DNA of 64,000 bases from Verrucomicrobiaceae bacterium (GTDB taxonomy: Bacteria > Verrucomicrobiota > Verrucomicrobiia > Verrucomicrobiales > Verrucomicrobiaceae), in contig JAIBCL010000007.1 in NCBI GenBank assembly GCA_019694165.1, forward strand, positions 1-64,000. Reading direction: 5' to 3'. The notes beneath the pieces were generated by a model, which had not been told where the DNA came from, searched no databases, and was given only the letters and a program-made list of their open reading frames with translations. Below are positions 1 to 64,000 of the stretch, piece by piece; the first letter of the stretch is position 1, and each line of letters starts with the position of its first letter. A program made the translations under genes and the position numbers.

Positions 1-126
1 TCGAAACCTTCTACAACCCCGTGCGCCTTCACAGCGCCCTGGGCTTCCAGTCACCCGCCTCCTTCGAACAATCCATCCAATAAAACCAACCCAACTTTCC
101 GTGTCCTCGTTTTCGAAGAAAGATCA
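1..126 (+). mobile_element. Right end of an IS3-family insertion sequence (partial)
   Basis: The window opens inside the transposase of an IS3-family element and leaves it within about 126 bases. After the transposase stop codon the sequence from about 92 to 126 ends in GAAGAAAGATCA. This resembles the terminal inverted repeat of many IS3-family elements, whose outer end starts TGATC or TGACC on the opposite strand. The left end lies outside the window, so neither the inverted repeat pair nor a target duplication can be confirmed. Confidence 0.55.
3..83 (+). CDS. IS3-family transposase OrfB, C-terminal end (partial)
   Basis: An open frame entering from the window edge encodes ETFYNPVRLHSALGFQSPA and a few further residues before a TAA stop. 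The pattern FYNxxRxHSALGxxSPxxFE is the hallmark C-terminus of the rve integrase-core transposase (OrfB) of IS3-family elements. Only the last 26 residues are present, downstream of the catalytic DDE residues, so activity cannot be judged. It is the only transposase sequence seen in the window. Confidence 0.85.
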   Translation, partial: ETFYNPVRLHSALGFQSPASFEQSIQ

Positions 127-143
127 GAATACAGGTGGCGGGA

Positions 144-1037
144 TCAGACGAACATCCCCCCACGCATCCAGTTCAAGTAGGTCGCGGCGCAGGCATCGAG
201 ATTCCTCAGTTCGCCGCCTCCTCGCAGCGGCGAGCACATCTCAAACGTGGCTGCGCCGTCGAAGCCGCCGTCTTTGAGCCCGCTGAAAAAAGCAGTGTAG
301 TCGATGAAACCCGTGCCAAACGGAACCGCGCGCACCCAGTCGGTGGACTGCCGCTCGTAGTTCACCAGTTCGGGGCGGTAGCGATGGCGTGGCACCTTGA
401 TGTAGTCGGCGTTGGTCGTGATGATGGTGTGCGGCGCGGCCGCCTTGGCGGCCTCGTAGAGATCTTCACCGCGCAAGGCGGGCGACCAGGCGTCGAAGCC
501 GAGCTTGCAGTTCTCGCGATCAATCTCCGCCAGCATCTCCAGCAGCGCCGCGGTATGCAGGCCGACGTCGTGGTGGTTTTGAATCGCGATCGTCACGCCA
601 TGCACGGCCACACGATCGCACATTTCGCGAATCGCGGACGTGCAGCGCTTCCACTGTGCCTGCGGGTCCTGCCCCTCAACCTCATACGCGGTGAAGATGC
701 GGATGATTTTCGTGCCGAGCTGCGCGGCGGTGCGTGCGAGCGCCTCAACATACCCGATCTGCATCTCGATGTGCGGCACCTCACAACCGACGATGGAGGG
801 CTGCGAGAGATTCGTATAAGCACCGAGCACTTCACAGCGCACTTCCGCCGACGCGAGCGCTGCTTTGACCTTCGGCGCGAGTTCATCGGCATCGAGCGGG
901 GACAAATGCGGCCGCTTGCCCGCGATCATCACGGCCGGATAGCCGAGTTTCCCGGCATGCTCGATGAATTCCGTGAGCGACAAGACAGACTGGCCCCAGA
1001 AGCCAGCGTAGCTGATGGAGAAGAGGCAGGGGGTCAT
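144..1037 (-). CDS. Sugar phosphate isomerase/epimerase-like TIM-barrel protein
   Basis: This 297-residue protein looks like the AP-endonuclease-2/xylose-isomerase-like TIM-barrel family, whose members isomerise or epimerise sugars or related small molecules. Supporting stretches are the N-terminal SYAGFWGQ, a mid-protein IAIQNHHDVGLH metal-site-like segment, GFDAWSPAL, and a C-terminal FEMCSP. No signal peptide is seen, so it is probably cytoplasmic. The chosen start is the ATG at 1037; a longer frame runs upstream only through a GAATGACGAATG repeat and codes for unlikely sequence. It lies 68 bases downstream of a ceramidase-like gene on the same strand. The substrate is unknown. Confidence 0.75.
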   Translation of the reverse strand: MTPCLFSISYAGFWGQSVLSLTEFIEHAGKLGYPAVMIAGKRPHLSPLDADELAPKVKAALASAEVRCEVLGAYTNLSQPSIVGCEVPHIEMQIGYVEALARTAAQLGTKIIRIFTAYEVEGQDPQAQWKRCTSAIREMCDRVAVHGVTIAIQNHHDVGLHTAALLEMLAEIDRENCKLGFDAWSPALRGEDLYEAAKAAAPHTIITTNADYIKVPRHRYRPELVNYERQSTDWVRAVPFGTGFIDYTAFFSGLKDGGFDGAATFEMCSPLRGGGELRNLDACAATYLNWMRGGMFV

Positions 1038-1050
1038 GGGTGAGGACGTC

Positions 1051-1076
1051 GAATGACGAATGCAGAATGACGAATG
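1051..1076. repeat. Dispersed GAATGACGAATG repeat, copy 1
   Basis: Two near-identical 12-base units GAATGACGAATG are separated by CA in the short gap between two minus-strand genes. The 26-base block recurs with one base different at 19849-19874, and its core recurs at 23180-23191. Here it is intergenic. Confidence 0.7.
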
Positions 1077-1105
1077 CAAGGATGATCCGGCTGTCGGGCG
1101 GCCCG

Positions 1106-2464
1106 TCATTTGACTTCAAGAAGCGTCTTCATCGCACCGGTGAGCACCTGCTCCACTTCCGGTGCTACGCTCGACGATGTGGGCCCCACTTCATAGCCGC
1201 CCTGCGGATAGGCGGCAGCAGTGCCGATGTAGCCGGGGCCGTATTGTCCATACGCGGCCATCATCACATGCAAATCCGGACACATCTTCTTCGCGGCAAG
1301 CTGGTATTCGACGAAAAGCTCGCCCGGCATCTGCAGCACACGCGTATCGCCAACACGCAGGCAGCGGATGTCGATCTGGTTGCCCGCCTTGCTCCAGCGC
1401 ACCCACGCGAGCTGATCGGCATACGATATGTAGCCCTTCGGCTGGCCCGCCTTCAGCTTCGCGATCAAATCTTCTTCATTCAGATGCGGCGCGACCGGCA
1501 GCGTCACCGGCACGCTGGTCCATCCAATATCAGCAGCGACGACAGGTTTCTTTTCGCTTCTGTCGAATGCCTCCCTCATGCCTGCCGCAAGGCGTGAGGC
1601 GAGGATGATCCGGTTCTCCTGCGCGCCGTTGTTGTATTTGCCAGCGGCGACATTTCCACCCGCGCCGTTGAAGTGGACGTGAAGCGCCATGTTCACGTCC
1701 TGACCGCGAATAAATCGCGCGATGCCGGGAAAATCGGGGCTCGGAATGCCCAGCCGATAGTAGCTCTGCGGATGGCAGGCGTAGAAACTCAGCACGGCCA
1801 CTGGTTTGTCCGCATTCCAGAAGCTGAGCACGGAGACAATCGGATCAATGAGACCTTCAGGCAGGGCGATCAGCTCCGGCACCTTGCAACTGCTCCCGCG
1901 CATGCGCCCGATGCGGCCGCCGGGCATTTGTTCGACGCGGCGATTCGACGCCACCCCCTTCACGATCGCTTCTCCATAGCCGTAGTGCGAGACGGGCTGC
2001 GCATTTGGCAAAGCAGCACGTATGGCATCGGCCGCACGCGCGATCACGGTGCGGTGGAAGTCGCCGCTGAATCGCGTGTAGCCCTGCACGCCGAGTTCCT
2101 TGATGATCGCCTCCGCGGTAAAGTCACAGCCCGGCGCATCGTGCTGATGCAGCGTATGGACGGCCACGCGTCCGGGCGAGGTCCCCGCCGCCTTGGCGAG
2201 TTCCGCGCGGAACGCATCATGACCTCCATTCGCGATGCCGATCCAGTCCACGGCGCAGAGCACCACCGGCTCCCCTGCCCCCAGCAGCACGATGCCGCGA
2301 CAGCGCAGCGTCATTTCATCGACGCGTTTCACCGGATCATAGGCCATGGCCGAACCGAGGGGCGGCGTGGCATCGACGTCAAAAGTCGCCAGCTTCAGCG
2401 CATCCTGCGCCATGGCGAAAGTCGAAACCAACCAGAGGAAAACAGGAACGAGGATTCTATTCAT
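1106..2464 (-). CDS. Secreted neutral ceramidase-like hydrolase
   Basis: The 452-residue product starts with a clear Sec signal peptide ([20 protein letters not shown]) and resembles the N-terminal domain of neutral/alkaline non-lysosomal ceramidases, common in Verrucomicrobia and Planctomycetes. Family-like signatures are DVDATPPLG near the mature N-terminus, a histidine-rich [10 protein letters not shown] zinc-site segment, [10 protein letters not shown], and a glycine-rich [12 protein letters not shown] loop. It probably hydrolyses an amide or related bond outside the cytoplasm. True ceramidase activity is not implied, because many environmental members lack a known substrate. The ATG at 2464 is chosen because it begins the signal peptide. 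It sits 73 bases downstream of a cytochrome c dehydrogenase gene. Confidence 0.8.
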
Positions 2465-2537
2465 GCGAAGCGGGAGACTGAACGCCGTTCGACAGGCGAT
2501 TCTGTTGTGCAATGAGCAAGTCGCCAAGTGCATGCGG

Positions 2538-5045
2538 CTACTTGAATTCCTGAAGCTGCTGACTCACCCAAGCCTCGTGACGATTGGCCGTCGCAGTGCG
2601 GATGGCTTTGACGGTGTCGGGACCGACAGGGGCGGCGTTGTGCTCCCATTCGCGGCGAATGTAGGTGAGGATGCCAGCGATCTGATCGTCGGTGAAGGAG
2701 GCGAAGGCGGGCATGTCGAGGCGATAGGTTTTGCCCTTCACGGAAACGGGACCGGTGAGTCCATGCAAAACGATGCGCACGATGCGCTGCTCCGGACCGA
2801 GCACCCACTCGGAGTCCATGAGCGGCGGCGCGACGCCATCGAGGCCTTTGCCGTGTGTCTGATGACAGGCCGCACAGACGCCGGTGAAGAGCACTTTGCC
2901 GAGGTCGTAGCGGGTTTGTTGTTCCTTGGTGAGTGGCACCAAAGGAGGCTCGGGTTTGACGCCGGGTTTGTCGGGCCAGACGAGCAGGGAGGAGAGTTTG
3001 GCAACGCACTTGTCGGTGATCCGCTTCAAGGCCGTGGGTTCGTTCGTGAGCTTCACAGGCTTGCGCAAGGAAGCACCTGTCGCTCCGTCGAGTAGCGCGG
3101 AGGACTTCTTCGATGAAGCGATCCAGGCGATGAGTTTCTCGATGTCGATGGCTTTGCGCGAAGCAACCACGCAGCGTGCGAGTGTGGCGATGAGTTTGTC
3201 GTTGCTCGATGCGTCAGCGACAAGGGATTCAAGCAGTGAGGCTTCGCGCCCACCGAGGCCGCTGACCACGGCATCGATGAGGAACTCGGTGCTTGGTGCT
3301 TGCTGCACGAGCACAGCCATTGCGAGATCGGCTTGGTGATCGCTAGCTTCGCCGAGTGTGAGGGCGAGTTGTTGTTGGACTAACGGATCGCGTTCGCTGG
3401 TCATGCTGATGAGCTTGTTGATCACGCGACCGCGTGCGTCCGTCTTGAAGAAGCTCTCGCACAATCGAATGGCGGTGGCGCGAACGCGCGGGCCTTGGTC
3501 GATGAGTGCGCTGGTCGCGGTGGCTTCATCGAGTTGATGAAGTCCGTCGAGGGTCCACAGCGCGTGGACCTTGGCCATGTCAGTCTTGCCGCTGGCGATG
3601 AGTTCCTTCAGCAACGGCACCACACTGAGGTCGTTGCGTTCGACAAGCAATCGCTGTGCAGTCTCGCGCCACCAATTGTTCTTGCTCGCCAGATGCTCGA
3701 TGAGTTGCGCCGACGGCTCCTTTTTCAGATCGAGCGAAGCGAAGGGCTTCACGTTCTCCGGTGCGACGCGCCAGATGCGGCCGAGGTGCGTGGGTTTGTC
3801 GAGGCCGCGCTGCTCGGAGTAGCTGCGCAGGTAGGAGGTGAACGACTCGCGATGCTGCAGCACGCCGCGGTAGAAGTCGGTGATGTAAAGCGCGCCATCG
3901 GGCCCGGTGGTGAGGTTCACGGGGCGGAAGCGCTCGTCGGTGGAGGCGACGAACTCGTTCTGATCGTAGGCTTCCGTGCAGGTGAGCGTGCCGTTCTTTG
4001 CGGTCATGATCTCGCGTTTGATGAGATTACCGCCGGGCTCGCAGATGAAGGGATTGCCTTCGAACTCGGGGCCGAAGGCACCGCCGCGATAGATGTGCGG
4101 CGAGCACGCGGCGGTGAACTCTTTGAGGTGACCGTTCTCGCGCAGGATACCGTCGCGGTAGCCGCGATTGACGCCGGGATTTACGCGGATGGGCCAGACG
4201 AGCTGGTCGGCATAGACCTGGATGTTGGTGCCGCCGCAGGGCTCGTAGTTCGGGTTTCGTCCGGTGTAGCTGGAGGGCAGGATGTCCACGCGCAGCGGGT
4301 CTTGATTTGAGTTGTAGAAGAGGTGGCCGTCGTCGTCCTGCGCTAGGCCCCACTGGCCGCGAAACGTGGTCACGCCTGCATAGAACTTGCCGCCTTCGAA
4401 ACGATACTTCCGCGTGTAGTGCGCGGCGTAGATCCAGTTGTCGAAGGCCCAGAGCAGCGAGTTTGCGGCCTGCTCGGGATTGCCGAGTTCGGGATGCAGC
4501 GGGTTGTTCACCCAGCCGAACTCGCCCGCGATCTCGATCTTCTCATCGGCCTTGCCATCGTCATCGGTGTCGCGGCAGAACCACAGCTTCGGCGGTGCGC
4601 CAACGAGCGCGCCATCTCCCACAAGCATGAGCGCGCGGGGCATGACGAGGCCGTCGAGGAAGACGGTGCTTTTGTCCATGCACCCGTCGTGGTCGGTGTC
4701 TTCGAGCACGACCACACGACCGACGGGAAGTTCCTCGCCTTTGCCATCCATCGCGGCCATAAAGCCGCGCATTTCGACGACCCACAGTCTGCCATCGGGA
4801 GCGATCTGCGTGACGACCGGGTCTTGCACCAGTGGCTCGCAGGCGACGAGTTCGATCTTGAAGCCGGGTGCGACTTGGAAGGATTTCAGTTCTTCCTCCG
4901 GTGAGCGTGGTGTGGACGGCGGGATGAGTTCCTCGGGCACGCGCAGCTTTTGCACTTCGCCGGGTTTGTCGCGTTTGTCTCCGAACTCTTCGGCGATGAG
5001 ATGGCAGGTGCTGAAGTAGATCGCTAGAATGGAGAGGCGAAACAT
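2538..5045 (-). CDS. PVC-type membrane-bound dehydrogenase with HEAT repeats and cytochrome c domain
   Basis: This 835-residue secreted protein has the standard PVC architecture. A short signal peptide starts at the ATG at 5045. A six-bladed propeller of the soluble-dehydrogenase type follows, with [25 protein letters not shown], Ca-like DTDHDGCMD and [15 protein letters not shown] helical HEAT-like region comes next, then a C-terminal cytochrome c with CAACH and a likely Met ligand in [13 protein letters not shown]. The heme motif and calcium-like loops are directly visible; the dehydrogenase role is inferred from the family. It probably oxidises a sugar or alcohol in the periplasm and passes electrons to its heme. 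It shares strand and spacing with the flanking genes. Confidence 0.88.
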
Positions 5046-5104
5046 GCGTACGCAAATCGCCGCGACAACGGCTGAGCTTGCTGGAAAACCGGCCCGGCTG
5101 GTCC

Positions 5105-5122
5105 CCGGGCACTCATGCCCGG
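5105..5122. repeat. Intergenic palindrome CCGGGCA-CTCA-TGCCCGG
   Basis: A perfect 7-bp stem with a 4-base loop lies between the dehydrogenase start at 5045 and the next gene's stop at 5175. No T-run follows on either strand, so it is more like a small dispersed palindrome than a Rho-independent terminator. Confidence 0.6.
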
Positions 5123-5174
5123 TAATCGACGGCAGCAGAGCGATGCTCAAAACTGCCCTGCCAAAATTCGGCGG

Positions 5175-6575
5175 CTACAGGTTCAGCATCTTTAGCACGC
5201 TTTCAGGCAAACGCTCGCACGGCAACGGCTTCGATGGTGTCTGCGCCTGAATCACCTGCCACTCGGCTTTGCCATCGTGATCAAGCAGCATGTAGGCGAT
5301 GCAGTGCAAAAGGTGTGCGTAGTTGCCCGCATCGCTGAGCAGCCAGCTATTCGCTTTCACGTCGTCGCGATGCCAGCCGCTGGGGATGACGCCAAGTTCC
5401 TTCCACACGGCGTGCCAGTAGTCGATGGAGCCAAGCGCGAGCTTTTCGAGCCGTGCAGGCACATTCTCGGATGCGAGTTCCTTTGGTGCGATCTTCGCCC
5501 ACACTTCAGGATGCGCCTTGATCGTTGGCAGCACGGCAGCACCGATCCACGCCAACTGCACACCACGCGCGCCCCAGATGAGTTTCGAGGTGCGGGCGGT
5601 TTGATCGAGTTTGCCTTCCACAAAGCTCGGATGACGCGCGATGTCGAAGAAGAACTCACCATCCCGCCACGGGCGCGTGTCGCAGAACAGCTCCATCGAC
5701 TTCGCGACCGCGAAGACGCGCGCTGCCGCGTGCCACGCAAACTCCGGCGACAGCTCGCCTCGTGCGCTCGCCTGTCGATACTGCCACGCGAGGCCGTCGT
5801 CGTAGGCAGGGATGCCGTGCTTCTTTCTGAGCACGCTGCCGGTGTAGAAGGGATTCAGCGATTCGGCGGTGAAAACCGGCAGCTTGTCTCCAGGCATCTT
5901 TTCGCCAAGCGCGAGCGCCGCACCGAACTCGACGCCTTGAATCGCCCCAAAGCAGTCACGGCGATACTCGCGCAGCGCCTTCAGTGCCTCGGCGACGCGC
6001 GGATCGTGTGTCGTGAGCCACACGTTCGTCAGCGCGTCCGCGAGATCCTGCGCGAGGTGGTTCGACGCGGTAAAGTAGCCCGGCGCGATGGGCTTCATGC
6101 CGTTCTTTTGAAAGCCGAGGCCATCATCCCATCCTCGCGGCGCCCAGCCTTTTATCGGCGAGCCGAAAGGCTTCTTGTCCTCGTTCGTCGGCTGCATTTT
6201 CGGAAACAGCCGGTCGGAGTTGATCAGCATGTTCGTGTAGAACGGCACCAGATGCTTCTGCGCCCGCGCAAGCCATCCACCACTGGGATCAGCGCGATGA
6301 AGCCCGATCATCGCACTCATCAGCCACGCGCCATCGTGCATCGAATCAAGCCCGAACTCCTGCACCTGCTTCCCGTCCTTCCAGAACTCGTAGGTCATGC
6401 CATACACCGGTCGTTGTGGATCAGTGACGACGTGATTCTTGAAGACGAAGTCAGTCAATTCGCGCGCGAAGCTGATCAGGCGCTCGCGCGGCCAGTTTGG
6501 GGCTGCTTCGACAGCTTGCGACGTGATCACGGTCAGGGAGGCGAGGCATGATGAAATAGAAAGCGAGAGCTTCAT
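5175..6575 (-). CDS. Secreted protein of unknown function
   Basis: I do not recognise this 466-residue protein. It begins with a likely signal peptide (MKLSLSISSCLASLTVITSQ, then AVEAAP), so it is exported. The body is rich in Trp, His and Asp and mostly helical in character, with landmarks such as DSMHDGAWLMSAMIGLHRADP, GWAPRGWDDGLGF, TASNHLAQDLADAL and GIPAYDDGLAWQYRQ. These invite comparison with alpha/alpha-barrel carbohydrate-active enzymes, but no catalytic signature is clear. It lies between a cytochrome dehydrogenase and a divergently transcribed FAD oxidoreductase, so a catabolic role is plausible but inferred only from context. Confidence 0.7.
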   Translation of the reverse strand: MKLSLSISSCLASLTVITSQAVEAAPNWPRERLISFARELTDFVFKNHVVTDPQRPVYGMTYEFWKDGKQVQEFGLDSMHDGAWLMSAMIGLHRADPSGGWLARAQKHLVPFYTNMLINSDRLFPKMQPTNEDKKPFGSPIKGWAPRGWDDGLGFQKNGMKPIAPGYFTASNHLAQDLADALTNVWLTTHDPRVAEALKALREYRRDCFGAIQGVEFGAALALGEKMPGDKLPVFTAESLNPFYTGSVLRKKHGIPAYDDGLAWQYRQASARGELSPEFAWHAAARVFAVAKSMELFCDTRPWRDGEFFFDIARHPSFVEGKLDQTARTSKLIWGARGVQLAWIGAAVLPTIKAHPEVWAKIAPKELASENVPARLEKLALGSIDYWHAVWKELGVIPSGWHRDDVKANSWLLSDAGNYAHLLHCIAYMLLDHDGKAEWQVIQAQTPSKPLPCERLPESVLKMLNL

Positions 6576-6681
6576 TGGCAGGAACAGGCGGTTTGAGCCT
6601 CAACGAGCCGCAAATTCCTTCCTCTCTGATTTTCCACTCCACTGAGAAAGCGATGTGCCCTCACGCGTCTTCACCACGCAC

Positions 6682-8508
6682 ATGCTTCCCCCCTCTTCTT
6701 CACAGCACCCCCTGAACCGCCGTCGTTTCATTGCCACAGCATCGGGTTCTTTGCTCGCTCAGTCATGGCCGGGCAGCGGATTCGCGGCAGATGGCAGCAC
6801 GGCGGATGTCTGCATCTACGGCGCAACGGCCAGCGGCATCGCGGCGGCGCTTGGCGCGGCGGATGCGGGGGCAAAGGTGATTGTCGTCGAGCCGTCTCGA
6901 TGGCCCGGCGGCATGAGCGGTGGCGGGTTGAACGCGATCGACTGGGGCAACAAGAGCACTGTCGGCAAGATGGCGCTCAAGTTGCTCATCGAGAAGGACG
7001 ACGTCGCCATGCGAGAACTCTACAAGCGTGAACTCGCCCAGCGCAGCATCCCGGTGATCTACGAGCACCGGCTCGCCAGCGTGACCAAGGAAGGTTCACT
7101 CCTCCGCAGCATCACGCTCGATCACGCGCCACCGGACAAGCTCGGCTGCCCCATCGAGCAACCTTTGACGAAGAATGCGAAGACGGTCTCGGCGCGTGTC
7201 TTTATCGACTGCTCGTATGAAGGCGACTTGATGGCGAAATCGGGCGTGAGCTACACCTGGGGCCGTGAATCTCGCGACGAATACGGTGAGTCGCTTGGCG
7301 GCGTGCGGCCGATTTTGATGCGCTACGACATCGACCCGTGTAAGAAACCAGGCGATCCAAAAAGCGGACTGCTGCCGCTGCTACAAGACATCCAGATCGG
7401 ACCACCGGGCAGTGCGGACAAACTGACGATGATGTATTGCTTCCGCTGGGTGCTCACGAAGAACGATCCCATCCGCATCGAGAAGCCCGACGACTACGAT
7501 CCTCGCACGTATGAACTCTTCCGCCGTGGCTTCCAGAAGGGCGTTAACATGCGCGCCGGACGCAAGATGCATGTGCTCGGCGAATACAGCGAAAACAACG
7601 GCTGGGGCATCTTCAGTCCCAACTCCAGCCGCGCGCTCTGGGCACAGTCCATCGCAGGCGCGAACGCCGCGTATCCTGATGGCGACTGGTCCACGCGCTC
7701 GCGCATCTGGCGTGACGAGATGAACTTCGTGTGTGGCATGTATCACTTCCTGCGCACCGATCCGTCCGTGCCGCCGGACTTTCGGGATAAAGCAGAGACA
7801 GTCGGCTTCCAGCGCGGCATCTTCGACGAGACGAATGGCTGGCCGCATCAACTCTACGTGCGCGAGGCACGCCGCATGAAGTCGAACTACGTTGTCACGC
7901 AGAAGGACCTCGAAGGCGCGGCGAGCCCGGACGACTCCATCGGCCTCGGCAGCTACGGCGTTGACGACTGGCCCTACGCAACCATCGCGCACGAAGGAGG
8001 CATCGCGCTCAGCGGTGGCGAGTTCAGCATCATGCGGGCGAATCCCGCGCACAACGGCGTCCACAAGATCCCGTATCGCGCCATCCGGCCGAAGCAAAGC
8101 GAGTGCGAGAATCTGCTCGTGCCCGTGTGCTGTTCCGCGAGCCACATTGCGATGACCAGCATCCGCATGGAGCCTGTGTGGATCACGCTTGGCCTCTCCG
8201 CAGGCATTGCCGCTGCACATGCGATCAAAGAGAACGCCGCCGTGCAAGGCATCGACTTCCCGCGCTATCGCCGCGCCCTGCTCGATGCCGGCCAGATCCT
8301 CGAACTCACTTCCGCCTCCAGAGAAGGCGGGTGGAACTCCCGCGACGAGTGGAACCAGGCCAAACGTGGCTACGAGTGGGTGTTCGATGCCATCGACAGC
8401 GACCACGACGGCAAAATCTCACCCGGCGAGTATCGCGCCTTTCAGGCCTTCAAACAGAAGCACGCCGGCTGGCAGGCTTTGCTGAAGGCCGGTGAGCGCA
8501 TCAAATGA
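6682..8508 (+). CDS. Exported FAD-dependent oxidoreductase with C-terminal EF-hand
   Basis: The 608-residue product has a Tat-like leader (NRRRFIATASGSLL) and then a Rossmann FAD-binding fold (VCIYGATASGIAAALGAADA followed by KVIVVEP and PGGMSGGGLNAID). This fits the FAD-dependent oxidoreductase family often called xanthan lyase-like in PVC bacteria. Near the C-terminus the loop DSDHDGKISPGE is a canonical 12-residue EF-hand. The GTG at 6655 is a longer option, but the ATG at 6682 places the twin arginines correctly. It is transcribed away from the unknown secreted gene and converges on a glycosidase-like gene with an 8-bp gap. The substrate is probably a sugar-derived compound. Confidence 0.82.
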   Translation: MLPPSSSQHPLNRRRFIATASGSLLAQSWPGSGFAADGSTADVCIYGATASGIAAALGAADAGAKVIVVEPSRWPGGMSGGGLNAIDWGNKSTVGKMALKLLIEKDDVAMRELYKRELAQRSIPVIYEHRLASVTKEGSLLRSITLDHAPPDKLGCPIEQPLTKNAKTVSARVFIDCSYEGDLMAKSGVSYTWGRESRDEYGESLGGVRPILMRYDIDPCKKPGDPKSGLLPLLQDIQIGPPGSADKLTMMYCFRWVLTKNDPIRIEKPDDYDPRTYELFRRGFQKGVNMRAGRKMHVLGEYSENNGWGIFSPNSSRALWAQSIAGANAAYPDGDWSTRSRIWRDEMNFVCGMYHFLRTDPSVPPDFRDKAETVGFQRGIFDETNGWPHQLYVREARRMKSNYVVTQKDLEGAASPDDSIGLGSYGVDDWPYATIAHEGGIALSGGEFSIMRANPAHNGVHKIPYRAIRPKQSECENLLVPVCCSASHIAMTSIRMEPVWITLGLSAGIAAAHAIKENAAVQGIDFPRYRRALLDAGQILELTSASREGGWNSRDEWNQAKRGYEWVFDAIDSDHDGKISPGEYRAFQAFKQKHAGWQALLKAGERIK

Positions 8509-8516
8509 TGCGCCCT

Positions 8517-10088
8517 TCACGCTGCCAGGTCCACGAACACGATCGACAGTGAACCGCCTTTCGTCATCGTGACTTCCAGGCTGTTCATGCCCTGCTTAAG
8601 CAGCTTCGCTGGAATCAACCATGCACGTAGATCCTCAGGCTTCCCGAGCATCGATGGGTAAGGAACCGCAAAGGGTTCTGACACGTTATCGGTGGGTGAG
8701 ACAGTTTCGCCGTTGAAAACAGCGCTCCATTCGCTGCCGGCGAGGGTCTTGTCGGCCTGAATGCGCACTCGAGCATCACCATGAGGCCCGACGAGGTCGA
8801 AGTTGAACTTCGCGGACTTGTTCAGCTCAATTTTGCGCGGCACGGACAGCGGTTTGGCACCCGGCGAACGCCAGCCGTTCGCGATGAACCAATGCTGCGG
8901 CTCCTTCGCAAGCGCTTGCGGATCACGGAGAGCTTTGAGCGCCTCGAACGGCGGTTCACCAAACTCGCCGCGGCCTTCGCCCTGGCCGTGCTGACGGTAG
9001 TAGGCGAAGTTGAAGAGGCTGATGCCATCCGCACCACGCGCATACGCGAGATGCGCGCTGGTGTGCAGATGCTCGCGAGTGGCGCGACGAAAAGGAAACA
9101 CGTCGTAGCCTGCTTGAACTTTATCGCCTTTCCAGATGGTGTGGCAGAGTTCGAAGTAGAGCGTGGCACCGGTGGTCAGCTTCCGAATCGCAGCCAGATC
9201 GTGCTGCTGAGTGGTGAAATAGTGCGCGGAGGCGTTCACCATGTCGAGACCAGCGGCGACGAACGCTTTGAGATCGAGGCCGAGTTCGTCTAAAGCAGGC
9301 AAGTAGCGCGGCACACGGGCGCAGAGCCATTTTTTGGGGCCGAGGAGCTTTCGCACGTCTTGGACGAAGTTCGTCATGATGACGCGGCGTTGCTCGATGG
9401 GCGTTTCGGGGCGGAAGTAGCTGTAGAAGCGCAGGAAATCGAGTTCGAGGCCGTCGAGGTCGTAGTTCTCGATCAACTCGCGAAGCATGGCGAGCTTCTG
9501 CGCACGCACTTCGGGCTCCGCCCAGTTCAGAACGAGATCGGCACCGCGAAGCGAGCTGGGTTTGATGCGGTGCTCGGGATGCTCGGCATACCACCGAGTC
9601 ACACTCATGCCTATGCTGCTGCCCGGTTTGTCGCCGGGCTTCGGATCGACGAACTCCTTGTGATGGGCGTCATTCATGCGCAGCGAGATGAAGGCTGCCT
9701 GACCTTTCGCGCGACAGCGGTCGATGAAGCGCTGAACGATGTCGCCGCCGTTGAGCACGAACTGGCTGAAGGAGTCCGGCTTCTGGCCGTAGCGCTGTTT
9801 GATCCATGCGAAGTGCTCCTTCAAATCGATCACCTTGCTCGGCCACAGCGGCACGACGCCGAGTCCTGGCTGAAGAAAATGCGCGTCCACCAAGCCCGCG
9901 ACCTCGTCAATCGACGCATCGAGCATCTCGGGCCGAAACGGCTCCCGCGCGGCGTGAAACGGACTCACGCACGAGGTGATGTTCGTGAGGTCGTTGCTGT
10001 AGATCACCCGAAACGGTGCCTTACGCGGCGCCTCCGCCGCCAGCAGCGGCGTAGCGGCGAGAGTGTGGATGAAATGGCGGCGCTTCAT
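8517..10088 (-). CDS. Exported TIM-barrel glycoside-hydrolase-like protein
   Basis: This 523-residue protein opens with a short leader (MKRRHFIHTLAATPLLAAEAP) with paired basic residues, suggesting export by Tat or Sec. The sequence resembles uncharacterised TIM-barrel glycosidase-like proteins of the GHL10/DUF187 kind. It has a strand-ending GLELDFLRFYSYFRPE motif with acidic residues where catalytic or metal residues often sit, AFISLRMNDAH, LCARVPRYLPA and GADGISLFNFAYY. The C-terminal 150 residues look like a beta-sandwich. The ATG at 10088 is preferred because the upstream in-frame extension overlaps the sigma-factor gene ending at 10109. The polysaccharide target is unknown. Confidence 0.7.
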   Translation of the reverse strand: MKRRHFIHTLAATPLLAAEAPRKAPFRVIYSNDLTNITSCVSPFHAAREPFRPEMLDASIDEVAGLVDAHFLQPGLGVVPLWPSKVIDLKEHFAWIKQRYGQKPDSFSQFVLNGGDIVQRFIDRCRAKGQAAFISLRMNDAHHKEFVDPKPGDKPGSSIGMSVTRWYAEHPEHRIKPSSLRGADLVLNWAEPEVRAQKLAMLRELIENYDLDGLELDFLRFYSYFRPETPIEQRRVIMTNFVQDVRKLLGPKKWLCARVPRYLPALDELGLDLKAFVAAGLDMVNASAHYFTTQQHDLAAIRKLTTGATLYFELCHTIWKGDKVQAGYDVFPFRRATREHLHTSAHLAYARGADGISLFNFAYYRQHGQGEGRGEFGEPPFEALKALRDPQALAKEPQHWFIANGWRSPGAKPLSVPRKIELNKSAKFNFDLVGPHGDARVRIQADKTLAGSEWSAVFNGETVSPTDNVSEPFAVPYPSMLGKPEDLRAWLIPAKLLKQGMNSLEVTMTKGGSLSIVFVDLAA

Positions 10089-10108
10089 TTGGCGAGCCAT
10101 GCAACGCG

Positions 10109-11362
10109 TCATTTGGCCTGGCTTTGCAGGAACTCGCGCTCGGCATCGCATTGAGCGAGATCGGCGGCGCGTTGGTAGGCGGCGCGGGCTTCGGCGGGGT
10201 GGCCGAGTTTGGCGATGAAGCTGGCGCGGATAGCGTGGTAAAGGTGCTGCGCTTCGAGCGAATGGCGGTTCGGGATGCTTTCGAGCGCTTCCAAGGCCTC
10301 ACGCGGGCCACGCACGCGGGCAAGAGCCACGCTGCGGTTCATGGCGACGATGGGCGTGGGCTTGAGGAGCAGGAGTTGGTCGTAAAGAGTCAGGATGCGC
10401 GGCCAGTCGGTGCTCGCTTCATCGGGCGCGAGGCAATGAATGGCGGCGATGCCGGCCTCAATGTGATACGAGCTGATGATTTCGCCTGTGGAGGCCGCGC
10501 CGAGCGCGAGGATGCCTTCTTCGATGAGTCGTGCATCCCACTGGCTTCGATCCTGATGATGGAGGCGCACGATTTCTCCCGCGAGATTGACGCGAGCACG
10601 CAATCGAGCCGCATTGAGGCACATGAGGGCGAGGAGGGCTTTTGTGGACGGTTGTGAGGTCGTCGGATGCTCGGAAAGCAGGCGCGTGAGACGGATGGCT
10701 TCGTGACAAAGCTCCTCGCGGATGAGTCGGTCGCCGGAGGAGGCTTTGTAGCCTTCGTTGAAGAGCAAATAGAGCGCGGCGAGGACGCCATCGAGTCGCT
10801 GTGGCAATTCGCTAGCATCGGGAACGGCAAACGGCAGTCGCAGATCGCGGATAAGCTGTCGCGCACGCACGAGGCGCTTCGCGATGGCGGCTTCGCTGGT
10901 GAGAAACGCCGCGCCGATCTCCGCAGGGCTCAAGCCGCAAACAGTGCGCAAAGCGAGCGCGAGTTGGGCCTCGATGGAGAGCTGCGGGTGAAAGCACACA
11001 AAGAGCATGCGCAGCGTGTCGTCGGTCAGGACGTGCTCGTCGGAAGGTTCATCGCGCGTGAGCCAGCGTTCCTGCTCGGCGGTGATCTGTGCTTCTTTGC
11101 GTTGCCAGTTCTGTTCACGGCGCAAGGCATCGAGCGCGAGGTTTTTTGCGGCCTGAGTGAGCCATGCGGCCGGATTGTCGGGAATGCCGCGATAGGGCCA
11201 GGTTTGCAGAGCCCGCACGAGCGCCTCTTGCACGACGTCTTCGGCGAGTTGCAGCCGGTGCGTGCCGAGATGCGCGGCGAGCGAAGCCACGAGTCGCGCC
11301 CCTTCGCGGCGGAAGAGATCATCCGCTACGAGACTGGGGCTTCGTTCGCGGAGTTCGGTCAT
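10109..11362 (-). CDS. ECF42-type RNA polymerase sigma factor with long C-terminal extension
   Basis: This 417-residue sigma factor has sigma region 2 (LAEDVVQEALVRALQTW, then DNPAAWLTQAAKNLALDALRR) and region 4 (CGLSPAEIGAAFLTSEAAIAK). A C-terminal extension of about 230 residues contains LYLLFNEGYKASSGD. That extension (DUF6596-like, then a TPR-like helical part) defines the ECF42 group, known to be linked with YciI/DGPF-domain proteins. Three such proteins lie upstream on the same strand. ECF42 members have no classical anti-sigma factor, and the extension is thought to control activity; none is seen here. The ATG at 11362 replaces a longer frame. It probably directs transcription of this stress-type cluster. 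Confidence 0.9.
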   Translation of the reverse strand: MTELRERSPSLVADDLFRREGARLVASLAAHLGTHRLQLAEDVVQEALVRALQTWPYRGIPDNPAAWLTQAAKNLALDALRREQNWQRKEAQITAEQERWLTRDEPSDEHVLTDDTLRMLFVCFHPQLSIEAQLALALRTVCGLSPAEIGAAFLTSEAAIAKRLVRARQLIRDLRLPFAVPDASELPQRLDGVLAALYLLFNEGYKASSGDRLIREELCHEAIRLTRLLSEHPTTSQPSTKALLALMCLNAARLRARVNLAGEIVRLHHQDRSQWDARLIEEGILALGAASTGEIISSYHIEAGIAAIHCLAPDEASTDWPRILTLYDQLLLLKPTPIVAMNRSVALARVRGPREALEALESIPNRHSLEAQHLYHAIRASFIAKLGHPAEARAAYQRAADLAQCDAEREFLQSQAK

Positions 11363-11435
11363 GATATCAAAGATGGGTGAGCATGAAGTTTGACCACTTG
11401 TAGGGGGCAATCAATTCGCCTGTGGATTCGAAAGC

Positions 11436-11888
11436 TCACGCGGAGAAAGATGCCCAACCATTCATCGTGGCCACCTGCTTCAGCCATTCGGTGATCTGTG
11501 CTTCGTCGAGCTCCTCGCCTTCGGATATGTTGAGCCAGCGGGCATTGGGATCCTTGCCGCCACAAGGAGGAGCGGGCTTCAACGAGGTTCCGCTGAAGAA
11601 GTTCAGTTTCACATGCTTGGTGACCACATGAAAAGAGACCAGCCAGCCCTGCCCCTCGATGCCGAAGAACGGAGAGTTCCATCGGACGGCCATTTGCACC
11701 TTCGGAAGGTGTTTCTTGATGAGTGCGAGGAGCCGCCTGCCGACAGCGCTTTTCCAGCCGGGCATGGCAGCGATGTATTCGAGCACCACGGCATCGCCAT
11801 CTCCTTTGGCGATCTGTGGATTGCCACCAGTCAGCAATTTCACCGGTTTGGCAGTATTGACGCTGCGCTTGGTTTTGGGAGTGCTCAT
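11436..11888 (-). CDS. DUF1801 (YdhG-like) domain protein
   Basis: This 150-residue protein matches the DUF1801/YdhG-like family, with IKKHLPKVQMAVRWNSPFFGIEGQGWLVSF and KHVKLNFFSG as the core. A lysine-rich N-terminal tail (MSTPKTKRSVNTAKPVK) precedes the domain. The family is often found near YciI, PhnB-like and SRPBCC genes, as here, but its biochemistry is poorly known. The ATG at 11888 overlaps the stop of the upstream membrane-protein gene by four bases (ATGA), which suggests translational coupling. The longer frame reaching 12155 is only the antisense-like extension through that gene. Confidence 0.82.
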   Translation of the reverse strand: MSTPKTKRSVNTAKPVKLLTGGNPQIAKGDGDAVVLEYIAAMPGWKSAVGRRLLALIKKHLPKVQMAVRWNSPFFGIEGQGWLVSFHVVTKHVKLNFFSGTSLKPAPPCGGKDPNARWLNISEGEELDEAQITEWLKQVATMNGWASFSA

Positions 11889-12094
11889 GGTTTGCGCGAA
11901 GGTGAGAAGAGTCGTCCGATCACATGTCCTTTCCACATCAGCAGGCCAGAGAGAAACAGCACGGGCACGTAGATGTATCGAAACATGCTGGCATACTGAG
12001 CCACCTCCTCGGGCGGGCCGTAGATGTAGCCGATCAGCGGCAGAGCGAAGAGGATGTGAATCCAGCGGAGGATGGTGCGTTTGGTGGGACTCAT
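11885..12094 (-). CDS. Small two-helix membrane protein
   Basis: This 69-residue protein has two hydrophobic helices (around IHILFALPLIGYIYG and YIYVPVLFLSGLLMW) joined by a short acidic loop (PPEEVAQ), with basic ends. It is a predicted inner-membrane protein of unknown function. Its stop overlaps the start of the DUF1801 gene by four bases, so the two are probably cotranslated. Small membrane proteins of this shape are often found near SRPBCC and YciI genes, but I cannot name the family with confidence. Confidence 0.7.
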   Translation of the reverse strand: MSPTKRTILRWIHILFALPLIGYIYGPPEEVAQYASMFRYIYVPVLFLSGLLMWKGHVIGRLFSPSRKP

Positions 12095-12139
12095 GAGATG
12101 GATGGTGAGATTTGATTCTAATACCTTGGACTGGCAAGG

Positions 12140-12163
12140 AGTGGCAGTCTGGCACCTGCCACT
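12140..12163. repeat. Palindrome AGTGGCAG-N8-CTGCCACT
   Basis: A perfect 8-bp inverted repeat with an 8-base loop sits just downstream of the WYL regulator stop. It could act as a weak transcript end for that gene on the minus strand, but no U-rich tract follows. Confidence 0.5.
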
Positions 12164-12175
12164 GACAGCCCTATG

Positions 12176-13141
12176 TCAGGAGTGATTTTGGGGGGATCGC
12201 ATTTTCCGCTGATGATGCCGGAAGGTCGATTCGGCGACGTCGAGAACCATTTGCCCCAGTTCCGCAGGTTCGAGCACGGATACGCGATCCCCCAAGCTGA
12301 TGATCCAGCGTGCAAAGTATTCCAGAGACGGGGTGCGGAAGTGAAAGCGTTCCCAGCCCACGGCATTGTTTGATTGGCGAACCTCGATCCCTCCGTGGAG
12401 TTTGATGCTCTCAGCGAGGGTGGGATGAACCTCAATCACCACACCATAGGTTTCTCCGTCATTGAATGGAAGGTTCAGGTATGCTTGGAGATCGAAGTCG
12501 GCCCGCTTGGGCAAAAGCTCGGACTGAGGTTCGCAATGAGTGATGCGATCCACCTGAAAGTCACAAACGGCGTTCTTCGCCCGGCACCAGGCGATCAGGT
12601 GCCATTCGTGAAGTAAATAGACCAGACCAAGCGGCTCCACATCTCGATCAACCGCGCTTTCACGGGTGTTGTCGTTGTATCTGAGACGCAGAACTTGGCG
12701 ATCCGCAGTGGCTGCTTGGACGCGGGACAGTGGCACGGGCCCGTTGGTGGGCTTGCGGCCTTGGACCGACATGGCGTCTCGCAGTCGATGGGCGCGGAGC
12801 TGCAGTTCGGAGGGCAGCATGGCAGTCAATTTCGCCAGTGCCGTGCGCATTGGTGCACGCACCGATTGATCTGTCATTTGCTCGGTCAGCATGCCGCCTG
12901 TGACCAGGGCCGCTGCTTCCTCGGAGGTAAACATCACCGGAGGTAACTGATAGCCGCGCATGAGGCTGTAGCCCACGCCAGGCTCGCCCAGAATGGGCAC
13001 ACCACCTTCCGCCAAAGCTGCGAGGTCTCGATAAACAGTGCGCTCCGTGATTTCAAAATACGACGCCATTTCTGCCGCAGTCACCGCTCGGCGGGACTGA
13101 AGCAGCATCACAAGTGATACGAGACGGTCTGTGCGATTCAA
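12176..13141 (-). CDS. YafY-type HTH/WYL transcriptional regulator
   Basis: The 321-residue protein begins with a winged helix-turn-helix (TAAEMASYFEITERTVYRDL, residues about 20-40). A WYL domain follows, with LRLRYNDN and HEWHLIAWCRAKNAVCDFQVDRI, and then the usual C-terminal WCX extension. WYL-domain proteins are ligand-sensing regulators of nearby genes. The apparent start is a TTG codon at 13141: family proteins begin a few residues before NRTDRLVSLVM, and the next ATG would truncate the first helix. It lies inside the YciI/VOC/SRPBCC cluster and is the best candidate, along with the ECF42 factor, for controlling it. Confidence 0.87.
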   Translation of the reverse strand: MNRTDRLVSLVMLLQSRRAVTAAEMASYFEITERTVYRDLAALAEGGVPILGEPGVGYSLMRGYQLPPVMFTSEEAAALVTGGMLTEQMTDQSVRAPMRTALAKLTAMLPSELQLRAHRLRDAMSVQGRKPTNGPVPLSRVQAATADRQVLRLRYNDNTRESAVDRDVEPLGLVYLLHEWHLIAWCRAKNAVCDFQVDRITHCEPQSELLPKRADFDLQAYLNLPFNDGETYGVVIEVHPTLAESIKLHGGIEVRQSNNAVGWERFHFRTPSLEYFARWIISLGDRVSVLEPAELGQMVLDVAESTFRHHQRKMRSPQNHS

Positions 13142-13168
13142 ATAGGTCAGAGTAGCGGTAACGACAAC

Positions 13169-13621
13169 TTAGCCCTCAGAAGGCGGTCCGCCTTCGACAA
13201 GCAGCGCGAGATGCAGCAGCGACTCCTGCCAGCCGAGGTAACACATCTCGGCTGGAATGACTGCGGGCACACCAGCCTGGGTGACGCTCAATTCGGTGCC
13301 GCAGGAGACGGTTTTGAGATTCACGGTGACCTCGATGGTGCCAGGCAGGTTTGGATCGTCGAAGACATCGGTGTAGCGGATCAGTTCGTTCGGCACAAGT
13401 TCGAGATACTGGCCGCCAAACGAATGCGTGTGGCCGTTGCTGAACTGCGTGAAGGCCATCTTGAACGTGCCGCCGACTTTCGCGTCGAGTTGGAAGACTT
13501 TGCAGGTGAAGCCATTCGGCGGCAGCCACCGACTGAGCGCATCGGCATCGAGGAAAGCTTTGTAAACGAGCTCGGGCTTCGCTTTGAGCACGCGATGGAG
13601 TCGGATGGTGTGGGTGTTCAT
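13169..13621 (-). CDS. SRPBCC (AHSA1-like) domain protein
   Basis: This 150-residue protein is a START/Bet v1-type SRPBCC protein of the AHSA1 subgroup. It has the N-terminal TIRLHRVLKAKPELVYKAFLD, then WLPPNGFTCKVFQLDAKVGG, a central FGGQYLELVPNELI and a C-terminal EMCYLGWQESLLHLA helix. The family forms a hydrophobic pocket for small ligands; none is known here. The start at 13621 is the ATG that gives the standard N-terminus. It lies 14 bases downstream of a VOC gene. Its partners in the cluster match a common bacterial association of AHSA1, PhnB-like and YciI proteins. Confidence 0.88.
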   Translation of the reverse strand: MNTHTIRLHRVLKAKPELVYKAFLDADALSRWLPPNGFTCKVFQLDAKVGGTFKMAFTQFSNGHTHSFGGQYLELVPNELIRYTDVFDDPNLPGTIEVTVNLKTVSCGTELSVTQAGVPAVIPAEMCYLGWQESLLHLALLVEGGPPSEG

Positions 13622-13635
13622 GGGCGGGCTTCTGT

Positions 13636-14055
13636 TCAGAGTTGTTCGGGCACGGTGACCATCCAGTGAATGCCAAAGCGATCCGTCACCATGCCGAAGC
13701 AGGGCGACCAGAAGGTTTTGCCGATGGGCATGAAGACCTGGCCGCCCTCGGCGAGCACGGTGAAGGCTCGTTGTGCCTCGGCTTCCGTGGGCATCGTGAG
13801 TGACATGCAGTGACCGCCATCCGGCATCGGCTGACCCATGCCATCGGAGCCCATGAGACGGCTTGCACCGAGGGTGAAGCTGGCGTGCATCACTTTGTCG
13901 CCCCAGCCTTCGGGCAGCGGACAAGGCGGTGCCTCGGGGCTTTCGCGGTAGCGCATGATCATGCCAATTTCCGCGCCGAGATGCTGGCGGTAGTATTCGA
14001 GCGCGGCTTCGCATTGGCCGCCGAAAAAGAGGTAGGGTTCGACGATGGGTTTCAT
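13636..14055 (-). CDS. VOC-family PhnB-like protein
   Basis: This 139-residue protein belongs to the vicinal oxygen chelate superfamily, PhnB-like branch. It has EPYLFFGGQCEAALEYYRQ at the N-terminus, a long HASFTLG strand, then QRAFTVLAEGGQVFMP and a C-terminal DRFGIHWMV, the repeated beta-alpha-beta-beta-beta pattern. Members may be dioxygenases, glyoxalases or binding proteins, and the actual reaction is unknown. It is cytoplasmic. It lies 14 bases upstream of the AHSA1-like gene and 14 bases downstream of a YciI gene, in one likely transcript. Confidence 0.88.
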   Translation of the reverse strand: MKPIVEPYLFFGGQCEAALEYYRQHLGAEIGMIMRYRESPEAPPCPLPEGWGDKVMHASFTLGASRLMGSDGMGQPMPDGGHCMSLTMPTEAEAQRAFTVLAEGGQVFMPIGKTFWSPCFGMVTDRFGIHWMVTVPEQL

Positions 14056-14069
14056 GAGTTGGTGTGGAG

Positions 14070-14468
14070 TTAAGCTTGAGCTGCTTTCACGTCCGCCATC
14101 GGGCGGCAGAGATCAGCGATAGGGCGCACCTCGACCTGCGCGCCGTGCGCGAGAATGGGGCAGGCTTGCGCGAGTTTGACCGCTTCGTCGGTGGAGGCCA
14201 CGGAGAGCAGGAAGTAACCGGCGATGGCTTCCTTCGACTCGGCGAAGATGCCGTCGGTGACGAGGCTTTGCGGGCCGGTGACGAGTTTGCCTTCTTCCAT
14301 CAGCGGCTGAGCACCGCGCAGGATGCCTTTGCTGCGCAGACCTTCCACCCAGCCGTAGAAGTCGGTCATGACGCGCTGCAGTTCGGCGGGCGAGAGGCTG
14401 CTGTTCCAATGGGTGCCGCGAATGAGGAGCAGATGCTCGCCGGTGGTTTGCTGGGTGTTGGGATTCAT
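14070..14468 (-). CDS. YciI/DGPF-family protein
   Basis: The 132-residue protein is a YciI-like (DGPF) domain protein with HLLLIRGTHWN, MTDFYGWVEGLRSKGIL and TDGIFAESKEAIAGYFLLSVAS. The DGPF signature is present as DGIF. The family has a ferredoxin-like fold and is linked genomically to ECF42 sigma factors. Its enzymatic role is unsettled. It is the last of three tandem YciI genes. Confidence 0.88.
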   Translation of the reverse strand: MNPNTQQTTGEHLLLIRGTHWNSSLSPAELQRVMTDFYGWVEGLRSKGILRGAQPLMEEGKLVTGPQSLVTDGIFAESKEAIAGYFLLSVASTDEAVKLAQACPILAHGAQVEVRPIADLCRPMADVKAAQA

Positions 14469-14498
14469 GAAGTGGGTGATGGTTGAAGGCTGCTTCAG

Positions 14499-14837
14499 TC
14501 AGCTCTCGGGATCGAAATGGAACTCGCGGAGTTCCTGCGAGCAGCGGCATGCTTGAGCGAGCTTCGTCGCCCAGTGGATGGCGACATCACGGGAGGGCAA
14601 CTCGAGGACACAGAAGCCTCCGCTGAGTTCTTTGGTCTGCGGGTAGGTCTCTTCTTTCGTGGTGCCATCTGCGGCGACCATCACCGGGCCTACGCTCTCA
14701 TTGAGGCCTCCACCGAACACATAAACGCCAGCGGCCTTCGCTTCGCGGATGACGTTGTGGCTTTCTTCGCTCACCGCAAGCAGCTCCTCGGCAGAAACCG
14801 TCATGGCGGGTGCAGGAAAGGAGATGAGGTATTTCAT
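14499..14837 (-). CDS. YciI-like protein (divergent DGPF)
   Basis: This 112-residue protein is a second, more divergent member of the YciI family: MKYLISFPAPAMTVSAEELLAVSEESHNVI, then AGVYVFGGGLNE, and a strand-helix KELSGGFCVLELPSRDVAIHWATKLA. The DGPF motif itself is degenerate (TKELSGGF corresponds to the usual GKE..GG). Its start at 14837 overlaps the stop of the upstream YciI gene by four bases (ATGA), implying coupled translation. The function is unknown. Confidence 0.83.
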   Translation of the reverse strand: MKYLISFPAPAMTVSAEELLAVSEESHNVIREAKAAGVYVFGGGLNESVGPVMVAADGTTKEETYPQTKELSGGFCVLELPSRDVAIHWATKLAQACRCSQELREFHFDPES

Positions 14838-15223
14838 GCGGCGGGTGTTTCGTTCGTGTGGCGATAGGCCGAGCCACGCTCGGACTCGAGCGGGCGGATC
14901 TCAAAGTTCAAACCGTGCGGAAGCACCGGATTCTGCGCCGCGATGGCCGCTGCGGCCTGCAGGCTCTCCGCGACAATGATCCAGTAGCCGCCGATGACCT
15001 CCTTGCCCTCGGCGAAGGGACCATCGGTGCGGATGCCCTCACGAGAGACGAGCGCTGCCTCCACCGTGAGTCGCGAGCCGCGCTTGAAAATGCCTTTGGC
15101 GACATTTGCCTCATACCAGGCGTAAAATTTGTCGATCGCCGCTTCGATGTCGGCCTTGGACGACGCCTTGTCCCACTGACCGCGCGAGAGCAGGAGATAG
15201 TCGGAGGATAGCTGTGTGCTCAT
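14834..15223 (-). CDS. YciI/DGPF-family protein with intact DGPF motif
   Basis: The 129-residue protein carries the textbook signature RTDGPFAEGKEVIGGYWIIV, after YLLLSRGQWDK and FYAWYEANVAKGIFKRG. The longer frame reaching 15436 is rejected because the ATG at 15223 gives the canonical N-terminus. Tandem DGPF genes are typical partners of ECF42 sigma factors. It is the first of the three YciI genes in transcription order. Confidence 0.9.
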   Translation of the reverse strand: MSTQLSSDYLLLSRGQWDKASSKADIEAAIDKFYAWYEANVAKGIFKRGSRLTVEAALVSREGIRTDGPFAEGKEVIGGYWIIVAESLQAAAAIAAQNPVLPHGLNFEIRPLESERGSAYRHTNETPAA

Positions 15224-15245
15224 GATGTCCCGGCTTCTTGGACGG

Positions 15246-15701
15246 CTATGTCTTGTCGGACGGACAACCCGAAACCATCGCATCAAACCGGCGTTGCATT
15301 TCTTTAGGCGACACCTTTTCAACCTCGTGCTGGAGCATCCATTCGTGGCCAAAAGGATCGCGCACATGGGCGTTGCGGAATCCATAAAACATGTCCGTTG
15401 GCGGCATGATGCAGACAGCTCCTGCGGCCATGGCACGCTCGCACGCTACATCGGCATTGGGCACCATGAGGGCAAACTTGGTGGCGATGCCGCCCAGTGT
15501 TTGTGGGCACTTGTTGTAGGGTGGCATCTCGTCACCAAGCATGAAGACCTGCCCTTCGACGGTCATCTCGCAATGGCCAATTTTGTTGCCAGGAGCCGTT
15601 AGGCGGTAGCGCTCCTTCGCGCCGAAGGCGGCTTCGTAGAACTTGATCGCGGCAAGGCCATCGTGGACGCAGAGGTAGGGTGTGAGTGCGGGGTAGTTCA
15701 T
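15246..15701 (-). CDS. VOC-family glyoxalase/bleomycin-resistance-like protein
   Basis: This 151-residue protein is a VOC-fold protein: LTPYLCVHDGLAAIKFYEAAFGAKERYRL at the N-terminus, GKIGHCEMTVEGQVFMLGD-like strands, and a C-terminal RNAHVRDPFGHEWMLQH with metal-ligand-like His and Glu. It is close to the PhnB/YdcJ-type lyase-like branch. The two-fold beta-alpha-beta-beta-beta repeat is complete. No substrate can be named. It lies 22 bases upstream of the first YciI gene. Confidence 0.85.
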   Translation of the reverse strand: MNYPALTPYLCVHDGLAAIKFYEAAFGAKERYRLTAPGNKIGHCEMTVEGQVFMLGDEMPPYNKCPQTLGGIATKFALMVPNADVACERAMAAGAVCIMPPTDMFYGFRNAHVRDPFGHEWMLQHEVEKVSPKEMQRRFDAMVSGCPSDKT

Positions 15702-15737
15702 CAGATATAGGGCTGGAGGGATTGGGTGTGCGAAGAG

Positions 15738-16286
15738 TTACGGTTTGGTAGCTTCCGCAGTCGTGGTCACGAGTTTGGCGACGGCGGCGAGGCCTTTTTC
15801 AAACTCCGGGCCGCACATCGACTCGCAGTTCATGAACAGGCTCATCACCTTGGGCAGCAGGCTTTCGTTTCTGCCATACATGGCCCAGGTGACGGTGGTT
15901 TTGCCGCCTTCGGTTTTGAAGAGGTAATCGACGGTGCTGACGCCTTCCATCGGCTCCAGCCAGTCCATGCGCAGGCGGATGAGTTCGTTCGGTTTGCTCT
16001 CCGTGGTGGTCGCCTTGCCTTTGCCGGTCTTCTTGCCGTCCCAGGTCGAAATCGCGCCGACACCCGTCTCCGGTCCGGCGTAGCCGACTTTCGCCTCGGG
16101 GTCCATTTTCAGCCAGGGATTGAACTCGTTGAACTTTTTGTGGCTGTTGAACCACACAAACACCGCCTCCGGTGGCGCGGCGATGGTGATGCTGCGCTCG
16201 ACGCGGAAGTCGGGTGATTTGAGCAAGGCGGCGGCAATGACGCCGACAATGAGCACGGCGAGGGCGATGAGGATTTTCTTGAGCAT
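15738..16286 (-). CDS. Membrane-anchored SRPBCC-family protein
   Basis: The 182-residue protein has an N-terminal hydrophobic helix (LIALAVLIVGVIAAALL) followed by a polyketide-cyclase/SRPBCC domain beginning RVERSITIAAPPEAVFVWFNSHKKFNEFNPW. This is the usual form of membrane-tethered SRPBCC proteins in Bacteroidetes and Verrucomicrobia. The remainder (STWDGKKTGKG, ELIRLRMDWLEPMEGVSTVDY) fits the antiparallel sheet. The ligand is unknown. It is upstream of the VOC and YciI genes on the same strand and probably shares their transcript. Confidence 0.85.
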   Translation of the reverse strand: MLKKILIALAVLIVGVIAAALLKSPDFRVERSITIAAPPEAVFVWFNSHKKFNEFNPWLKMDPEAKVGYAGPETGVGAISTWDGKKTGKGKATTTESKPNELIRLRMDWLEPMEGVSTVDYLFKTEGGKTTVTWAMYGRNESLLPKVMSLFMNCESMCGPEFEKGLAAVAKLVTTTAEATKP

Positions 16287-16308
16287 GGCGGTGGTTGGGT
16301 TGGGTAAG

Positions 16309-16383
16309 TTGGAGTGAAGGCTTTAGCTGACGGTTTGGGATGATTCGAAAGGTCGAAGAGGTCGGCTAAAGCCTGCACTCCAA
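16309..16383. repeat. Long imperfect inverted repeat, 19-bp arms
   Basis: The arms TTGGAGTGAAGGCTTTAGC (16309-16327) and GCTAAAGCCTGCACTCCAA (16365-16383) pair with one mismatch around a 37-base loop. It sits in the gap between the DUF1579 lipoprotein and the SRPBCC gene. It is a dispersed palindrome or a strong RNA hairpin separating the two genes, rather than a typical terminator. Confidence 0.75.
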
Positions 16384-16396
16384 CCTCCGCAGCGAA

Positions 16397-16927
16397 TCAC
16401 TGCCGCGTGAAGATCACCGGCGGGCCGCAGGGAGCGCTTTTGCCGTCCTTCCAGGAGACGCCTTCGAGCTTGAAGTGGTTCGCGTCGATGAAGGTGTAGG
16501 TCGCGCCGTGCATGTGCATGTCTTTGTTCACACTCAGGCCGGGGGTGGGAGCCAGATCAAAGGTCAGCGAGTCCGCCGTTTGCTTCACCAGTTTCATGCG
16601 CGGCTGATTACGCAGCATGCAGTAGTGCGTCATCGTGAGCTTGCCGTTCACGTCATGATAGACACTCAGCATTTCCATCGGCGTGCCTCCGGCAAAACGC
16701 TCCTCGATCACGGAATCCCCCGCAATGAGGCGGAACTCCGTCTTCATCGTGCCCATCTGCGGTGACTCGCCCGACCACTTGCCCACCAACGACTTCATCT
16801 TCTCAAAGGCCGCGGAGCCCCTGTAGGGCGGCATGTCGGCACAGGCTGCGTGTTTGTCTTGGCCAGTCTGGCACGAGGTGAGCGCCGCACAGGCGGCGAT
16901 GGCAAGGAAGAGCGCGTGTTTTTTCAT
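16397..16927 (-). CDS. DUF1579-domain lipoprotein
   Basis: The 176-residue product has a lipoprotein leader ending in the lipobox LTSC (MKKHALFLAIAACAALTSC). The mature part resembles DUF1579: MKSLVGKWSGESPQMG, EERFAGGTPMEMLSVYH and HYCMLRNQPRMKL, an up-and-down beta fold. It would sit on the inner leaflet of the outer membrane or on the inner membrane. The function of the family is unknown. It is the upstream neighbour of the SRPBCC gene but separated from it by a strong inverted repeat. Confidence 0.83.
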   Translation of the reverse strand: MKKHALFLAIAACAALTSCQTGQDKHAACADMPPYRGSAAFEKMKSLVGKWSGESPQMGTMKTEFRLIAGDSVIEERFAGGTPMEMLSVYHDVNGKLTMTHYCMLRNQPRMKLVKQTADSLTFDLAPTPGLSVNKDMHMHGATYTFIDANHFKLEGVSWKDGKSAPCGPPVIFTRQ

Positions 16928-17053
16928 GAGAGCGATGGGTGGATGGTTCGTGGGCGGGTCGGCTGAGACCTCCCGTCACAGCATCGACGAACGACAACAG
17001 CCCGCGAGGACAGAAAAGTGAAAAAAATTCGCCAGAGCCTGCTGCCACTCGCG

Positions 17054-17413
17054 TCACAGCTGCAGAATCCGGTCCATCGGCTTCCCTTTGGCCAGTTCAT
17101 CGATCAGTTTGTCCAGATAGCGGATTTCCTGCATCAGAGGTTCTCGAATATCCTCAATGCGGACGCCGCAAATGACGCCTTTGATCTGCCTGCGCGCAGG
17201 ATTCATCGCCGGAGCCTCATCGAAGAACGTCTCGAAGTCATTTTGCGCTTCAAGAACCGCCTTCAAGGCGCTCGCGTCATAACCCGTGAGCCAGCGGATG
17301 ATTTCATCCACCTCAGCTTTGCTGCGGCCCTTCCTTTCCGCCTTCGCTACATAGTGTGGATACACAGAGGCAAAGCTCATGGTGTAGATGCGGTGTTTGA
17401 TCGGTTTGCTCAT
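17054..17413 (-). CDS. DUF2200-domain protein
   Basis: This 119-residue protein matches DUF2200: [75 protein letters not shown] and a C-terminal [16 protein letters not shown]. The role is unknown. Two starts are possible: the ATG at 17413, chosen here, and a GTG at 17431 that overlaps the stop of the nucleoside hydrolase gene by four bases (GTGA). The latter would couple the two genes. It is the last gene before the DUF1579 lipoprotein in transcription order. Confidence 0.85.
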
Positions 17414-17427
17414 CTGTTGAGAACTAC

Positions 17428-18429
17428 TCACTTCGGCGACACCAGCAGCAAATCATCCAGCGTCTTCTCGACGTAGCGGTCGTTCGGCTGGCCGTTTACC
17501 TGCTTTTTGATGAGGTAGGCCTGTTGTTTCATCGGGTCGGCCTTCCAGGCGAAAGCGCAATCCGGCGCGATGTCGATCCAGCCGCTTTCGGAGAGGTTCC
17601 AGTAGTCGCGCAGGCCGCGCACAGCGTAGAGCACGGCGACGAGGTCCGCGACATGACGACTGCGACCCGGCCCGCCGAGATAGACTTCGTAGGCGCGGCG
17701 CACGGGATTGTTTTCAGGCGTGTTGACCAAAACGGCGCCGGCCTTCAACCCGCTCGGCAGCGAGCACACCTCGCGCCCGGCGAACTCCAGCCGCACGGGC
17801 CACTGGCGGATGACTTCGTACGCGGCGGCGGCATCGCGGCGGAAATTCACGTTGTCGAGCTTGAGGTCGTCCGCCGGCGGGCTGCCAATGAAATTGCCAC
17901 CCATGCAGACCCACTTTTTCACCTTCGCGCGGATCAAATCCATGCCGCTGACACGAGCGCCTGATGCGGGCAATCGCATCAGGTTCCGCAGGTTTGTGAG
18001 ATAGCCCACGGTGACGATGGTGACCGAGTGATCCGGTTGCTTCTCCAACACATCGCGATAAATGGTCAGCGCGTCCGGAATCTCCACGCCTTCGCCAAAC
18101 CGATGCAGGAACTCCGCCGCCAGCCGCTGGGTGAATCGCGATTTCTCATTCACGCCCGGCCCTTTCACAGTGCCCACGAGCAGATCAGGCCGCCGGTAGT
18201 AGCGATTGATCGCATCCACCGCCGCACAGCCCGTCGGATTGAGCGAACTCGACACCGTGGCGAGGATCTCGCACTCGCCCTGGTCCGCCAGCATATGCAG
18301 GACGGCCAGCGCACCGGCATCATCGCAATCCGTGGCCATGTCCGTGTCGAAAAAGATGCGCGGCACGTCCGCAGCATGTGATGGTGATGCAGCGAGAAGA
18401 ACAAGCGTGAGGAAAGCCGGGAGTTTCAT
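17428..18429 (-). CDS. Secreted nucleoside hydrolase
   Basis: This 333-residue protein carries a signal peptide ([19 protein letters not shown]) and then the nucleoside-hydrolase fingerprint [20 protein letters not shown], the Asp-rich calcium and ribose site. Further family marks are [16 protein letters not shown] and FVGSPPADD-like [13 protein letters not shown]. It would split the glycosidic bond of ribonucleosides or a related N-glycoside in the periplasm. It is 36 bases downstream of a sulfatase and probably shares its operon. That context hints at degradation of a larger molecule rather than simple purine salvage. Confidence 0.87.
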
Positions 18430-18465
18430 AGAGCAAGATGGATTCATGGCACCATGGTCAGGCAT

Positions 18466-19902
18466 TTACGGCACCGCCACCGTCCATCCCGCTTTCAATA
18501 GCTCGGCCATCTGCTTCACCCGCCCCGAGTTCGCTGCTTCACCCGCGATGTTCGTGTTCTCCTTCGGATCGTTCTTCTCGTCGTAAAGCTCCGAGCCCAC
18601 GAGTTCACTCTTCGGATCGCGCCACTCGGTGTAGCGCCATTGGTCGGTGCGGATGGAGCGGCCCATGATCGGCGGCTTGCCAGGGCGCAGGTATTGGCTG
18701 AACACGGCTTGCTTCCACGGTTGCTCCGGTTTGTCGAGCAAGGGCACGAAGCTTTTGCCTTCGAGATGCTTCGGCAGCGAAAGGCCACATAGCTCCGCCA
18801 GCGTCGGGTAGATGTCCACGAACTCCACGAGCGCCTTCGTGCGCCGACCGGCTTTTTGCCCCGGCGTGGTCACGATGAGCGGAATGTGTGTGCCGAGTTC
18901 GAAGTTCGTCATCTTGGTGAAGATGCCGTTCTCGCCAAGGTGATAACCGTGATCGCCGAGCAGCACGACGATCGTGTTCTCGCGCAAGCCGAGGCGGTCG
19001 AGTTCATCAAGCACGCGACCGATCTGCGCATCGACAAAGCTCGTGCAGGCGCGATAGCCGCGGATCAGATTCAGCGCCATCGCATCCGGGATGCCACCCT
19101 TCGCAGGCACGCCGCCGTAGGTGCGCAGTTCATACCAATTGTGCATCGCGGGCTCGGGCACGTTCTTCGGCGGAAAGTAATTGTCCGGCAGCTTGATCGT
19201 CTCCGGCGGATACAAGTCCCAGTATTTCTGCGGACAGGTGAACGGCAGATGCGGCTTCAAGAAACCGACACCGAGGAAAAACGGCTTCTCCATTGTCTTT
19301 AATCGCTGCAGCGTCTCGATGGCCTTCGCAGCGATCTGTCCATCGGGATACACATCATCTGCTTCGTTTGACGCCTCGAAGGGTGGCCCACGCGAGAGCT
19401 TCGATCCACCCTTCTTCGACTCCTTGATGAGATCGTTCGACTCCTGCGTGAACCAACTCCGATACGTCTCAGCGCGATACCACGACGGCTCGCTCCACGA
19501 TTGCGGATCATCGCCCGGCTCCTTCTCGCTGTGATGAAAAATCTTCCCGAGCGACAGCGAGTGCCAGCCGTTGTTCTTGAACAACTGCGGCAGCGTCAGC
19601 ACGTCCGGCATGTTCGGACGCAGGAAGTGCTGGTTATCAAACACGCCCGTCGTGTCCGGACGACAACCACTGAGCAAACTGCTGCGCGAGCAGTTGCACA
19701 CCGCCACCTGGCAATACGCGCGCTCGAAGAGCACTCCACTGGAAGCGAGCCTGTCGAGGTTCGGCGTCTTCATGTGCGCAGCACCGTAGCATCCAAGCTC
19801 GGGCCGCAGATCATCGACGACGATGAAGAGGACATTCGGCTTCGCCGCGAATGACGAATGCAGAATAACGAATGTCGAAATGAAGAAGAGCAGGCGTCGC
19901 AT
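18466..19902 (-). CDS. Secreted sulfatase, iduronate-2-sulfatase-like, with variant active-site motif
   Basis: The 478-residue protein is an S1-type sulfatase with a signal peptide (MRRLLFFISTFVILHSSFAA) and N-terminal KPNVLFIVVDDLRPELGCYG (metal Asp pair at 30-31). It also has LLGDHGYHLGENG and GVGFLKPHLPF, as in iduronate-2-sulfatases. The formylglycine motif, normally CxPSR or CxAxR, reads C69-N-C-S-R73, with Cys instead of Pro or Ala. The Cys to be converted (C69) and the Arg are kept. The signal peptide is partly encoded by a dispersed repeat at 19849-19874. It lies four bases downstream of a second sulfatase. Confidence 0.9.
   Translation of the reverse strand: MRRLLFFISTFVILHSSFAAKPNVLFIVVDDLRPELGCYGAAHMKTPNLDRLASSGVLFERAYCQVAVCNCSRSSLLSGCRPDTTGVFDNQHFLRPNMPDVLTLPQLFKNNGWHSLSLGKIFHHSEKEPGDDPQSWSEPSWYRAETYRSWFTQESNDLIKESKKGGSKLSRGPPFEASNEADDVYPDGQIAAKAIETLQRLKTMEKPFFLGVGFLKPHLPFTCPQKYWDLYPPETIKLPDNYFPPKNVPEPAMHNWYELRTYGGVPAKGGIPDAMALNLIRGYRACTSFVDAQIGRVLDELDRLGLRENTIVVLLGDHGYHLGENGIFTKMTNFELGTHIPLIVTTPGQKAGRRTKALVEFVDIYPTLAELCGLSLPKHLEGKSFVPLLDKPEQPWKQAVFSQYLRPGKPPIMGRSIRTDQWRYTEWRDPKSELVGSELYDEKNDPKENTNIAGEAANSGRVKQMAELLKAGWTVAVP
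19849..19874. repeat. Dispersed GAATGACGAATG repeat, copy 2 (inside signal-peptide codons)
   Basis: This copy differs at one of 26 positions from copy 1 at 1051-1076. On the minus strand it encodes FVILHSSF, the hydrophobic core of the sulfatase signal peptide. Confidence 0.7.
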
Positions 19903-19906
19903 GATG

Positions 19907-21409
19907 TCAGTTGGCTTTCTTCTTGGATTCGGATTCGCGCAAACGTTGCACCTTCGGCTTGTAGCCGGCGGAGAGGTTCACCTGCGTGGAGCGCAGCTGC
20001 GTGAGCAGCTTGCCGCGCATAGTGCTGAGTGCCTCGCGATGCTCCGGCGACTCCGAGATATCGTGCATCTCCAGCGGATCGTTTTCGAGATCGAAGAGGT
20101 ATTCACGCTCTTCGTCTGCCCAATACTTGAATCGCGCATCACAGGCCATCATGCGCAGCGGTGCTTTGTCGCCGATCTCGCTGATCGCGACGGGGCGAAT
20201 GCTTTCCTTTGCACCGGTCGTGATGGGCAGCAGCGACTTCGCAAAGCGACCCGCACTGACTTCACCGCCGACGGCTTCGACGATGGTCGGATACACGTCC
20301 ATCATCTGCACCGGGGCCTTGCTGCGTCCGGCTTTCACATGATCCGGCCAGCGCACGACGAGTGGCACGCGCACGGACTCCTCGTAAAATCGCCCCTTCG
20401 TGAGATAACCATGGCCGCCCATCATCTCGCCATGATCGGTAGTGAAGACGAAGAGTGTCTTGCCCCAGGTGCCGCGCGCTTTCACCGCGTCGATCAATCG
20501 TGCGATGCAATCATCCGCGAGCGCCATCTTGCCGAGGTAGTTGGCGAGCATCCGCTTCGTCGCGGCTTGATCGAGCGCATGGCCTTCGCGCAGATACTTC
20601 TCGGGCACATTCGCAGGCAGTGTGAGTCTCTCGGGATCGAACATCGTCGCGTAATCACCCGGCGCGTCGAGTGGCGGATGCGGCGAGTGCAGGCTGACCA
20701 CGAGGCACATCGGCTTGGACTTCGACTGTGCGCAAATGTAATCGACCGCCAGCCCGGTGGTAAACCAGTCATGGTAGTCATCCGTCTTCACCACGCTCGC
20801 ACGCGGCTCGAACTCGCCCTTCACATAGCGATCGCGAAGATCATCCGCCACGTTTTGAAGCAAACCCTTCTCCCGCAGATACTCCACATAAGGATCGCGA
20901 CCCTTCACCGAGTCCGGCGGCCCCGAGATGTCTGCGACGTGATCCAGCCCGAGCGCCTTGAAGAACGCGCCGCTGTTCTTGAAGTCCTCGTGCCAGGCCG
21001 GACCTGCCGTCCAGTGCGTCTTGCCAATCTGTGCCGTCGTGAGTCCCGCGCGCTTGATGTCGAGAAACATCGTCGCGTCCTCCGGCTTCGGATAGTAGCG
21101 CGCACCATTGCCCCACAGCTCATGGCCGCCATTGTGCGGATACAAACCCGTGAGCAACGACACACGCGCGGGCATGCACACCGGCGAAGTCGTGTAGCAC
21201 GCATCGAAGATCATGCCCTCCTTCGCCACTCCGTCGAGATGCGGCGTGCGCACTTCCTTGTTGTCCCAGCTCATGTAGCGCGGGCTCCATTGATCGGCGA
21301 TGACCACGAGCACGTCGGGCTTCGGAGCAGCGAAGAGCAAAGCGCTAAGAGCGAAGAAGAAGACGGGCAGCAATCTCACGATGCCTGTGAACGTGGCACC
21401 GTGAGTCAT
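19907..21409 (-). CDS. Secreted sulfatase, arylsulfatase/choline-sulfatase-like
   Basis: The 500-residue protein is a type I sulfatase with a signal peptide (VRLLPVFFFALSALLF), PDVLVVIADQWSPRYM, and an intact formylglycine motif C78-M-P-A-R82 followed by VSLLTG. The second half carries FVFTTDHGEMMGGHGYLTKG, the conserved Asp-His metal site. The ATG at 21409 is chosen over the one at 21430 because the family signal begins there. It is flanked by two other sulfatases, upstream with an 85-base gap holding a hairpin and downstream with four bases. The target sulfated sugar is unknown. Confidence 0.9.
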   Translation of the reverse strand: MTHGATFTGIVRLLPVFFFALSALLFAAPKPDVLVVIADQWSPRYMSWDNKEVRTPHLDGVAKEGMIFDACYTTSPVCMPARVSLLTGLYPHNGGHELWGNGARYYPKPEDATMFLDIKRAGLTTAQIGKTHWTAGPAWHEDFKNSGAFFKALGLDHVADISGPPDSVKGRDPYVEYLREKGLLQNVADDLRDRYVKGEFEPRASVVKTDDYHDWFTTGLAVDYICAQSKSKPMCLVVSLHSPHPPLDAPGDYATMFDPERLTLPANVPEKYLREGHALDQAATKRMLANYLGKMALADDCIARLIDAVKARGTWGKTLFVFTTDHGEMMGGHGYLTKGRFYEESVRVPLVVRWPDHVKAGRSKAPVQMMDVYPTIVEAVGGEVSAGRFAKSLLPITTGAKESIRPVAISEIGDKAPLRMMACDARFKYWADEEREYLFDLENDPLEMHDISESPEHREALSTMRGKLLTQLRSTQVNLSAGYKPKVQRLRESESKKKAN

Positions 21410-21464
21410 GTGTCGGGCATTTGGCGACAAGCGCGAATGCGCAGAGATGTCTTCTCAAGCGCCT

Positions 21465-21485
21465 GGGGCGGTTACAAACCGCCCC
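21465..21485. repeat. Hairpin GGGGCGGTT-ACA-AACCGCCCC
   Basis: A perfect 9-bp stem with a 3-base loop lies in the 85-base gap between two sulfatase genes. Similar GGGCGG/CCGCCC hairpins occur at 40200, 49798 and 50418, so it may be a REP-like dispersed element. Confidence 0.65.
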
Positions 21486-21494
21486 TCCTTGTGC

Positions 21495-23219
21495 TCACTT
21501 CTTCCCGCTCTTGATGAACTCATCACGAGTCACGAAGCCGTCACTGTTCGCGTCGAGTTTCTTGAAGCGTTCCTTCGCCGCGCCCTTGTCGCCGCTTTGG
21601 CCTGCGAGGTAGTCCGCCTCGTTCAACTGCGTCTTGCCATGATAGAGACGGTCATAGCGCACATCGCGCGGCTCGTCGGAGTTACTGCCTTTCTTCACGG
21701 TCGTCGGAGCTGCTGCGGTCTTCTTCACCGGCGCTGCCGATCCCACCGGCGGTAGATGCTTCGCCATCGCCTCGATCACGGACTTCATCTCCGGCTTGTC
21801 AGCCAGGCTCACGGTTTCGTTTGGATCGGCCAGTTCATCATAGAGTTCAGTGGCGACGATCTTCTCGCCACTGCGCTCCCGCCAGAAGGTGCAGCGGTAG
21901 TGCTCATCGCGGATGCTGTAGCCCATCGCCGGGCCGTCCGGCGTGCCGCGCGGATACTGGCTAATGGCTACCTTTTGCATCGGTGCCTTCGCGTTCTCGA
22001 GATACGGTTTCAGACTCTTGCCGTCGAGTCCGGCAGGAATGCTGAGTCCGCAGACGTCGGCGAGCGTGGGATAGACATCGAGGAACTCCACCGGCGCATC
22101 GCACTTCTGCCCGGCGGTCTTTTGTTGCGGCACGCTGATGAGCAAGGGCGCGCGTGTGGCGATCTCGAAGTTCGTGTGCTTGTGCCACAGGCCGTGGTCG
22201 CCGAGCTGCCAGCCGTGATCGCCCCAGAGCACGATGATCGTGTTGTCTGCGAGGCCTTCGGCTTCGAGCGCATCGAGCAGGCGGCCGATGTTGTGATCGG
22301 TGAAGCTGATCGCCGCATAGTAGCCGTGGCGCAGCGTCTTCGCGAAGTCGGCAGGGATCGGATTCCCCTTCGGCACGCCGACGTAGTTGTGCAGCTCGCT
22401 GTTGTTATGTCCGGCGAACTCGGGGCAGCCTTCCGGCAGATGGTCAATCGCGGGCAACGGGATCTTGTCCGGATCGTAGAGGTCCCAATACTTCTTCGGC
22501 GAGACGAAGGGCAGATGCGGCTTGATGAACCCGACCGCGAGGAAGAACGGCTCGCCCTGCCGCTTGAGCGCGTGGATGCGCTTCACGGCTTCCGCTGCGG
22601 TGGCACCATCAGGGAGTTCATCGTCTGACTTCGGACTCATCTCGAAGGCTGGACCCGCCTTGCCTTTGCCCTTCTTGTTCTCCAGCGGCTTGTCGTTGTC
22701 GTCACCGGTCGCTTTCGCGGAATACTCGCTGACGTTAACCTCGTGGCGCGTGGTGGTGCGCTTGGTCCAGTCGTTCGGGTCCACGTCCACCTCATAGCCT
22801 TTCGGATACCAGTGCGGCGCATTCCAGGAGCGACCATCTTCAAAGCCATGATGGTAGATCTTGCTCAGCGCGGAGCAGTAGTAGCCGTTCTCCTTGAAGT
22901 GCTGCGGCAGCGCGATGGCATCCGGCAAGGCCACGCGGAAGTGCGTCTCCAGGTCCCACACCTTCGTCGCGTCTGGTCTGCGCCCGGTGAGCAATGACGA
23001 CCGCGACGGCGAGCACACGGCCTGCTGGCAATACGCATGATTGAAGACCATGCCGCGCGCTGCGATGCGGTCGATGTTTGGCGTCTTCACGACGGTGTTG
23101 CCATAGCAGCCGAGTTCAGGCCGCATGTCGTCCACGGCGATGAAGAGGACGTTGGGCTTCGCGGCGAAAGCTGAACTTAGAATGACGAATGACGAGAGGC
23201 AGGCGGCCAGAGATTTCAT
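21495..23219 (-). CDS. Secreted sulfatase with C-terminal EF-hand
   Basis: This 574-residue protein has a signal peptide (MKSLAACLSSFVILSSAFAA), the start KPNVLFIAVDDMRPELGCYG, an intact motif C69-S-P-S-R73 and WGDHGWQLGDHGLW. That places it with iduronate-2-sulfatase-like enzymes. After the sulfatase domain a lysine- and alanine-rich linker (APVKKTAAAPTTVKK) leads to DANSDGFVTRDE, a complete EF-hand loop. It probably binds calcium and may dock the enzyme. Together with the two sulfatases and the nucleoside hydrolase downstream it forms a likely operon. The start at 23219 replaces an ATG seven codons upstream. Confidence 0.9.
   Translation of the reverse strand: MKSLAACLSSFVILSSAFAAKPNVLFIAVDDMRPELGCYGNTVVKTPNIDRIAARGMVFNHAYCQQAVCSPSRSSLLTGRRPDATKVWDLETHFRVALPDAIALPQHFKENGYYCSALSKIYHHGFEDGRSWNAPHWYPKGYEVDVDPNDWTKRTTTRHEVNVSEYSAKATGDDNDKPLENKKGKGKAGPAFEMSPKSDDELPDGATAAEAVKRIHALKRQGEPFFLAVGFIKPHLPFVSPKKYWDLYDPDKIPLPAIDHLPEGCPEFAGHNNSELHNYVGVPKGNPIPADFAKTLRHGYYAAISFTDHNIGRLLDALEAEGLADNTIIVLWGDHGWQLGDHGLWHKHTNFEIATRAPLLISVPQQKTAGQKCDAPVEFLDVYPTLADVCGLSIPAGLDGKSLKPYLENAKAPMQKVAISQYPRGTPDGPAMGYSIRDEHYRCTFWRERSGEKIVATELYDELADPNETVSLADKPEMKSVIEAMAKHLPPVGSAAPVKKTAAAPTTVKKGSNSDEPRDVRYDRLYHGKTQLNEADYLAGQSGDKGAAKERFKKLDANSDGFVTRDEFIKSGKK
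23180..23191. repeat. Dispersed GAATGACGAATG repeat, copy 3 (inside signal-peptide codons)
   Basis: One full 12-base unit, followed by a divergent second unit, lies in the signal-peptide codons of the EF-hand sulfatase. On the minus strand it contributes to FVILSS. Confidence 0.55.
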
Positions 23220-23307
23220 GACTGGCTGTGAACGAAGCAAGGAAGGCGATGTAGCACGAACTGTGAGACACGCCCTGAAGCGTCACATCAGCGGCCTTCT
23301 TCTCCGT

Positions 23308-23342
23308 GCGTCTGATCACGATCTCGCTGGCGTCTGATCGCG
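23308..23342. promoter_or_regulatory. Tandem direct repeat upstream of the sulfatase operon (candidate operator)
   Basis: The 13-base words GCGTCTGATCACG (23308-23320) and GCGTCTGATCGCG (23330-23342) differ at one position. They are spaced exactly 22 bp apart, about two DNA helical turns. They lie 89 to 123 bases upstream of the EF-hand sulfatase start and just past the end of the FAD oxidoreductase gene. This is the layout expected for a pair of regulator half-sites; the binding protein is unknown. Confidence 0.45.
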
Positions 23343-23358
23343 TGATCGAGGACGCCCC

Positions 23359-25566
23359 CTATGAGCCGAGCCACACCCACCGCACGCCATCCACGACCAC
23401 CGCGCCATCGGTGCCGCCGTTCGTGATCTGCACCGTACCGTTTTCACCGGCGTGGAACTTGAATTCGCCGACGGGCGTGAAGTTGAAGGGCGTCGTCTCC
23501 TTGTGCTCATCGACGGCGAGCTTCTTCACGCCTTCCGCGCAATGTATCACGAGCGGCACGTTCGTTGCATGGCCACGCGCGGCACGGAAGCCCAGGCATA
23601 GCTGGTACCGGCCCGCGCGTGGCAGATTCGGCTGGAAGAGAATGCGCGCGGGTGTCTTCGCGCCCTTGCGCACCACATCGCGATGCACTCCGGGGCCGAA
23701 GAAGACGTCGGGCCTGCGCACACCGGCTTTGATCACGACGTCGGGCCGCGTGCCGTCCCAGCGACCGAAGCTTTCGGCCTCAAAATCATCGACGGTCACG
23801 TCCTTGCCGATGGCGAGACCCACCGGCACCTCCACGGTGACCAGCCGGCGGAAGCCTTCGCTGTCCAGCACCAGGGCGGAGACGGTGTAAACCTTGTCGA
23901 GTTCAAAGGCGTGGTCCGCCTTGCGGTTCGCGCCATCGACGGTGCCATTGCCGTCGAAATCCCACCATGTCTGCATGATCGGGTTCAACACAACACCTTC
24001 CTTCGCGGTGAAATGCACGACCTCGCCGACCTTCGGATGCTCCGGCGTCCACACGATCTTCACCGGCGGCTGGTAGCCCGCGTCGAGGATCGCGCCGTCG
24101 CTGCGTAAAACCTCGCGCAGTTTCGCGGCGTCCACTTTTTGCACGGCACCCTTCGCCTCGATCGCCAGATGCGCCGCGGTGCCGGCCGCCTGGCCGAGCA
24201 TCATGAACACCGGCTCCATGCGCGTGGAGCAATACGCCACATGCGTCGAGGACAGGCACACAGGCACGAGCAGATTCGGATGATCGATCGGCGTGAGGCT
24301 GCGATACGGAATGTCATACGGATGCACGGCGACGTGCTGCGTCTGCTCCGTCTCGTAGCCGGTGCCGTTCCATATCCACTGAATCCAATGGCAGTCCACG
24401 CCATAGCTGCCGGAGCACACGCCATCGGCCTTCCAGCGGTCCTGCGTCACGTCGCGCTCGCACATGATGTAAGCGCCGAGCATCCGCCGGCCCGTGCGCA
24501 CGTAGAGCTGGAAGGGGAAGTTGCCGTTGTCGGTAAATTCATCCTTCGGAAGGCCCCAGCCGCGCACTTCGTTGCGGAAGGCCTCGGGCAGTTCGGGGTC
24601 GTTCTGCAAGTACCAGAGCCGGCTGAGAAAGTAATCGCGCTCCTTCGCCGCGATGCGATCACGCGTTTCCCAATCGCCCTCGATGTAGCCCTCGCTGTTG
24701 CCGACGAAGTCACACCAGTTCGCGTCATACTTTTCGTTCGGTCCAGCCTTGCCGATCGTGGTGGTGAAAAGATTGCCGAAGCCTTTGATCGCGCCCTTCT
24801 TCGCGCGCTCGCCGTCGGTCCTCGCGAACGGCGTCGGATCATAGTGCGCCGGCTTTGGAAAGAGCACGCGGTTCGCCGTGTCGGACGTGACGCACACGCG
24901 GTAGTTGTAGGCCATCGTGCGATGATCGCCGAGACCGCGAAGCTGCCCGGGTCCTTCGCTCAGACCCGCCAGGTATTCGCCAAACTCCGCCTTCGCCTCG
25001 CGACCGATGCGATACGGCACGCGCGCGCCGGCCAGCACATCGCCCTCGTAGCTGGCATCGATGAAGACGTCTCCGGTAAATGTCTTCGCCGTCTTCGTTG
25101 CGAGATCATAAACGACCAGTTCTTTGATCGTCGTCTTGTCGAGCGTCACGCTTTTGTAGCGATGCGCACGGTAGATCGTGACCTTCTTCATCTCGGCGAG
25201 CATTTGCTCGAAGATCATCTCCGCCACCTTTGGCTCAAACTTGAGCCCTTCGTGGCAATCCTTCACCTGCTTCGAGTCCGCGCCGTAGGTCGTCGTGTAA
25301 TGCTTCAGCACGCGTTTGAAAAACTCGTCCGCCAGTCCGCCGACCGTTTTGCGATCGCCGATGTCGGTGGCAGTCAGTCCTCCGCTCACCACACCGCCGA
25401 CGTGCTTGTTGACGTCCACCAGCGCCACTGTGTTTCCGTGCCGCGCTGCGGCGACGGCGGACATCACACCGGCCGGTGTGCCGCCGTAGATGATCACATC
25501 CGCGCGTTCAACGGCGAGACCGGGGAAGGAAACGAGACAAAAGACGATCGCGAAGCGAGTAATCAT
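23359..25566 (-). CDS. Secreted FAD-dependent oxidoreductase with golvesin-like C-terminus
   Basis: The 735-residue product has a signal peptide (MITRFAIVFCLVSFPGLA) and a Rossmann FAD fold (ADVIIYGGTPAGVMSAVAAA, then GGVVSGGL). The middle part follows the xanthan lyase-like oxidoreductase family (VFIDASYEGDVLAGARVPY). It then has a PKD-like segment (GEVVHFTAKEGVVLNP) and a final beta domain of golvesin/Xly type (LPRAGRYQLCLGF, GGTDGAVVVDGVRWVW). It would oxidise or rearrange a sugar-derived substrate in the periplasm. It sits upstream of the sulfatase operon, but separated by 139 bases that contain the direct-repeat operator candidate. Confidence 0.85.
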   Translation of the reverse strand: MITRFAIVFCLVSFPGLAVERADVIIYGGTPAGVMSAVAAARHGNTVALVDVNKHVGGVVSGGLTATDIGDRKTVGGLADEFFKRVLKHYTTTYGADSKQVKDCHEGLKFEPKVAEMIFEQMLAEMKKVTIYRAHRYKSVTLDKTTIKELVVYDLATKTAKTFTGDVFIDASYEGDVLAGARVPYRIGREAKAEFGEYLAGLSEGPGQLRGLGDHRTMAYNYRVCVTSDTANRVLFPKPAHYDPTPFARTDGERAKKGAIKGFGNLFTTTIGKAGPNEKYDANWCDFVGNSEGYIEGDWETRDRIAAKERDYFLSRLWYLQNDPELPEAFRNEVRGWGLPKDEFTDNGNFPFQLYVRTGRRMLGAYIMCERDVTQDRWKADGVCSGSYGVDCHWIQWIWNGTGYETEQTQHVAVHPYDIPYRSLTPIDHPNLLVPVCLSSTHVAYCSTRMEPVFMMLGQAAGTAAHLAIEAKGAVQKVDAAKLREVLRSDGAILDAGYQPPVKIVWTPEHPKVGEVVHFTAKEGVVLNPIMQTWWDFDGNGTVDGANRKADHAFELDKVYTVSALVLDSEGFRRLVTVEVPVGLAIGKDVTVDDFEAESFGRWDGTRPDVVIKAGVRRPDVFFGPGVHRDVVRKGAKTPARILFQPNLPRAGRYQLCLGFRAARGHATNVPLVIHCAEGVKKLAVDEHKETTPFNFTPVGEFKFHAGENGTVQITNGGTDGAVVVDGVRWVWLGS

Positions 25567-25630
25567 GCGCCCGAAACGGCGGGTTGATCGCAGTCATTCA
25601 CTGAATGAGCCGCTCACGACGCGGCGTGAC

Positions 25631-25754
25631 CGTGGGGCGACCGGCCCGGTTCCAACGATTCTCCGACCAGCCCGGTCACGTCTTGCATGTAGTTCAGCGG
25701 GCGAGGACCCTCGCCGGACGGTTGCGGACGGAACGGGACCCGTCGCTCCAAGCG
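25631..25754. repeat. Imperfect inverted repeat flanking a small hairpin
   Basis: The 190-base gap between the FAD oxidoreductase and the ddl gene contains two related arms. They are CGTGGGGCGACCGGCCCGG (25631-25649, continuing to 25653) and, on the other strand, the segment 25730-25754 beginning GGAACGGGACCCGTCGCTCC. They pair with several mismatches. A small stem GCGAG-GACC-CTCGC lies between them. No gene or terminator is convincing here. Confidence 0.45.
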
Positions 25755-25757
25755 CCA

Positions 25758-26678
25758 CTACGCCCGCGCCGCCAGCGACAGCTCGATGATGCGCACGCAC
25801 AGCTCCGGGAATTCGATGCCGGCCGCGCGGGCGGCCTTTGGCAGCAGGCTGCTCGAGGTCATGCCGGGGATGGTGTTCACCTCGAGCACGAAGGGCTGGC
25901 CGTCATTGCGAAGCATGATGTCCACGCGGCCATACACAAGATCGCCGCACGACTTGAAGGCGGCCAGTGCGGCATCCTGCACGCGTGTCGTCGTCGCTTC
26001 ATCGAATGGCGCCGGGCAGTGGTAGAAGGTCTTTCCGGTGCCGTGCATCCACGGGTACTTGTTGTTGATGTCGTAAAAGCCCTCGACCGGTTCAATGTGG
26101 ATGATCGGCAGCACCTGATCGCCCAGCACACCGACGGTGAGTTCCTTTCCGGCTATGTATTCCTCCACCATCGTCGTGCTGCCGAAGCGCTTCTCGTCCT
26201 CCACCGCCGACCGCCACTCGGCGTCGGTATGGCAGATGTGGACGCCGACGCTGGATCCCTCACGAGGCGGCTTGGCGACCACCGGGAACGGGATCGTCAG
26301 CGGCTCCGAGCCATCGAGCGGATACTCCAGGGAGCGTGGCGTCGGCACGCCGGCGCCGATGAACCTTTGCTTGCTCAGGAACTTGTCGAAGGCGATGCGG
26401 CTCTCCTCGACACCCGCGCCCGTGTAACGGATGCCGCGCTGCTCGAGGATGGCTTGAATCTGGCCGTCCTCGCCAAACGTGCCGTGGATCAGATTCATCG
26501 CGATGAAAACGTCCGAAGGCACCTCGAAATCCGGCCCGCCGACATCGACCTCGACCACATCGGCGCCGAGAAACCGCAGGGCTTCACACACGCTCTCCGC
26601 CGTCTTGATGGACACTTCGCGTTCCGAGCCTGGGCCGCCTTTGAGCACGGCGATTTTCTTCTTCGTGAGATCGAGCAT
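25758..26678 (-). CDS. ddl: D-alanine--D-alanine ligase
   Basis: This ATP-grasp enzyme joins two D-alanines for peptidoglycan. From the chosen ATG at 26678 it is 306 residues. Family marks are VLKGGPGSEREVS near the N-terminus, HGTFGEDGQIQAILE, VVAKPPREGSSVGV, GRVDIMLRNDGQPFVLEVNTIPGMTSSS (in parts) and SLLPKAARAAGI. All expected ATP and Mg-binding residues seem present. The start is uncertain: an in-frame ATG at 26687 is also possible, and the frame is open to 26864. It is cytoplasmic and essential in most bacteria, and stands among unrelated secreted-enzyme genes. Confidence 0.95.
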   Translation of the reverse strand: MLDLTKKKIAVLKGGPGSEREVSIKTAESVCEALRFLGADVVEVDVGGPDFEVPSDVFIAMNLIHGTFGEDGQIQAILEQRGIRYTGAGVEESRIAFDKFLSKQRFIGAGVPTPRSLEYPLDGSEPLTIPFPVVAKPPREGSSVGVHICHTDAEWRSAVEDEKRFGSTTMVEEYIAGKELTVGVLGDQVLPIIHIEPVEGFYDINNKYPWMHGTGKTFYHCPAPFDEATTTRVQDAALAAFKSCGDLVYGRVDIMLRNDGQPFVLEVNTIPGMTSSSLLPKAARAAGIEFPELCVRIIELSLAARA

Positions 26679-26838
26679 GGCGCGCATCCATGCAGCAGCA
26701 GCCGGGAGGCGCAAACTGAAATTCCCTTGAGCGGCCGCCGCGGTCGTTCGGGCCGGCACAGCATCGCGACGCGCGTTCCTGGCATGATCGGTTACGCACC
26801 GGCACATCGTGCCTGGTGCCGCCGGCCCATGCCGCCGA

Positions 26839-29121
26839 TCAATAATCCACGGTCGGAAGCGCAAATGACCGGTCTGCGTCCCACGCGACGACCGCCAGAT
26901 GATAGCCCTTCATGGAATCATGCGGCTCGCCATCGAGCGCCGACGAATAGTAAGCCGTGACGATCTGCCCGTCCGCGCGCTGCACGCTGCTCGGGTAACC
27001 GCCGTCGAGCCCGTTCCAGTCGATGACGCGGATGGGCGCGCTCCACGTCGCGCCGTCGTCCTTGCTGATCATGGCTTCGATTCCCTTGCGTCCAGGGTCA
27101 GCAGCGCGATCTCCATAGGTGAAGAGCACGCGGCCGTCTTTGAGCTTAAGCAGGTGGCCGTTCACACGCTGGAAGCCGGTGAGCTGGCGCTTCTTTGTCC
27201 ACGTCCTGCCGTCGTCGGTCGAGGCAAACAAATCCATAAAGTCTCGGCCGGTCACGCCTGTGCCGCCGCGCGCGCAGGCGAGCCAGCGACCGCCGCCGAG
27301 ATGCACGATGTTTGTCTCATTGTGCTCGGGGCCGATCACCACGGGGTCGCCCCACGTCGCGCCGTCGTCCTTGCTGCGATACAGCCACGACCGGAAGCGC
27401 CTGTCCTCATATTTGTCCAGCGGATCAAGCGTGCCGTAGATGCCCACGCATAGATCGCCGTCCTGCGCGATGGCGACATCACCGAAGGGCGTGCCAGGCT
27501 GTCGGCTCGGCAGCTTCGGCGGCACTGCATCCTTGGAAACGCACCACGTCCTGCCGCCATCGTGCGAGCGGCTGAGCCATGGCGCGAGCACGTCGTAGCG
27601 GAAGCTGCCGCGCGTGCGAGGTACACCGGGAGGCCAAAGGTTCGACCAGCCGGCGGTGAGCACGAGCAGATCGCCGTTCTTCGCGAGACCGGCGGCGTGA
27701 TTCATGCGGATGGTCTCCGGCTCGTGCTGTGTCGCCGCACTCGCGAGACTCCATCGTGCGCCGCCGTCCTCGCTCAGCCAGCATTCGACGTCTCCGGGAT
27801 GATGGCCGTGGCTGGCATTGTTAAATATGAAGGCCGCGAGCTTGCCGTCGGGCAGCAGCTTCAAATTCGGCCACGCGCAATGTTCCGGCGCCGTGATCAC
27901 CGGTGCCGGCGCGGTGCCCTCGCGAGTGACGGCGCGCGGCAGCAGGAAGGATGCGTGTTTTTGCAGCGCGTCGGCTCGCATCGAGTCGCCGAAAGCCGCG
28001 AGGATCGCTTTCACGTCCGCCGGTTTGTCGTCGATCTTCACGTCGCCCTTCCAGTCGGTCGGGAGGTTCTCGATGGCAAACCGCGAGGCCGTGAGCGCGG
28101 CGGTTCTCGTGACCTGCGCCGGACTCGAATGCTCGCCGAGGCGGCGGAGCAGCACGTTGTCGATGATCAACTCCGCGCGCTGGCCTTCGCGCCCGGTGAC
28201 GACGAAAGGATTTTGCGATGAGGAGAGGACGATCGCGTTCGTCACCTTGTAGCGGCCGTTGTCGAGGAAAAACAAATCGTGCCCGAGGCAATCCGCGATG
28301 AAGACGCGGTTGTAGCTCGTGTGCGCCGCCACCGTGTCCGTGATGCCAGTGCTGTTGCCGATGCTCACGAGACCATCGACGGAGTACTCCGCTGATTCGT
28401 GCGCGCTGACGCCGTCGTCCCCGCACTCCATGGCGCGGATGTTCTCAAAGCGGCAAGCGCGGCAGTCGCCGTGGATGTTGAAGCCGTCGTTGTAGGGATG
28501 CGTGGCGGTGAGGTTCTTGATGACAAGGTGCGCATTGTCACCGCTCATCTGCACGCCGGCGCTGCGCATCGGCGCGCGGATGTTTGCATCGGCCAGCTTC
28601 TTTCCCGCAGGCAGCTTCAGATAGAAGGTTCCGTAAATCTGCTTCGACGGCGGCTTCTCACGCGACGGATCTTTGACGAAGGTCCATTCATTGGGCTGCA
28701 ATTCCTCCGGCCTCTTCAGCGGCTCCTGCCGCCCCTTCGACGTGCGTCCCATGTGATTCATCCTGCCGTTCCAAAGGAAGAACCAGCGGCCGATGATCGC
28801 GTCATCATTGCGGGCGATGAGGTTGTCATTGGCAAAGAGTCCTGGCGACACTTCCTTCCAATCCTCCACCTTGAGCGGATCGCTTCCCTCCAGCGTCGCG
28901 CCATGCCCGTCCAGCGTGATCGGCCTCCCCGGCTCGCCCTTCTTCCCGTAAAAGCCCGCGTAATCGTTATAGACCTTCGGCTCGAGATGAATGGTGTCTC
29001 CGGGCTGCGCGAGCTTGATCGCGAGCGCGATTGTCGGCGCGTCTTTGTCGATGCCGACTCGGATGTCGCGAGCGGAAAGCAGCGCACAGTGGGCGAAGAG
29101 CAGAGAGATAATCAGCTTCAT
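26839..29121 (-). CDS. Secreted parallel beta-helix protein fused to a sialidase-like propeller
   Basis: The 760-residue protein has a signal peptide (MKLIISLLFAHCALLSA). Residues about 20 to 330 form a right-handed parallel beta-helix, starting DKDAPTIALAIKLAQPGDTIHL and continuing with AHLVIKNLTATHPYNDGF. Residues about 400 to 760 form a sialidase-like propeller with five Asp boxes (S-x-D-x-G-x-x-W), such as SEDGGARW, SHDGGRTW, SKDDGATW and STDDGRTW. The two halves usually occur in separate proteins, so the fusion suggests binding plus hydrolysis of a glycan. No catalytic arginine triad could be assigned with certainty. Confidence 0.82.
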   Translation of the reverse strand: MKLIISLLFAHCALLSARDIRVGIDKDAPTIALAIKLAQPGDTIHLEPKVYNDYAGFYGKKGEPGRPITLDGHGATLEGSDPLKVEDWKEVSPGLFANDNLIARNDDAIIGRWFFLWNGRMNHMGRTSKGRQEPLKRPEELQPNEWTFVKDPSREKPPSKQIYGTFYLKLPAGKKLADANIRAPMRSAGVQMSGDNAHLVIKNLTATHPYNDGFNIHGDCRACRFENIRAMECGDDGVSAHESAEYSVDGLVSIGNSTGITDTVAAHTSYNRVFIADCLGHDLFFLDNGRYKVTNAIVLSSSQNPFVVTGREGQRAELIIDNVLLRRLGEHSSPAQVTRTAALTASRFAIENLPTDWKGDVKIDDKPADVKAILAAFGDSMRADALQKHASFLLPRAVTREGTAPAPVITAPEHCAWPNLKLLPDGKLAAFIFNNASHGHHPGDVECWLSEDGGARWSLASAATQHEPETIRMNHAAGLAKNGDLLVLTAGWSNLWPPGVPRTRGSFRYDVLAPWLSRSHDGGRTWCVSKDAVPPKLPSRQPGTPFGDVAIAQDGDLCVGIYGTLDPLDKYEDRRFRSWLYRSKDDGATWGDPVVIGPEHNETNIVHLGGGRWLACARGGTGVTGRDFMDLFASTDDGRTWTKKRQLTGFQRVNGHLLKLKDGRVLFTYGDRAADPGRKGIEAMISKDDGATWSAPIRVIDWNGLDGGYPSSVQRADGQIVTAYYSSALDGEPHDSMKGYHLAVVAWDADRSFALPTVDY

Positions 29122-29222
29122 TTCAAAGAGATTGGATCAGCGATTCGGAAGTACGTCGGCAGAAACGACGATTCCCGCACAAACGATCAAGACGGACGCA
29201 GGAGGCCGGGTAGCATCACGGC

Positions 29223-30098
29223 ATGACGGGCTATCTGCGGCAGCTCCAGCGGGCGATCACGTTCATCGAGGAACATCTCGCGGAAGACCTGCGCCCTGAT
29301 GCCATTGCGCGCGAGGCCGGGATGTCGATGTGGCATTTCCAGCGCATCTTCAGCGCGGCGCTCGGGCAGCCGCTGATGGATTATGTGCGGCGCAGGCGCT
29401 TGTCGTGCGCGATGCTGCGGCTCGGTTCGACAGCCGACCTCATTCACGACATCGCGCTCGACAGCGGCTTCGAGTCGCAGGAAGCATTCACGCGGGCGTT
29501 CAAATCGATGTTTGGCGTCACGCCGGGCGCTTGCCGCAAAAGCCGTGGCGCGGGTCTCGTTCCGCAGGCCGTCCCTCAGCTCACGGCTGATTATCTCTTC
29601 CACCTCCACCACTCCATCACCATGACACCCGCCATCCAATCGCTGCCCCCGCGCCTCGTCGTCGGGATCGAACGCCCGTTCATCTCCGCGCTCTCTCCGA
29701 AGCGCGACAACCACATCGTCATCCCGCAGCTCTGGCAGGATTTCGGAGCGCGCATCGCGTCGATCGAGCATCGTGCCAATGATCTGGCCTTCGGCGCGAT
29801 CTGGTGTGACGAAGGCGATGGCGGACGCTGCCGCTACCTCGCGTGCGTGGAAGTCAGCTCTGCCGACGAAGTGCCAGACGGCATGGTGGCGCGCGAATTG
29901 TCAGGCGGGAAACATGCCGTCTTCACGCACAAGGGCCCGATGACCCGCTTCGACCGCACCGTCGGCTACATTTACGGCTCCTGGCTCCCACGCTCCGGCC
30001 ACCAGCTCCGCGACGCGCCGGAAATCGAAATCTACGGCGAGAAATTTGACCCCGAATCGCCAGACTCCGAAATGGAGTACTGCCTGCCGGTCAAATAA
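29223..30098 (+). CDS. AraC-family regulator with GyrI-like effector domain
   Basis: The 291-residue protein begins with an AraC DNA-binding domain (LRPDAIAREAGMSMWHFQRIF and HDIALDSGFESQEAFTRAFKSMFGVTPG). A GyrI-like/Rob-type effector-binding domain follows (PPRLVVGIERPFIS, KHAVFTHKGPMTRFDRTVGYIYGSWLP, EIEIYGEKFDP). It would bind a small molecule and regulate nearby or remote genes. It is transcribed toward the kinase-receiver-HD operon but converges on it, with 82 bases between stops. It resembles a typical multidrug or stress regulator such as Rob or SoxS-like proteins. Confidence 0.9.
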   Translation: MTGYLRQLQRAITFIEEHLAEDLRPDAIAREAGMSMWHFQRIFSAALGQPLMDYVRRRRLSCAMLRLGSTADLIHDIALDSGFESQEAFTRAFKSMFGVTPGACRKSRGAGLVPQAVPQLTADYLFHLHHSITMTPAIQSLPPRLVVGIERPFISALSPKRDNHIVIPQLWQDFGARIASIEHRANDLAFGAIWCDEGDGGRCRYLACVEVSSADEVPDGMVARELSGGKHAVFTHKGPMTRFDRTVGYIYGSWLPRSGHQLRDAPEIEIYGEKFDPESPDSEMEYCLPVK

Positions 30099-30180
30099 CG
30101 CACGGCCTCTGGCACGGGCATGGTCGGTCATCTGGCGCGTGTCCCCGTAAAGCGCCGTCCCGACTTTCAGCACCAACCGG

Positions 30181-33093
30181 CTACCTCGGCGACCGCTGTT
30201 CCATCAGGTGCTCTTTTGAAGCGACGGATCCTTTGCTCCAATCCTTGATCACATCGCCAAACATGTCGGCACGTCCGCCCATGAGCGGCCGCCCCGATTT
30301 GAATGCCTCACCCATCTCACGAAGACGGAAAGTTACTTCCTCCCACCCACAATCCTTGTCATCAGGCGGAGGGAATGCTTCGTAAAGCAATGCGCTGCCA
30401 TGGGCACCGGCGGTGCCTGTTTTTTTCTCGCGAATCGCGTCGAGCCACGGTTTGAGAAACGCGGCGGACTGTTCCTCGACCATCGCCGCAAAGCGTTCCA
30501 GTTCACGGGCCTTTTGGTCTTCTGGTTTGAGGCGCTGATCCGTCTGCTTCCACGGCTCGGCGTATGGCGTGCGCTCTACGATCTCGAGTTCAAGCTCCCA
30601 GCCGGAAAAATCCACCCGCTGAAGGTTGTACGTCATGTCAGCCCAGTCGAAGAGCACGTTCTGCCGACGGTCCGGGCTTCTCGTCGTCCATGGCGCGTAG
30701 TGGAGCCGGATTTCCAGTTTGTTCTTCTCTGACCAGACATGGACGCGCGGAGAATTCGCGGTGCCAGTCGAGCCTGTAGGAACCGGCTGCATCGAAAAAT
30801 AGAACTGCTCGACCGGCCCGAACTGTTCTTCGTTTGGAGATCCTCCCCCTTCGACGATCCGGCTCAGAACTTCGGCGGGAGATCGCGTGAAGCCCAGTTG
30901 CGACCGTCCCCAGTTCTGAACGGTGTCACACAAGATCAGCAGAGCAGCCACGGGATCACGAAGCGCATCGACCTTCGGATGGCGCGTGTTGTGAAAGGCG
31001 ATCGCCCGCACCGCCGGCCGGTAATCGATTTGGTCCTTGGTTCCGATTTTGGCCAGACTGTGGTCGAGATGCCCGGCCGTTATCAGTCCATGATCACCCT
31101 TGGCAATTCCCGTGTCATCTTTAAGTCCCTCAATGTCCGGCACCACCCCGCAGAGTTGCTGGCTCAATTCCTTCACGCTGGCATTCACAGCCTTTGTGAA
31201 ATGGCCGATGGCATCGTGATTCTTAAAGTAGTCCAGGAGCCTCAAGGTCCCGCCGAGGATGTCGATGCCATAGGCCGTGTCGTGGGTCAGCGCCGCGAGC
31301 CACCAGTTTGCCAGAAACTTGCGGGCGTCCTCGGGCACGTGCCACCGGGCGGCCTCCTCAACCCGATTCGATGCAGCAGCCGAAGCCTCTGCCTTGGCGG
31401 CGGTACATTTGGCAACAAGCACATCCGCCAATGTCGCTGGAGTAGCTGCGTCGGGATGGCTCAAGAGCATCCAATGACCGATCAGGCAGACTTCGATGGT
31501 GTGAAAAAAGTGGTCGCGGTATCGCTGCTTAAGCGTGTGCAGCGCCGTCTCGCCACGGAGCGTCTGCCGCAGATGCACCCCCAGATCAAGACGGTCGGGC
31601 ACGCCGAGGATTTGGTGGGCGTAACCCGCCAGCGCCTGAATCAGCGTTTCAATCCGCTCTGCCGTCCACGGCTGGTCCGCCAGCAACACCGTCGCCAGCC
31701 GTCCCAGCGCCGCCGGATACTCGAGCAATTGCCTCTGCAGCGGATGCTGTTCCCAATCAGCGCGTAGCCGCTTCAACGATTCATCGATCGCCCGCGCCAG
31801 CCAGAATCTCAGCAGCTTTCGCTCGTAGCGGCGGCGTTCGTGTTCTTCATCCGAGGGATTTGGGGCGTAGGCGCCCGCAGTTGTGTTGTTGTGCTTTGCG
31901 GCTTGGTGGCTGAAGTCTAGAGGACGTACCGAGATCCCATCGAGGCAGGAGACGGCTAGATCCAGTCCCTCCAGTGCCTTGTTTCGAAGCTCTTGACCCT
32001 CCGCCGAGTCAGCGATCGCGAAATGCGAGAAAAATGGGGAGATCCAAAGGTGGAGTGCGCTCAACGCACGAATTGTTTTGTTGTCGCCTTCCAACTGAGG
32101 ACAACCACCTATTCCGGGACAGTTTATGCACCCTGGTTCCTGACAACTGGGCCTGACGCTGCATATCGAATCTGCAATGTCCTGCAACCCGTTCGCAGCC
32201 TTTACACAGTCCAATTTGCCGTCATCGAGAGGAAAACTTCGGCCTGGCACGAAGTCGTCGAGGAATCCGCTGAATTCCAAAGGAGTGACAGGCCAAACAA
32301 CCGTATGACGGTATATAGCTGGCATCGATCCCTGAGTTGCTGGCTGCCTCTTCAGCCATCGTCTGGCGTGTAGTACGGCGGCCTTGCTGCTAAACCAGAG
32401 TCCAAGAACATCGCTCAGTTCATCACTGATCTCGGACACTGTTTCACCCTGGGGATCACTAAATTCATTATCGTGAAACGGATCGATGGCGTACACCCAG
32501 GCGCTCATGCCCCGGGCAATCCGCCAGCCGCTCGAGGGCCAAACCCTTTGTAAAATCAACGGCACTCCATTTCCGTCGGACCGGAGTTCCTTGTTCCCCG
32601 AGGGCCGTGATGCCTTTGGGAACAAGGCTTGCACGCTTTTGCGACTGTACTGCAACGACGAAAGCTTTCGTCTACGAAACGACTCCAGTTTCGTGCTTGA
32701 TTGGCGATCAAGCTTGATGAACAAGCCCCCCCCCCATCTCTGGCACCAGACACCCGTGTCCGATCGTCCGGTTCTGGGCATGCTGCTCACATTCGCGGGC
32801 GATTCAGAATTCGACACTGCCGTCGCCATGTTCGTCATCAGCTTGTCGATCTTCTGCGTTAGCTCAGAGAGTTGTTCTGCCTCCAACGTGCCCCCCACAT
32901 GGTATCTTGGTTTGGCTATCTGCCCGGGAAGTTTCAGGAGCAAGCCGACAGCCCTCGCATTCATCGTTGAGTTGAGAGCACTCAAGAAGCCAAACGCGCA
33001 ACGATAGACCCCCTTCTCCACATCCCGTTCGAGAGATTGAAGTTTCGCACGAATAGCGCCTTTAAACTCTTGCTTATGATCAGCCATCGCCAT
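30181..33093 (-). CDS. Large HD-domain protein with Cys cluster, third gene of kinase-receiver-HD operon
   Basis: This 970-residue protein is not a named family to me. The second half shows an HD-phosphohydrolase pattern: H531 in DHFFHTIEVCLIGHW, H604-D605 in LAALTHDTAYGI, H668 or H675 in KGDHGLITAGHL, H701 in AIAFHNTRH and D723 in LLILCDTVQNWG. The middle holds a possible zinc site C317-x4-C-x2-C-x5-C331. The N-terminal 300 residues have no recognised domain. The start at 33093 follows the receiver stop by three bases. A tract of ten G occurs near residues 120-123. No signal peptide or membrane helix is obvious, so it is probably cytoplasmic. A phosphohydrolase role is inferred from the HD residues only. 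Confidence 0.78.
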   Translation of the reverse strand: MAMADHKQEFKGAIRAKLQSLERDVEKGVYRCAFGFLSALNSTMNARAVGLLLKLPGQIAKPRYHVGGTLEAEQLSELTQKIDKLMTNMATAVSNSESPANVSSMPRTGRSDTGVWCQRWGGGLFIKLDRQSSTKLESFRRRKLSSLQYSRKSVQALFPKASRPSGNKELRSDGNGVPLILQRVWPSSGWRIARGMSAWVYAIDPFHDNEFSDPQGETVSEISDELSDVLGLWFSSKAAVLHARRWLKRQPATQGSMPAIYRHTVVWPVTPLEFSGFLDDFVPGRSFPLDDGKLDCVKAANGLQDIADSICSVRPSCQEPGCINCPGIGGCPQLEGDNKTIRALSALHLWISPFFSHFAIADSAEGQELRNKALEGLDLAVSCLDGISVRPLDFSHQAAKHNNTTAGAYAPNPSDEEHERRRYERKLLRFWLARAIDESLKRLRADWEQHPLQRQLLEYPAALGRLATVLLADQPWTAERIETLIQALAGYAHQILGVPDRLDLGVHLRQTLRGETALHTLKQRYRDHFFHTIEVCLIGHWMLLSHPDAATPATLADVLVAKCTAAKAEASAAASNRVEEAARWHVPEDARKFLANWWLAALTHDTAYGIDILGGTLRLLDYFKNHDAIGHFTKAVNASVKELSQQLCGVVPDIEGLKDDTGIAKGDHGLITAGHLDHSLAKIGTKDQIDYRPAVRAIAFHNTRHPKVDALRDPVAALLILCDTVQNWGRSQLGFTRSPAEVLSRIVEGGGSPNEEQFGPVEQFYFSMQPVPTGSTGTANSPRVHVWSEKNKLEIRLHYAPWTTRSPDRRQNVLFDWADMTYNLQRVDFSGWELELEIVERTPYAEPWKQTDQRLKPEDQKARELERFAAMVEEQSAAFLKPWLDAIREKKTGTAGAHGSALLYEAFPPPDDKDCGWEEVTFRLREMGEAFKSGRPLMGGRADMFGDVIKDWSKGSVASKEHLMEQRSPR
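32726..32735 (-). repeat. Ten-base poly-C (poly-G in the gene) homopolymer inside the HD gene
   Basis: Ten consecutive C on the plus strand encode the glycine run in W-GGG-LF near residues 120-123 of the HD protein. Homopolymers of this length slip readily in replication and would shift the frame near the start of the protein. Confidence 0.8.
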
Positions 33094-33096
33094 GAC

Positions 33097-33783
33097 TCAG
33101 AGTTGCTTACTATCACCTGGTTCACCGAGTTTGGATTCGCCAAGGATTCGGCCGATTTTCTCGACGTCGTCCGGCTTTTGGAACCAACCGAGATAGACCC
33201 CATGCTGAGTAATGCCGCAATCGACCATTGCGTTCTCTCCTTCCACACGGTCCGTTGCCGAGAGAATAGCATAACGCCAGTGATTGAGCCAACCCGCCTT
33301 CGCGGCCTCCTCCAAAAACAACAGTCCTCCATCGTGAACGATCAAGCTCCGCCAGGTACTGTTTAACCCGGCAAAGTCCTCCTTCAATCTTTGGATGTCT
33401 TCCTCGGCAGGTGTCGTCTCCTCGTGGACTTCTCGAATCTTCCGCGAGAGGCTCTCGCGCTCGTTTTCCAGTTTTCGCAGCACACCCAAATCGTCCTCGT
33501 AAGCCGGAAGCATGTCATCGATGAGTGCCAGGCGAATCGCCTGGTGTTTGGCGGTCGCGAACCCGATTGCTTTTTCAATCGTTTCTGCGACAAGCGGGTC
33601 CCATTTCGCATCTTTAGCCATCTTCGCCAGTTGCGAGCTTCTGACCGGGTCGTCTTCGACAATCAAGACCAGCGGACACTCTTGTCCGGTTGTTCCTGAT
33701 TCGATGTCTGCTAGGTGGGCGTCGCCATGAGCAGCGCCAGAAGGGTTTGGTGTCCGATCTTTCGTGGTGGTGCCGGTGATCAT
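33097..33783 (-). CDS. Stand-alone receiver domain with coiled-coil insertion
   Basis: The 228-residue protein is a CheY-like receiver with complete active-site residues: E43-D44-D45 (LIVEDDP), phosphoacceptor D89 (LIDDMLP), S175 (ILSAT) and K203-P204. Between the third and fourth strands a helical, highly charged stretch of about 60 residues (VLRKLENERESLSRKI onward) forms a probable coiled coil, not present in ordinary receivers. There is no DNA-binding output domain. Its start overlaps the kinase stop by four bases (ATGA), and its stop is three bases before the HD start. It is the obvious phosphoryl carrier between the kinase and HD protein. Confidence 0.88.
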   Translation of the reverse strand: MITGTTTKDRTPNPSGAAHGDAHLADIESGTTGQECPLVLIVEDDPVRSSQLAKMAKDAKWDPLVAETIEKAIGFATAKHQAIRLALIDDMLPAYEDDLGVLRKLENERESLSRKIREVHEETTPAEEDIQRLKEDFAGLNSTWRSLIVHDGGLLFLEEAAKAGWLNHWRYAILSATDRVEGENAMVDCGITQHGVYLGWFQKPDDVEKIGRILGESKLGEPGDSKQL

Positions 33784-35771
33784 TGGTTGGAAAGCAAAAG
33801 AGGGAGCAGCACCGTTACAGTAGTCTCGAAAATCTCAACTGGCGGCTTGTCATGGGTAAACCCTAGCGGCCCCTTACTGTCAATTGTTAGAGTGCCACCA
33901 CATCCCTTGATCAGCGAATCAGATTGGGCAAGACCAAGCCCCTGCCCGGGCCGCTTGCGCTTCCGGTCATTCTTGAGGACTTCAATGGCGCGTTTTGCGT
34001 ATTTGAACAAGGCCGGGCGCTCGGCGGATTTGAAGCCGACACCTTCATTTCTAATGCTCACTTCAAGATAAACTTGGGATGAGACCCTGAGTCTGATGTT
34101 GACGGCCTTGTTTAAAAACGAGTACTTCACCGCATTGTCCAACAGATTGGTAAAGGCCTTTCGGAGGTGTGAGATAACCGAGAACACCTCGCAGGAGCAC
34201 CCGTCTGGACGAGGGGCTAATTTCAAATCAATCATCTTCTCCCGTGCACGGGCTTCAAAGTGTTTCAACATGGTTTCGGTGAGTTGATACACATCAACCG
34301 GCTCGGGTTCCATTTTCGTCGTCGCCTGCAACATCAACGCATCGGACTGAGCGGTTTGCAGATAGGAGCGCACCTGATCGCAGAGCGCGCGCCGTTCTTT
34401 TGAAATGTCGGCATTTGCGTCGCCAAGGCGGGCGATGTCGTGCAAAGTGGAGAACGCATTTTGAAGCGGGGTCTTGAGGTGGTGGCCGGTGAACGAAACC
34501 TGCTTGCGAAACTCCTCCTGCTGCGCACGCTGCTGTTCCATCAACGTGCCTCGATGGGCGTACGCACCGATCGCCGAGGCACACCCTACGACCAACTCCG
34601 TCTGCGCCTGCAAGGCATCATTGTGCAAGCCTGTTGGCGGGCCGCCGACAATGACGAGAACGACCGACAGGAGATTTTTCCCCCCGCTCGACTCATCGAG
34701 CCGGTAAGTCCAAAGATTTTTTGCAGGAAGCCAGGACATTGCCTGCCGCCAAGCGATGGCTTTGGCTGAACTTACGGAGTACTCGGTCCACCGATTCGAG
34801 GGCACATCCAGCGACACATGGATGCTGACCTTGTTGCGGGTCGCGCGAAAAGCTGGCGGGGCGTCAAGAGGCGCGCCACATGTGCCGGACGCTGCCAGAA
34901 CCTCGTAGTCTTCGCCGCGGCGGACCATGAAGAATGAGGGCCGCCCCCCCAAAACCAACTCCAGATCGGTCAGCACCTTGTTGGCCGGCTTCACCCATCC
35001 GTCTGGGTTGGAGGAAAACACGTCTGCCAAGGCATCATTAACTGCAACGATGGCCGCCTGAATCTCCCGATTGAGTTTTGCTTGGTAAAGTTCGTCTATC
35101 GTTTCTTGCACAGCAGCGGTGAATTCCGTGAACGCTTTCTTAAAGTCAGCGATGTTGTTCGCCGGTTTGGCTGCCTTCCTGAGTTCAGACATCAATTCGT
35201 TCACCTTCAGGTCGAGCCCTTCACCGTAGTCGGGCGCCGGCTCAAGCCTGTCTCCGCTGTCTTCCCTGCCAGCAAGCAGGTGGCGCAATCGGGACTCGGT
35301 TTGTGCGAGCTGGCGTTCGTTTTCCTGCTCACTGAGTTGCCCTGCAAACAGGACACCGGCGGTTTTCCCGCAGAGCGTGAAACCTCGGCGCATATCAAGC
35401 AGCCCCATGTGGCACTTGTAAGGTTTGACGGAGTTCTGCCCAGTATCGTAAACCTCTTTCGCCCGGCGATCATCGCATGCGACGCAAAGTGCGTCGCAGG
35501 GCCGCTTGCCATCCACCGTGATGTCACGAAATGCCCGGCAAAACGGGTTCCAATAGTCACGCAAATCCTTGCCGCCTCCGTATTCTGCATCCAAATGATG
35601 AAACTTGTTCCCATCCGGTGGTGGCTTGGTCTTGTGGTTATAGAGGAGTGTCATTCCCACCCGGTCCTGATGGTAGAAGCCGCGCAGCAAGACCTGGAGG
35701 ACTTTTTTGGGTATCACGTCCAGCAGTGAGTCGGGATCAAGGGCTTTGAGAAAGGATGAAAACAGGTTCAT
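33780..35771 (-). CDS. PocR-domain sensor histidine kinase
   Basis: The 663-residue kinase lacks clear membrane helices and is probably cytoplasmic. Residues about 10 to 150 form a PocR-like sensory domain with cysteines C92, C96, C99 and C120-H121 (PYKCHMGLLD). A coiled-coil region follows, then a GAF-like segment (IQAAIVAVNDALADVF onward), a HisKA helix pair and a HATPase domain. The HATPase domain has N546 in FTNLLDNAVKYS and a GQGLGLAQ loop. The phosphoacceptor motif reads G-H430-H431-L-K-T-P, so the acidic residue after the His is replaced by His. Its stop overlaps the receiver start. The ligand is unknown. Confidence 0.88.
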   Translation of the reverse strand: MNLFSSFLKALDPDSLLDVIPKKVLQVLLRGFYHQDRVGMTLLYNHKTKPPPDGNKFHHLDAEYGGGKDLRDYWNPFCRAFRDITVDGKRPCDALCVACDDRRAKEVYDTGQNSVKPYKCHMGLLDMRRGFTLCGKTAGVLFAGQLSEQENERQLAQTESRLRHLLAGREDSGDRLEPAPDYGEGLDLKVNELMSELRKAAKPANNIADFKKAFTEFTAAVQETIDELYQAKLNREIQAAIVAVNDALADVFSSNPDGWVKPANKVLTDLELVLGGRPSFFMVRRGEDYEVLAASGTCGAPLDAPPAFRATRNKVSIHVSLDVPSNRWTEYSVSSAKAIAWRQAMSWLPAKNLWTYRLDESSGGKNLLSVVLVIVGGPPTGLHNDALQAQTELVVGCASAIGAYAHRGTLMEQQRAQQEEFRKQVSFTGHHLKTPLQNAFSTLHDIARLGDANADISKERRALCDQVRSYLQTAQSDALMLQATTKMEPEPVDVYQLTETMLKHFEARAREKMIDLKLAPRPDGCSCEVFSVISHLRKAFTNLLDNAVKYSFLNKAVNIRLRVSSQVYLEVSIRNEGVGFKSAERPALFKYAKRAIEVLKNDRKRKRPGQGLGLAQSDSLIKGCGGTLTIDSKGPLGFTHDKPPVEIFETTVTVLLPLLLSNQ

Positions 35772-35858
35772 GGGAGCGAACCGATGCGGCGGGCGGCACT
35801 ACACCGGTGCGTTTTCAGAACGCAAGCAGAGTTTCACCGCATTCGCCACCGGTATTGT

Positions 35859-35876
35859 GACTTGGTTCCCCAAGTC
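35859..35876. promoter_or_regulatory. Inverted repeat GACTTGG-TTCC-CCAAGTC upstream of the kinase gene
   Basis: A perfect 7-bp inverted repeat with a 4-base centre lies about 88 bases before the kinase start at 35771. It is a candidate operator for the operon or simply a small hairpin. No clear -10/-35 pair could be assigned beside it. Confidence 0.4.
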
Positions 35877-35931
35877 GAAAACATCAAACACCGAGCATTT
35901 TTGGCGGGAGCGTCGGTTGGGTTGTATGCGA

Positions 35932-36258
35932 TCACTCCAGCGGATGCACGGGACCGCAGATGCGCTCGCGATCCAAGCGCAGTTCCACCGCGACTTTGTC
36001 GCCGTCGCCTTTGCTTCCTCGGATCTTCTTCGGCACCGGCAGCAGCGTGCGATTCCTTTTCGTGTCACGCCAGATCGTGGTCTCCCACGTCTTGCCATCG
36101 ACCGTGGCGATGACGGGTGTCATGCCCCATGAGCCGGTGACGGGCGGGCGCAGGCGGGCGGGCAGCGGCGCAAAGGTCCAGCCGCCTTTGCCCTCAATCG
36201 TGAAGAGCGTGGCGGCGAAGCGGTGGACTTGATCGAATGGATCTCGTTTGTGGTTCAC
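35932..36258 (-). CDS. DUF1905-domain protein
   Basis: This 108-residue protein resembles DUF1905: FAATLFTIEGKGGWTFAPLPARL, then VIATVDGKTWETTIWRD and LLPVPKKIRGSKGDGDKVAVEL. The family is a small beta fold of unknown function, often associated with YdeI-type proteins. The start codon is GTG at 36258 (NHKRDPFDQVHRF follows), because no ATG lies upstream in the right place. It sits between the kinase operon and the cyclase-like lipoprotein and is on the same strand as the kinase, with 160 bases between. Confidence 0.72.
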   Translation of the reverse strand: MNHKRDPFDQVHRFAATLFTIEGKGGWTFAPLPARLRPPVTGSWGMTPVIATVDGKTWETTIWRDTKRNRTLLPVPKKIRGSKGDGDKVAVELRLDRERICGPVHPLE

Positions 36259-36361
36259 CGTGAGATTACTGGCATCAAGGCCGGTTCCTCTCTTCCGCTT
36301 GCGGCTCGAGCATTCCCCCTAGCCGCGCAACATCCAAGGCACGCGAGCGTTCCAGACAGGC

Positions 36362-37456
36362 GTGAAGAGGCATCGGAAAACCGCACGCATGCTGGCGCTC
36401 ATCGTGCTCGCCGTTTTCTCCGCCTGCCGCGGCGACGACAAGCCGCAGCAGCAGCCGGCCAAAGCTGACAGCGCCGCAAACCCTGCCGAGGCTGCGAAGA
36501 ATGCGCCGAAGAAAATCGAGCCGCCAGTGAAGCCGCCCACGGAGGCTGAACTCCGCGCGACGATCACTCGAGGCCTCGGCTTCATCGCAAAGGCAGGCGA
36601 TCAATGGATGGAGGAAAAGAGCTGCAACAGTTGCCACCACATTCCGCTGCTGCTCTGGGGCCATCGCGAGGCGAAGCGGCGCGGGTTTGCCGTGGATCAG
36701 CCGAAATTCGACGAGTGGCGCGCGTGGGCTGCGGAGCGAGCTGCGGACAAGAAACCCGGTCTGGAAGAAGCGGCGCTCATGATTCTCGCCCTGCCGGAGC
36801 GGCCCGCGCCGGAGCTGGTGAAGCTGCTCGCCGCCGATCAGCAAACCGATGGCACCTGGAAGCCGGCCGGCCAGTTTTCCACGATGCAAATGCGTGGCGC
36901 TGCGGACGCGCAGGCAAATGCCACGCGGCTGAGCCTCATCGCACTCGCCACCGCGCCATCCGCAGCAAATGAATCAGAGGCTGCCCATCAAAAGGCCGGC
37001 ATCGTCTTGCAAAAGAAGGACGCGCCAACTTCGATGGAGTCGATGGTGTTTCGCGCGCTATTCGCCCGGCGCGGCGGCAAACCAGAAGAGGCCGGCACAC
37101 TGACGAAGGACATCATCAAGCAGCAGCGCGGCGACGGCGGCTGGAGTTCGTTCATCGGCGAGAACATGAGCGACCCGCTCGCCACGGGCCAGGTGCTTCA
37201 TCTGCTGCAGGGGTCGGCGTCGGATGGTGCGAGCGCCGACGCAATCGCCCGCGCGCAGCACTGGCTGCTCAAGACGCAGCGCGACGATGGAAGCTGGCTG
37301 AGCGACATCACGCACATCAGCAAGATCGACCGCAGCGCTCCGGCGAGGGCGAAGTCCTTCAAGGACGCCACGGAGATCTACCACTACTGGGGCAGCGCAT
37401 GGGCGACGATCGGATTGCTGCAAGGCATGCCGGTGAGGGAGGCTGGCGCACGATGA
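36362..37456 (+). CDS. Lipoprotein with cyclase-like repeats and a CxxCH motif
   Basis: The 364-residue protein starts with a charged leader (VKRHRKTARMLALIVLAVF, GTG start) ending in a lipobox SAC. A proline- and alanine-rich linker follows. Residues about 60 to 355 contain alternating helices with the repeat QRGDGGWSSFIGEN and QRDDGSWLSD, like squalene/prenyl cyclase repeats. At about residue 88 the sequence EKSCNSCHH carries a CxxCH heme c attachment signature. Either a cytochrome c-tagged cyclase-like protein or an unrelated Cys-His motif is possible. It would be outside the cytoplasm on a membrane. No substrate can be named. Confidence 0.75.
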   Translation: MKRHRKTARMLALIVLAVFSACRGDDKPQQQPAKADSAANPAEAAKNAPKKIEPPVKPPTEAELRATITRGLGFIAKAGDQWMEEKSCNSCHHIPLLLWGHREAKRRGFAVDQPKFDEWRAWAAERAADKKPGLEEAALMILALPERPAPELVKLLAADQQTDGTWKPAGQFSTMQMRGAADAQANATRLSLIALATAPSAANESEAAHQKAGIVLQKKDAPTSMESMVFRALFARRGGKPEEAGTLTKDIIKQQRGDGGWSSFIGENMSDPLATGQVLHLLQGSASDGASADAIARAQHWLLKTQRDDGSWLSDITHISKIDRSAPARAKSFKDATEIYHYWGSAWATIGLLQGMPVREAGAR

Positions 37457-37508
37457 CTGGCCGGTCTGGGGGCGCGGCTTAGGGCAATCCTTGAGAGGTG
37501 ATCACAAG

Positions 37509-37524
37509 GGCTGAAAATTCAATC
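37509..37524. promoter_or_regulatory. Distal BlaI operator candidate GGCTGAAAATTCAATC
   Basis: An imperfect copy of the 16-base palindrome at 37552-37567, with its centre 43 bases upstream of that copy. Left halves are identical (GGCTGAAAATTCA) and the last bases differ. Confidence 0.55.
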
Positions 37525-37551
37525 TTTGGGATTGACGGATCCGGCCAAATA

Positions 37552-37567
37552 GGCTGAAAATTCAGCC
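37552..37567. promoter_or_regulatory. BlaI operator candidate GGCTGAAAATTCAGCC
   Basis: A perfect palindrome (GGCTGAA-AA-TTCAGCC) ends one base before the ATG of the BlaI gene. A TTGACG at 37532 could be the -35 of a promoter whose -10 would fall inside the palindrome. A dimeric repressor such as the encoded BlaI could therefore bind here and block its own expression. Confidence 0.65.
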
Positions 37568-37568
37568 C

Positions 37569-37961
37569 ATGAAGAAATTGCAGCATTTAAGCCGGCGCGA
37601 GCGCGAGATCATGGACATCGTCTTCGCCAGGGCGGAGGCCACGCTCTCGCAGATTCTCGAAGAAATGCATGAGCCGCCGACGCGGCCCGCGCTGCGCTCG
37701 ATCCTGACCATACTGGAGACAAAGGGCCATCTGAAGCACCGGCAGGAGGGGCGCGAGTTCATCTACCTGCCCGTCCACTCGCGGGAAAAAGTCGGGCAGT
37801 CCACGCTGAGCCGCGTGATCGGCACGTTTTTCGGCGGCTCGCTGTCACAGGCAGTGGCCTCCTATTTGAGCGATCCGAAGACGCGCCTGCGCGACGAGGA
37901 GATCGCGGAGCTGAAGGCTTTCATCGACCAAGCACGCAGCAAAACGAAACCACGCCGCTGA
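37569..37961 (+). CDS. BlaI/MecI/CopY-type transcriptional repressor
   Basis: This 130-residue protein is a BlaI-like winged-helix repressor: LSRREREIMDIVFARAEATLSQIL, RSILTILETKGHLKHRQEG, FIYLPVHSREKVGQSTLSRV and a C-terminal dimerisation helix (LRDEEIAELKAFIDQA). In the classical system a membrane M56 peptidase triggers cleavage of the repressor. The gene is followed six bases later by such a peptidase. Two palindrome copies lie upstream and probably form its operator. The target genes beyond the pair are not known. Confidence 0.9.
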   Translation: MKKLQHLSRREREIMDIVFARAEATLSQILEEMHEPPTRPALRSILTILETKGHLKHRQEGREFIYLPVHSREKVGQSTLSRVIGTFFGGSLSQAVASYLSDPKTRLRDEEIAELKAFIDQARSKTKPRR

Positions 37962-37967
37962 ACCACC

Positions 37968-39797
37968 ATGAACCTCGAAACGACCGCTCACAACTTCACC
38001 GCCTGGCTGGCGGATGTCACGCTTCAGTCAACCCTCATCCTCGCCGCAGCCGGCGTCATCGTCATGCTCAGGCCGCGCATGGCGGCGGCGCGCAGGCATT
38101 TTTTGCTGGCGGTGTCGTTGATGGCCGCGCCCGTGCTCATGCTGTGCGGCGGTCTTGCGCCAGCGTGGCATCCGTTTGGCGAGGCCACGCCCACTGTGCG
38201 CGTGACACTGCCAGAAGTGCCGACGATGCGCACGACGATCTATCCGGATGGCAGGCAGATCGAATCGCCCGTTTCATCCAGCAAGGCAGCCGAGGTCACA
38301 GCCAAGCCGCCCTCACCGCCAGCGCTCGCGTTGCCGCTCATCTGGCTCGCGGGCATTGGCATCGGCCTCTTGGGACTGGGCAAAGCGGCGATCGATCTGC
38401 GCAGGCTGCGGCGCGCCGCATCGGCCGAAAGCGACGCACGGCTGCTGAGCCTCTTCCGCGAAGCCCAGCGTTTACTGAACGTGGCGCTGCCTGACGCCGC
38501 TCTGCTGCGCGGCTCCAAATGCACGGTGCCGATGACGTGGGGCTGGCGGCATTGCACAGTGTTGCTGCCTGGGGAAGCGACGGATTGGTCGGACGCGCGG
38601 CTGCGGCTGGTGCTGCGGCATGAGCTGGCGCACATCGCTCGCGGGGATGTGCTTGTGACGTTTCTCACCACGGTGTCGGCCTTGCTGCTCTGGTTTCATC
38701 CGCTGGCATGGCTGACGTGGCGCGCGTGCAATCTGGCGCGCGAGCAGGCGTGCGATGACCTGGCGCTGCGGCACGCGGAGTCGAGCCGGGAGGATTTCGC
38801 GGACGAGTTGCTCTCCGCCGTCACCGATCTCGGCGGCTTCCGCCGCTGCATCCTGCCGCTCGCCCTGGCGATGGCGGCATCGCCGCGCGCACGCGCGCTG
38901 AAGCGCAGGCTGGCCGGCATTCTCGATGAAGCGCGCGAGCGGGATCCATGGCCGGAGTCGCAGCGCACGATCATGATCATCGGCGCGGTCGCCTCGGCAT
39001 TTGCGCTTTCAGGACTGACGGCTTGCCGCACGGTCGGCCATGCGGCGGGCCGCTCGAGCACGGCGCAGGTGCAGATCGCCACCAAGGTCATCGAGATCAC
39101 CACGAAGGGCGATTCGACGCCGCTGAGCGACATGGGCTTGTCCGTCGGCGATGGTGCAGGCCTGCAAATGATCGGCACTCACGATGAGAAGGCGATCGCC
39201 GAGCTGGTGAAGAAGCTCAGCCGCAAGAAGGGCGTGGAGCTTTTGAGCGCGCCGAGCGTGACGACAAAGAACAAGCACATGGCGAAGGTCGAGGTCGTGC
39301 GCGAGTTCACTTTCCCCAGCGAATTTGATCCGCCGAAGCTGCAGTACAATCCGCCGACGCTGGCTGGTGCCAAAGGCAGCGCGCTCAAGCTTGCACCCGG
39401 CCAGAGCATCTCCGCCACGCCCACGACGCCGACCGCGTTCGAGATGAGGCCTGTCGGCGTGCGCATGGAGGTGACTCCCGAGACCATGCGCGACGGGAGC
39501 ATCGATCTCGAAGTCGAACCCGAGCTGACGGAGTTTGAGGGCTTCAAGAATTGGGGCGAGCCCATCAAGGCCAGCGTCGCTGGCGCGGATGGAAAAGTCC
39601 GCGAGGTCACGCTCTCAGAGAACAAAATCGAGCAGCCCCTGTTCAGCACGAGGAAGATCCGCACGAGTGTCTCACTGCCCGACGGCCACGCGGTGATCCT
39701 TGGCGGGCTGATCCGCGCGGATGTGAATGACAAAACCAAGGAACAGCTCAAACGGCATGTGTTCTTCATCGTGCAGGCGAAGGTGCTGCGGCCGTGA
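37968..39797 (+). CDS. M56 (BlaR1-like) metallopeptidase fused to a secretin-like domain
   Basis: The 609-residue protein begins with the BlaR1/M56 peptidase: membrane helices at about 20-62, 120-140, 228-248 and 333-352, and the zinc motif H218-E-L-A-H222 with a downstream E259 in AREQACDDLAL. After the last helix, residues about 365 to 609 are a stand-alone secretin-like domain found in PVC bacteria (LLSAPSVTTKNKHMAKVEVVREF, PTAFEMRPVGVRMEVTP, VSLPDGHAVILGGLI). In BlaR1 this position holds a beta-lactam sensor. The partner BlaI gene lies six bases upstream, so this is probably the signal-receiving half of a repressor-peptidase switch. Confidence 0.85.
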   Translation: MNLETTAHNFTAWLADVTLQSTLILAAAGVIVMLRPRMAAARRHFLLAVSLMAAPVLMLCGGLAPAWHPFGEATPTVRVTLPEVPTMRTTIYPDGRQIESPVSSSKAAEVTAKPPSPPALALPLIWLAGIGIGLLGLGKAAIDLRRLRRAASAESDARLLSLFREAQRLLNVALPDAALLRGSKCTVPMTWGWRHCTVLLPGEATDWSDARLRLVLRHELAHIARGDVLVTFLTTVSALLLWFHPLAWLTWRACNLAREQACDDLALRHAESSREDFADELLSAVTDLGGFRRCILPLALAMAASPRARALKRRLAGILDEARERDPWPESQRTIMIIGAVASAFALSGLTACRTVGHAAGRSSTAQVQIATKVIEITTKGDSTPLSDMGLSVGDGAGLQMIGTHDEKAIAELVKKLSRKKGVELLSAPSVTTKNKHMAKVEVVREFTFPSEFDPPKLQYNPPTLAGAKGSALKLAPGQSISATPTTPTAFEMRPVGVRMEVTPETMRDGSIDLEVEPELTEFEGFKNWGEPIKASVAGADGKVREVTLSENKIEQPLFSTRKIRTSVSLPDGHAVILGGLIRADVNDKTKEQLKRHVFFIVQAKVLRP

Positions 39798-39834
39798 CGG
39801 AAGCGGCGCGGTGACCGCGTGCTGAAGCGGCTGC

Positions 39835-40026
39835 TCAGCCGCCGATCTCGTCGCGCAGTTCCGCAATCATGCGCAGCGGCAACGCCTCCACCTTGTCATG
39901 CACGGGATAGCGTTTCTCGCCGGGATGCACGATCCACGCGCGCCGGAGCTTGCGGTCCGCCAGCGCGATGTGGAGTGACTTGGTCATCTTGGGACCGTCG
40001 CCCACCTTGAACTCGACACCGTACGC
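39835..40026 (-). pseudogene. Remnant C-terminus of a DUF4143/AAA_14 ATPase gene
   Basis: On the minus strand a short frame ending at a TGA encodes YGVEFKVGDGPKMTKSLHIA and then IVHPGEKRYPVHDKVEALPL. This matches the C-terminus of AAA_14/DUF4143 ATP-binding proteins (pattern EFK.sDaP.mT.Sl..al.DL, VyPG...Y.l). Nothing upstream in this frame supports the ATPase core or a start codon: about 25 more codons are open before a stop, with no family resemblance. It is best called a truncated remnant. It lies in a 494-base stretch without an intact gene, between the M56 gene and an ECF sigma gene. Confidence 0.5.
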
Positions 40027-40199
40027 TGCCGATCGCGTGAGCGACGGAGCCCGCCAAGGAGCCGGGGCTTCCTTGCCCGTTCCGTCGGATACGCTTCACC
40101 GAGCAAACACGCCGGGACTACGGCGGGGATGTCGCTGCTCCGTCCAAGGGGGGCACCTCGTGATCCCGGGGCTGTGCTTGAGCGCCCCCGAAAAATGGA

Positions 40200-40229
40200 G
40201 CAGGGCGGACTCTCCCAAGTCCGCCCTGC
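40200..40229. repeat. Hairpin GCAGGGCGGACT-CTCCCA-AGTCCGCCCTGC
   Basis: A perfect 12-bp stem with a 6-base loop lies downstream of the ECF sigma gene stop at 40292, on its 3' side. It is the longest of the GGGCGG/CCGCCC hairpins in the window. No U-tract follows, so it may be a REP-like element rather than a terminator. The rest of 39798-40291, apart from the DUF4143 remnant, shows no gene. Confidence 0.7.
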
Positions 40230-40291
40230 CATGGCCCCTTGCGGGACCAACCCGTGCGGCGTTGCCGCCGGGAATTCTTTCGGCGTGCCTG

Positions 40292-40888
40292 TCAGCGCGT
40301 ATGCGTCTTCATCATGTCTTCGAGCCGCGTGACGCCGCGGCGGATGCGCGCCTTGATGGTGCCCAGAGGCTCATGGAGCCGCTCTGCCACCTCGGCCTGC
40401 GTGAGGCCGCCAAAGTAGGTGAGCTCAATGGCCTGTTGCTGATCCGGCGTGAGCCGCGTGACGGCGCGCCGCAGCAGCGTGTCGCGCTCCTTGACCTGGA
40501 GCAAATCGTGGCCGGAGTCGTCGAATTCAGGCTGCGTGACCTTGTGCTCGGTGCCAAAGTCTTCACTCAGGCGCGCGCGGCGCTGCTTGGAGCGGATACG
40601 GTCGATGGCGCGGTTCTTGGCCAGGGTGGTGAGCCAGGTGAGAGGCTTGCCCTTGCGAGGCTCGTAAAGGTGGGCCTTCTGCCAGAGCTGCACGAGCACC
40701 TCCTGCATGATGTCCTCCGTGTCGTGGTGATCGTTGAGCACCTTGGAGATGGTGGAGAACAGCAGACCGCCATAGCGGCGGTAAAAAAACTGGAAGGCCG
40801 CCGCGTCCTTGTGCGCAATGCGCTCCATCAGCCGCATGTCTTCTTCGGCTGTGGCGTCGGTTTCGGTCTCGACAGGAGTTGTTGTCAT
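40292..40888 (-). CDS. ECF-type RNA polymerase sigma factor
   Basis: This 198-residue sigma factor has region 2 (FYRRYGGLLFSTISKVLNDHHDTEDIMQEVLVQLW, with WLTTLAKNRAIDRIRSKQRR) and region 4 (LTPDQQQAIELTYFGGLTQAEVAERL, TIKARIRRGVTRLED). It resembles ECF sigma factors that normally work with an anti-sigma factor encoded next door. No such gene is seen here: the neighbours are a DUF4143 remnant and a Gfo/Idh/MocA gene. The regulated genes are unknown. Confidence 0.9.
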   Translation of the reverse strand: MTTTPVETETDATAEEDMRLMERIAHKDAAAFQFFYRRYGGLLFSTISKVLNDHHDTEDIMQEVLVQLWQKAHLYEPRKGKPLTWLTTLAKNRAIDRIRSKQRRARLSEDFGTEHKVTQPEFDDSGHDLLQVKERDTLLRRAVTRLTPDQQQAIELTYFGGLTQAEVAERLHEPLGTIKARIRRGVTRLEDMMKTHTR

Positions 40889-40988
40889 GGACGGATCTAG
40901 CCCGGACTTAGGTGAACTTTACTAGTAACGAAGTCAAGCCCGGTGTGGATGCAAAGTTTTCGACGGGTATGACGGCTGGCCGCAAATT

Positions 40989-42110
40989 CTATTCCTTCTT
41001 TTCTCCGGTGCCTGCCGGCGCGGCCGATGCGGCCGGTGTCGATGCCGGTGCGGCGCGACCGTTCATCTGCTGCCGGGAAGCGCTCGCGGGCAGCCATTTG
41101 TCGGGGCAGCCAGCCTTCACGAGCACCTCGCGCAGGGAGACCGGCCCTCCATTCTGCCGCCTGCTCTCCTCGGCGGCCTCCATGAACGCGTAGATCTCCA
41201 GCGTCTGCACCGCGCTGACCGGCGGTTGCTTCGTCTGGAAGAACTTCACGATCTCCCGCAGCATCGGCGTGTAGTCGCCCTGCGTCTTCTGCTCGATGAC
41301 CTGCTGCTCGCCGCCAAAGCGGATGACTTTGTATTTGTTCGAGTCCATGGGCAGGAAATGCAGGGCGTGGAGCGTGCCCGTGCGCCCACCGGCCCACATG
41401 CCGGTGACCACGGTGACGCCTGGCGTGGCCGTGCTCACCACGCTCTGGCAGCCGCTGCCCATCACCGTGAAGAGCGCCTCGGTCGGATGGATGCCGTAGA
41501 AAAAGAGATCCGGGTGATGCTCCAGCAGACGTGCCGGCCCGTACGAAAGCGCAGCCGGCGCAGGCACCGGCTCGGCAGCGGCCACATCCACCACGCCCGG
41601 ATACCACCGCACGGCGGAGGCGCTGAACAAGGGCACGCCGGTCTCGTCGGCCAGCTTGTAAATGGCGACGGCATCCTTGAGGGAGGCGGCCACCGGCTTG
41701 TCGAGGAAAAAGGGCTTCTTGAGCGCAATGACCTGCTTGGCCTGATCGAGATGCGGCCTGCCATCGAGGCTGAGCACCAGCACGGCATCGACCGTCGCGC
41801 AAAGCTCGGCCACGCTGCCCACGATTCTCACACCGTACTTGTCCCGCACGGTGGCGGTGAAGCCATCGACGCGAGACCGGCTCTCCTCCAGATCGGGGCT
41901 GCTCGCCGGGAACGCCGCCACCACCCGCCCTCCGGGAATATGGTTCGGATTCGCCGTGTCATTCAGCCGCATGGTGAACTGCTCGGCGTGGGAGGTGTCC
42001 AGCCCGATGATGCCGATGCGCAGGTCCGCCGCTGGTGTCTGTGCTTTCATCTCCCCGCGGCAAAGGAACACCGATGCAGTCAGGATGAGGATGCATGCGC
42101 GCTTTGCCAT
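40989..42110 (-). CDS. Secreted Gfo/Idh/MocA-family protein
   Basis: The 373-residue product carries a leader (MAKRACILILTASVFLCRG) and then a Rossmann NAD-type fold starting LRIGIIGLDTSHAEQFTMRL. PFFLDKPVAASLKDAVAIYKLA, with its conserved DKP, is typical of the Gfo/Idh/MocA oxidoreductases, and YGIHPTEALFTVMG contains the expected GxHP. The C-terminal tail is proline- and alanine-rich (PASTPAASAAPAG). Family enzymes oxidise or dehydrate sugars with NAD(P). Export is unusual for the family in general but common in PVC genomes. The start at 42110 gives the leader. Confidence 0.85.
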   Translation of the reverse strand: MAKRACILILTASVFLCRGEMKAQTPAADLRIGIIGLDTSHAEQFTMRLNDTANPNHIPGGRVVAAFPASSPDLEESRSRVDGFTATVRDKYGVRIVGSVAELCATVDAVLVLSLDGRPHLDQAKQVIALKKPFFLDKPVAASLKDAVAIYKLADETGVPLFSASAVRWYPGVVDVAAAEPVPAPAALSYGPARLLEHHPDLFFYGIHPTEALFTVMGSGCQSVVSTATPGVTVVTGMWAGGRTGTLHALHFLPMDSNKYKVIRFGGEQQVIEQKTQGDYTPMLREIVKFFQTKQPPVSAVQTLEIYAFMEAAEESRRQNGGPVSLREVLVKAGCPDKWLPASASRQQMNGRAAPASTPAASAAPAGTGEKKE

Positions 42111-42203
42111 GCCGCATTCTTGATGGATCGGGCGGCAATGCAACTGTGGAGTCGGATCGGTGCGCATCGGGCGGAGCGACGGTGTTTTTGCGGCCGCCCC
42201 GCT

Positions 42204-42842
42204 TCATGACGAGCGGGTGCGCCGCAGCACGCGCAGGCGCTCGCGGCCTTCACGGCCCTCGAATGCCACGTCGGGAACGTAGTCGTCGAGCACCTCGAAG
42301 CCATCCGCGAAGAGCGCGTCGAGATCGGGCACGCTCAGCGGATAGGGCGGTCCGCTGGATCCCGGATCGAGCGCGGGATTGATGAACCACACGCCGACGA
42401 TCAGGCCGCCGGGCTTCAAGGCGGACTCCACGCCGCGGCGGTACTTTTCACGCAGGGCGGGTTCCATGCCGCTGAGGCAGGTATGCTCCATCACGACGTC
42501 AAATGCACCGCGCAGCGCGGGCGCGAGATCGAAAAGGTCACCGGTGACGAAGCGGTCCGCCACGTCCGGGTAGCGCTCCCGTGCCTCGCGGATGGCGGTG
42601 GGCGCGATGTCCACGCCCAGCACATCGACGCCGGCCTTCGCGAGCGCCGCCACGTCATTGCCACGCCCGCAGCCGGGCACCAGCACGCGGCCGGAGAGCG
42701 GATGCCGCGCGACGTATTGCATCAGCGGCGGCGACGCGTGACCGCGATCCCAAAACACATCTCCTGCTCGGTAGCGGTCTTCCCACGGATTCCCCGTCCC
42801 CGCCGCGGCATCCGGCTTCTCATTCATGGCTGGCGTCTGCAT
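42204..42842 (-). CDS. TPMT-family SAM-dependent methyltransferase
   Basis: From the start at 42842 the protein is 212 residues. It has the thiopurine-methyltransferase-like opening NPWEDRYRAGDVFWDRGHAS, motif I VLVPGCGRGNDVAALAKAG, motif II VLGVDIAPTAIREAR, and VMEHTCLSGMEP. Relatives methylate thiols, halides or small nucleophiles with S-adenosylmethionine. A second ATG at 42827 is also possible; an AGGGG sequence just before 42842 favours the longer form. It is divergent from trpC with an 85-base gap that contains a 9-base direct repeat (CTATCAACC at 42851 and 42872). Confidence 0.8.
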   Translation of the reverse strand: MQTPAMNEKPDAAAGTGNPWEDRYRAGDVFWDRGHASPPLMQYVARHPLSGRVLVPGCGRGNDVAALAKAGVDVLGVDIAPTAIREARERYPDVADRFVTGDLFDLAPALRGAFDVVMEHTCLSGMEPALREKYRRGVESALKPGGLIVGVWFINPALDPGSSGPPYPLSVPDLDALFADGFEVLDDYVPDVAFEGREGRERLRVLRRTRSS

Positions 42843-42927
42843 CACCCCTGCTATCAACCATCCGCCACCAACTATCAACCCACTCACGCGGTTGACTCGC
42901 CCGCGATGATCCACACTGTGCGCGCCC

Positions 42928-43722
42928 ATGTCCATGTCCGACAAGCTCGCTGAAATCATCGCGCACAAGCGCACCGAAGTGGAGAAGATCCTGCCGCTGG
43001 CGGAAAAGTACCGTGCCGCTGCGGCGCTGCGGAATGATTTCCGCTCCCTCTCCGCCGCCCTGACGAGCGATCCCGCGCGCCTCGGCCTCATCGCGGAAGT
43101 AAAGCGCGCCTCCCCCTCCGCCGGCACCATCAGCGCGGACTTCGACTACCTGACCATCGCGCGCACCTACGACAAGGCGGGCGCGAGCGCCATCTCGGTG
43201 CTCACGGACGAAAAGTACTTCCAGGGCCGGCTCGAGTACCTCACGTTCATCCGCCAGGAGGTCTCCGTGCCCGTGCTGCGGAAGGATTTCATCGTTCACG
43301 AAGCACAAATCTACGAAGCCGTGGTCGCCGGCGCGGATGCCATCCTGCTCATCGTCGCCGCGCTGGACCAGCCGACGCTCGTGCGGCTGCTGGACGCCGC
43401 GCACACCTACCAGCTCGAGGTGCTCGTCGAAGTGCATGATCTGCCCGAGCTGGAGCGCGCGCTCGACACCGACGCGCGGATCATCGGAGTGAACAACCGC
43501 AATCTGAAGAGCTTCACCGTCGATCTCGCCGCGACGGAATCACTCGCCGAGGAAGTGCCCGACGACGTGGTGCTCGTGAGCGAGAGCGGCATCAAGAGCG
43601 TGGCCGACGCCGAGCGCCTGGCCGCGGCGGGAGCCGACGCGCTGCTCATCGGCGAGACGCTCATGCGCAGCGACAACCTGCTCGTGGACCTGCCCCAGTT
43701 CATGTGCCTCAAGCCTGTGTGA
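42928..43722 (+). CDS. trpC: Indole-3-glycerol phosphate synthase
   Basis: This 264-residue TIM-barrel enzyme converts carboxyphenylamino-deoxyribulose phosphate to indole-3-glycerol phosphate in tryptophan synthesis. Diagnostic segments are LIAEVKRASPSAG, ISVLTDEKYFQG, VPVLRKDFIVHEAQIYEA, GVNNRNLKSFTVDL and VLVSESGIKS, with catalytic Lys and Glu residues in place. Two in-frame starts exist, at 42928 and 42934. No other trp gene is adjacent, so the pathway is dispersed. It is divergent from the methyltransferase. Confidence 0.97.
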   Translation: MSMSDKLAEIIAHKRTEVEKILPLAEKYRAAAALRNDFRSLSAALTSDPARLGLIAEVKRASPSAGTISADFDYLTIARTYDKAGASAISVLTDEKYFQGRLEYLTFIRQEVSVPVLRKDFIVHEAQIYEAVVAGADAILLIVAALDQPTLVRLLDAAHTYQLEVLVEVHDLPELERALDTDARIIGVNNRNLKSFTVDLAATESLAEEVPDDVVLVSESGIKSVADAERLAAAGADALLIGETLMRSDNLLVDLPQFMCLKPV

Positions 43723-43791
43723 ACGCCCCGCAAGATGCGGTGCGTGATTCGCTTTGCACCGCGCGTCTGCCAGGGAGAATCGTGTGCCGCG

Positions 43792-44649
43792 ATGAGATCC
43801 CCCATGTCCGTAGCCTTTTGTTTCATGCTGCTGCTCGCCGCGCAGCATTGCCATGCCGACACGCCGCTGGAGGTCACGCTCGTGTCCGAAGTGACCTCAA
43901 TCCAGCCGGGCCGGCCGTTCTACGCCGGGCTGCACCTGCATCACGGGCCGGCGTATCACAGCTACTGGAAGTATCCCGGCATCGTCGGCGTGCCCACGGG
44001 CGTGACGTGGAAGCTGCCGCGCGGCTTCGAAGCCGGGGAGATCGAGTGGCCGGAGCCCGAACCGGTGCTGATGTTCAAGATCAAGGCACAGGGCTTCGAG
44101 CGCGACGTGGTGCTGCCGGTGAAGATCACGCCGCCGGCGAATCTCAAGCCAGGCGAAGTGGTGAAGCTCGAAGGCAAGGCATCGTGGATGTCTTGCGCCC
44201 GCACCTGTCATCCAGGCTTCACGGACATCTCGCTCTCGCTGCCGGTGAGTAACGACGCGCCCGCCTTCGATGAGAAGTGGCGCCCGGCCTTTGAAAAGGA
44301 GCGCAGCCTCGCCGCGCGACCAAGCGATGCATGGCAGACGGCTGCCACCGAGTCAGGCATGACCGTCGTGCTTACCGTGACGCCGGTGCGGTCCGGCGCG
44401 CGCAAGTTCACCGCCGACCAGACGCAGAAAATCATCTTCTTTACCGAGGACGGCTGGATCGACTCCGACAAGCCGCAGGTCATCCGCCTCAATGCCGATG
44501 GCTCCATCGCCATCACCCTCACGCGCAGCGATATCTACCTCGGCAAGGAACCACCCCGCACGCTCGCCGGTCTCCTCCAGAGCCGCGACGGCTGGCTGAA
44601 TGACGGGAAGCTCGCATCTCTGTCTATTTCACCAACGATCGGGCGGTAG
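43792..44649 (+). CDS. Secreted DsbD/ScsB N-terminal-domain-like protein
   Basis: The 285-residue protein has a signal peptide (SPMSVAFCFMLLLAAQHCHA) and an immunoglobulin-like domain of DsbD-alpha/ScsB type. This includes the pair WMSCARTCHPGFTDISLSLPV, where two Cys sit three residues apart as in DsbD-alpha. The transmembrane and thioredoxin modules of DsbD are absent, so it may be a stand-alone redox or copper-tolerance-type protein. The start at 43792 is an ATG preceded by an AGGGAGA. It is 69 bases after trpC and 78 bases before a cytochrome dehydrogenase on the same strand. Confidence 0.72.
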   Translation: MRSPMSVAFCFMLLLAAQHCHADTPLEVTLVSEVTSIQPGRPFYAGLHLHHGPAYHSYWKYPGIVGVPTGVTWKLPRGFEAGEIEWPEPEPVLMFKIKAQGFERDVVLPVKITPPANLKPGEVVKLEGKASWMSCARTCHPGFTDISLSLPVSNDAPAFDEKWRPAFEKERSLAARPSDAWQTAATESGMTVVLTVTPVRSGARKFTADQTQKIIFFTEDGWIDSDKPQVIRLNADGSIAITLTRSDIYLGKEPPRTLAGLLQSRDGWLNDGKLASLSISPTIGR

Positions 44650-44727
44650 CGGCCGTGACGGCCATGCCGTTTCCCTGGGCGAGCAAGAAACCCGCAGCCT
44701 GACCGGTTTTACTCAGCCGAGTTCACC

Positions 44728-47700
44728 ATGCGTCCATATCTCCTTTCCGTCGCTTCCGTCCTTTGCGTCCTTCTCTCCGCGATCACCCACGCGCAAAGCG
44801 TCAAACCCGACGACATCGCCGGCAACGAGGCGGTGAAAAAGATCATGGAGACGCGGCCGGGGCGTGGGGTGATGCGGGATGACACGCCGCCGACGGTGCC
44901 GCAGGAGGCGGTGAAGAAGTTTCAGACGCGGCCCGATGTCGCCATCGACCTCATGGCGAGCGAGCCGGAGGTGCGGCAGCCGCTTTACGCGAGCTGGGAT
45001 TCGAAGGGTCGCATGTGGGTGAATCAGTACATCCAGTATCAATTTCCCGCCGGGCTGAAGATCGTGAGCTACGACCAGCACTTGCGCGCGAAGTTCGACA
45101 AGGTGCCCGAGCCGCCGCCGAATGGTGCGAAGGGCGCGGATGTCATCACGGTGTTCGAGGACACGGACGGCGACGGATTTTTCGACAAGCACACCGATGT
45201 GATCAAAGGCCTGAACATCGCCAGCTCGGTCATCACGGGCGCGGGCAGCATCTGGGTGATGAATCCGCCGTATCTGCTGCGCTATCCCGACGCGAACGAT
45301 GACGGCATGCCAGATGGCGACCCGGAAGTGGCCCTGCGCGGATTCGGTCTCGAAGACACGCACTCCGTTGCGAGCAGCCTGCAATGGGGACCCGACGGCT
45401 GGCTCTATGGGGCGAACGGCAGCACGACGACTGGCAACGTGAGCAGCACCGCGACGAAGAACGTGAAATGGGAAGGCCAGTGCATCTGGCGCTACAATCC
45501 GAAGTCGAAGATCTTTGAAATCTACGCGGAAGGCGGCGGCAACACGTTCAGCCTCGACATCGACAGCAAGGGTCGCGTCTTCTCTGGCACAAACGCGGGC
45601 AATCGCGGCATGCACTACGAGCAGGGCAGCTACGGCATCAAGGGCTGGGGCAAGCACGGCCCGCTCACGAATCCGTATGCGTTCGGCTGGTTCGAGCACC
45701 TCGCACACGAGGGCGACAACCGCCGCTTCTCGCAGGCCTACACGATTTATGAAGGCGGATTGCTCGGCTCGGCCTACGACGGGAAAATCATCTCGCCAAA
45801 CTCGCTGTTGAACCTCGTTTATGTCAGCGAGCGCATTCCTGTCGGCTCGACGTTTCGCACGAAAGATGAAACGAATCTCGTCACCACGCCCGATCGTTGG
45901 TTTCGCCCCGTGTGGGCCGGTGTCGGACCCGACGGCGGATTCTACATGGCCGACTGGTATGACACGCGCCTCAGTCATGTGAGTCCGGTGGACGATTGGG
46001 ACAAATCCAATGGCCGCATCTATCGCGTGCGCCCCGCCAGCGGCGTGCCGAAGCTGAAGCCCTTCGATCTGCACAAAGCCACCGGCGAAGAACTCATCGG
46101 CTACCTTTCCCACGCGAACGAGTGGTTCCGCAAACAAGCCGCGAACGAGATCGCCTGGCGCGATATGAAGGATCTGCTGCCGAAGCTCATCGCGATGGCG
46201 AAGAGCAACGACGAGCCTCACGCGCTCGATGCGTTGTGGGCCGCCGACATGCTGGGCGGTGTCGATGATGAACTCGCCGCCTCGCTGTTGTCGCACAAAG
46301 ACATCTATGTGCGCCGCTGGGCCGTGCGCATCATCGGTGACAAAGGAAAGACGTGGGAGAAATCCACCGCTGCGGTGGCTGCGCTCGCGAAAAGCGAAAC
46401 CAATCACGAAATCCGCGCTCAGCTCGCCGCAAGTGCGAAGCGATTGGCGGCCAAAACGGCGATGACGATTCTGCGCGGCCTGCTCGACTACTACGACCAG
46501 GAGAAGGACGATCATCTGCCGCTGCTTGTGTGGTGGGCGATGGAGAACAAGGCCGAGAAGGGTCGCGACGATGTGCTCGCGTTCTTTGCCGACAGAGATG
46601 TCTGGAGTCGCAAGATCACGCGCTCCACTCTCGCCACGAATCTCGCGAAGCGTTACGCCCTTGCCGGAGGTGAGACGAATCTGCAAAGCTGCGCGAAGCT
46701 CGTCTCGCTCGCGCCGGATGACGAAACGCGCGGCTTAGTCGTCGCTGGCATCGCATCGGCTTTTGAAGGTGCCGAGATGCCGAAGCTGCCCGACGCGCTC
46801 GCTGCGGCGCTGAACGACTATTTGAAGAAGCAATCCGGCGGCGATCTCGCGCTCGCGCTGCGCACCGGCGATGAAAAGGCGCTCAAGGACGCGCTCAAGA
46901 TTCTCGGTGACTCGAAAGCACCGAGCGCCAAGCGCATTGCCATCGCGAAGGTGCTCAGCGAACTCGGCAAGAAGGAAGCCGTCGCGCCGATCATCGCGAT
47001 TCTCTCGAAGGAAAGCGGCAACGAAGGCCTGAAGCGCGCCGTGCTCCAGTCAGCGGCAAAGTTTGACGACAAACGCATCGCCGAAGCGCTGCTCACCGGT
47101 TGGGAAGGACGCATCGCCGGCGATCCAGCGCTGCGCGAGACGGCGCTGCGCGTGCTCGCCGGCCGCAAGGAATGGGCGCAGATCACGATGGCCTTCGTCG
47201 ATGAGTGGAAGGTGCCCGCGAAGCATTTCTCAATCGATGTCGTGCGCCAGCTCAGCCTTCACAACGACCCGCGCATCAATGCGAGCATCGAGAAGCATTG
47301 GAAGGGCCTGCTCATGGTCGCGCCGACGGCGGAGATGATCAAAGAAGCAGGGCGCATCAAGGAACTGCTCAAGGCCGGCGGCGGAGATGCCTCTAAGGGC
47401 AAGGTGCAGTTCACCGCGCGCTGCTCGGTGTGCCACAAGCTCTTCGGCGAAGGCCGGGACATCGCGCCCGAGCTGACGCCGTATGACCGCGGCAACATGG
47501 ACTTCTGGCTCAATGCGATCCTGACGCCGAGCCTGGAGATTCGCGAAGGCTTTGGCGCTTACATCGTGAAGCTGAAGAACGGCCAGCTCCTCACGGGCCT
47601 GATGGCGGCACAGGATGCCAAGGGCATCACGATCAAGGATCCCGCCGGCAACTTGACGCCCGTGCGCCAGGCCGACATCGAGAAGCTCGACGCCTCGCCC

Positions 47701-47784
47701 GTCTCGCTCATGCCGCCGATGTTGCTCACGGGGATGAGCGATGCCGACCTGCGCGACTTCTTTGCCTATTTGATGAAGCCTTGA
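44728..47784 (+). CDS. PVC-type membrane-bound dehydrogenase with HEAT repeats and C-terminal cytochrome c
   Basis: This 1018-residue secreted protein (signal MRPYLLSVASVLCVLLSAITHA) has the PVC dehydrogenase propeller (ITVFEDTDGDGFFDKHTD, LQWGPDGWLYGANG, GPDGGFYMADWYDTR). A long HEAT-like alpha region follows, and a C-terminal cytochrome c with CSVCH at about residue 899, then DLRDFFAYLM. No distal Met is certain. It is the second of three such proteins in the window. Its 3' end overlaps the convergent mutY gene by 59 bases, which is unusual. Confidence 0.87.
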   Translation: MRPYLLSVASVLCVLLSAITHAQSVKPDDIAGNEAVKKIMETRPGRGVMRDDTPPTVPQEAVKKFQTRPDVAIDLMASEPEVRQPLYASWDSKGRMWVNQYIQYQFPAGLKIVSYDQHLRAKFDKVPEPPPNGAKGADVITVFEDTDGDGFFDKHTDVIKGLNIASSVITGAGSIWVMNPPYLLRYPDANDDGMPDGDPEVALRGFGLEDTHSVASSLQWGPDGWLYGANGSTTTGNVSSTATKNVKWEGQCIWRYNPKSKIFEIYAEGGGNTFSLDIDSKGRVFSGTNAGNRGMHYEQGSYGIKGWGKHGPLTNPYAFGWFEHLAHEGDNRRFSQAYTIYEGGLLGSAYDGKIISPNSLLNLVYVSERIPVGSTFRTKDETNLVTTPDRWFRPVWAGVGPDGGFYMADWYDTRLSHVSPVDDWDKSNGRIYRVRPASGVPKLKPFDLHKATGEELIGYLSHANEWFRKQAANEIAWRDMKDLLPKLIAMAKSNDEPHALDALWAADMLGGVDDELAASLLSHKDIYVRRWAVRIIGDKGKTWEKSTAAVAALAKSETNHEIRAQLAASAKRLAAKTAMTILRGLLDYYDQEKDDHLPLLVWWAMENKAEKGRDDVLAFFADRDVWSRKITRSTLATNLAKRYALAGGETNLQSCAKLVSLAPDDETRGLVVAGIASAFEGAEMPKLPDALAAALNDYLKKQSGGDLALALRTGDEKALKDALKILGDSKAPSAKRIAIAKVLSELGKKEAVAPIIAILSKESGNEGLKRAVLQSAAKFDDKRIAEALLTGWEGRIAGDPALRETALRVLAGRKEWAQITMAFVDEWKVPAKHFSIDVVRQLSLHNDPRINASIEKHWKGLLMVAPTAEMIKEAGRIKELLKAGGGDASKGKVQFTARCSVCHKLFGEGRDIAPELTPYDRGNMDFWLNAILTPSLEIREGFGAYIVKLKNGQLLTGLMAAQDAKGITIKDPAGNLTPVRQADIEKLDASPVSLMPPMLLTGMSDADLRDFFAYLMKP

Positions 47785-48850
47785 GCGCGAAACCGTCCGG
47801 ATCGAGCAAGGCTTCGAGCGCCTTGCGGTACGGGCTGGGCATGGCGACGTGCGCGAGATCCGCCGCGACAAAGCGTCGATGCGTGCGCGGCCATGTGCCG
47901 TCCGGCGGCGGGGCGTGCACCCAGAGCGTGACGCGGTAGCGCGTGATGCCGTAGGCACACTTGAACAACACGGGCGGCGGCTCCTGGGTCTCCGGCAGCG
48001 CGGGGAGCTTCCACAGGCCGGTGCGGCGCGCGCCGGTCTCCTGCTCCAGCAAGACGCCCTCGGCGCTCTGGCTGAAGAACACACGCTCCGTCACGTCCGT
48101 GAGCCTGATCCTCGCCTGCTTCACGGGCAGCTCCCCCGCGCGGCGTGTGGTGCATTGCCCTCGCACGGGACACTCGCCGCAGCGGGGCGATGTGGCACGG
48201 CAGAGTGTCTGGCCCAGCTCCATGAGCGCGGAATTGAAAATGCGCGGCGAGGCCGCGGCACGCACGAGCGATGCCGCGCGATCCCACAGCGCCTTCCGCC
48301 CGGCGGTGGAGTCGATGGGCGTGTCATCGTCAAAAATGCGGGACAGCACGCGCGCGACATTGCCATCGACCACAGGCCGCGCTTCATCGAAGGCGAAGCT
48401 CGCGATGGCGCCCGCCGTATAGGGGCCGATGCCCGGCAGCGCCTCGATGTCCTCCGCGCCGCGCGGGAAGACGCCGCCGTGCTCGCGCTCCACGGCCTGT
48501 GCGAGCTTCTGCAGGTGCCGCGCACGCCGGTAGTAGCCCAGCCCCTCCCATGCCTTCAGCACGTCCCCTTCCTCCGCGCAGGCCAGCGTGGCGAAGTCGG
48601 GGAAGCGCTCCAGCCACCGCCAGTAATACCCGCGCTCCAGCACCGTGGTGATCTGCGTCTGCTGGAGCATGATCTCGCTCACGAGAATGGCGTATGGATC
48701 GGTGGTGCGGCGCCACGGGTAGTCACGTCCATGCACGCGAAACCAGCGCTCCAGCCCCCCGGCGATGGCGGCAGGGCCGGGGGGCGGCGGAGTCTTTGAT
48801 GCCGGTCTTTTTTTCTTCACGAGGTGCGCGCGCTGGTGCAATCGACCCAT
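47726..48850 (-). CDS. mutY: A/G-specific adenine glycosylase
   Basis: The 374-residue enzyme removes adenine mispaired with 8-oxoguanine. It has EIMLQQTQITTV, the helix-hairpin-helix and catalytic Asp segment (LPGIGPYTAGAIASFAF, VVDGNVARVLSRIF), and an iron-sulphur cluster as C-x6-C-x2-C-x5-C in CRATSPRCGECPVRGQC. A NUDIX-like C-terminal domain follows. The last 19 codons lie antisense to the end of the cytochrome dehydrogenase. It is divergent from rnhC, with 32 bases between starts. The ATG at 48850 is chosen over 48889. Confidence 0.95.
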   Translation of the reverse strand: MGRLHQRAHLVKKKRPASKTPPPPGPAAIAGGLERWFRVHGRDYPWRRTTDPYAILVSEIMLQQTQITTVLERGYYWRWLERFPDFATLACAEEGDVLKAWEGLGYYRRARHLQKLAQAVEREHGGVFPRGAEDIEALPGIGPYTAGAIASFAFDEARPVVDGNVARVLSRIFDDDTPIDSTAGRKALWDRAASLVRAAASPRIFNSALMELGQTLCRATSPRCGECPVRGQCTTRRAGELPVKQARIRLTDVTERVFFSQSAEGVLLEQETGARRTGLWKLPALPETQEPPPVLFKCAYGITRYRVTLWVHAPPPDGTWPRTHRRFVAADLAHVAMPSPYRKALEALLDPDGFALKASSNRQRSRAGRHRSSP

Positions 48851-48882
48851 GGCGACGGGCGTTCTAACGTCGAAAACCGCAC

Positions 48883-49824
48883 ATGGCAAACCTCACCACC
48901 TACACCAAACCGCTGACGGCAGAACAGGCGGGGCGGCTGCGCGGACTGCTCGACGCGAAGGGGATGAAGTTTGAGGCCAAGCCATACTGCCTCTACGCCG
49001 CCTCCCGTCCCGGACTGTCCGTGGCGGTGTACGAGAAAGGGCCGAAGGTCGTGGTGCAGGGCAAGGAGACGGAGGACTTCATCCTCCACACGCTCGAGCC
49101 CGAGGTGCTGGGCGTGGCCGAACTGGGCTACGAGGAGGTGCACAATCCGGACATGTTCGCCCCGCACATCGGCGTCGATGAGAGCGGCAAAGGCGACTTC
49201 TTCGGGCCGCTGGTCATCGCCGGAGCCTACGTCGATGCCGTGGTGGCCCGGAAGCTGCGCGAGGCAGGCGTCATGGACAGCAAGCGCATCAGCAGCGATG
49301 CCCGCATCAAGGCCATCTCCCAGGAAATGAAGCGCATCCCGGGGCTGGTGACCGAAGTGGTGGTCATCGGACCGGAGCGCTACAACGATCTCTACGATCA
49401 GTTCGGCAATCTCAACCGCCTCCTGGCCTGGGGGCACGCGAAGGTCATCGAGCTGCTGCTCGACAAAGTGCCGCAGTGCCCCCGGGCCGTGTCCGACCAG
49501 TTCGCCAACCCGCTGGTGCTCGAGCGCGCTTTGCAGAAGAAAGGGCGGAGCATCGTGCTCGAACAACGCACCAAGGCGGAGTCTGACCCTGCCGTCGCTG
49601 CGGCATCGATCCTGGCGCGGGAGAAGTTTGTCTCCTGGCTGGCGGAGCACGGCCGGCGCTTCGACGTGGAGGAACTGCCAAAAGGCGTGTCCCCCGCCGT
49701 CAAGGAGGTGGCGCGGACGATTTTCCTCCGCTTCGGCGGCGGGTCGCTGAGGAGCGTGGCGAAGACGCATTTTAAGACCGCCGCCGAGGTGTGCCACGGC
49801 GGTCAAGAACCGCCTGACGGCTAG
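48883..49824 (+). CDS. rnhC: Ribonuclease HIII
   Basis: This 313-residue RNase HIII removes RNA from RNA-DNA hybrids. It has the HIII-type N-terminal substrate-binding domain, then HIGVDESGKGDFFGPLVIAG, the DESGKGD active-site motif, and VMDSKRISSDARI, with the expected acidic residues. The final residues (HGGQEPPDG) are encoded by a GGCGGT/ACCGCC hairpin-type repeat and its sequel, suggesting the coding end was extended through a mobile palindrome. It is divergent from mutY and 87 bases before an HU/IHF gene. Confidence 0.95.
   Translation: MANLTTYTKPLTAEQAGRLRGLLDAKGMKFEAKPYCLYAASRPGLSVAVYEKGPKVVVQGKETEDFILHTLEPEVLGVAELGYEEVHNPDMFAPHIGVDESGKGDFFGPLVIAGAYVDAVVARKLREAGVMDSKRISSDARIKAISQEMKRIPGLVTEVVVIGPERYNDLYDQFGNLNRLLAWGHAKVIELLLDKVPQCPRAVSDQFANPLVLERALQKKGRSIVLEQRTKAESDPAVAAASILAREKFVSWLAEHGRRFDVEELPKGVSPAVKEVARTIFLRFGGGSLRSVAKTHFKTAAEVCHGGQEPPDG
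49798..49814. repeat. Hairpin GGCGGT-CAAGA-ACCGCC within the rnhC 3' end
   Basis: A perfect 6-bp stem resembling the hairpins at 21465 and 40200 lies in the last codons of rnhC. Confidence 0.6.
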
Positions 49825-49911
49825 GCTGTGATCTTAGTAATCTGAGGAGAACATCGGCGGCAAAGCTGGCGATAGATTTGACTTGTCCATCAACTATTGA
49901 TAGCTGTCCGC

Positions 49912-50265
49912 ATGGCCAATGTGACGAAAAAAGACCTCGTGATCGAACTCAGCAATACGCACGGGCTGACACATGCGCCGGTCGAGCAGTTGATCGAGCG
50001 TCTGATGGAGCTTCTGTCCCGCAGACTGGGCGAAGGACGGGACGTGGCCCTCCGCGGTTTCGGCACCTTCGAGATCCGGGTGGCGAAGGGCAAAATCGGA
50101 CGCAATCCCAACCGGCCCGGCTCCGAAGTGCAAATCCCGGACCGCTGCGTCATCCGCTTCAAGCCGGGGCGCGACCTCAAGGAACGCGTCGCCCGGGTTC
50201 CGGTAGAACAGATTTTAGCCGAAAAGGCCGCCTCCCCGGCGGATGACGGCGAGAGCCAGATGTGA
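49912..50265 (+). CDS. HU/IHF-family DNA-binding protein
   Basis: This 117-residue nucleoid protein has the HU fold: KKDLVIELSNTHGLTHAPVEQLIE, then the beta-arm with ALRGFGTFEIRVAKGKIGRNPNRPG, and FKPGRDLKERV. A tail of about 20 residues (PVEQILAEKAASPADDGESQM) extends beyond the normal length. It would bend DNA and affect transcription and recombination. The ATG at 49912 gives the canonical N-terminus, although the frame is open to 49897. It lies between rnhC and a cytochrome dehydrogenase on the same strand. Confidence 0.93.
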   Translation: MANVTKKDLVIELSNTHGLTHAPVEQLIERLMELLSRRLGEGRDVALRGFGTFEIRVAKGKIGRNPNRPGSEVQIPDRCVIRFKPGRDLKERVARVPVEQILAEKAASPADDGESQM

Positions 50266-50417
50266 CGGGCGTCAGGCCGGGACAGATCGTCCGCATGTCC
50301 CTGACGCACGGAGTCCGCGGAACCGGCTTCGGCTCGACGGTGCAGAGAAGTGTTTGGTGTCACTCCGCCACCACACCGGTCCGGAAAGACCTCGGCCCGA
50401 GTGGCGTCTGCTTTGTC

Positions 50418-50435
50418 AGGGCGGGTGTCCGCCCT
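50418..50435. repeat. Hairpin AGGGCGG-GTGT-CCGCCCT
   Basis: A perfect 7-bp stem with a 4-base loop ends 11 bases before the start of the third dehydrogenase gene. It belongs with the GGGCGG/CCGCCC hairpins elsewhere and could affect ribosome access to that gene. Confidence 0.65.
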
Positions 50436-50445
50436 TCCGCCTGCC

Positions 50446-53400
50446 ATGAAATCACTCGCCTTCCTCCTGCTGCCCGTCAGCGCACTGGCCGCCACTTTCC
50501 CCTTCGAGGGTCAGCACCTCACCGTCCCTGACGGCTTCTCCATCGAGCGCATCGCCGCCACGCAGCTCGCGCCGCGGCCGATCTCGGGCGCGTTCGATGA
50601 TCGCGGGAGGTTCTACGTCACCGACTCCGCGGGCATGAGCGATGGCGCGGAGAAACAGCTCGAAGCCAGGGCACATCGTCTCCTGCGGCTGGTGGATCGC
50701 GATGGTGACGGGAAGTTCGACGAACAGACGGTCTTTGCCGACAAGCTCATGTTTCCCGAGGGCTGTTTGTTTTACGCGGGCAGCGTGTACGTCGCCGCGC
50801 CGCCGCAGATTTGGAAGTTCACCGACGCCGATGACGACGGCGTGGCTGAAAAGCGCGAGGTGTGGTTCGACGGCAGGACGCTCACCCACTGCGGCAATGA
50901 TCTGCACGGCCCGTACCTCGGGCGCGACGGCTGGTTTTACTGGACGAAGGGAGCATACGCCGAGCAGCACTACACGCTGCCGGACGGCCGCCCGCTCGAC
51001 ACGCACGCCGCGCACATTTTTCGCGCGCGACCGGACGCCACGGGCCTCGAGCCGGTGCTCACCGGCGGCATGGCGAATCCGGTCGGCGTCGCCTTCACCG
51101 CCGACGGCTCGCGCTTTCTCAGCGGCACATTCTTCACCACGCCGGCGGATGGCGAGCGCGACGGGCTGATCCACTCCATCTACGGCGGCGTCTACGGCCA
51201 GGAGCGCGAGTCGCTGCGCGAGCACGCGCTGACGGGCGATGTAATGCCGATGCTGGCCGGATCCGGTGCGTCCGCGCCGTGCGGCATGATCTGCGCGGAG
51301 TCCGATGCGCTCGGCCTCCGCGGCAGCCTGCTCACCTGCTATTTCAACCTGCACAAAGTCATGCGCCACCAGCTCACGCCTGCCGGTGCGACCTTCCGCA
51401 CGCAGGACAGCGACCTCGTGGCTTCCGACTCGCCCGACTTCCATCCCACCGATGTGATCGAGGACGCGGACGGCAGCCTGATCGTGCTCGACACCGGCGG
51501 CTGGTACAAAATCTGCTGCCCCACCTCCCAGCTCGCCAAACCCGACGTGCTCGGCGGCATCTACCGGGTGCGCCGCGGCAACATGGCGACACTTGAGGAT
51601 GCGCGCGGAGAAAAAATCACCTGGGAAAAGGCCGGTCTCTCGCCGTTGCTCGACGATCCACGCCACCTTGTGCGCCGGCGTGCGGCAGCGGAACTGGCAC
51701 GCCGCGGCGAGGTGAGCACCCATGTGACATCGACGCCGGCCAGACAGAACCGGCTCTGGGCTTTGTCGCGCGTGAACAGCGCCGCGGCGCGGCAGGCCGC
51801 GCGCGAGGCCCTGAACGACGGCGACGCAGGCGTGGTGGCCGTGGCGCTGCAAAGCATCGCGCTCTGGCGGGATGGCGCCGCGCGCGAGCCGCTCCAAGAG
51901 CTGCTCGCATCGCCCGATCCCAGCCTTGCACGCGGCGCAGCGGAGGCGCTCGGGCGCTGCGGTGACCGGCGCTCCGTGCCCGCTCTGCTCGCCGCCGCAG
52001 CACGCGTGAACGCAGACAAGCTTGCCGCGAGCGGCTGCCCTTCGGAAGCCCCCGCCAGGACGCTGGAGCACTCGATCATCTATGCCCTGATCGAGATCGC
52101 AGATGCCGCCGCGGTGCGCGCGGGTTTGTCCGCGCCGGACTCGCGCACGCACCGCGCAGCGCTCGTGGCGCTGGATCAGATGCCGCACGGCGACCTGCGC
52201 GCGGACGAAGTAACGCCGCTGCTCGACGATCGCGACGACCGCCTGCGCCTCACCGCCGCGTGGATCGTCACGGACCGCCCCGAGTGGGGCGATGCGCTTG
52301 CAGGGCATTTTCGCTCACGGTTGAAGCAGGCCGGCGCCGACGCCGCCCTCGTGTCGCAGCTCGCGCAACTGGCGAAGTCTCCCGCCATCGAGGTCCTGCT
52401 GGCCGAGGCGGCGCGCACCGGCAATACGAGTGCGCTGCGTGCCATCGCCGCCGCGGCACCGCGCCAGGCACCCGCCGCATGGCTCGCAGCCTTGAGCGAA
52501 CTGCTCGCGAATGCGGACGCAGCACCGCCGGCCGAAGCCATCGCGGCGGCAAAGGCGCTGCCGTGGCCGAAGGAGGGCCACGCGCCGCTGCTCCGTGCGC
52601 TTGCCACCGCCGGAAACAACACCGCCCTGCCCGCGCAGCTACGACTCGACGCACTGGCCGCCGCGCGGAGCGTGCCGCATGTCGATGCAGCGTTGTTTGA
52701 GTTTCTCAGCGCCAGCGTGCTGCCTGACCGGCCCGTGCAGCAGCGCACCGCCGCCGCCAGCGTGCTCGCCACTGCCCGGCTCGATGCCGCGCAGCAGCTC
52801 GCGCTCGCCGGCACGCTGCAAAAAACCGGCCCTCTGGAGCTGCCGCGCCTGCTCCCTGCCTTTGAACGCGGGCCGGATGCCACGCTGGGCCGGCGTCTCG
52901 TGGCCTCGCTGCACCACGCCGTGGGCTTCGCCGGCCTGCGCGCGGATTTGCTCGCCGCGCTGCTGAAAAAATATCCGGCGGAAATCCAGACCGCGGCGCA
53001 GCCGCTCATCACCCGCCTCAATGCCGACGTGGAGAAACAAGCCGCCCGGCTCGACTCCCTGCTCACCGAACTTCCCACAGGTGACCTGCGCCGCGGCCAG
53101 GCGGCCTTTCAGCGGCTCGGCTGCATCGGCTGCCATCGCATCGGCTACGCAGGCGGCACCATCGGCCCGGACGTAACGCGCCTCGGCAGCGTACGCACAC
53201 CGCGCGATCTCGTGGAGGCCATCGTATTCCCCAGCGCCAGCATCGTGCGCGGCTACGAGACCTGGAGCGTGCAGACCAGCACGGGCGAAGTTTTCACCGG
53301 CACGCTGGCGAAGGACGAGCGCGACGAAGTGGTCCTGAACATCGCGCCGCAGGTAAAGCAGCGCCTCGCGCGCTCCCAGATCGCGCAGATGAATCCCGTG

Positions 53401-53496
53401 CCCGTGTCGCTCATGCCACAGGGCTTTGGCGAGCTGCTGAAAACCCAGGACCTCGCCGACCTGCTCGCGTTTCTGCAGGCCACGCAGAAGAAATAA
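50446..53496 (+). CDS. PVC-type membrane-bound dehydrogenase with HEAT repeats and C-terminal cytochrome c
   Basis: The third and largest such protein (1016 residues) has a signal peptide (MKSLAFLLLPVSALA) and a propeller with LVDRDGDGKFDEQTVFADKL, FTDADDDGVAEKREVWFDG and IVLDTGGWYKICCPTS. A long HEAT repeat region follows, and a C-terminal cytochrome c (LGCIGCHRIGYAGGTIGPD) near residue 892. The electron donor is unknown, but the arrangement suggests oxidation of a sugar or alcohol with transfer to heme. The upstream in-frame extension to 50350 is rejected in favour of the ATG at 50446 that opens the signal peptide. Confidence 0.87.
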   Translation: MKSLAFLLLPVSALAATFPFEGQHLTVPDGFSIERIAATQLAPRPISGAFDDRGRFYVTDSAGMSDGAEKQLEARAHRLLRLVDRDGDGKFDEQTVFADKLMFPEGCLFYAGSVYVAAPPQIWKFTDADDDGVAEKREVWFDGRTLTHCGNDLHGPYLGRDGWFYWTKGAYAEQHYTLPDGRPLDTHAAHIFRARPDATGLEPVLTGGMANPVGVAFTADGSRFLSGTFFTTPADGERDGLIHSIYGGVYGQERESLREHALTGDVMPMLAGSGASAPCGMICAESDALGLRGSLLTCYFNLHKVMRHQLTPAGATFRTQDSDLVASDSPDFHPTDVIEDADGSLIVLDTGGWYKICCPTSQLAKPDVLGGIYRVRRGNMATLEDARGEKITWEKAGLSPLLDDPRHLVRRRAAAELARRGEVSTHVTSTPARQNRLWALSRVNSAAARQAAREALNDGDAGVVAVALQSIALWRDGAAREPLQELLASPDPSLARGAAEALGRCGDRRSVPALLAAAARVNADKLAASGCPSEAPARTLEHSIIYALIEIADAAAVRAGLSAPDSRTHRAALVALDQMPHGDLRADEVTPLLDDRDDRLRLTAAWIVTDRPEWGDALAGHFRSRLKQAGADAALVSQLAQLAKSPAIEVLLAEAARTGNTSALRAIAAAAPRQAPAAWLAALSELLANADAAPPAEAIAAAKALPWPKEGHAPLLRALATAGNNTALPAQLRLDALAAARSVPHVDAALFEFLSASVLPDRPVQQRTAAASVLATARLDAAQQLALAGTLQKTGPLELPRLLPAFERGPDATLGRRLVASLHHAVGFAGLRADLLAALLKKYPAEIQTAAQPLITRLNADVEKQAARLDSLLTELPTGDLRRGQAAFQRLGCIGCHRIGYAGGTIGPDVTRLGSVRTPRDLVEAIVFPSASIVRGYETWSVQTSTGEVFTGTLAKDERDEVVLNIAPQVKQRLARSQIAQMNPVPVSLMPQGFGELLKTQDLADLLAFLQATQKK

Positions 53497-53572
53497 CCCG
53501 CGCCACTCGTCTTCGATCCCGGACGCATGGGAGTCGCCGACTTGTCCGCCGCGGCTCTGCTTGCGGAGCATT

Positions 53573-56500
53573 TCAGAGCGTCACCACCTCGCAGCGGTGG
53601 GTGAAAAGCAGGCGGCAACTGATGGCACCGGCGGGGAGGCCGGTCATGCGCGCGAGCACTTCGCGATACGTCTCGAGCTGCGGGCGGTAGCCGGCGATGC
53701 GCTCGGCAAAGGCGTCGTCGGTCTCAGGCTTGTCGGTCTTGAAGTCGAGGATCGTGGCGCGGTCCCGCTCGATCATCACACGGTCGAAGGTGCCGGAGAG
53801 CCATTCGCCGGCGAGCAGGATTTCAAAACGCTGCTCGCGCCAGCAGCGTGCGTCGGGCGCGGGCCGCGAGAGCAACCGCCGCACGGCAGGTGCGGCGAGG
53901 CAGCGGCGCACTTCATCCAGGGCGCGCTGGCGCAGCGCTTCATCAGCGCACGGCACGGCGGCCCAGCGCCGGTGGAGCCCGGCATCGTCCATTTCATCGA
54001 GCCACTCGATCTGCTCGAAGAACGCATGCACCAGCGTGCCGTAGGACCGCGCGAAGCGTCCGCCGCGGGAGAAAAGTTGCCGCGCGGTAACCACGGCGGT
54101 CTCGGAGCCGCTCGGCGTGCGGCGCACGGGCCGCTCGCGACCAGTGAAGGTGGCGCGACGGACTGGCGCGGGCTCCGCGGCGACGGGCGGCGCCTGCTGC
54201 TGCGGCGCCGCGGCTTCAAACCAGCGCCGGCTCGTCGAAGGTGTGCTGGTTTCAAACACGACGTTGGCTTTGACCCCGCCGAACGTGGCCGCCCGCGCGC
54301 TTGCACCGCCGAGCGTGAGATCGAGGAGCTGGATGAAATTCTTCGACGTGGACGATGCCGGCCGCGGCGCGGCGATCAGGTAATTCGCATGCTTCGCGCG
54401 CGTGAGGGCGACGTAGAACTTGCACAGTTCCTCGTAGGCGGCCTCGGCCTCGCGCTCCTCGCGATACGTGGCGAGCACAGGATCGGCCCGCACGATGTCG
54501 CCGGGCGGCAGATCGAAGACCCACTCGACGTGGCGGCGCTTGTCCCGCTTCACGCCGATGCCGCGCCGCACGGTGGTGAGCGAGCTGCCTTCGAGATCAG
54601 GCAGGATCACGCAGTCGAAGGTGAGGCCCTTCGACTTGTGGATCGTCATCACCTGCACGGCGCTGCGCGTGTCAGGCTCGCGCACGGTGTAGCGGCCGGC
54701 ATACGCGAGGAATTCATCGATGTCGCGGCTGCCACCGTCATCGAACAGGCGCGCGGCCAGCGCAAATGCCTCCGCGCGCTGCTGGCTGAAGGCATCGAGC
54801 GTCACGTCCGCCTGCGCCAGCGCGTGCAGCCAGCGGCGCAGCGCGTGCTCGAAGCCGTGGTCGAACACCTGGCGCAGCACCTCGCTGGCGAGCCGGCCAG
54901 CGTTCATCTCCGCGGCATCGAGCACGGCGCGGAAAGGCGTCATGCGCAGGTGCTCCCAGGCGAGCGTGTCGCCGGGATGCGCGGCGCATTGGAAAATGCT
55001 GAGCAGGGCGAGCGTGACGGGATTGTCCGTGGCCACGGCTGTCTCCGACTCACACATCACGGGAATGCGCGAGGGCGAGTGCGCGCGGAGGAAATCGACG
55101 ATGGCACGGCCGGTGCGGTTTTCCTGCACAAGGATGGCGCAGGTGAGGCCGCGCAGCACGGGCTGGATTTCCTCCAGCACGCCGGCCACGAGTGCGAAGC
55201 GGTCCTCCTCCCCGACCTTTCCGCCCGAGCCGGCCTCGGGCTGCATGAGCACGGCATGGCCCGGCAGCGCGTCATGCCGCGGCGCGACCTTGTGATCCTG
55301 CCACTCCCAGCGCTCGCGCGTGTCCTCGGGCAGCTCCATCGCGGTGAGGGCGGAGTCATCTCCAAAGACACGGTTCACCATGTCGATCACGTCATGGCCG
55401 GAGCGCCACGAGACATTCAGCGGGCGCACCTTGATGCGCGGCTCCGCACCGGCGTTGTAGCGTGAGAGGACGTCGTGAAACAGCCGCGTGTCGCCGCCGC
55501 GCCAGGCGTAGATGGCCTGTTTCACATCGCCCACCTGGAAGAGCGTGCGCTCGTCCCCGGTGTCCTGCACGGCCTCGTCGATGAGGTTCTCGATCACCGA
55601 CCACTGCACGTAGTTCGTGTCCTGAAATTCGTCGAGCAGCCAGTGGTCGTAGCGCGCATCGAGCCGGTAGTCGATGCGCAGCCGCGCCTCCTCTCCGGGC
55701 GTCTGCGCGAGCATCGGGCGCGGCATGTCAGCGGCGAATTCATGCCCGGCAAGGATCAGCTCCATGTCCTGAAACGTCAGCCGCCCGCGCCGCCGCACCT
55801 GCTCCGACCAGCGCTGCTCGAAGAGGCTCAGCACCCGCCACACGCCCTGCGTGCGCTCCAGCCGCACGGCCAGCTCCGCGCCCACGAGATGCGTGACGAT
55901 GCCGCCGAGCACTTCGCACGCCTCCGCGCCGAGCTGCTGCTTGCGGCGGTTCACCGTGATCTCGCACTGCTTCGCCTCGATCCGCGGCCATGCTTCGAGC
56001 AGCCGCGGCAGAAAGTACCGCATCCGCGGCGGCAGCGCGCCGCCCGGGGTATGCGGCAGCGCCTCGTCACGGAACTGCTCCCAGAACCCGCGCTGCGCAT
56101 CGTCGATGCCGTCGTTTCCAAACACCTCGAGCAGCCGCGTGAATCCGGCGGAGAGATCGACGCGCGCGCCGAGCCAGCGGCAGCCGCGCGGCCAGATCAT
56201 GCGCGGATTTCCCCACAGCTCCTCGCGGGCGGCATGCAGCAGGATTTCGTGCTGGTTCTCCACGAACTGGTCGAGCACCGCGCGGATGCCCGACTCCTCG
56301 CGCCCGAACGTCGCGCGGCGGAATGCCTCCAGAAAGTCCCGTTGCGCCGCAGCCCCGGCATCACGCGCGCGCAGGCCGTGAAGCGTGCGCTGGAAGACGA
56401 GGCGGTAGACCCGCTCGCGCTCGACCGCGCCGAGGTGGTCGCTCAGGATTTCAAAATCACCCGCCAGACCGAACTCCGCCGGAAAGCTGCGCAACACGGC

Positions 56501-56896
56501 TGCGAAGAACGAATCCAGCGTGCCGAGAAACAGCCGCGGCATGCGCGCGATGAAGATGCGCAGCAACTGCCGGTAGTCCGCCTGCGACAGCTCGCGCAGC
56601 ACGGGCCGCAGCGGATCGAACACCGCCTCCGGATCGGCGCGCTCGTCGCCCGCCAGCAGCCGCGCGTAATCCGCGTCCGACGCCGCGCGCGCCAGCTTCG
56701 TGAGGATGGAGTCGAAGAACTCTCCCGCCGCCTTGCGCGTGAATGTGACCGCCACGATGCGCTCCGGCGTCACCTCCCGCCCCGCCAGCAACTGCCGCCC
56801 CATCAGCGCGATGAAGCGGTTCGTCAGTTGCCATGTCTTCCCCGAGCCAGCGGAGGCAAGGATCATTTCGTTGGGAATCGAGGCAGCCATGACCAT
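53573..56896 (-). CDS. addA: AddA-type UvrD-like helicase/exonuclease subunit
   Basis: This 1107-residue protein has helicase motif I ASAGSGKTWQLTNRFIALM, DEFQDTNYVQWSVIENLI (motif II region), VMTIHKSKGLTFDCVIL and further UvrD motifs. A C-terminal PD-(D/E)XK nuclease domain has LDFKTDKPETDDAFAERI and YRPQLETYREVLARM. This is the layout of AddA/RecB-like nucleases that process double-strand breaks for recombination. It follows the AddB gene by 27 bases. An ATG two codons inside (56890) is an equally likely start. The C-terminus is short but includes the nuclease catalytic residues. Confidence 0.9.
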   Translation of the reverse strand: MVMAASIPNEMILASAGSGKTWQLTNRFIALMGRQLLAGREVTPERIVAVTFTRKAAGEFFDSILTKLARAASDADYARLLAGDERADPEAVFDPLRPVLRELSQADYRQLLRIFIARMPRLFLGTLDSFFAAVLRSFPAEFGLAGDFEILSDHLGAVERERVYRLVFQRTLHGLRARDAGAAAQRDFLEAFRRATFGREESGIRAVLDQFVENQHEILLHAAREELWGNPRMIWPRGCRWLGARVDLSAGFTRLLEVFGNDGIDDAQRGFWEQFRDEALPHTPGGALPPRMRYFLPRLLEAWPRIEAKQCEITVNRRKQQLGAEACEVLGGIVTHLVGAELAVRLERTQGVWRVLSLFEQRWSEQVRRRGRLTFQDMELILAGHEFAADMPRPMLAQTPGEEARLRIDYRLDARYDHWLLDEFQDTNYVQWSVIENLIDEAVQDTGDERTLFQVGDVKQAIYAWRGGDTRLFHDVLSRYNAGAEPRIKVRPLNVSWRSGHDVIDMVNRVFGDDSALTAMELPEDTRERWEWQDHKVAPRHDALPGHAVLMQPEAGSGGKVGEEDRFALVAGVLEEIQPVLRGLTCAILVQENRTGRAIVDFLRAHSPSRIPVMCESETAVATDNPVTLALLSIFQCAAHPGDTLAWEHLRMTPFRAVLDAAEMNAGRLASEVLRQVFDHGFEHALRRWLHALAQADVTLDAFSQQRAEAFALAARLFDDGGSRDIDEFLAYAGRYTVREPDTRSAVQVMTIHKSKGLTFDCVILPDLEGSSLTTVRRGIGVKRDKRRHVEWVFDLPPGDIVRADPVLATYREEREAEAAYEELCKFYVALTRAKHANYLIAAPRPASSTSKNFIQLLDLTLGGASARAATFGGVKANVVFETSTPSTSRRWFEAAAPQQQAPPVAAEPAPVRRATFTGRERPVRRTPSGSETAVVTARQLFSRGGRFARSYGTLVHAFFEQIEWLDEMDDAGLHRRWAAVPCADEALRQRALDEVRRCLAAPAVRRLLSRPAPDARCWREQRFEILLAGEWLSGTFDRVMIERDRATILDFKTDKPETDDAFAERIAGYRPQLETYREVLARMTGLPAGAISCRLLFTHRCEVVTL

Positions 56897-56923
56897 GGAT
56901 GTTGGAATGCACGCGGCGGGATG

Positions 56924-59900
56924 TCATCGGCGGACTTCCGGCGGGAGATCCCGCAGCGCCCCGGCATCCACCGCGGCAAGAGGATCGCCAAAGAAGAGCT
57001 TCGCAAACTCGTCGGCATAGGGCGTCTTTTCCGCCGGGGGCCAGAAGGTGCGGGCACGGATGGCTTCGATGATGCCGCCGGCGCAGGCGCTGGCGCTGGC
57101 GAGCTGCCAGCCTTCGAGCGCGGGCCAGGTGTCGAGCGCGATGTCGGCCCGGGTCTTTCCCAGCGTGGCGTAGGCGGTCAGGATGTTTTCACCCGGATGA
57201 CGCCTCTCCATGGCAAGGCGGTAGAGCGGAAGCTGCAGGTCGGTCCAGCGGGCCGCCTCGCCGCGGCTGTTGCGCGTGAGCAGCCAGGGCGCGAGGGCGG
57301 AGGCGTCCTCGGTGCGCTTGAGCTTCGCCAGGTGGTAGTCCTCCACGCTGCGGCGGCCGCCCTGCTGCGCGGCCGAGGGCGAGTAGGTCTTGAAATCGAT
57401 GAGCCGCACGCCGTGCCGTGGGTGGCGCTCGATGCGGTCCACCACGCCGCTCACGATCATGCCGTTCAGCAGCCATGGATCGCCATCAGGGCTGATGCGC
57501 GCCTCGGCGGCAATGATGCGCCAGCCTTTGCGCCGCTCCTCGGCCTCGACCTCGGCCCACCATGCGAGGCGCTGCCGCGCGGACTCGCGCTGGATGGCCA
57601 CCGGCACGGTGAGCCGCGGACCGAAGGCGGCATGGAGCTGCGCGTCGAGCAGGCGGTGCAGGGCGGCGCGAATTTCCTCCGCATCAGTCGCCCCGGCAGC
57701 CCCGGCATCACCGGCGAATTTCTCCAGCACGCGGTGCAGCAGGCTGCCGAAGGCCGGCGCATCCAGCTCGGCGACGCCGGCATCGACCTCCTCCATCCGC
57801 AAGCCGTGCCGCAAGTAGAAGCGGAACGGACACGCAAGGTAGTCGCGAAACTGCGTGACGCCGAGCCTCGAGAAAACCGGCGCATCATCCGGCAGCGGGC
57901 GCGGCTGCAGCCGCCACGCGAGCCGCCACGGCATCGACCCGGCGCGCAGTTGCGGCTTTCTGAAGAATTGCAGCGTACGCTCCGGCAGTTCCGGCTCCGC
58001 GCACTGCAGCAGCAGGCGTGAGGGGCGCAGCGGCCCGCCCGCCGCGCCGATGCGGCCGAAGATGAAGTCCACGCGCCCGCCGCAGCGCCGGCGCTGCTCG
58101 ATGAGCGCGGTCATCACGCACGCATCGCGCGCGAAGCGGGTGTCATTGTGCCTGAGGCCGAGCGCGCGGCGCGCGGAGTCCGGCAGGAAGGGATGGCTGA
58201 CGATGGACTCTGGCGCCTTGCCGTCATTCATGCCGGTGACGACGACGTGCGGCGCATCCTCCCAGAGCAGCTCGAGCCAGCCTTGCAGGTCGATGGCGCG
58301 CGCGGTGCGCTCGGGGTAGAAGGACTCGGCCTCGAGCACGCACAGCAGCAGTTCCAGGCGGTCTGCCGCGGTGAGCGGGGCGGAAAACGACGCGCCGGCC
58401 GCGCTGTCGAACGCATCGAGCACGGCGGTGATCTGCCCGGCGAACTCGGCGAACACCGCATCCTGCGGCCGGTCCGTGCGGAAGCGCCGCGCGGCGAACA
58501 CGTCGGCGAGGAAATCGGTGAGCGCGGCGGCGAAGTCGTCACCCGCGAGCCGGTCGAGCGCGGCGCTGATCCACGCGAGGCCGACGGTGACCGGGCTGCG
58601 GGATTTTTTCTCCAGCGTGCGCGGAGCGAGCTCGATGGCGTCGTCTAGCGTGTCCGGCAGCGCCTCGATGGCGAGCGTGTCGAGATCATCGAGCAGCCGC
58701 GTGAGCGCGGGGCGCCCGCCGCTTTCATCCGCGGCCAGCCGGCGGATGGTCTCCGCGGCGTCCGGGCAACGCATCAGCTCGGCCGCCGCGGCAAAGGAGC
58801 GCGAGGCGCACAGGCGGCTCACGATCCGCAGCAGATGGAACACGCCGTGCGTGCCCATGCGGCGTCCAGCGGGGTCGTAGGCGCTGATGCCCCGCTCCGC
58901 GAGCGTCTTCTCCATCGGCGCGGCCACCTCGGCATCGGCGATGCCGATGGCGGCCACGTCGCCAGGGTGCGGATGCTCCGCCAGCAGCTCCATCGCCACG
59001 GCGGCCTGCTCGGCGGGCGTGCTGCCCTGGTGAATGGTGTACGCGGGATCAGGAATCACGATGGGCCGCGCGAGCCACGCCTCCTCAATCGCGCGGCCCC
59101 AAGCGTCGAAACACTCCGCGTGCGACTCCTGCGGCGCGAAAACCAACACCTCGACCGGAAGCAGCCGCGCATGGCGCTCCAAGGCGCGCACCGCGAGCAC
59201 CGAGGGATCGAGCACGCCCGCGACGAGCACGCGACGCGCGGCCGGCGGCAGCTCGCCGACAGCCGCGGCGCGGCGGCGCGCGCCCTGCCAGTCGGCAAAC
59301 CCGCGCGCCTCCGTCTCGCGCACGCAGTGTTGCTCCAGCCGCGCAAAATCACGCCACCGCTCCGGCTCCATCTCGGTGCCGGCGAGTCTGTGCGCCACGT
59401 CCGCCACACTCAGTCCGCTTTCATTCAGCGTCTCGCGCACTTGCAGCAGATCGCCCGCGGTCCGCAGCGCCCAGGTGAAATTCCTCTCCACGGGATCGAC
59501 CGGAAAAAGCTGGCGAAACTCGCCGGGATCCAGTCGCAGCAGCTCGCCCGCCCAGATCAGCAGCGTCTCCACCGGACCGGCGACCTGGATGCCCGCCACC
59601 CGCTGCGGCGCGGTGAGAAAATCAGGCGTGACCGTCTGTGGCGGCAGCACCGCGGCATCGCGCGTGGCCGCCAAAGTGGCGAGCGCCTCGCGCAAACGGC
59701 GGCCCGCATGACGCGTAGGCACCACGACGAGCCAGTCGCTCAAATCCAGCGCGCCGCGACCCTGCCAGTCCGCGGCCAGGTGCTCTGCCGCGGATTGCAG
59801 CAGCGGTTTGTCCCAACCCGCAAAGCGCCGCGTGACCACCGGCTCGCGTGCGAGGGTGAGGCGTTCATCCACCTGCTCCGTCGGCGTCGAAGACTCGTCC

Positions 59901-59971
59901 GGCCTCGCTCGCGCGGCGAACAGCCCGAGCTGGCTCTGCTCGCTGTCAGTGGTTCGTGATTTGCGGGGCAT
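56924..59971 (-). CDS. addB: AddB-type subunit, PD-(D/E)XK nuclease
   Basis: From the ATG at 59971 the protein is 1015 residues. The N-terminal half is a UvrD-like domain without a good Walker A (VVVPTRHAGRRLREALA), as in AddB-type subunits. The C-terminal half has ACPFRFYLRHGLRM, FGSLLHRVLEKFA, VSGVVDRIERHPRH, LIDFKTYSPSA and DLQLPLYRLAM, the PD-(D/E)XK nuclease core. Together with AddA it would form the break-resection complex. It precedes AddA in the transcript. The longer frame reaching 60172 is rejected as an upstream extension through unlikely sequence. Confidence 0.88.
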   Translation of the reverse strand: MPRKSRTTDSEQSQLGLFAARARPDESSTPTEQVDERLTLAREPVVTRRFAGWDKPLLQSAAEHLAADWQGRGALDLSDWLVVVPTRHAGRRLREALATLAATRDAAVLPPQTVTPDFLTAPQRVAGIQVAGPVETLLIWAGELLRLDPGEFRQLFPVDPVERNFTWALRTAGDLLQVRETLNESGLSVADVAHRLAGTEMEPERWRDFARLEQHCVRETEARGFADWQGARRRAAAVGELPPAARRVLVAGVLDPSVLAVRALERHARLLPVEVLVFAPQESHAECFDAWGRAIEEAWLARPIVIPDPAYTIHQGSTPAEQAAVAMELLAEHPHPGDVAAIGIADAEVAAPMEKTLAERGISAYDPAGRRMGTHGVFHLLRIVSRLCASRSFAAAAELMRCPDAAETIRRLAADESGGRPALTRLLDDLDTLAIEALPDTLDDAIELAPRTLEKKSRSPVTVGLAWISAALDRLAGDDFAAALTDFLADVFAARRFRTDRPQDAVFAEFAGQITAVLDAFDSAAGASFSAPLTAADRLELLLCVLEAESFYPERTARAIDLQGWLELLWEDAPHVVVTGMNDGKAPESIVSHPFLPDSARRALGLRHNDTRFARDACVMTALIEQRRRCGGRVDFIFGRIGAAGGPLRPSRLLLQCAEPELPERTLQFFRKPQLRAGSMPWRLAWRLQPRPLPDDAPVFSRLGVTQFRDYLACPFRFYLRHGLRMEEVDAGVAELDAPAFGSLLHRVLEKFAGDAGAAGATDAEEIRAALHRLLDAQLHAAFGPRLTVPVAIQRESARQRLAWWAEVEAEERRKGWRIIAAEARISPDGDPWLLNGMIVSGVVDRIERHPRHGVRLIDFKTYSPSAAQQGGRRSVEDYHLAKLKRTEDASALAPWLLTRNSRGEAARWTDLQLPLYRLAMERRHPGENILTAYATLGKTRADIALDTWPALEGWQLASASACAGGIIEAIRARTFWPPAEKTPYADEFAKLFFGDPLAAVDAGALRDLPPEVRR

Positions 59972-60255
59972 CCGTTTCGCCGAGCCTAGAAGGAGCACGC
60001 GCAAAGTCGAATGGACGTTGAAGATTCGACCGGTTTTCGCCGGAACCACGCCCATGCCGCCCTCGCCGCCGAAGCTGATGACACGGAGCCGGATGGTGGG
60101 GCGGAGGACTTCGCCTTCGGCATGATGTGAAGCCACGCGGCGGGAGGCGGTCATCGCCCCCTTCCCTTCCACCTCTTCCGGCCTCGCATGGTCCCGCCGG
60201 CAAAACGCAGTGGCAAAACGAATGCGTGACGGTAATCAATGCACGGCGCACCCGC

Positions 60256-62379
60256 ATGATCAGGCACCTGTTGTTATTCTTCGCTCTCGGCTGTTCCGCC
60301 GCCCCGGCGGCGGGGCCGGGCACGGCGTGGCGGTTGATGCGGTTTTCCAGTCCGGATGCAAAGGAGACGGCGGATACGCAGCTCTTGCTCAGCTCGGCGG
60401 AGATCAGCGGCGACCGGCTGCTGCTGCGAGTGGGCGTGCAGGGGGTCTTCGGGCGCGGCGGTGCATTTCTTCCACCCGCGCTGTCGGAGCAGGACGCCGT
60501 GCTCAAGGTCAGCGGCAGTGCCAGGACGCTCGCGTGCATCGCGCTCGACCGAGCGTGGAATCCCAAGGCGGAGACGAATCTGCTGCCGGGAGAAATGCTG
60601 GCGGCGACGCTCGCCTTCCACGCTCCGGCCGGGCTTGCTGAAAAGCTGGTTTTTCTGCATGTGGCAGGCTACGCGCCCGTCGCCTTCCGCTGCCTGGACG
60701 GTGCGCCGCTCCCGCTGCCGGACCTCGCGCGCACTCCGGAGCGGTGGGCGCTCGACGCGCAGGTGGACGCGAACACGCCTGGCTACGACAACATGCGCCT
60801 CGAGCTGGGCACCGCGCGCGTGTGGGAGGGGAAGATCACCTTCGCCATGTCATTCCGAAACGCCGGCCGCTTTCCGATGAAGGTGACCGGCAGCCCGGGC
60901 GGCGGCGAGGCGGTGCTCGTCAGCATGGAGCACGAGTACTTCCGCAAACCGTCCGTCACGGGTGCCATCAGCGCCCATATCGCGCCGGACTCAGCGTGGC
61001 ACCCGGACGAGACGGTGACGGGCACGGTGACTTTTCCCCTGCCCCATCCACATGCGGCGGGGAAGATGTGGCTGGCCTTCCCCGGCTTCCCCACCGTTCC
61101 GCTCGTGTTCGATGATGCCCTGCATCACTGGCGCGTGGAGCAGGAGGTGATCGCCGCGCGCGGGACGTCGATGGTGCAGCTTCGCGCGCGCGCCGAGCAG
61201 GAGCTTTTCGATTCGGTGAGCGCGTTCTGGGACTCCGTCTCGCGGGAGCTGGAGAAAAAGGACTTCGCCACATGTGCCGCGCATTTTGAAAAGCCGGAGG
61301 AGTGCGCGCTGCTGCGCCGCATCGACAAGATGCCGCTCGCATCCCTCAAACTCGCGCCGTCCGCCGGGCAGCGCCTCGCCTTGAACGGCGACGGCACGAT
61401 GCGGATGCGCATGGAGCTGCGCTACCGCTTCCGCGGCCAGCCGGAGGAGCACTGCTTCATGCTCGTCGGCGGCGGCAGACTGCGGCGCCTGGCCGAGCCG
61501 CAGGGCTGGCGTGTGGAATCCTTGGTGCTCGATCTCGCGCCGCCGTGGGCGCAGGGCTACACGGCCTTTGGCGAGTCGCGGCACTTCCTGATTTTCTACC
61601 GGCCCGACGGCGCGCAGGTGCGCCATGCGATGGCCACGCTCGAGCAGCTCGAAGCATCGTGGGATGCCATCTCCGCCACCGGACTCAAGCTCGCCGACAA
61701 GTACGCCGCCTTTCTCTGCCAGAACGCCGACGACCACAAAATGCTCACCGGTGATCTCGCGCTCGGCACGGTGGAAGCCAGCGTCGGCGGCATGGCCGTG
61801 GTCGAGAACGACCGCTTCCTCACCTCCAATGTGGCCGTCTATGTAAACCCGCTCGTATTCGAGGGGCCGGGCGCGCTCCAGCAGCGCCGGCGGCTGCGCA
61901 CCGCGCTGGATCACGAGATGGTGCATGCCGCGCTCAGCCCGTGGACGCGCACCTGGATGCCCGGCTGGCTCGTCGAGGGTGCGGCGGTTTTCCTCTCCGG
62001 CGAGCACCGGCGCGGCAATCGCGCACTGGTCGATGCGATGGAGTCCGGCCTTACCCTTCGCGGCCTCTCCGAGGGCGGCGTGCTGCGGGATCCGCAGGGC
62101 GACGTGTTCCGCCTCGATCTTCAATACCGGCTCGGCGCCGAGGCCGTGGCGTACATCGACTCCCGCTGGGGCACAGCCAGGCTGACGGAACTCTACCGCG
62201 CCTTCTCGCTCGAGTTTCCCGATGCCTGGCACGGACCGTTCGGCGTCGATTACGAAAACGAAGACGGCGCAGCCAAGCGGCGCGTGCGCATCGACCTGAC
62301 GCAGAAAATGCTGCGCCGCGTGCTTGGCACCAGCCTCGATGAGATCGAGGCCGCGGTTTTGAAGCGATTGCGACGGTGA
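60256..62379 (+). CDS. Secreted gluzincin (peptidase MA-like) metallopeptidase
   Basis: The 707-residue protein has a signal peptide (MIRHLLLFFALGCSAAPAAG), a large beta-rich N-terminal part of unknown fold, and a C-terminal zinc peptidase core. The core has H-E-M-V-H at about residue 553 (TALDHEMVHAALSP), followed by WLVEGAAVFLSGEH with the third zinc ligand Glu. This is the gluzincin pattern of peptidase MA-like proteins. The substrate is unknown. The frame opens upstream to 60127, but the ATG at 60256 starts the signal peptide. It is divergent from addB. Confidence 0.8.
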   Translation: MIRHLLLFFALGCSAAPAAGPGTAWRLMRFSSPDAKETADTQLLLSSAEISGDRLLLRVGVQGVFGRGGAFLPPALSEQDAVLKVSGSARTLACIALDRAWNPKAETNLLPGEMLAATLAFHAPAGLAEKLVFLHVAGYAPVAFRCLDGAPLPLPDLARTPERWALDAQVDANTPGYDNMRLELGTARVWEGKITFAMSFRNAGRFPMKVTGSPGGGEAVLVSMEHEYFRKPSVTGAISAHIAPDSAWHPDETVTGTVTFPLPHPHAAGKMWLAFPGFPTVPLVFDDALHHWRVEQEVIAARGTSMVQLRARAEQELFDSVSAFWDSVSRELEKKDFATCAAHFEKPEECALLRRIDKMPLASLKLAPSAGQRLALNGDGTMRMRMELRYRFRGQPEEHCFMLVGGGRLRRLAEPQGWRVESLVLDLAPPWAQGYTAFGESRHFLIFYRPDGAQVRHAMATLEQLEASWDAISATGLKLADKYAAFLCQNADDHKMLTGDLALGTVEASVGGMAVVENDRFLTSNVAVYVNPLVFEGPGALQQRRRLRTALDHEMVHAALSPWTRTWMPGWLVEGAAVFLSGEHRRGNRALVDAMESGLTLRGLSEGGVLRDPQGDVFRLDLQYRLGAEAVAYIDSRWGTARLTELYRAFSLEFPDAWHGPFGVDYENEDGAAKRRVRIDLTQKMLRRVLGTSLDEIEAAVLKRLRR

Positions 62380-62647
62380 GGGGAGGAGGCGATCCCGCGC
62401 TTCCGTCCGCACCGTGCCTGATCTGGGCCGCAGCTTCCGCCGCCCCCGGTGCCAGGGCTTACGTATGAACCGAAAGCGAAAGCGTCAAATCTACGATTTG
62501 CCCCGCAGATTCAGATGGAGTCAAAAGAAGTCCAATCCGTGGTCGTCCTCAATCCGTGGGAATTCACTCAGAAGCAATTCATACGCAAGCCCCGCCCCGG
62601 TGCAGCTTTGTTTGAGAGGACCGCCCTGCTGCCGCCGATCTATTCCC

Positions 62648-64000
62648 ATGGACCGACGCGATTTCATCAAAACGAGCAGCGTGGCCGCCGTCACGGGGCG
62701 CGCGCTCCTGGCACCCGCTGCTGCCGCTCCTGCGCCACGCCAGCCCGATCTCATCAAGACGGAGAACGCACGGGCCGGCGCCAGCTTCCAGCTCACGCGC
62801 ATGAAGCCAGACGATGCGAAGTCTTACCGCACTTCGCTCATCGAGGGCTACTGCTCACGGCAATCGGTGAAGGCGGGCGAAAAGCTGGACATCTTCGTCA
62901 GCACGAAACCCGCGGCGCGATTCACCATCGACATCTTCCGCCTGGGATACTACGGAGGTGCCGGTGCGCGCTTGATGACCACGCTCGGCCCCTTCGACGG
63001 CAAAACGCAGCCCGTCCCCGAGATGGGCGAGCAGCGGATCCGCGAGTGCCAATGGGAGGCCAGCACCACGCTCACAATTCCCGCCGACTGGCCCAGCGGC
63101 GTGTATCTCGGCCGGCTCAACACCTTGCCTGATGCAGCTGACAAGCCGTACTGGCAGAGCTACGTCATCTTCGTCGTCAAAGACGACCGCCCCGCCGACA
63201 TTCTGTTCCAGTGCAGCGACAACACATGGCAGGCCTACAATCGCTGGCCCGTGAATGAGTCCCTCTATACCGATCCGCGCGCGGCGCACGCACCCGGTGT
63301 GAGCGTCAGCTTCGACCGCCCCTACGGCAAATACGTCCAGATCTTCGACAACCCCCAGAGCGTCGGCAGCGGCGAATTCTTGCTGTGGGAATATCCGCTC
63401 TGCTACTGGCTCGAGAAGGAAGGCTATGACGTCACCTACTGCTCGAACTCCGACAATATCGAACCCGCCAACCTCGCGCGCGCGAAGACGATGATCAGCG
63501 CCGGTCACGACGAGTATTGGGACATGCGGCAGTACAACAACGTGAAGCAGGCCATCGCCGACGGCCTCAGCGTCCTCTGGCTCTCCGCGAACGACGTGTA
63601 CATGGTCACGCCCTTCACGCCGAACGCCAAGGGTGACGCCTGCCGCCGCATCACCCGCGAGACGTGTTACGGCGAGTTTCGTGAAACCGAGCGGGAGGCA
63701 TATTCGAAAATCCTCGGCCCCTTCGAAAACCCCGGTCCCGACGAGCGCGACATCATCGGCGCGCGCACCATCGTGCCCTTCAACGGCGGAGGCGACTGGA
63801 CCTGCGCCCTGCCCGACCACTGGCTCTTTGCCGGCACGGGCATGAAGAAGGGCGAGAGCATCCCCGGCCTCGTCGGCTGGGAGTATCATGGCGAGCCGGA
63901 CACCGCCCGCCCCGGTCTCGAAGTCGTCGCCGATGGCAACGTCTGGGCCGGAGGCACCCGCCTCGGCAAGTACGCTGCGACCATTTTCGAAGGTCCCAAG
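62648..64000 (+). CDS. Tat-exported N,N-dimethylformamidase beta-subunit-like protein (partial)
   Basis: The frame starts at ATG 62648 and runs off the window after 451 residues. It begins with a twin-arginine signal (MDRRDFIKTSSVAAV) and an Ala-rich region. The mature part has FRLGYYGGAGARLMTTLGPF, SYVIFVVKDDRPADILFQCS, DNTWQAYNRWP, YPLCYWLEKEGYDVTYCSNSD and SAGHDEYWDMRQYNNV. These are typical of proteins related to the large subunit of N,N-dimethylformamidase. It probably attacks an amide or another small organic substrate outside the cytoplasm. Upstream 62380-62647 shows no gene; an in-frame ATG at 62465 is unlikely to be used. Confidence 0.78.
   Translation, partial: MDRRDFIKTSSVAAVTGRALLAPAAAAPAPRQPDLIKTENARAGASFQLTRMKPDDAKSYRTSLIEGYCSRQSVKAGEKLDIFVSTKPAARFTIDIFRLGYYGGAGARLMTTLGPFDGKTQPVPEMGEQRIRECQWEASTTLTIPADWPSGVYLGRLNTLPDAADKPYWQSYVIFVVKDDRPADILFQCSDNTWQAYNRWPVNESLYTDPRAAHAPGVSVSFDRPYGKYVQIFDNPQSVGSGEFLLWEYPLCYWLEKEGYDVTYCSNSDNIEPANLARAKTMISAGHDEYWDMRQYNNVKQAIADGLSVLWLSANDVYMVTPFTPNAKGDACRRITRETCYGEFRETEREAYSKILGPFENPGPDERDIIGARTIVPFNGGGDWTCALPDHWLFAGTGMKKGESIPGLVGWEYHGEPDTARPGLEVVADGNVWAGGTRLGKYAATIFEGPK

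Follow-up and report, generated by a model that had tools for sequence, protein, structure and literature searches.

A kinase–receiver–HD protein trio from a Verrucomicrobiaceae bacterium that looks like an undescribed two-component signalling cassette

Detocs is composed of the DtcA kinase, the DtcB phosphate buffer and the DtcC response regulator (PMC11728103). A similar set of three genes, coding for a histidine kinase, a stand-alone receiver-type protein and an effector, with an output predicted to be enzymatic and not transcriptional, was found in the 64,000-nucleotide stretch of DNA analysed here and hereafter called the window (assembly GCA_019694165.1, contig JAIBCL010000007.1, positions 1 to 64,000). 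The window shares with Detocs a histidine kinase gene located in the operon and a separate small receiver protein. The differences, drawn from the description of Detocs, concern the effector, which has neither a receiver of its own nor a phosphorylase: Pfam, NCBIfam and PADLOC detected in the 970-aa protein neither a nucleoside phosphorylase nor any other effector domain described for Detocs, and Pfam detected no receiver domain, such a domain being seen only in two distant fused relatives (L031 and L041). Also, the window receiver bears a coiled-coil-like insert and is probably a link to the effector, not a buffer. Since two defining features of Detocs were looked for and neither was present, the window system was not placed in Detocs, as an earlier note on this DNA had anticipated.

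Another point of comparison is provided by the receiver–HD-GYP regulators of the RpfG type, in which a receiver controls an HD-fold phosphodiesterase, a layout also displayed by L031 and L041. The window family differs from these regulators by its motifs (YRDHxxH and CDxxQxWGR), by the lack of any HD-GYP match in Pfam or NCBIfam, and by the fact that receiver and HD protein are encoded by separate genes in the triads. With the HD superfamily as a whole (PF01966; YqeK, Cas3 HD, class I PDE and small alarmone hydrolase), it shares the H-HD-H-H-D order and a helical core, the H...HD...D ligands being conserved as H528/H531, H604-D605, H668, H701 and D723, whereas the CDxxQxWGR motif and a C-terminal helix/strand region are its own. 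HD-fold enzymes usually act on a nucleotide or a nucleic acid. Concerning predicted systems, a figure legend of the DefensePredictor study (PMC13092281) lists one with HATPase and receiver domains, and that text permits no match to the triad. A literature search covering papers outside subscription returned no description of the HD family or of the triad. As judged from sequence, the triad is a previously unnamed conserved two-component module with a putative enzymatic output.

The three genes lie on the minus strand, in the order kinase (35771–33780, 663 aa), receiver (33783–33097, 228 aa) and HD protein (33093–30181, 970 aa). The open reading frames and both junctions bear out the tight coupling previously proposed: kinase and receiver genes overlap by 4 bases (ATGA) at CAATGATC, and 3 bases separate the receiver from the HD gene at TGAGTCATGG. 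The lowest 2-kb GC of the window (0.543) is found at 32–34 kb, vs. about 0.60–0.66 in the flanks, and the GC3 values of the three genes (0.652, 0.605 and 0.649) are below the mean of 0.76 obtained for the other long ORFs of the window, a comparison set that includes spurious antisense frames. Lateral transfer, which the earlier note had read from the lower GC, fits this composition (GC minimum and low GC3 alike) together with the patchy distribution described below. The tested neighbours of the triad in the window are metabolic and regulatory genes, and PADLOC gave no match among them other than an AddA-like helicase located 18 kb away. The latter (53576–56896) is a UvrD helicase–PD-(D/E)XK nuclease protein, and its GajB matches in PADLOC probably reflect generic helicase similarity.

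The sensor histidine kinase (33780..35771, minus strand) is predicted to be cytosolic and comprises a PocR ligand-sensing domain (aa 74-157; 35301..35552, minus strand; Pfam PF10114, E=1.2e-7), a GAF-like stretch recognised by eye, a DHp box (GHHLKTPLQ) and a HATPase_c catalytic domain (aa 534-658; 33798..34172, minus strand; Pfam PF02518, E=9.4e-15), in which the N, G1 and G2 boxes were found. The PocR domain contains two Cys-bearing motifs, CDALCVACD and YKCHMGLLD. The predicted phospho-accepting residue, His430 (34482..34484, minus strand), was deduced from the canonical HxxxTP box. Together with the receiver, the kinase provides the hallmarks of a two-component system in one operon, namely a phospho-His kinase and a phospho-Asp receiver, both judged by sequence. 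No transmembrane-like stretch was detected in the kinase, the receiver or the HD protein, and the signal sensed by the cassette is therefore probably internal.

As for the receiver (33097..33783, minus strand), its match to Pfam Response_reg is below threshold (0.014), and it retains the acidic pair (42-VEDD-45), D89, S175 and K203. Asp89 (33517..33519, minus strand) is the predicted phospho-accepting residue; D44, D89 and K203 are invariant across the six triad receivers, those of the relatives included, two of the receivers from other loci having no Pfam match at all. The β3–α3 loop holds about 55 extra residues, which lie after D89 and before the GG of alpha3 and make up a charged insert of coiled-coil-like character (aa ~96-151; 33331..33498, minus strand); of the five other triad receivers, four have shorter inserts in this loop. 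No output domain was found in the 228-aa protein, consistent with the previous description of a receiver devoid of DNA-binding output.

The third gene (30181..33093, minus strand) codes for the putative effector enzyme. The 970-aa protein is matched by no model of Pfam, NCBIfam or PADLOC, HD-GYP and the other curated HD models of Pfam and NCBIfam included, and by no solved structure when compared by sequence with the PDB. Single-sequence searches of 289 genomes of the phylum, 57 near relatives, plasmids, phages and IMG/VR recovered only the window's own genome, and no phage or plasmid record contained the HD protein at E<=1e-3. Relatives were sought with a DNA pattern encoding LxLCDxxQxWGR, itself a guess based on the window protein, a match being accepted only in a long frame and confirmed by the other HD motifs and by profile scores. 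The pattern gave 2 stretches in the viral collection and 44 in the genome collection, about 30 of which were true relatives according to in-frame motifs and profile score. One of them, L023, matches the window protein pairwise at 8e-13. In total, a family of about 35 sequences from bacteria and archaea was assembled de novo.

The motif set of the family is YRDHxxH…HD…HG…H…CDxxQxWGR, and in the window protein the HD core spans aa 524-730 (RYRDHFFH ... THD ... DHG ... AFHN ... CDTVQNWGR; 30904..31524, minus strand). In the 35-sequence alignment, Y525, R526, H528, H531, G539, H604, D605 and H668 are conserved in at least 90% of the sequences, and H701, D723 and R730 are invariant. These positions give the H–HD–H–H–D ligand order of bimetal HD enzymes, with His604-Asp605 (31279..31284, minus strand) as predicted metal ligands and Asp723 (30925..30927, minus strand) as the predicted last one. 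Asp723 lies inside the motif used for finding most sequences, and the conservation of CDxxQxWGR is for that reason partly built in; the other HD motifs were not enriched by the search route, and six members (L082, L085, L087 and L097–L099) were recovered by profile and are hence free of this bias. Curated models reach few members of the family: Pfam HD (PF01966) matches 2 of the 35 (best 5.3e-4), the window protein not among them, and misses the other 33 at E<=0.01, while Cas3 models match two (best 2.1e-6) and a NosR receiver/c-di-GMP phosphodiesterase model matches one (1.4e-5). Downstream of the core, a C-terminal helix/strand region (aa 731-970; 30184..30903, minus strand) is common to the closest relatives and is modelled with low confidence.

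AlphaFold gave a mean pLDDT of 52.8 for the full HD protein and 68.6 for the core alone, with values mostly between 80 and 95 around the motif-bearing helices, which attain 80–94 in the full-length model, and low confidence outside the core. Foldseek searches of the PDB with the full-length and core models returned no significant match; the first entry of the non-significant list for the core model was the HD hydrolase 3ccg (E=1.3), followed lower down by 2ogi (HD hydrolase), PDE10 and a small alarmone hydrolase, fold neighbours that agree weakly with the HD assignment. The label "HD protein", initially guessed from motifs, is thus backed by metal-ligand positions conserved throughout the family alignment, the window protein itself having no profile match or significant structural match, and an HD fold is suggested by the motifs.

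The kinase–receiver–HD order was found at six loci in five genomes and four phyla, including the window. Outside it, the full triad was present at five loci only: one in an Anaerolineaceae genome (L084), where the HD start overlaps the receiver stop; two separate ones in a single Desulfococcaceae genome (L082 and L083); one in a Thermoanaerobaculia genome (L081), with the order HD, GAF kinase, receiver, HD; and one in another Acidobacteria MAG, where the same arrangement is divided between two contigs (L042/L085). The HATPase domain was verified by Pfam in the kinases of L081–L084, and coding overlaps join neighbouring genes in the window, L082 and L084. Identities between the window proteins and these relatives amount to about 18–28% only, and the link between them is therefore old. 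Wherever the flanks of a close HD relative were readable, a kinase and receiver pair was present; L055 lies at a contig end. In the maximum-likelihood tree, the triad HDs fall on one side of a moderately supported branch (84/75), with L055 and L026 among them. Profile searches of 388 genomes from the window's phylum detected the HD family in 2, one of them weakly; in four other phylum samples, all containing their own seed genome or genomes, the counts were 3/297, 3/297, 1/301 and 1/266. The cassette is rare and scattered, with about one genome in 100–400 in a given phylum sample.

The recurrence of the trio in several phyla argues against a chance arrangement, and the possibility that the three genes are not conserved together was not borne out by this neighbourhood survey. 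Kinases and receivers are abundant, and a two-component pair unrelated to the adjoining HD gene is for this reason conceivable, but the conserved order, the overlapping genes and the receiver–HD fusions make it highly improbable, and chance adjacency was rejected on the basis of the order. The trio looks like a real, undescribed signalling cassette. Two variants nevertheless caution against one chemistry for all cassettes: the L082 kinase has Gln at the DHp His position and may not phosphorylate in the usual way, and in the second HD protein of the Acidobacteria cassettes (L081:14386-17892, L085:2589-6011) DRG replaces DHG, so that this protein, perhaps a partner of the first, may be inactive.

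Control of the HD protein by a receiver is supported by two distant relatives in which both are fused. In L031 (Bryobacterales), a REC–HD protein follows a GAF–GAF–HATPase–REC kinase, and in L041 (Cloacimonadota) another REC–HD protein is preceded by a kinase with a HATPase domain. The fused receivers possess the D, D, T and K positions, with a weak or absent Pfam score. Since the HDs of L031 and L041 fall apart from the triad HDs on the tree, receivers may have come to control the HD domain on more than one occasion. GAF–HD fusions among the relatives (L061 and others) and an HD protein adjoining GAF proteins (L029) also point to the HD domain as a signalling output. Taken together, the order conserved across phyla and the two fusions support the earlier view that the sensor, the phosphoryl carrier and the HD effector work together as a unit.

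From the observed gene anatomy, conserved residues, gene order and fusions, we infer phosphotransfer, receiver–HD binding, a direction of control and a substrate class along the following lines. The PocR/GAF-type kinase would bind an internal small-molecule or stress signal and autophosphorylate at His430, and the phosphoryl group would then pass to Asp89 of the stand-alone receiver. Once phosphorylated, the receiver would bind the HD protein, a contact that may be made by the coiled-coil insert of the receiver, and this binding would turn the metal-dependent phosphohydrolase/phosphodiesterase domain on or off, the putative substrate of the H-HD-H-H-D enzyme being a nucleotide or a nucleic acid. 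A two-component cassette of this kind, complete in itself and acting through an enzyme instead of through transcription, with the signal running from kinase to receiver to HD enzyme, is the probable reading of the locus. Most probably it provides an accessory response, of a stress or signalling type, that is spread by lateral transfer, antiviral defence being one candidate.

What the output serves is where the other readings diverge. PocR is a known metabolite-sensing domain, and HD-GYP, PgpH and alarmone hydrolases have related ligand patterns, so an ordinary metabolic or second-messenger circuit is a reasonable contender, if somewhat short of probable: the PocR/GAF region would bind a metabolite and the HD protein would degrade a hyperphosphorylated or cyclic nucleotide (c-di-GMP, c-di-AMP or an alarmone), as receiver-HD-GYP proteins do. 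The family member matching the NosR model and the GAF–HD fusions speak for such a circuit, whereas the window protein lacks an HD-GYP or other curated HD match, and the rarity and patchiness of the family would be unusual for a core second-messenger enzyme. These same traits, together with the foreign composition of the operon, would suit an antiviral (abortive) defence, triggered when the kinase detects infection, the receiver then freeing an HD enzyme that destroys nucleotides or nucleic acid, with a logic resembling that of Detocs (PMC11728103). In its favour are also the ParA/CopG-type, mobile-type genes adjoining the L084 triad, the defence-type genes around a truncated HD gene in L096, the NACHT/STAND neighbour of the L062 HD protein and the two matches to Cas3 models. 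However, the triad proteins have no meaningful match to PADLOC or Pfam defence models, no full triad was found in a recognisable defence island, phage and plasmid records yielded no HD protein at E<=1e-3, and the input domain is of metabolite type; with the metabolic or regulatory neighbours in the window, this makes defence a rather unlikely candidate. The earlier proposal of an undescribed "signalling or defence system" is supported for the signalling cassette, owing to the conserved order; for defence it is weakened by the lack of PADLOC matches and the nature of the neighbours, and the defence-like settings of some HD relatives leave it as a candidate on indirect grounds.

Returning to the two-component cassette with enzymatic output, a broader and rather doubtful extension would make it an immune or stress-response system that has crossed phyla by lateral transfer, its cytosolic kinase acting through an insert-bearing receiver on a new family of HD metal-enzymes. 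The same family would also act downstream of STAND NTPases, GAF sensors and radical-SAM operons and would constitute an effector class shared by many conflict systems. Pfam, NCBIfam, PHROGs and PADLOC do not define the HD family, which nevertheless turns up repeatedly as the output partner of different sensors; identifying the substrate of a single member would shed light on all the others. The triad would add, beside Detocs, a second and independent two-component design with a directly controlled enzyme, and the model makes simple, testable predictions at H430, D89 and H604/D605.

HD-family proteins were also observed in other surroundings. A second recurrent operon, found in Clostridia and Bacteroidota (L034:1243-4422, L032:1-2849, L064:2116-4597, L053:6216-7998 and L098:6075-9058), contains a radical SAM/SPASM protein, an HD protein and, in some cases, a UDG-superfamily protein. 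In L062:343-6587, a calcineurin-like phosphoesterase–NACHT/STAND–TPR protein, a small P-loop-like protein and an HD-family protein stand in a row. The Polyangiaceae locus L096:9158-15159, which resembles a defence island, carries genes for N6_Mtase, a truncated HD-family protein, a DNA methylase, GmrSD_N and HEPN_MAE_28990. HD-family proteins adjoin ParA-like ATPases in L048:2091-7569 and L087:153-3432, and a 1448-aa protein (L086:5656-9999) combines a B12-binding/radical-SAM-like N-terminus, recognised by eye, with a weak HD-family match (3.8e-8). Finally, the HD-family protein of L023:8018-9667 has a repeat-like N-terminus and is located on an IMG/VR contig that also carries a terminase-like gene.
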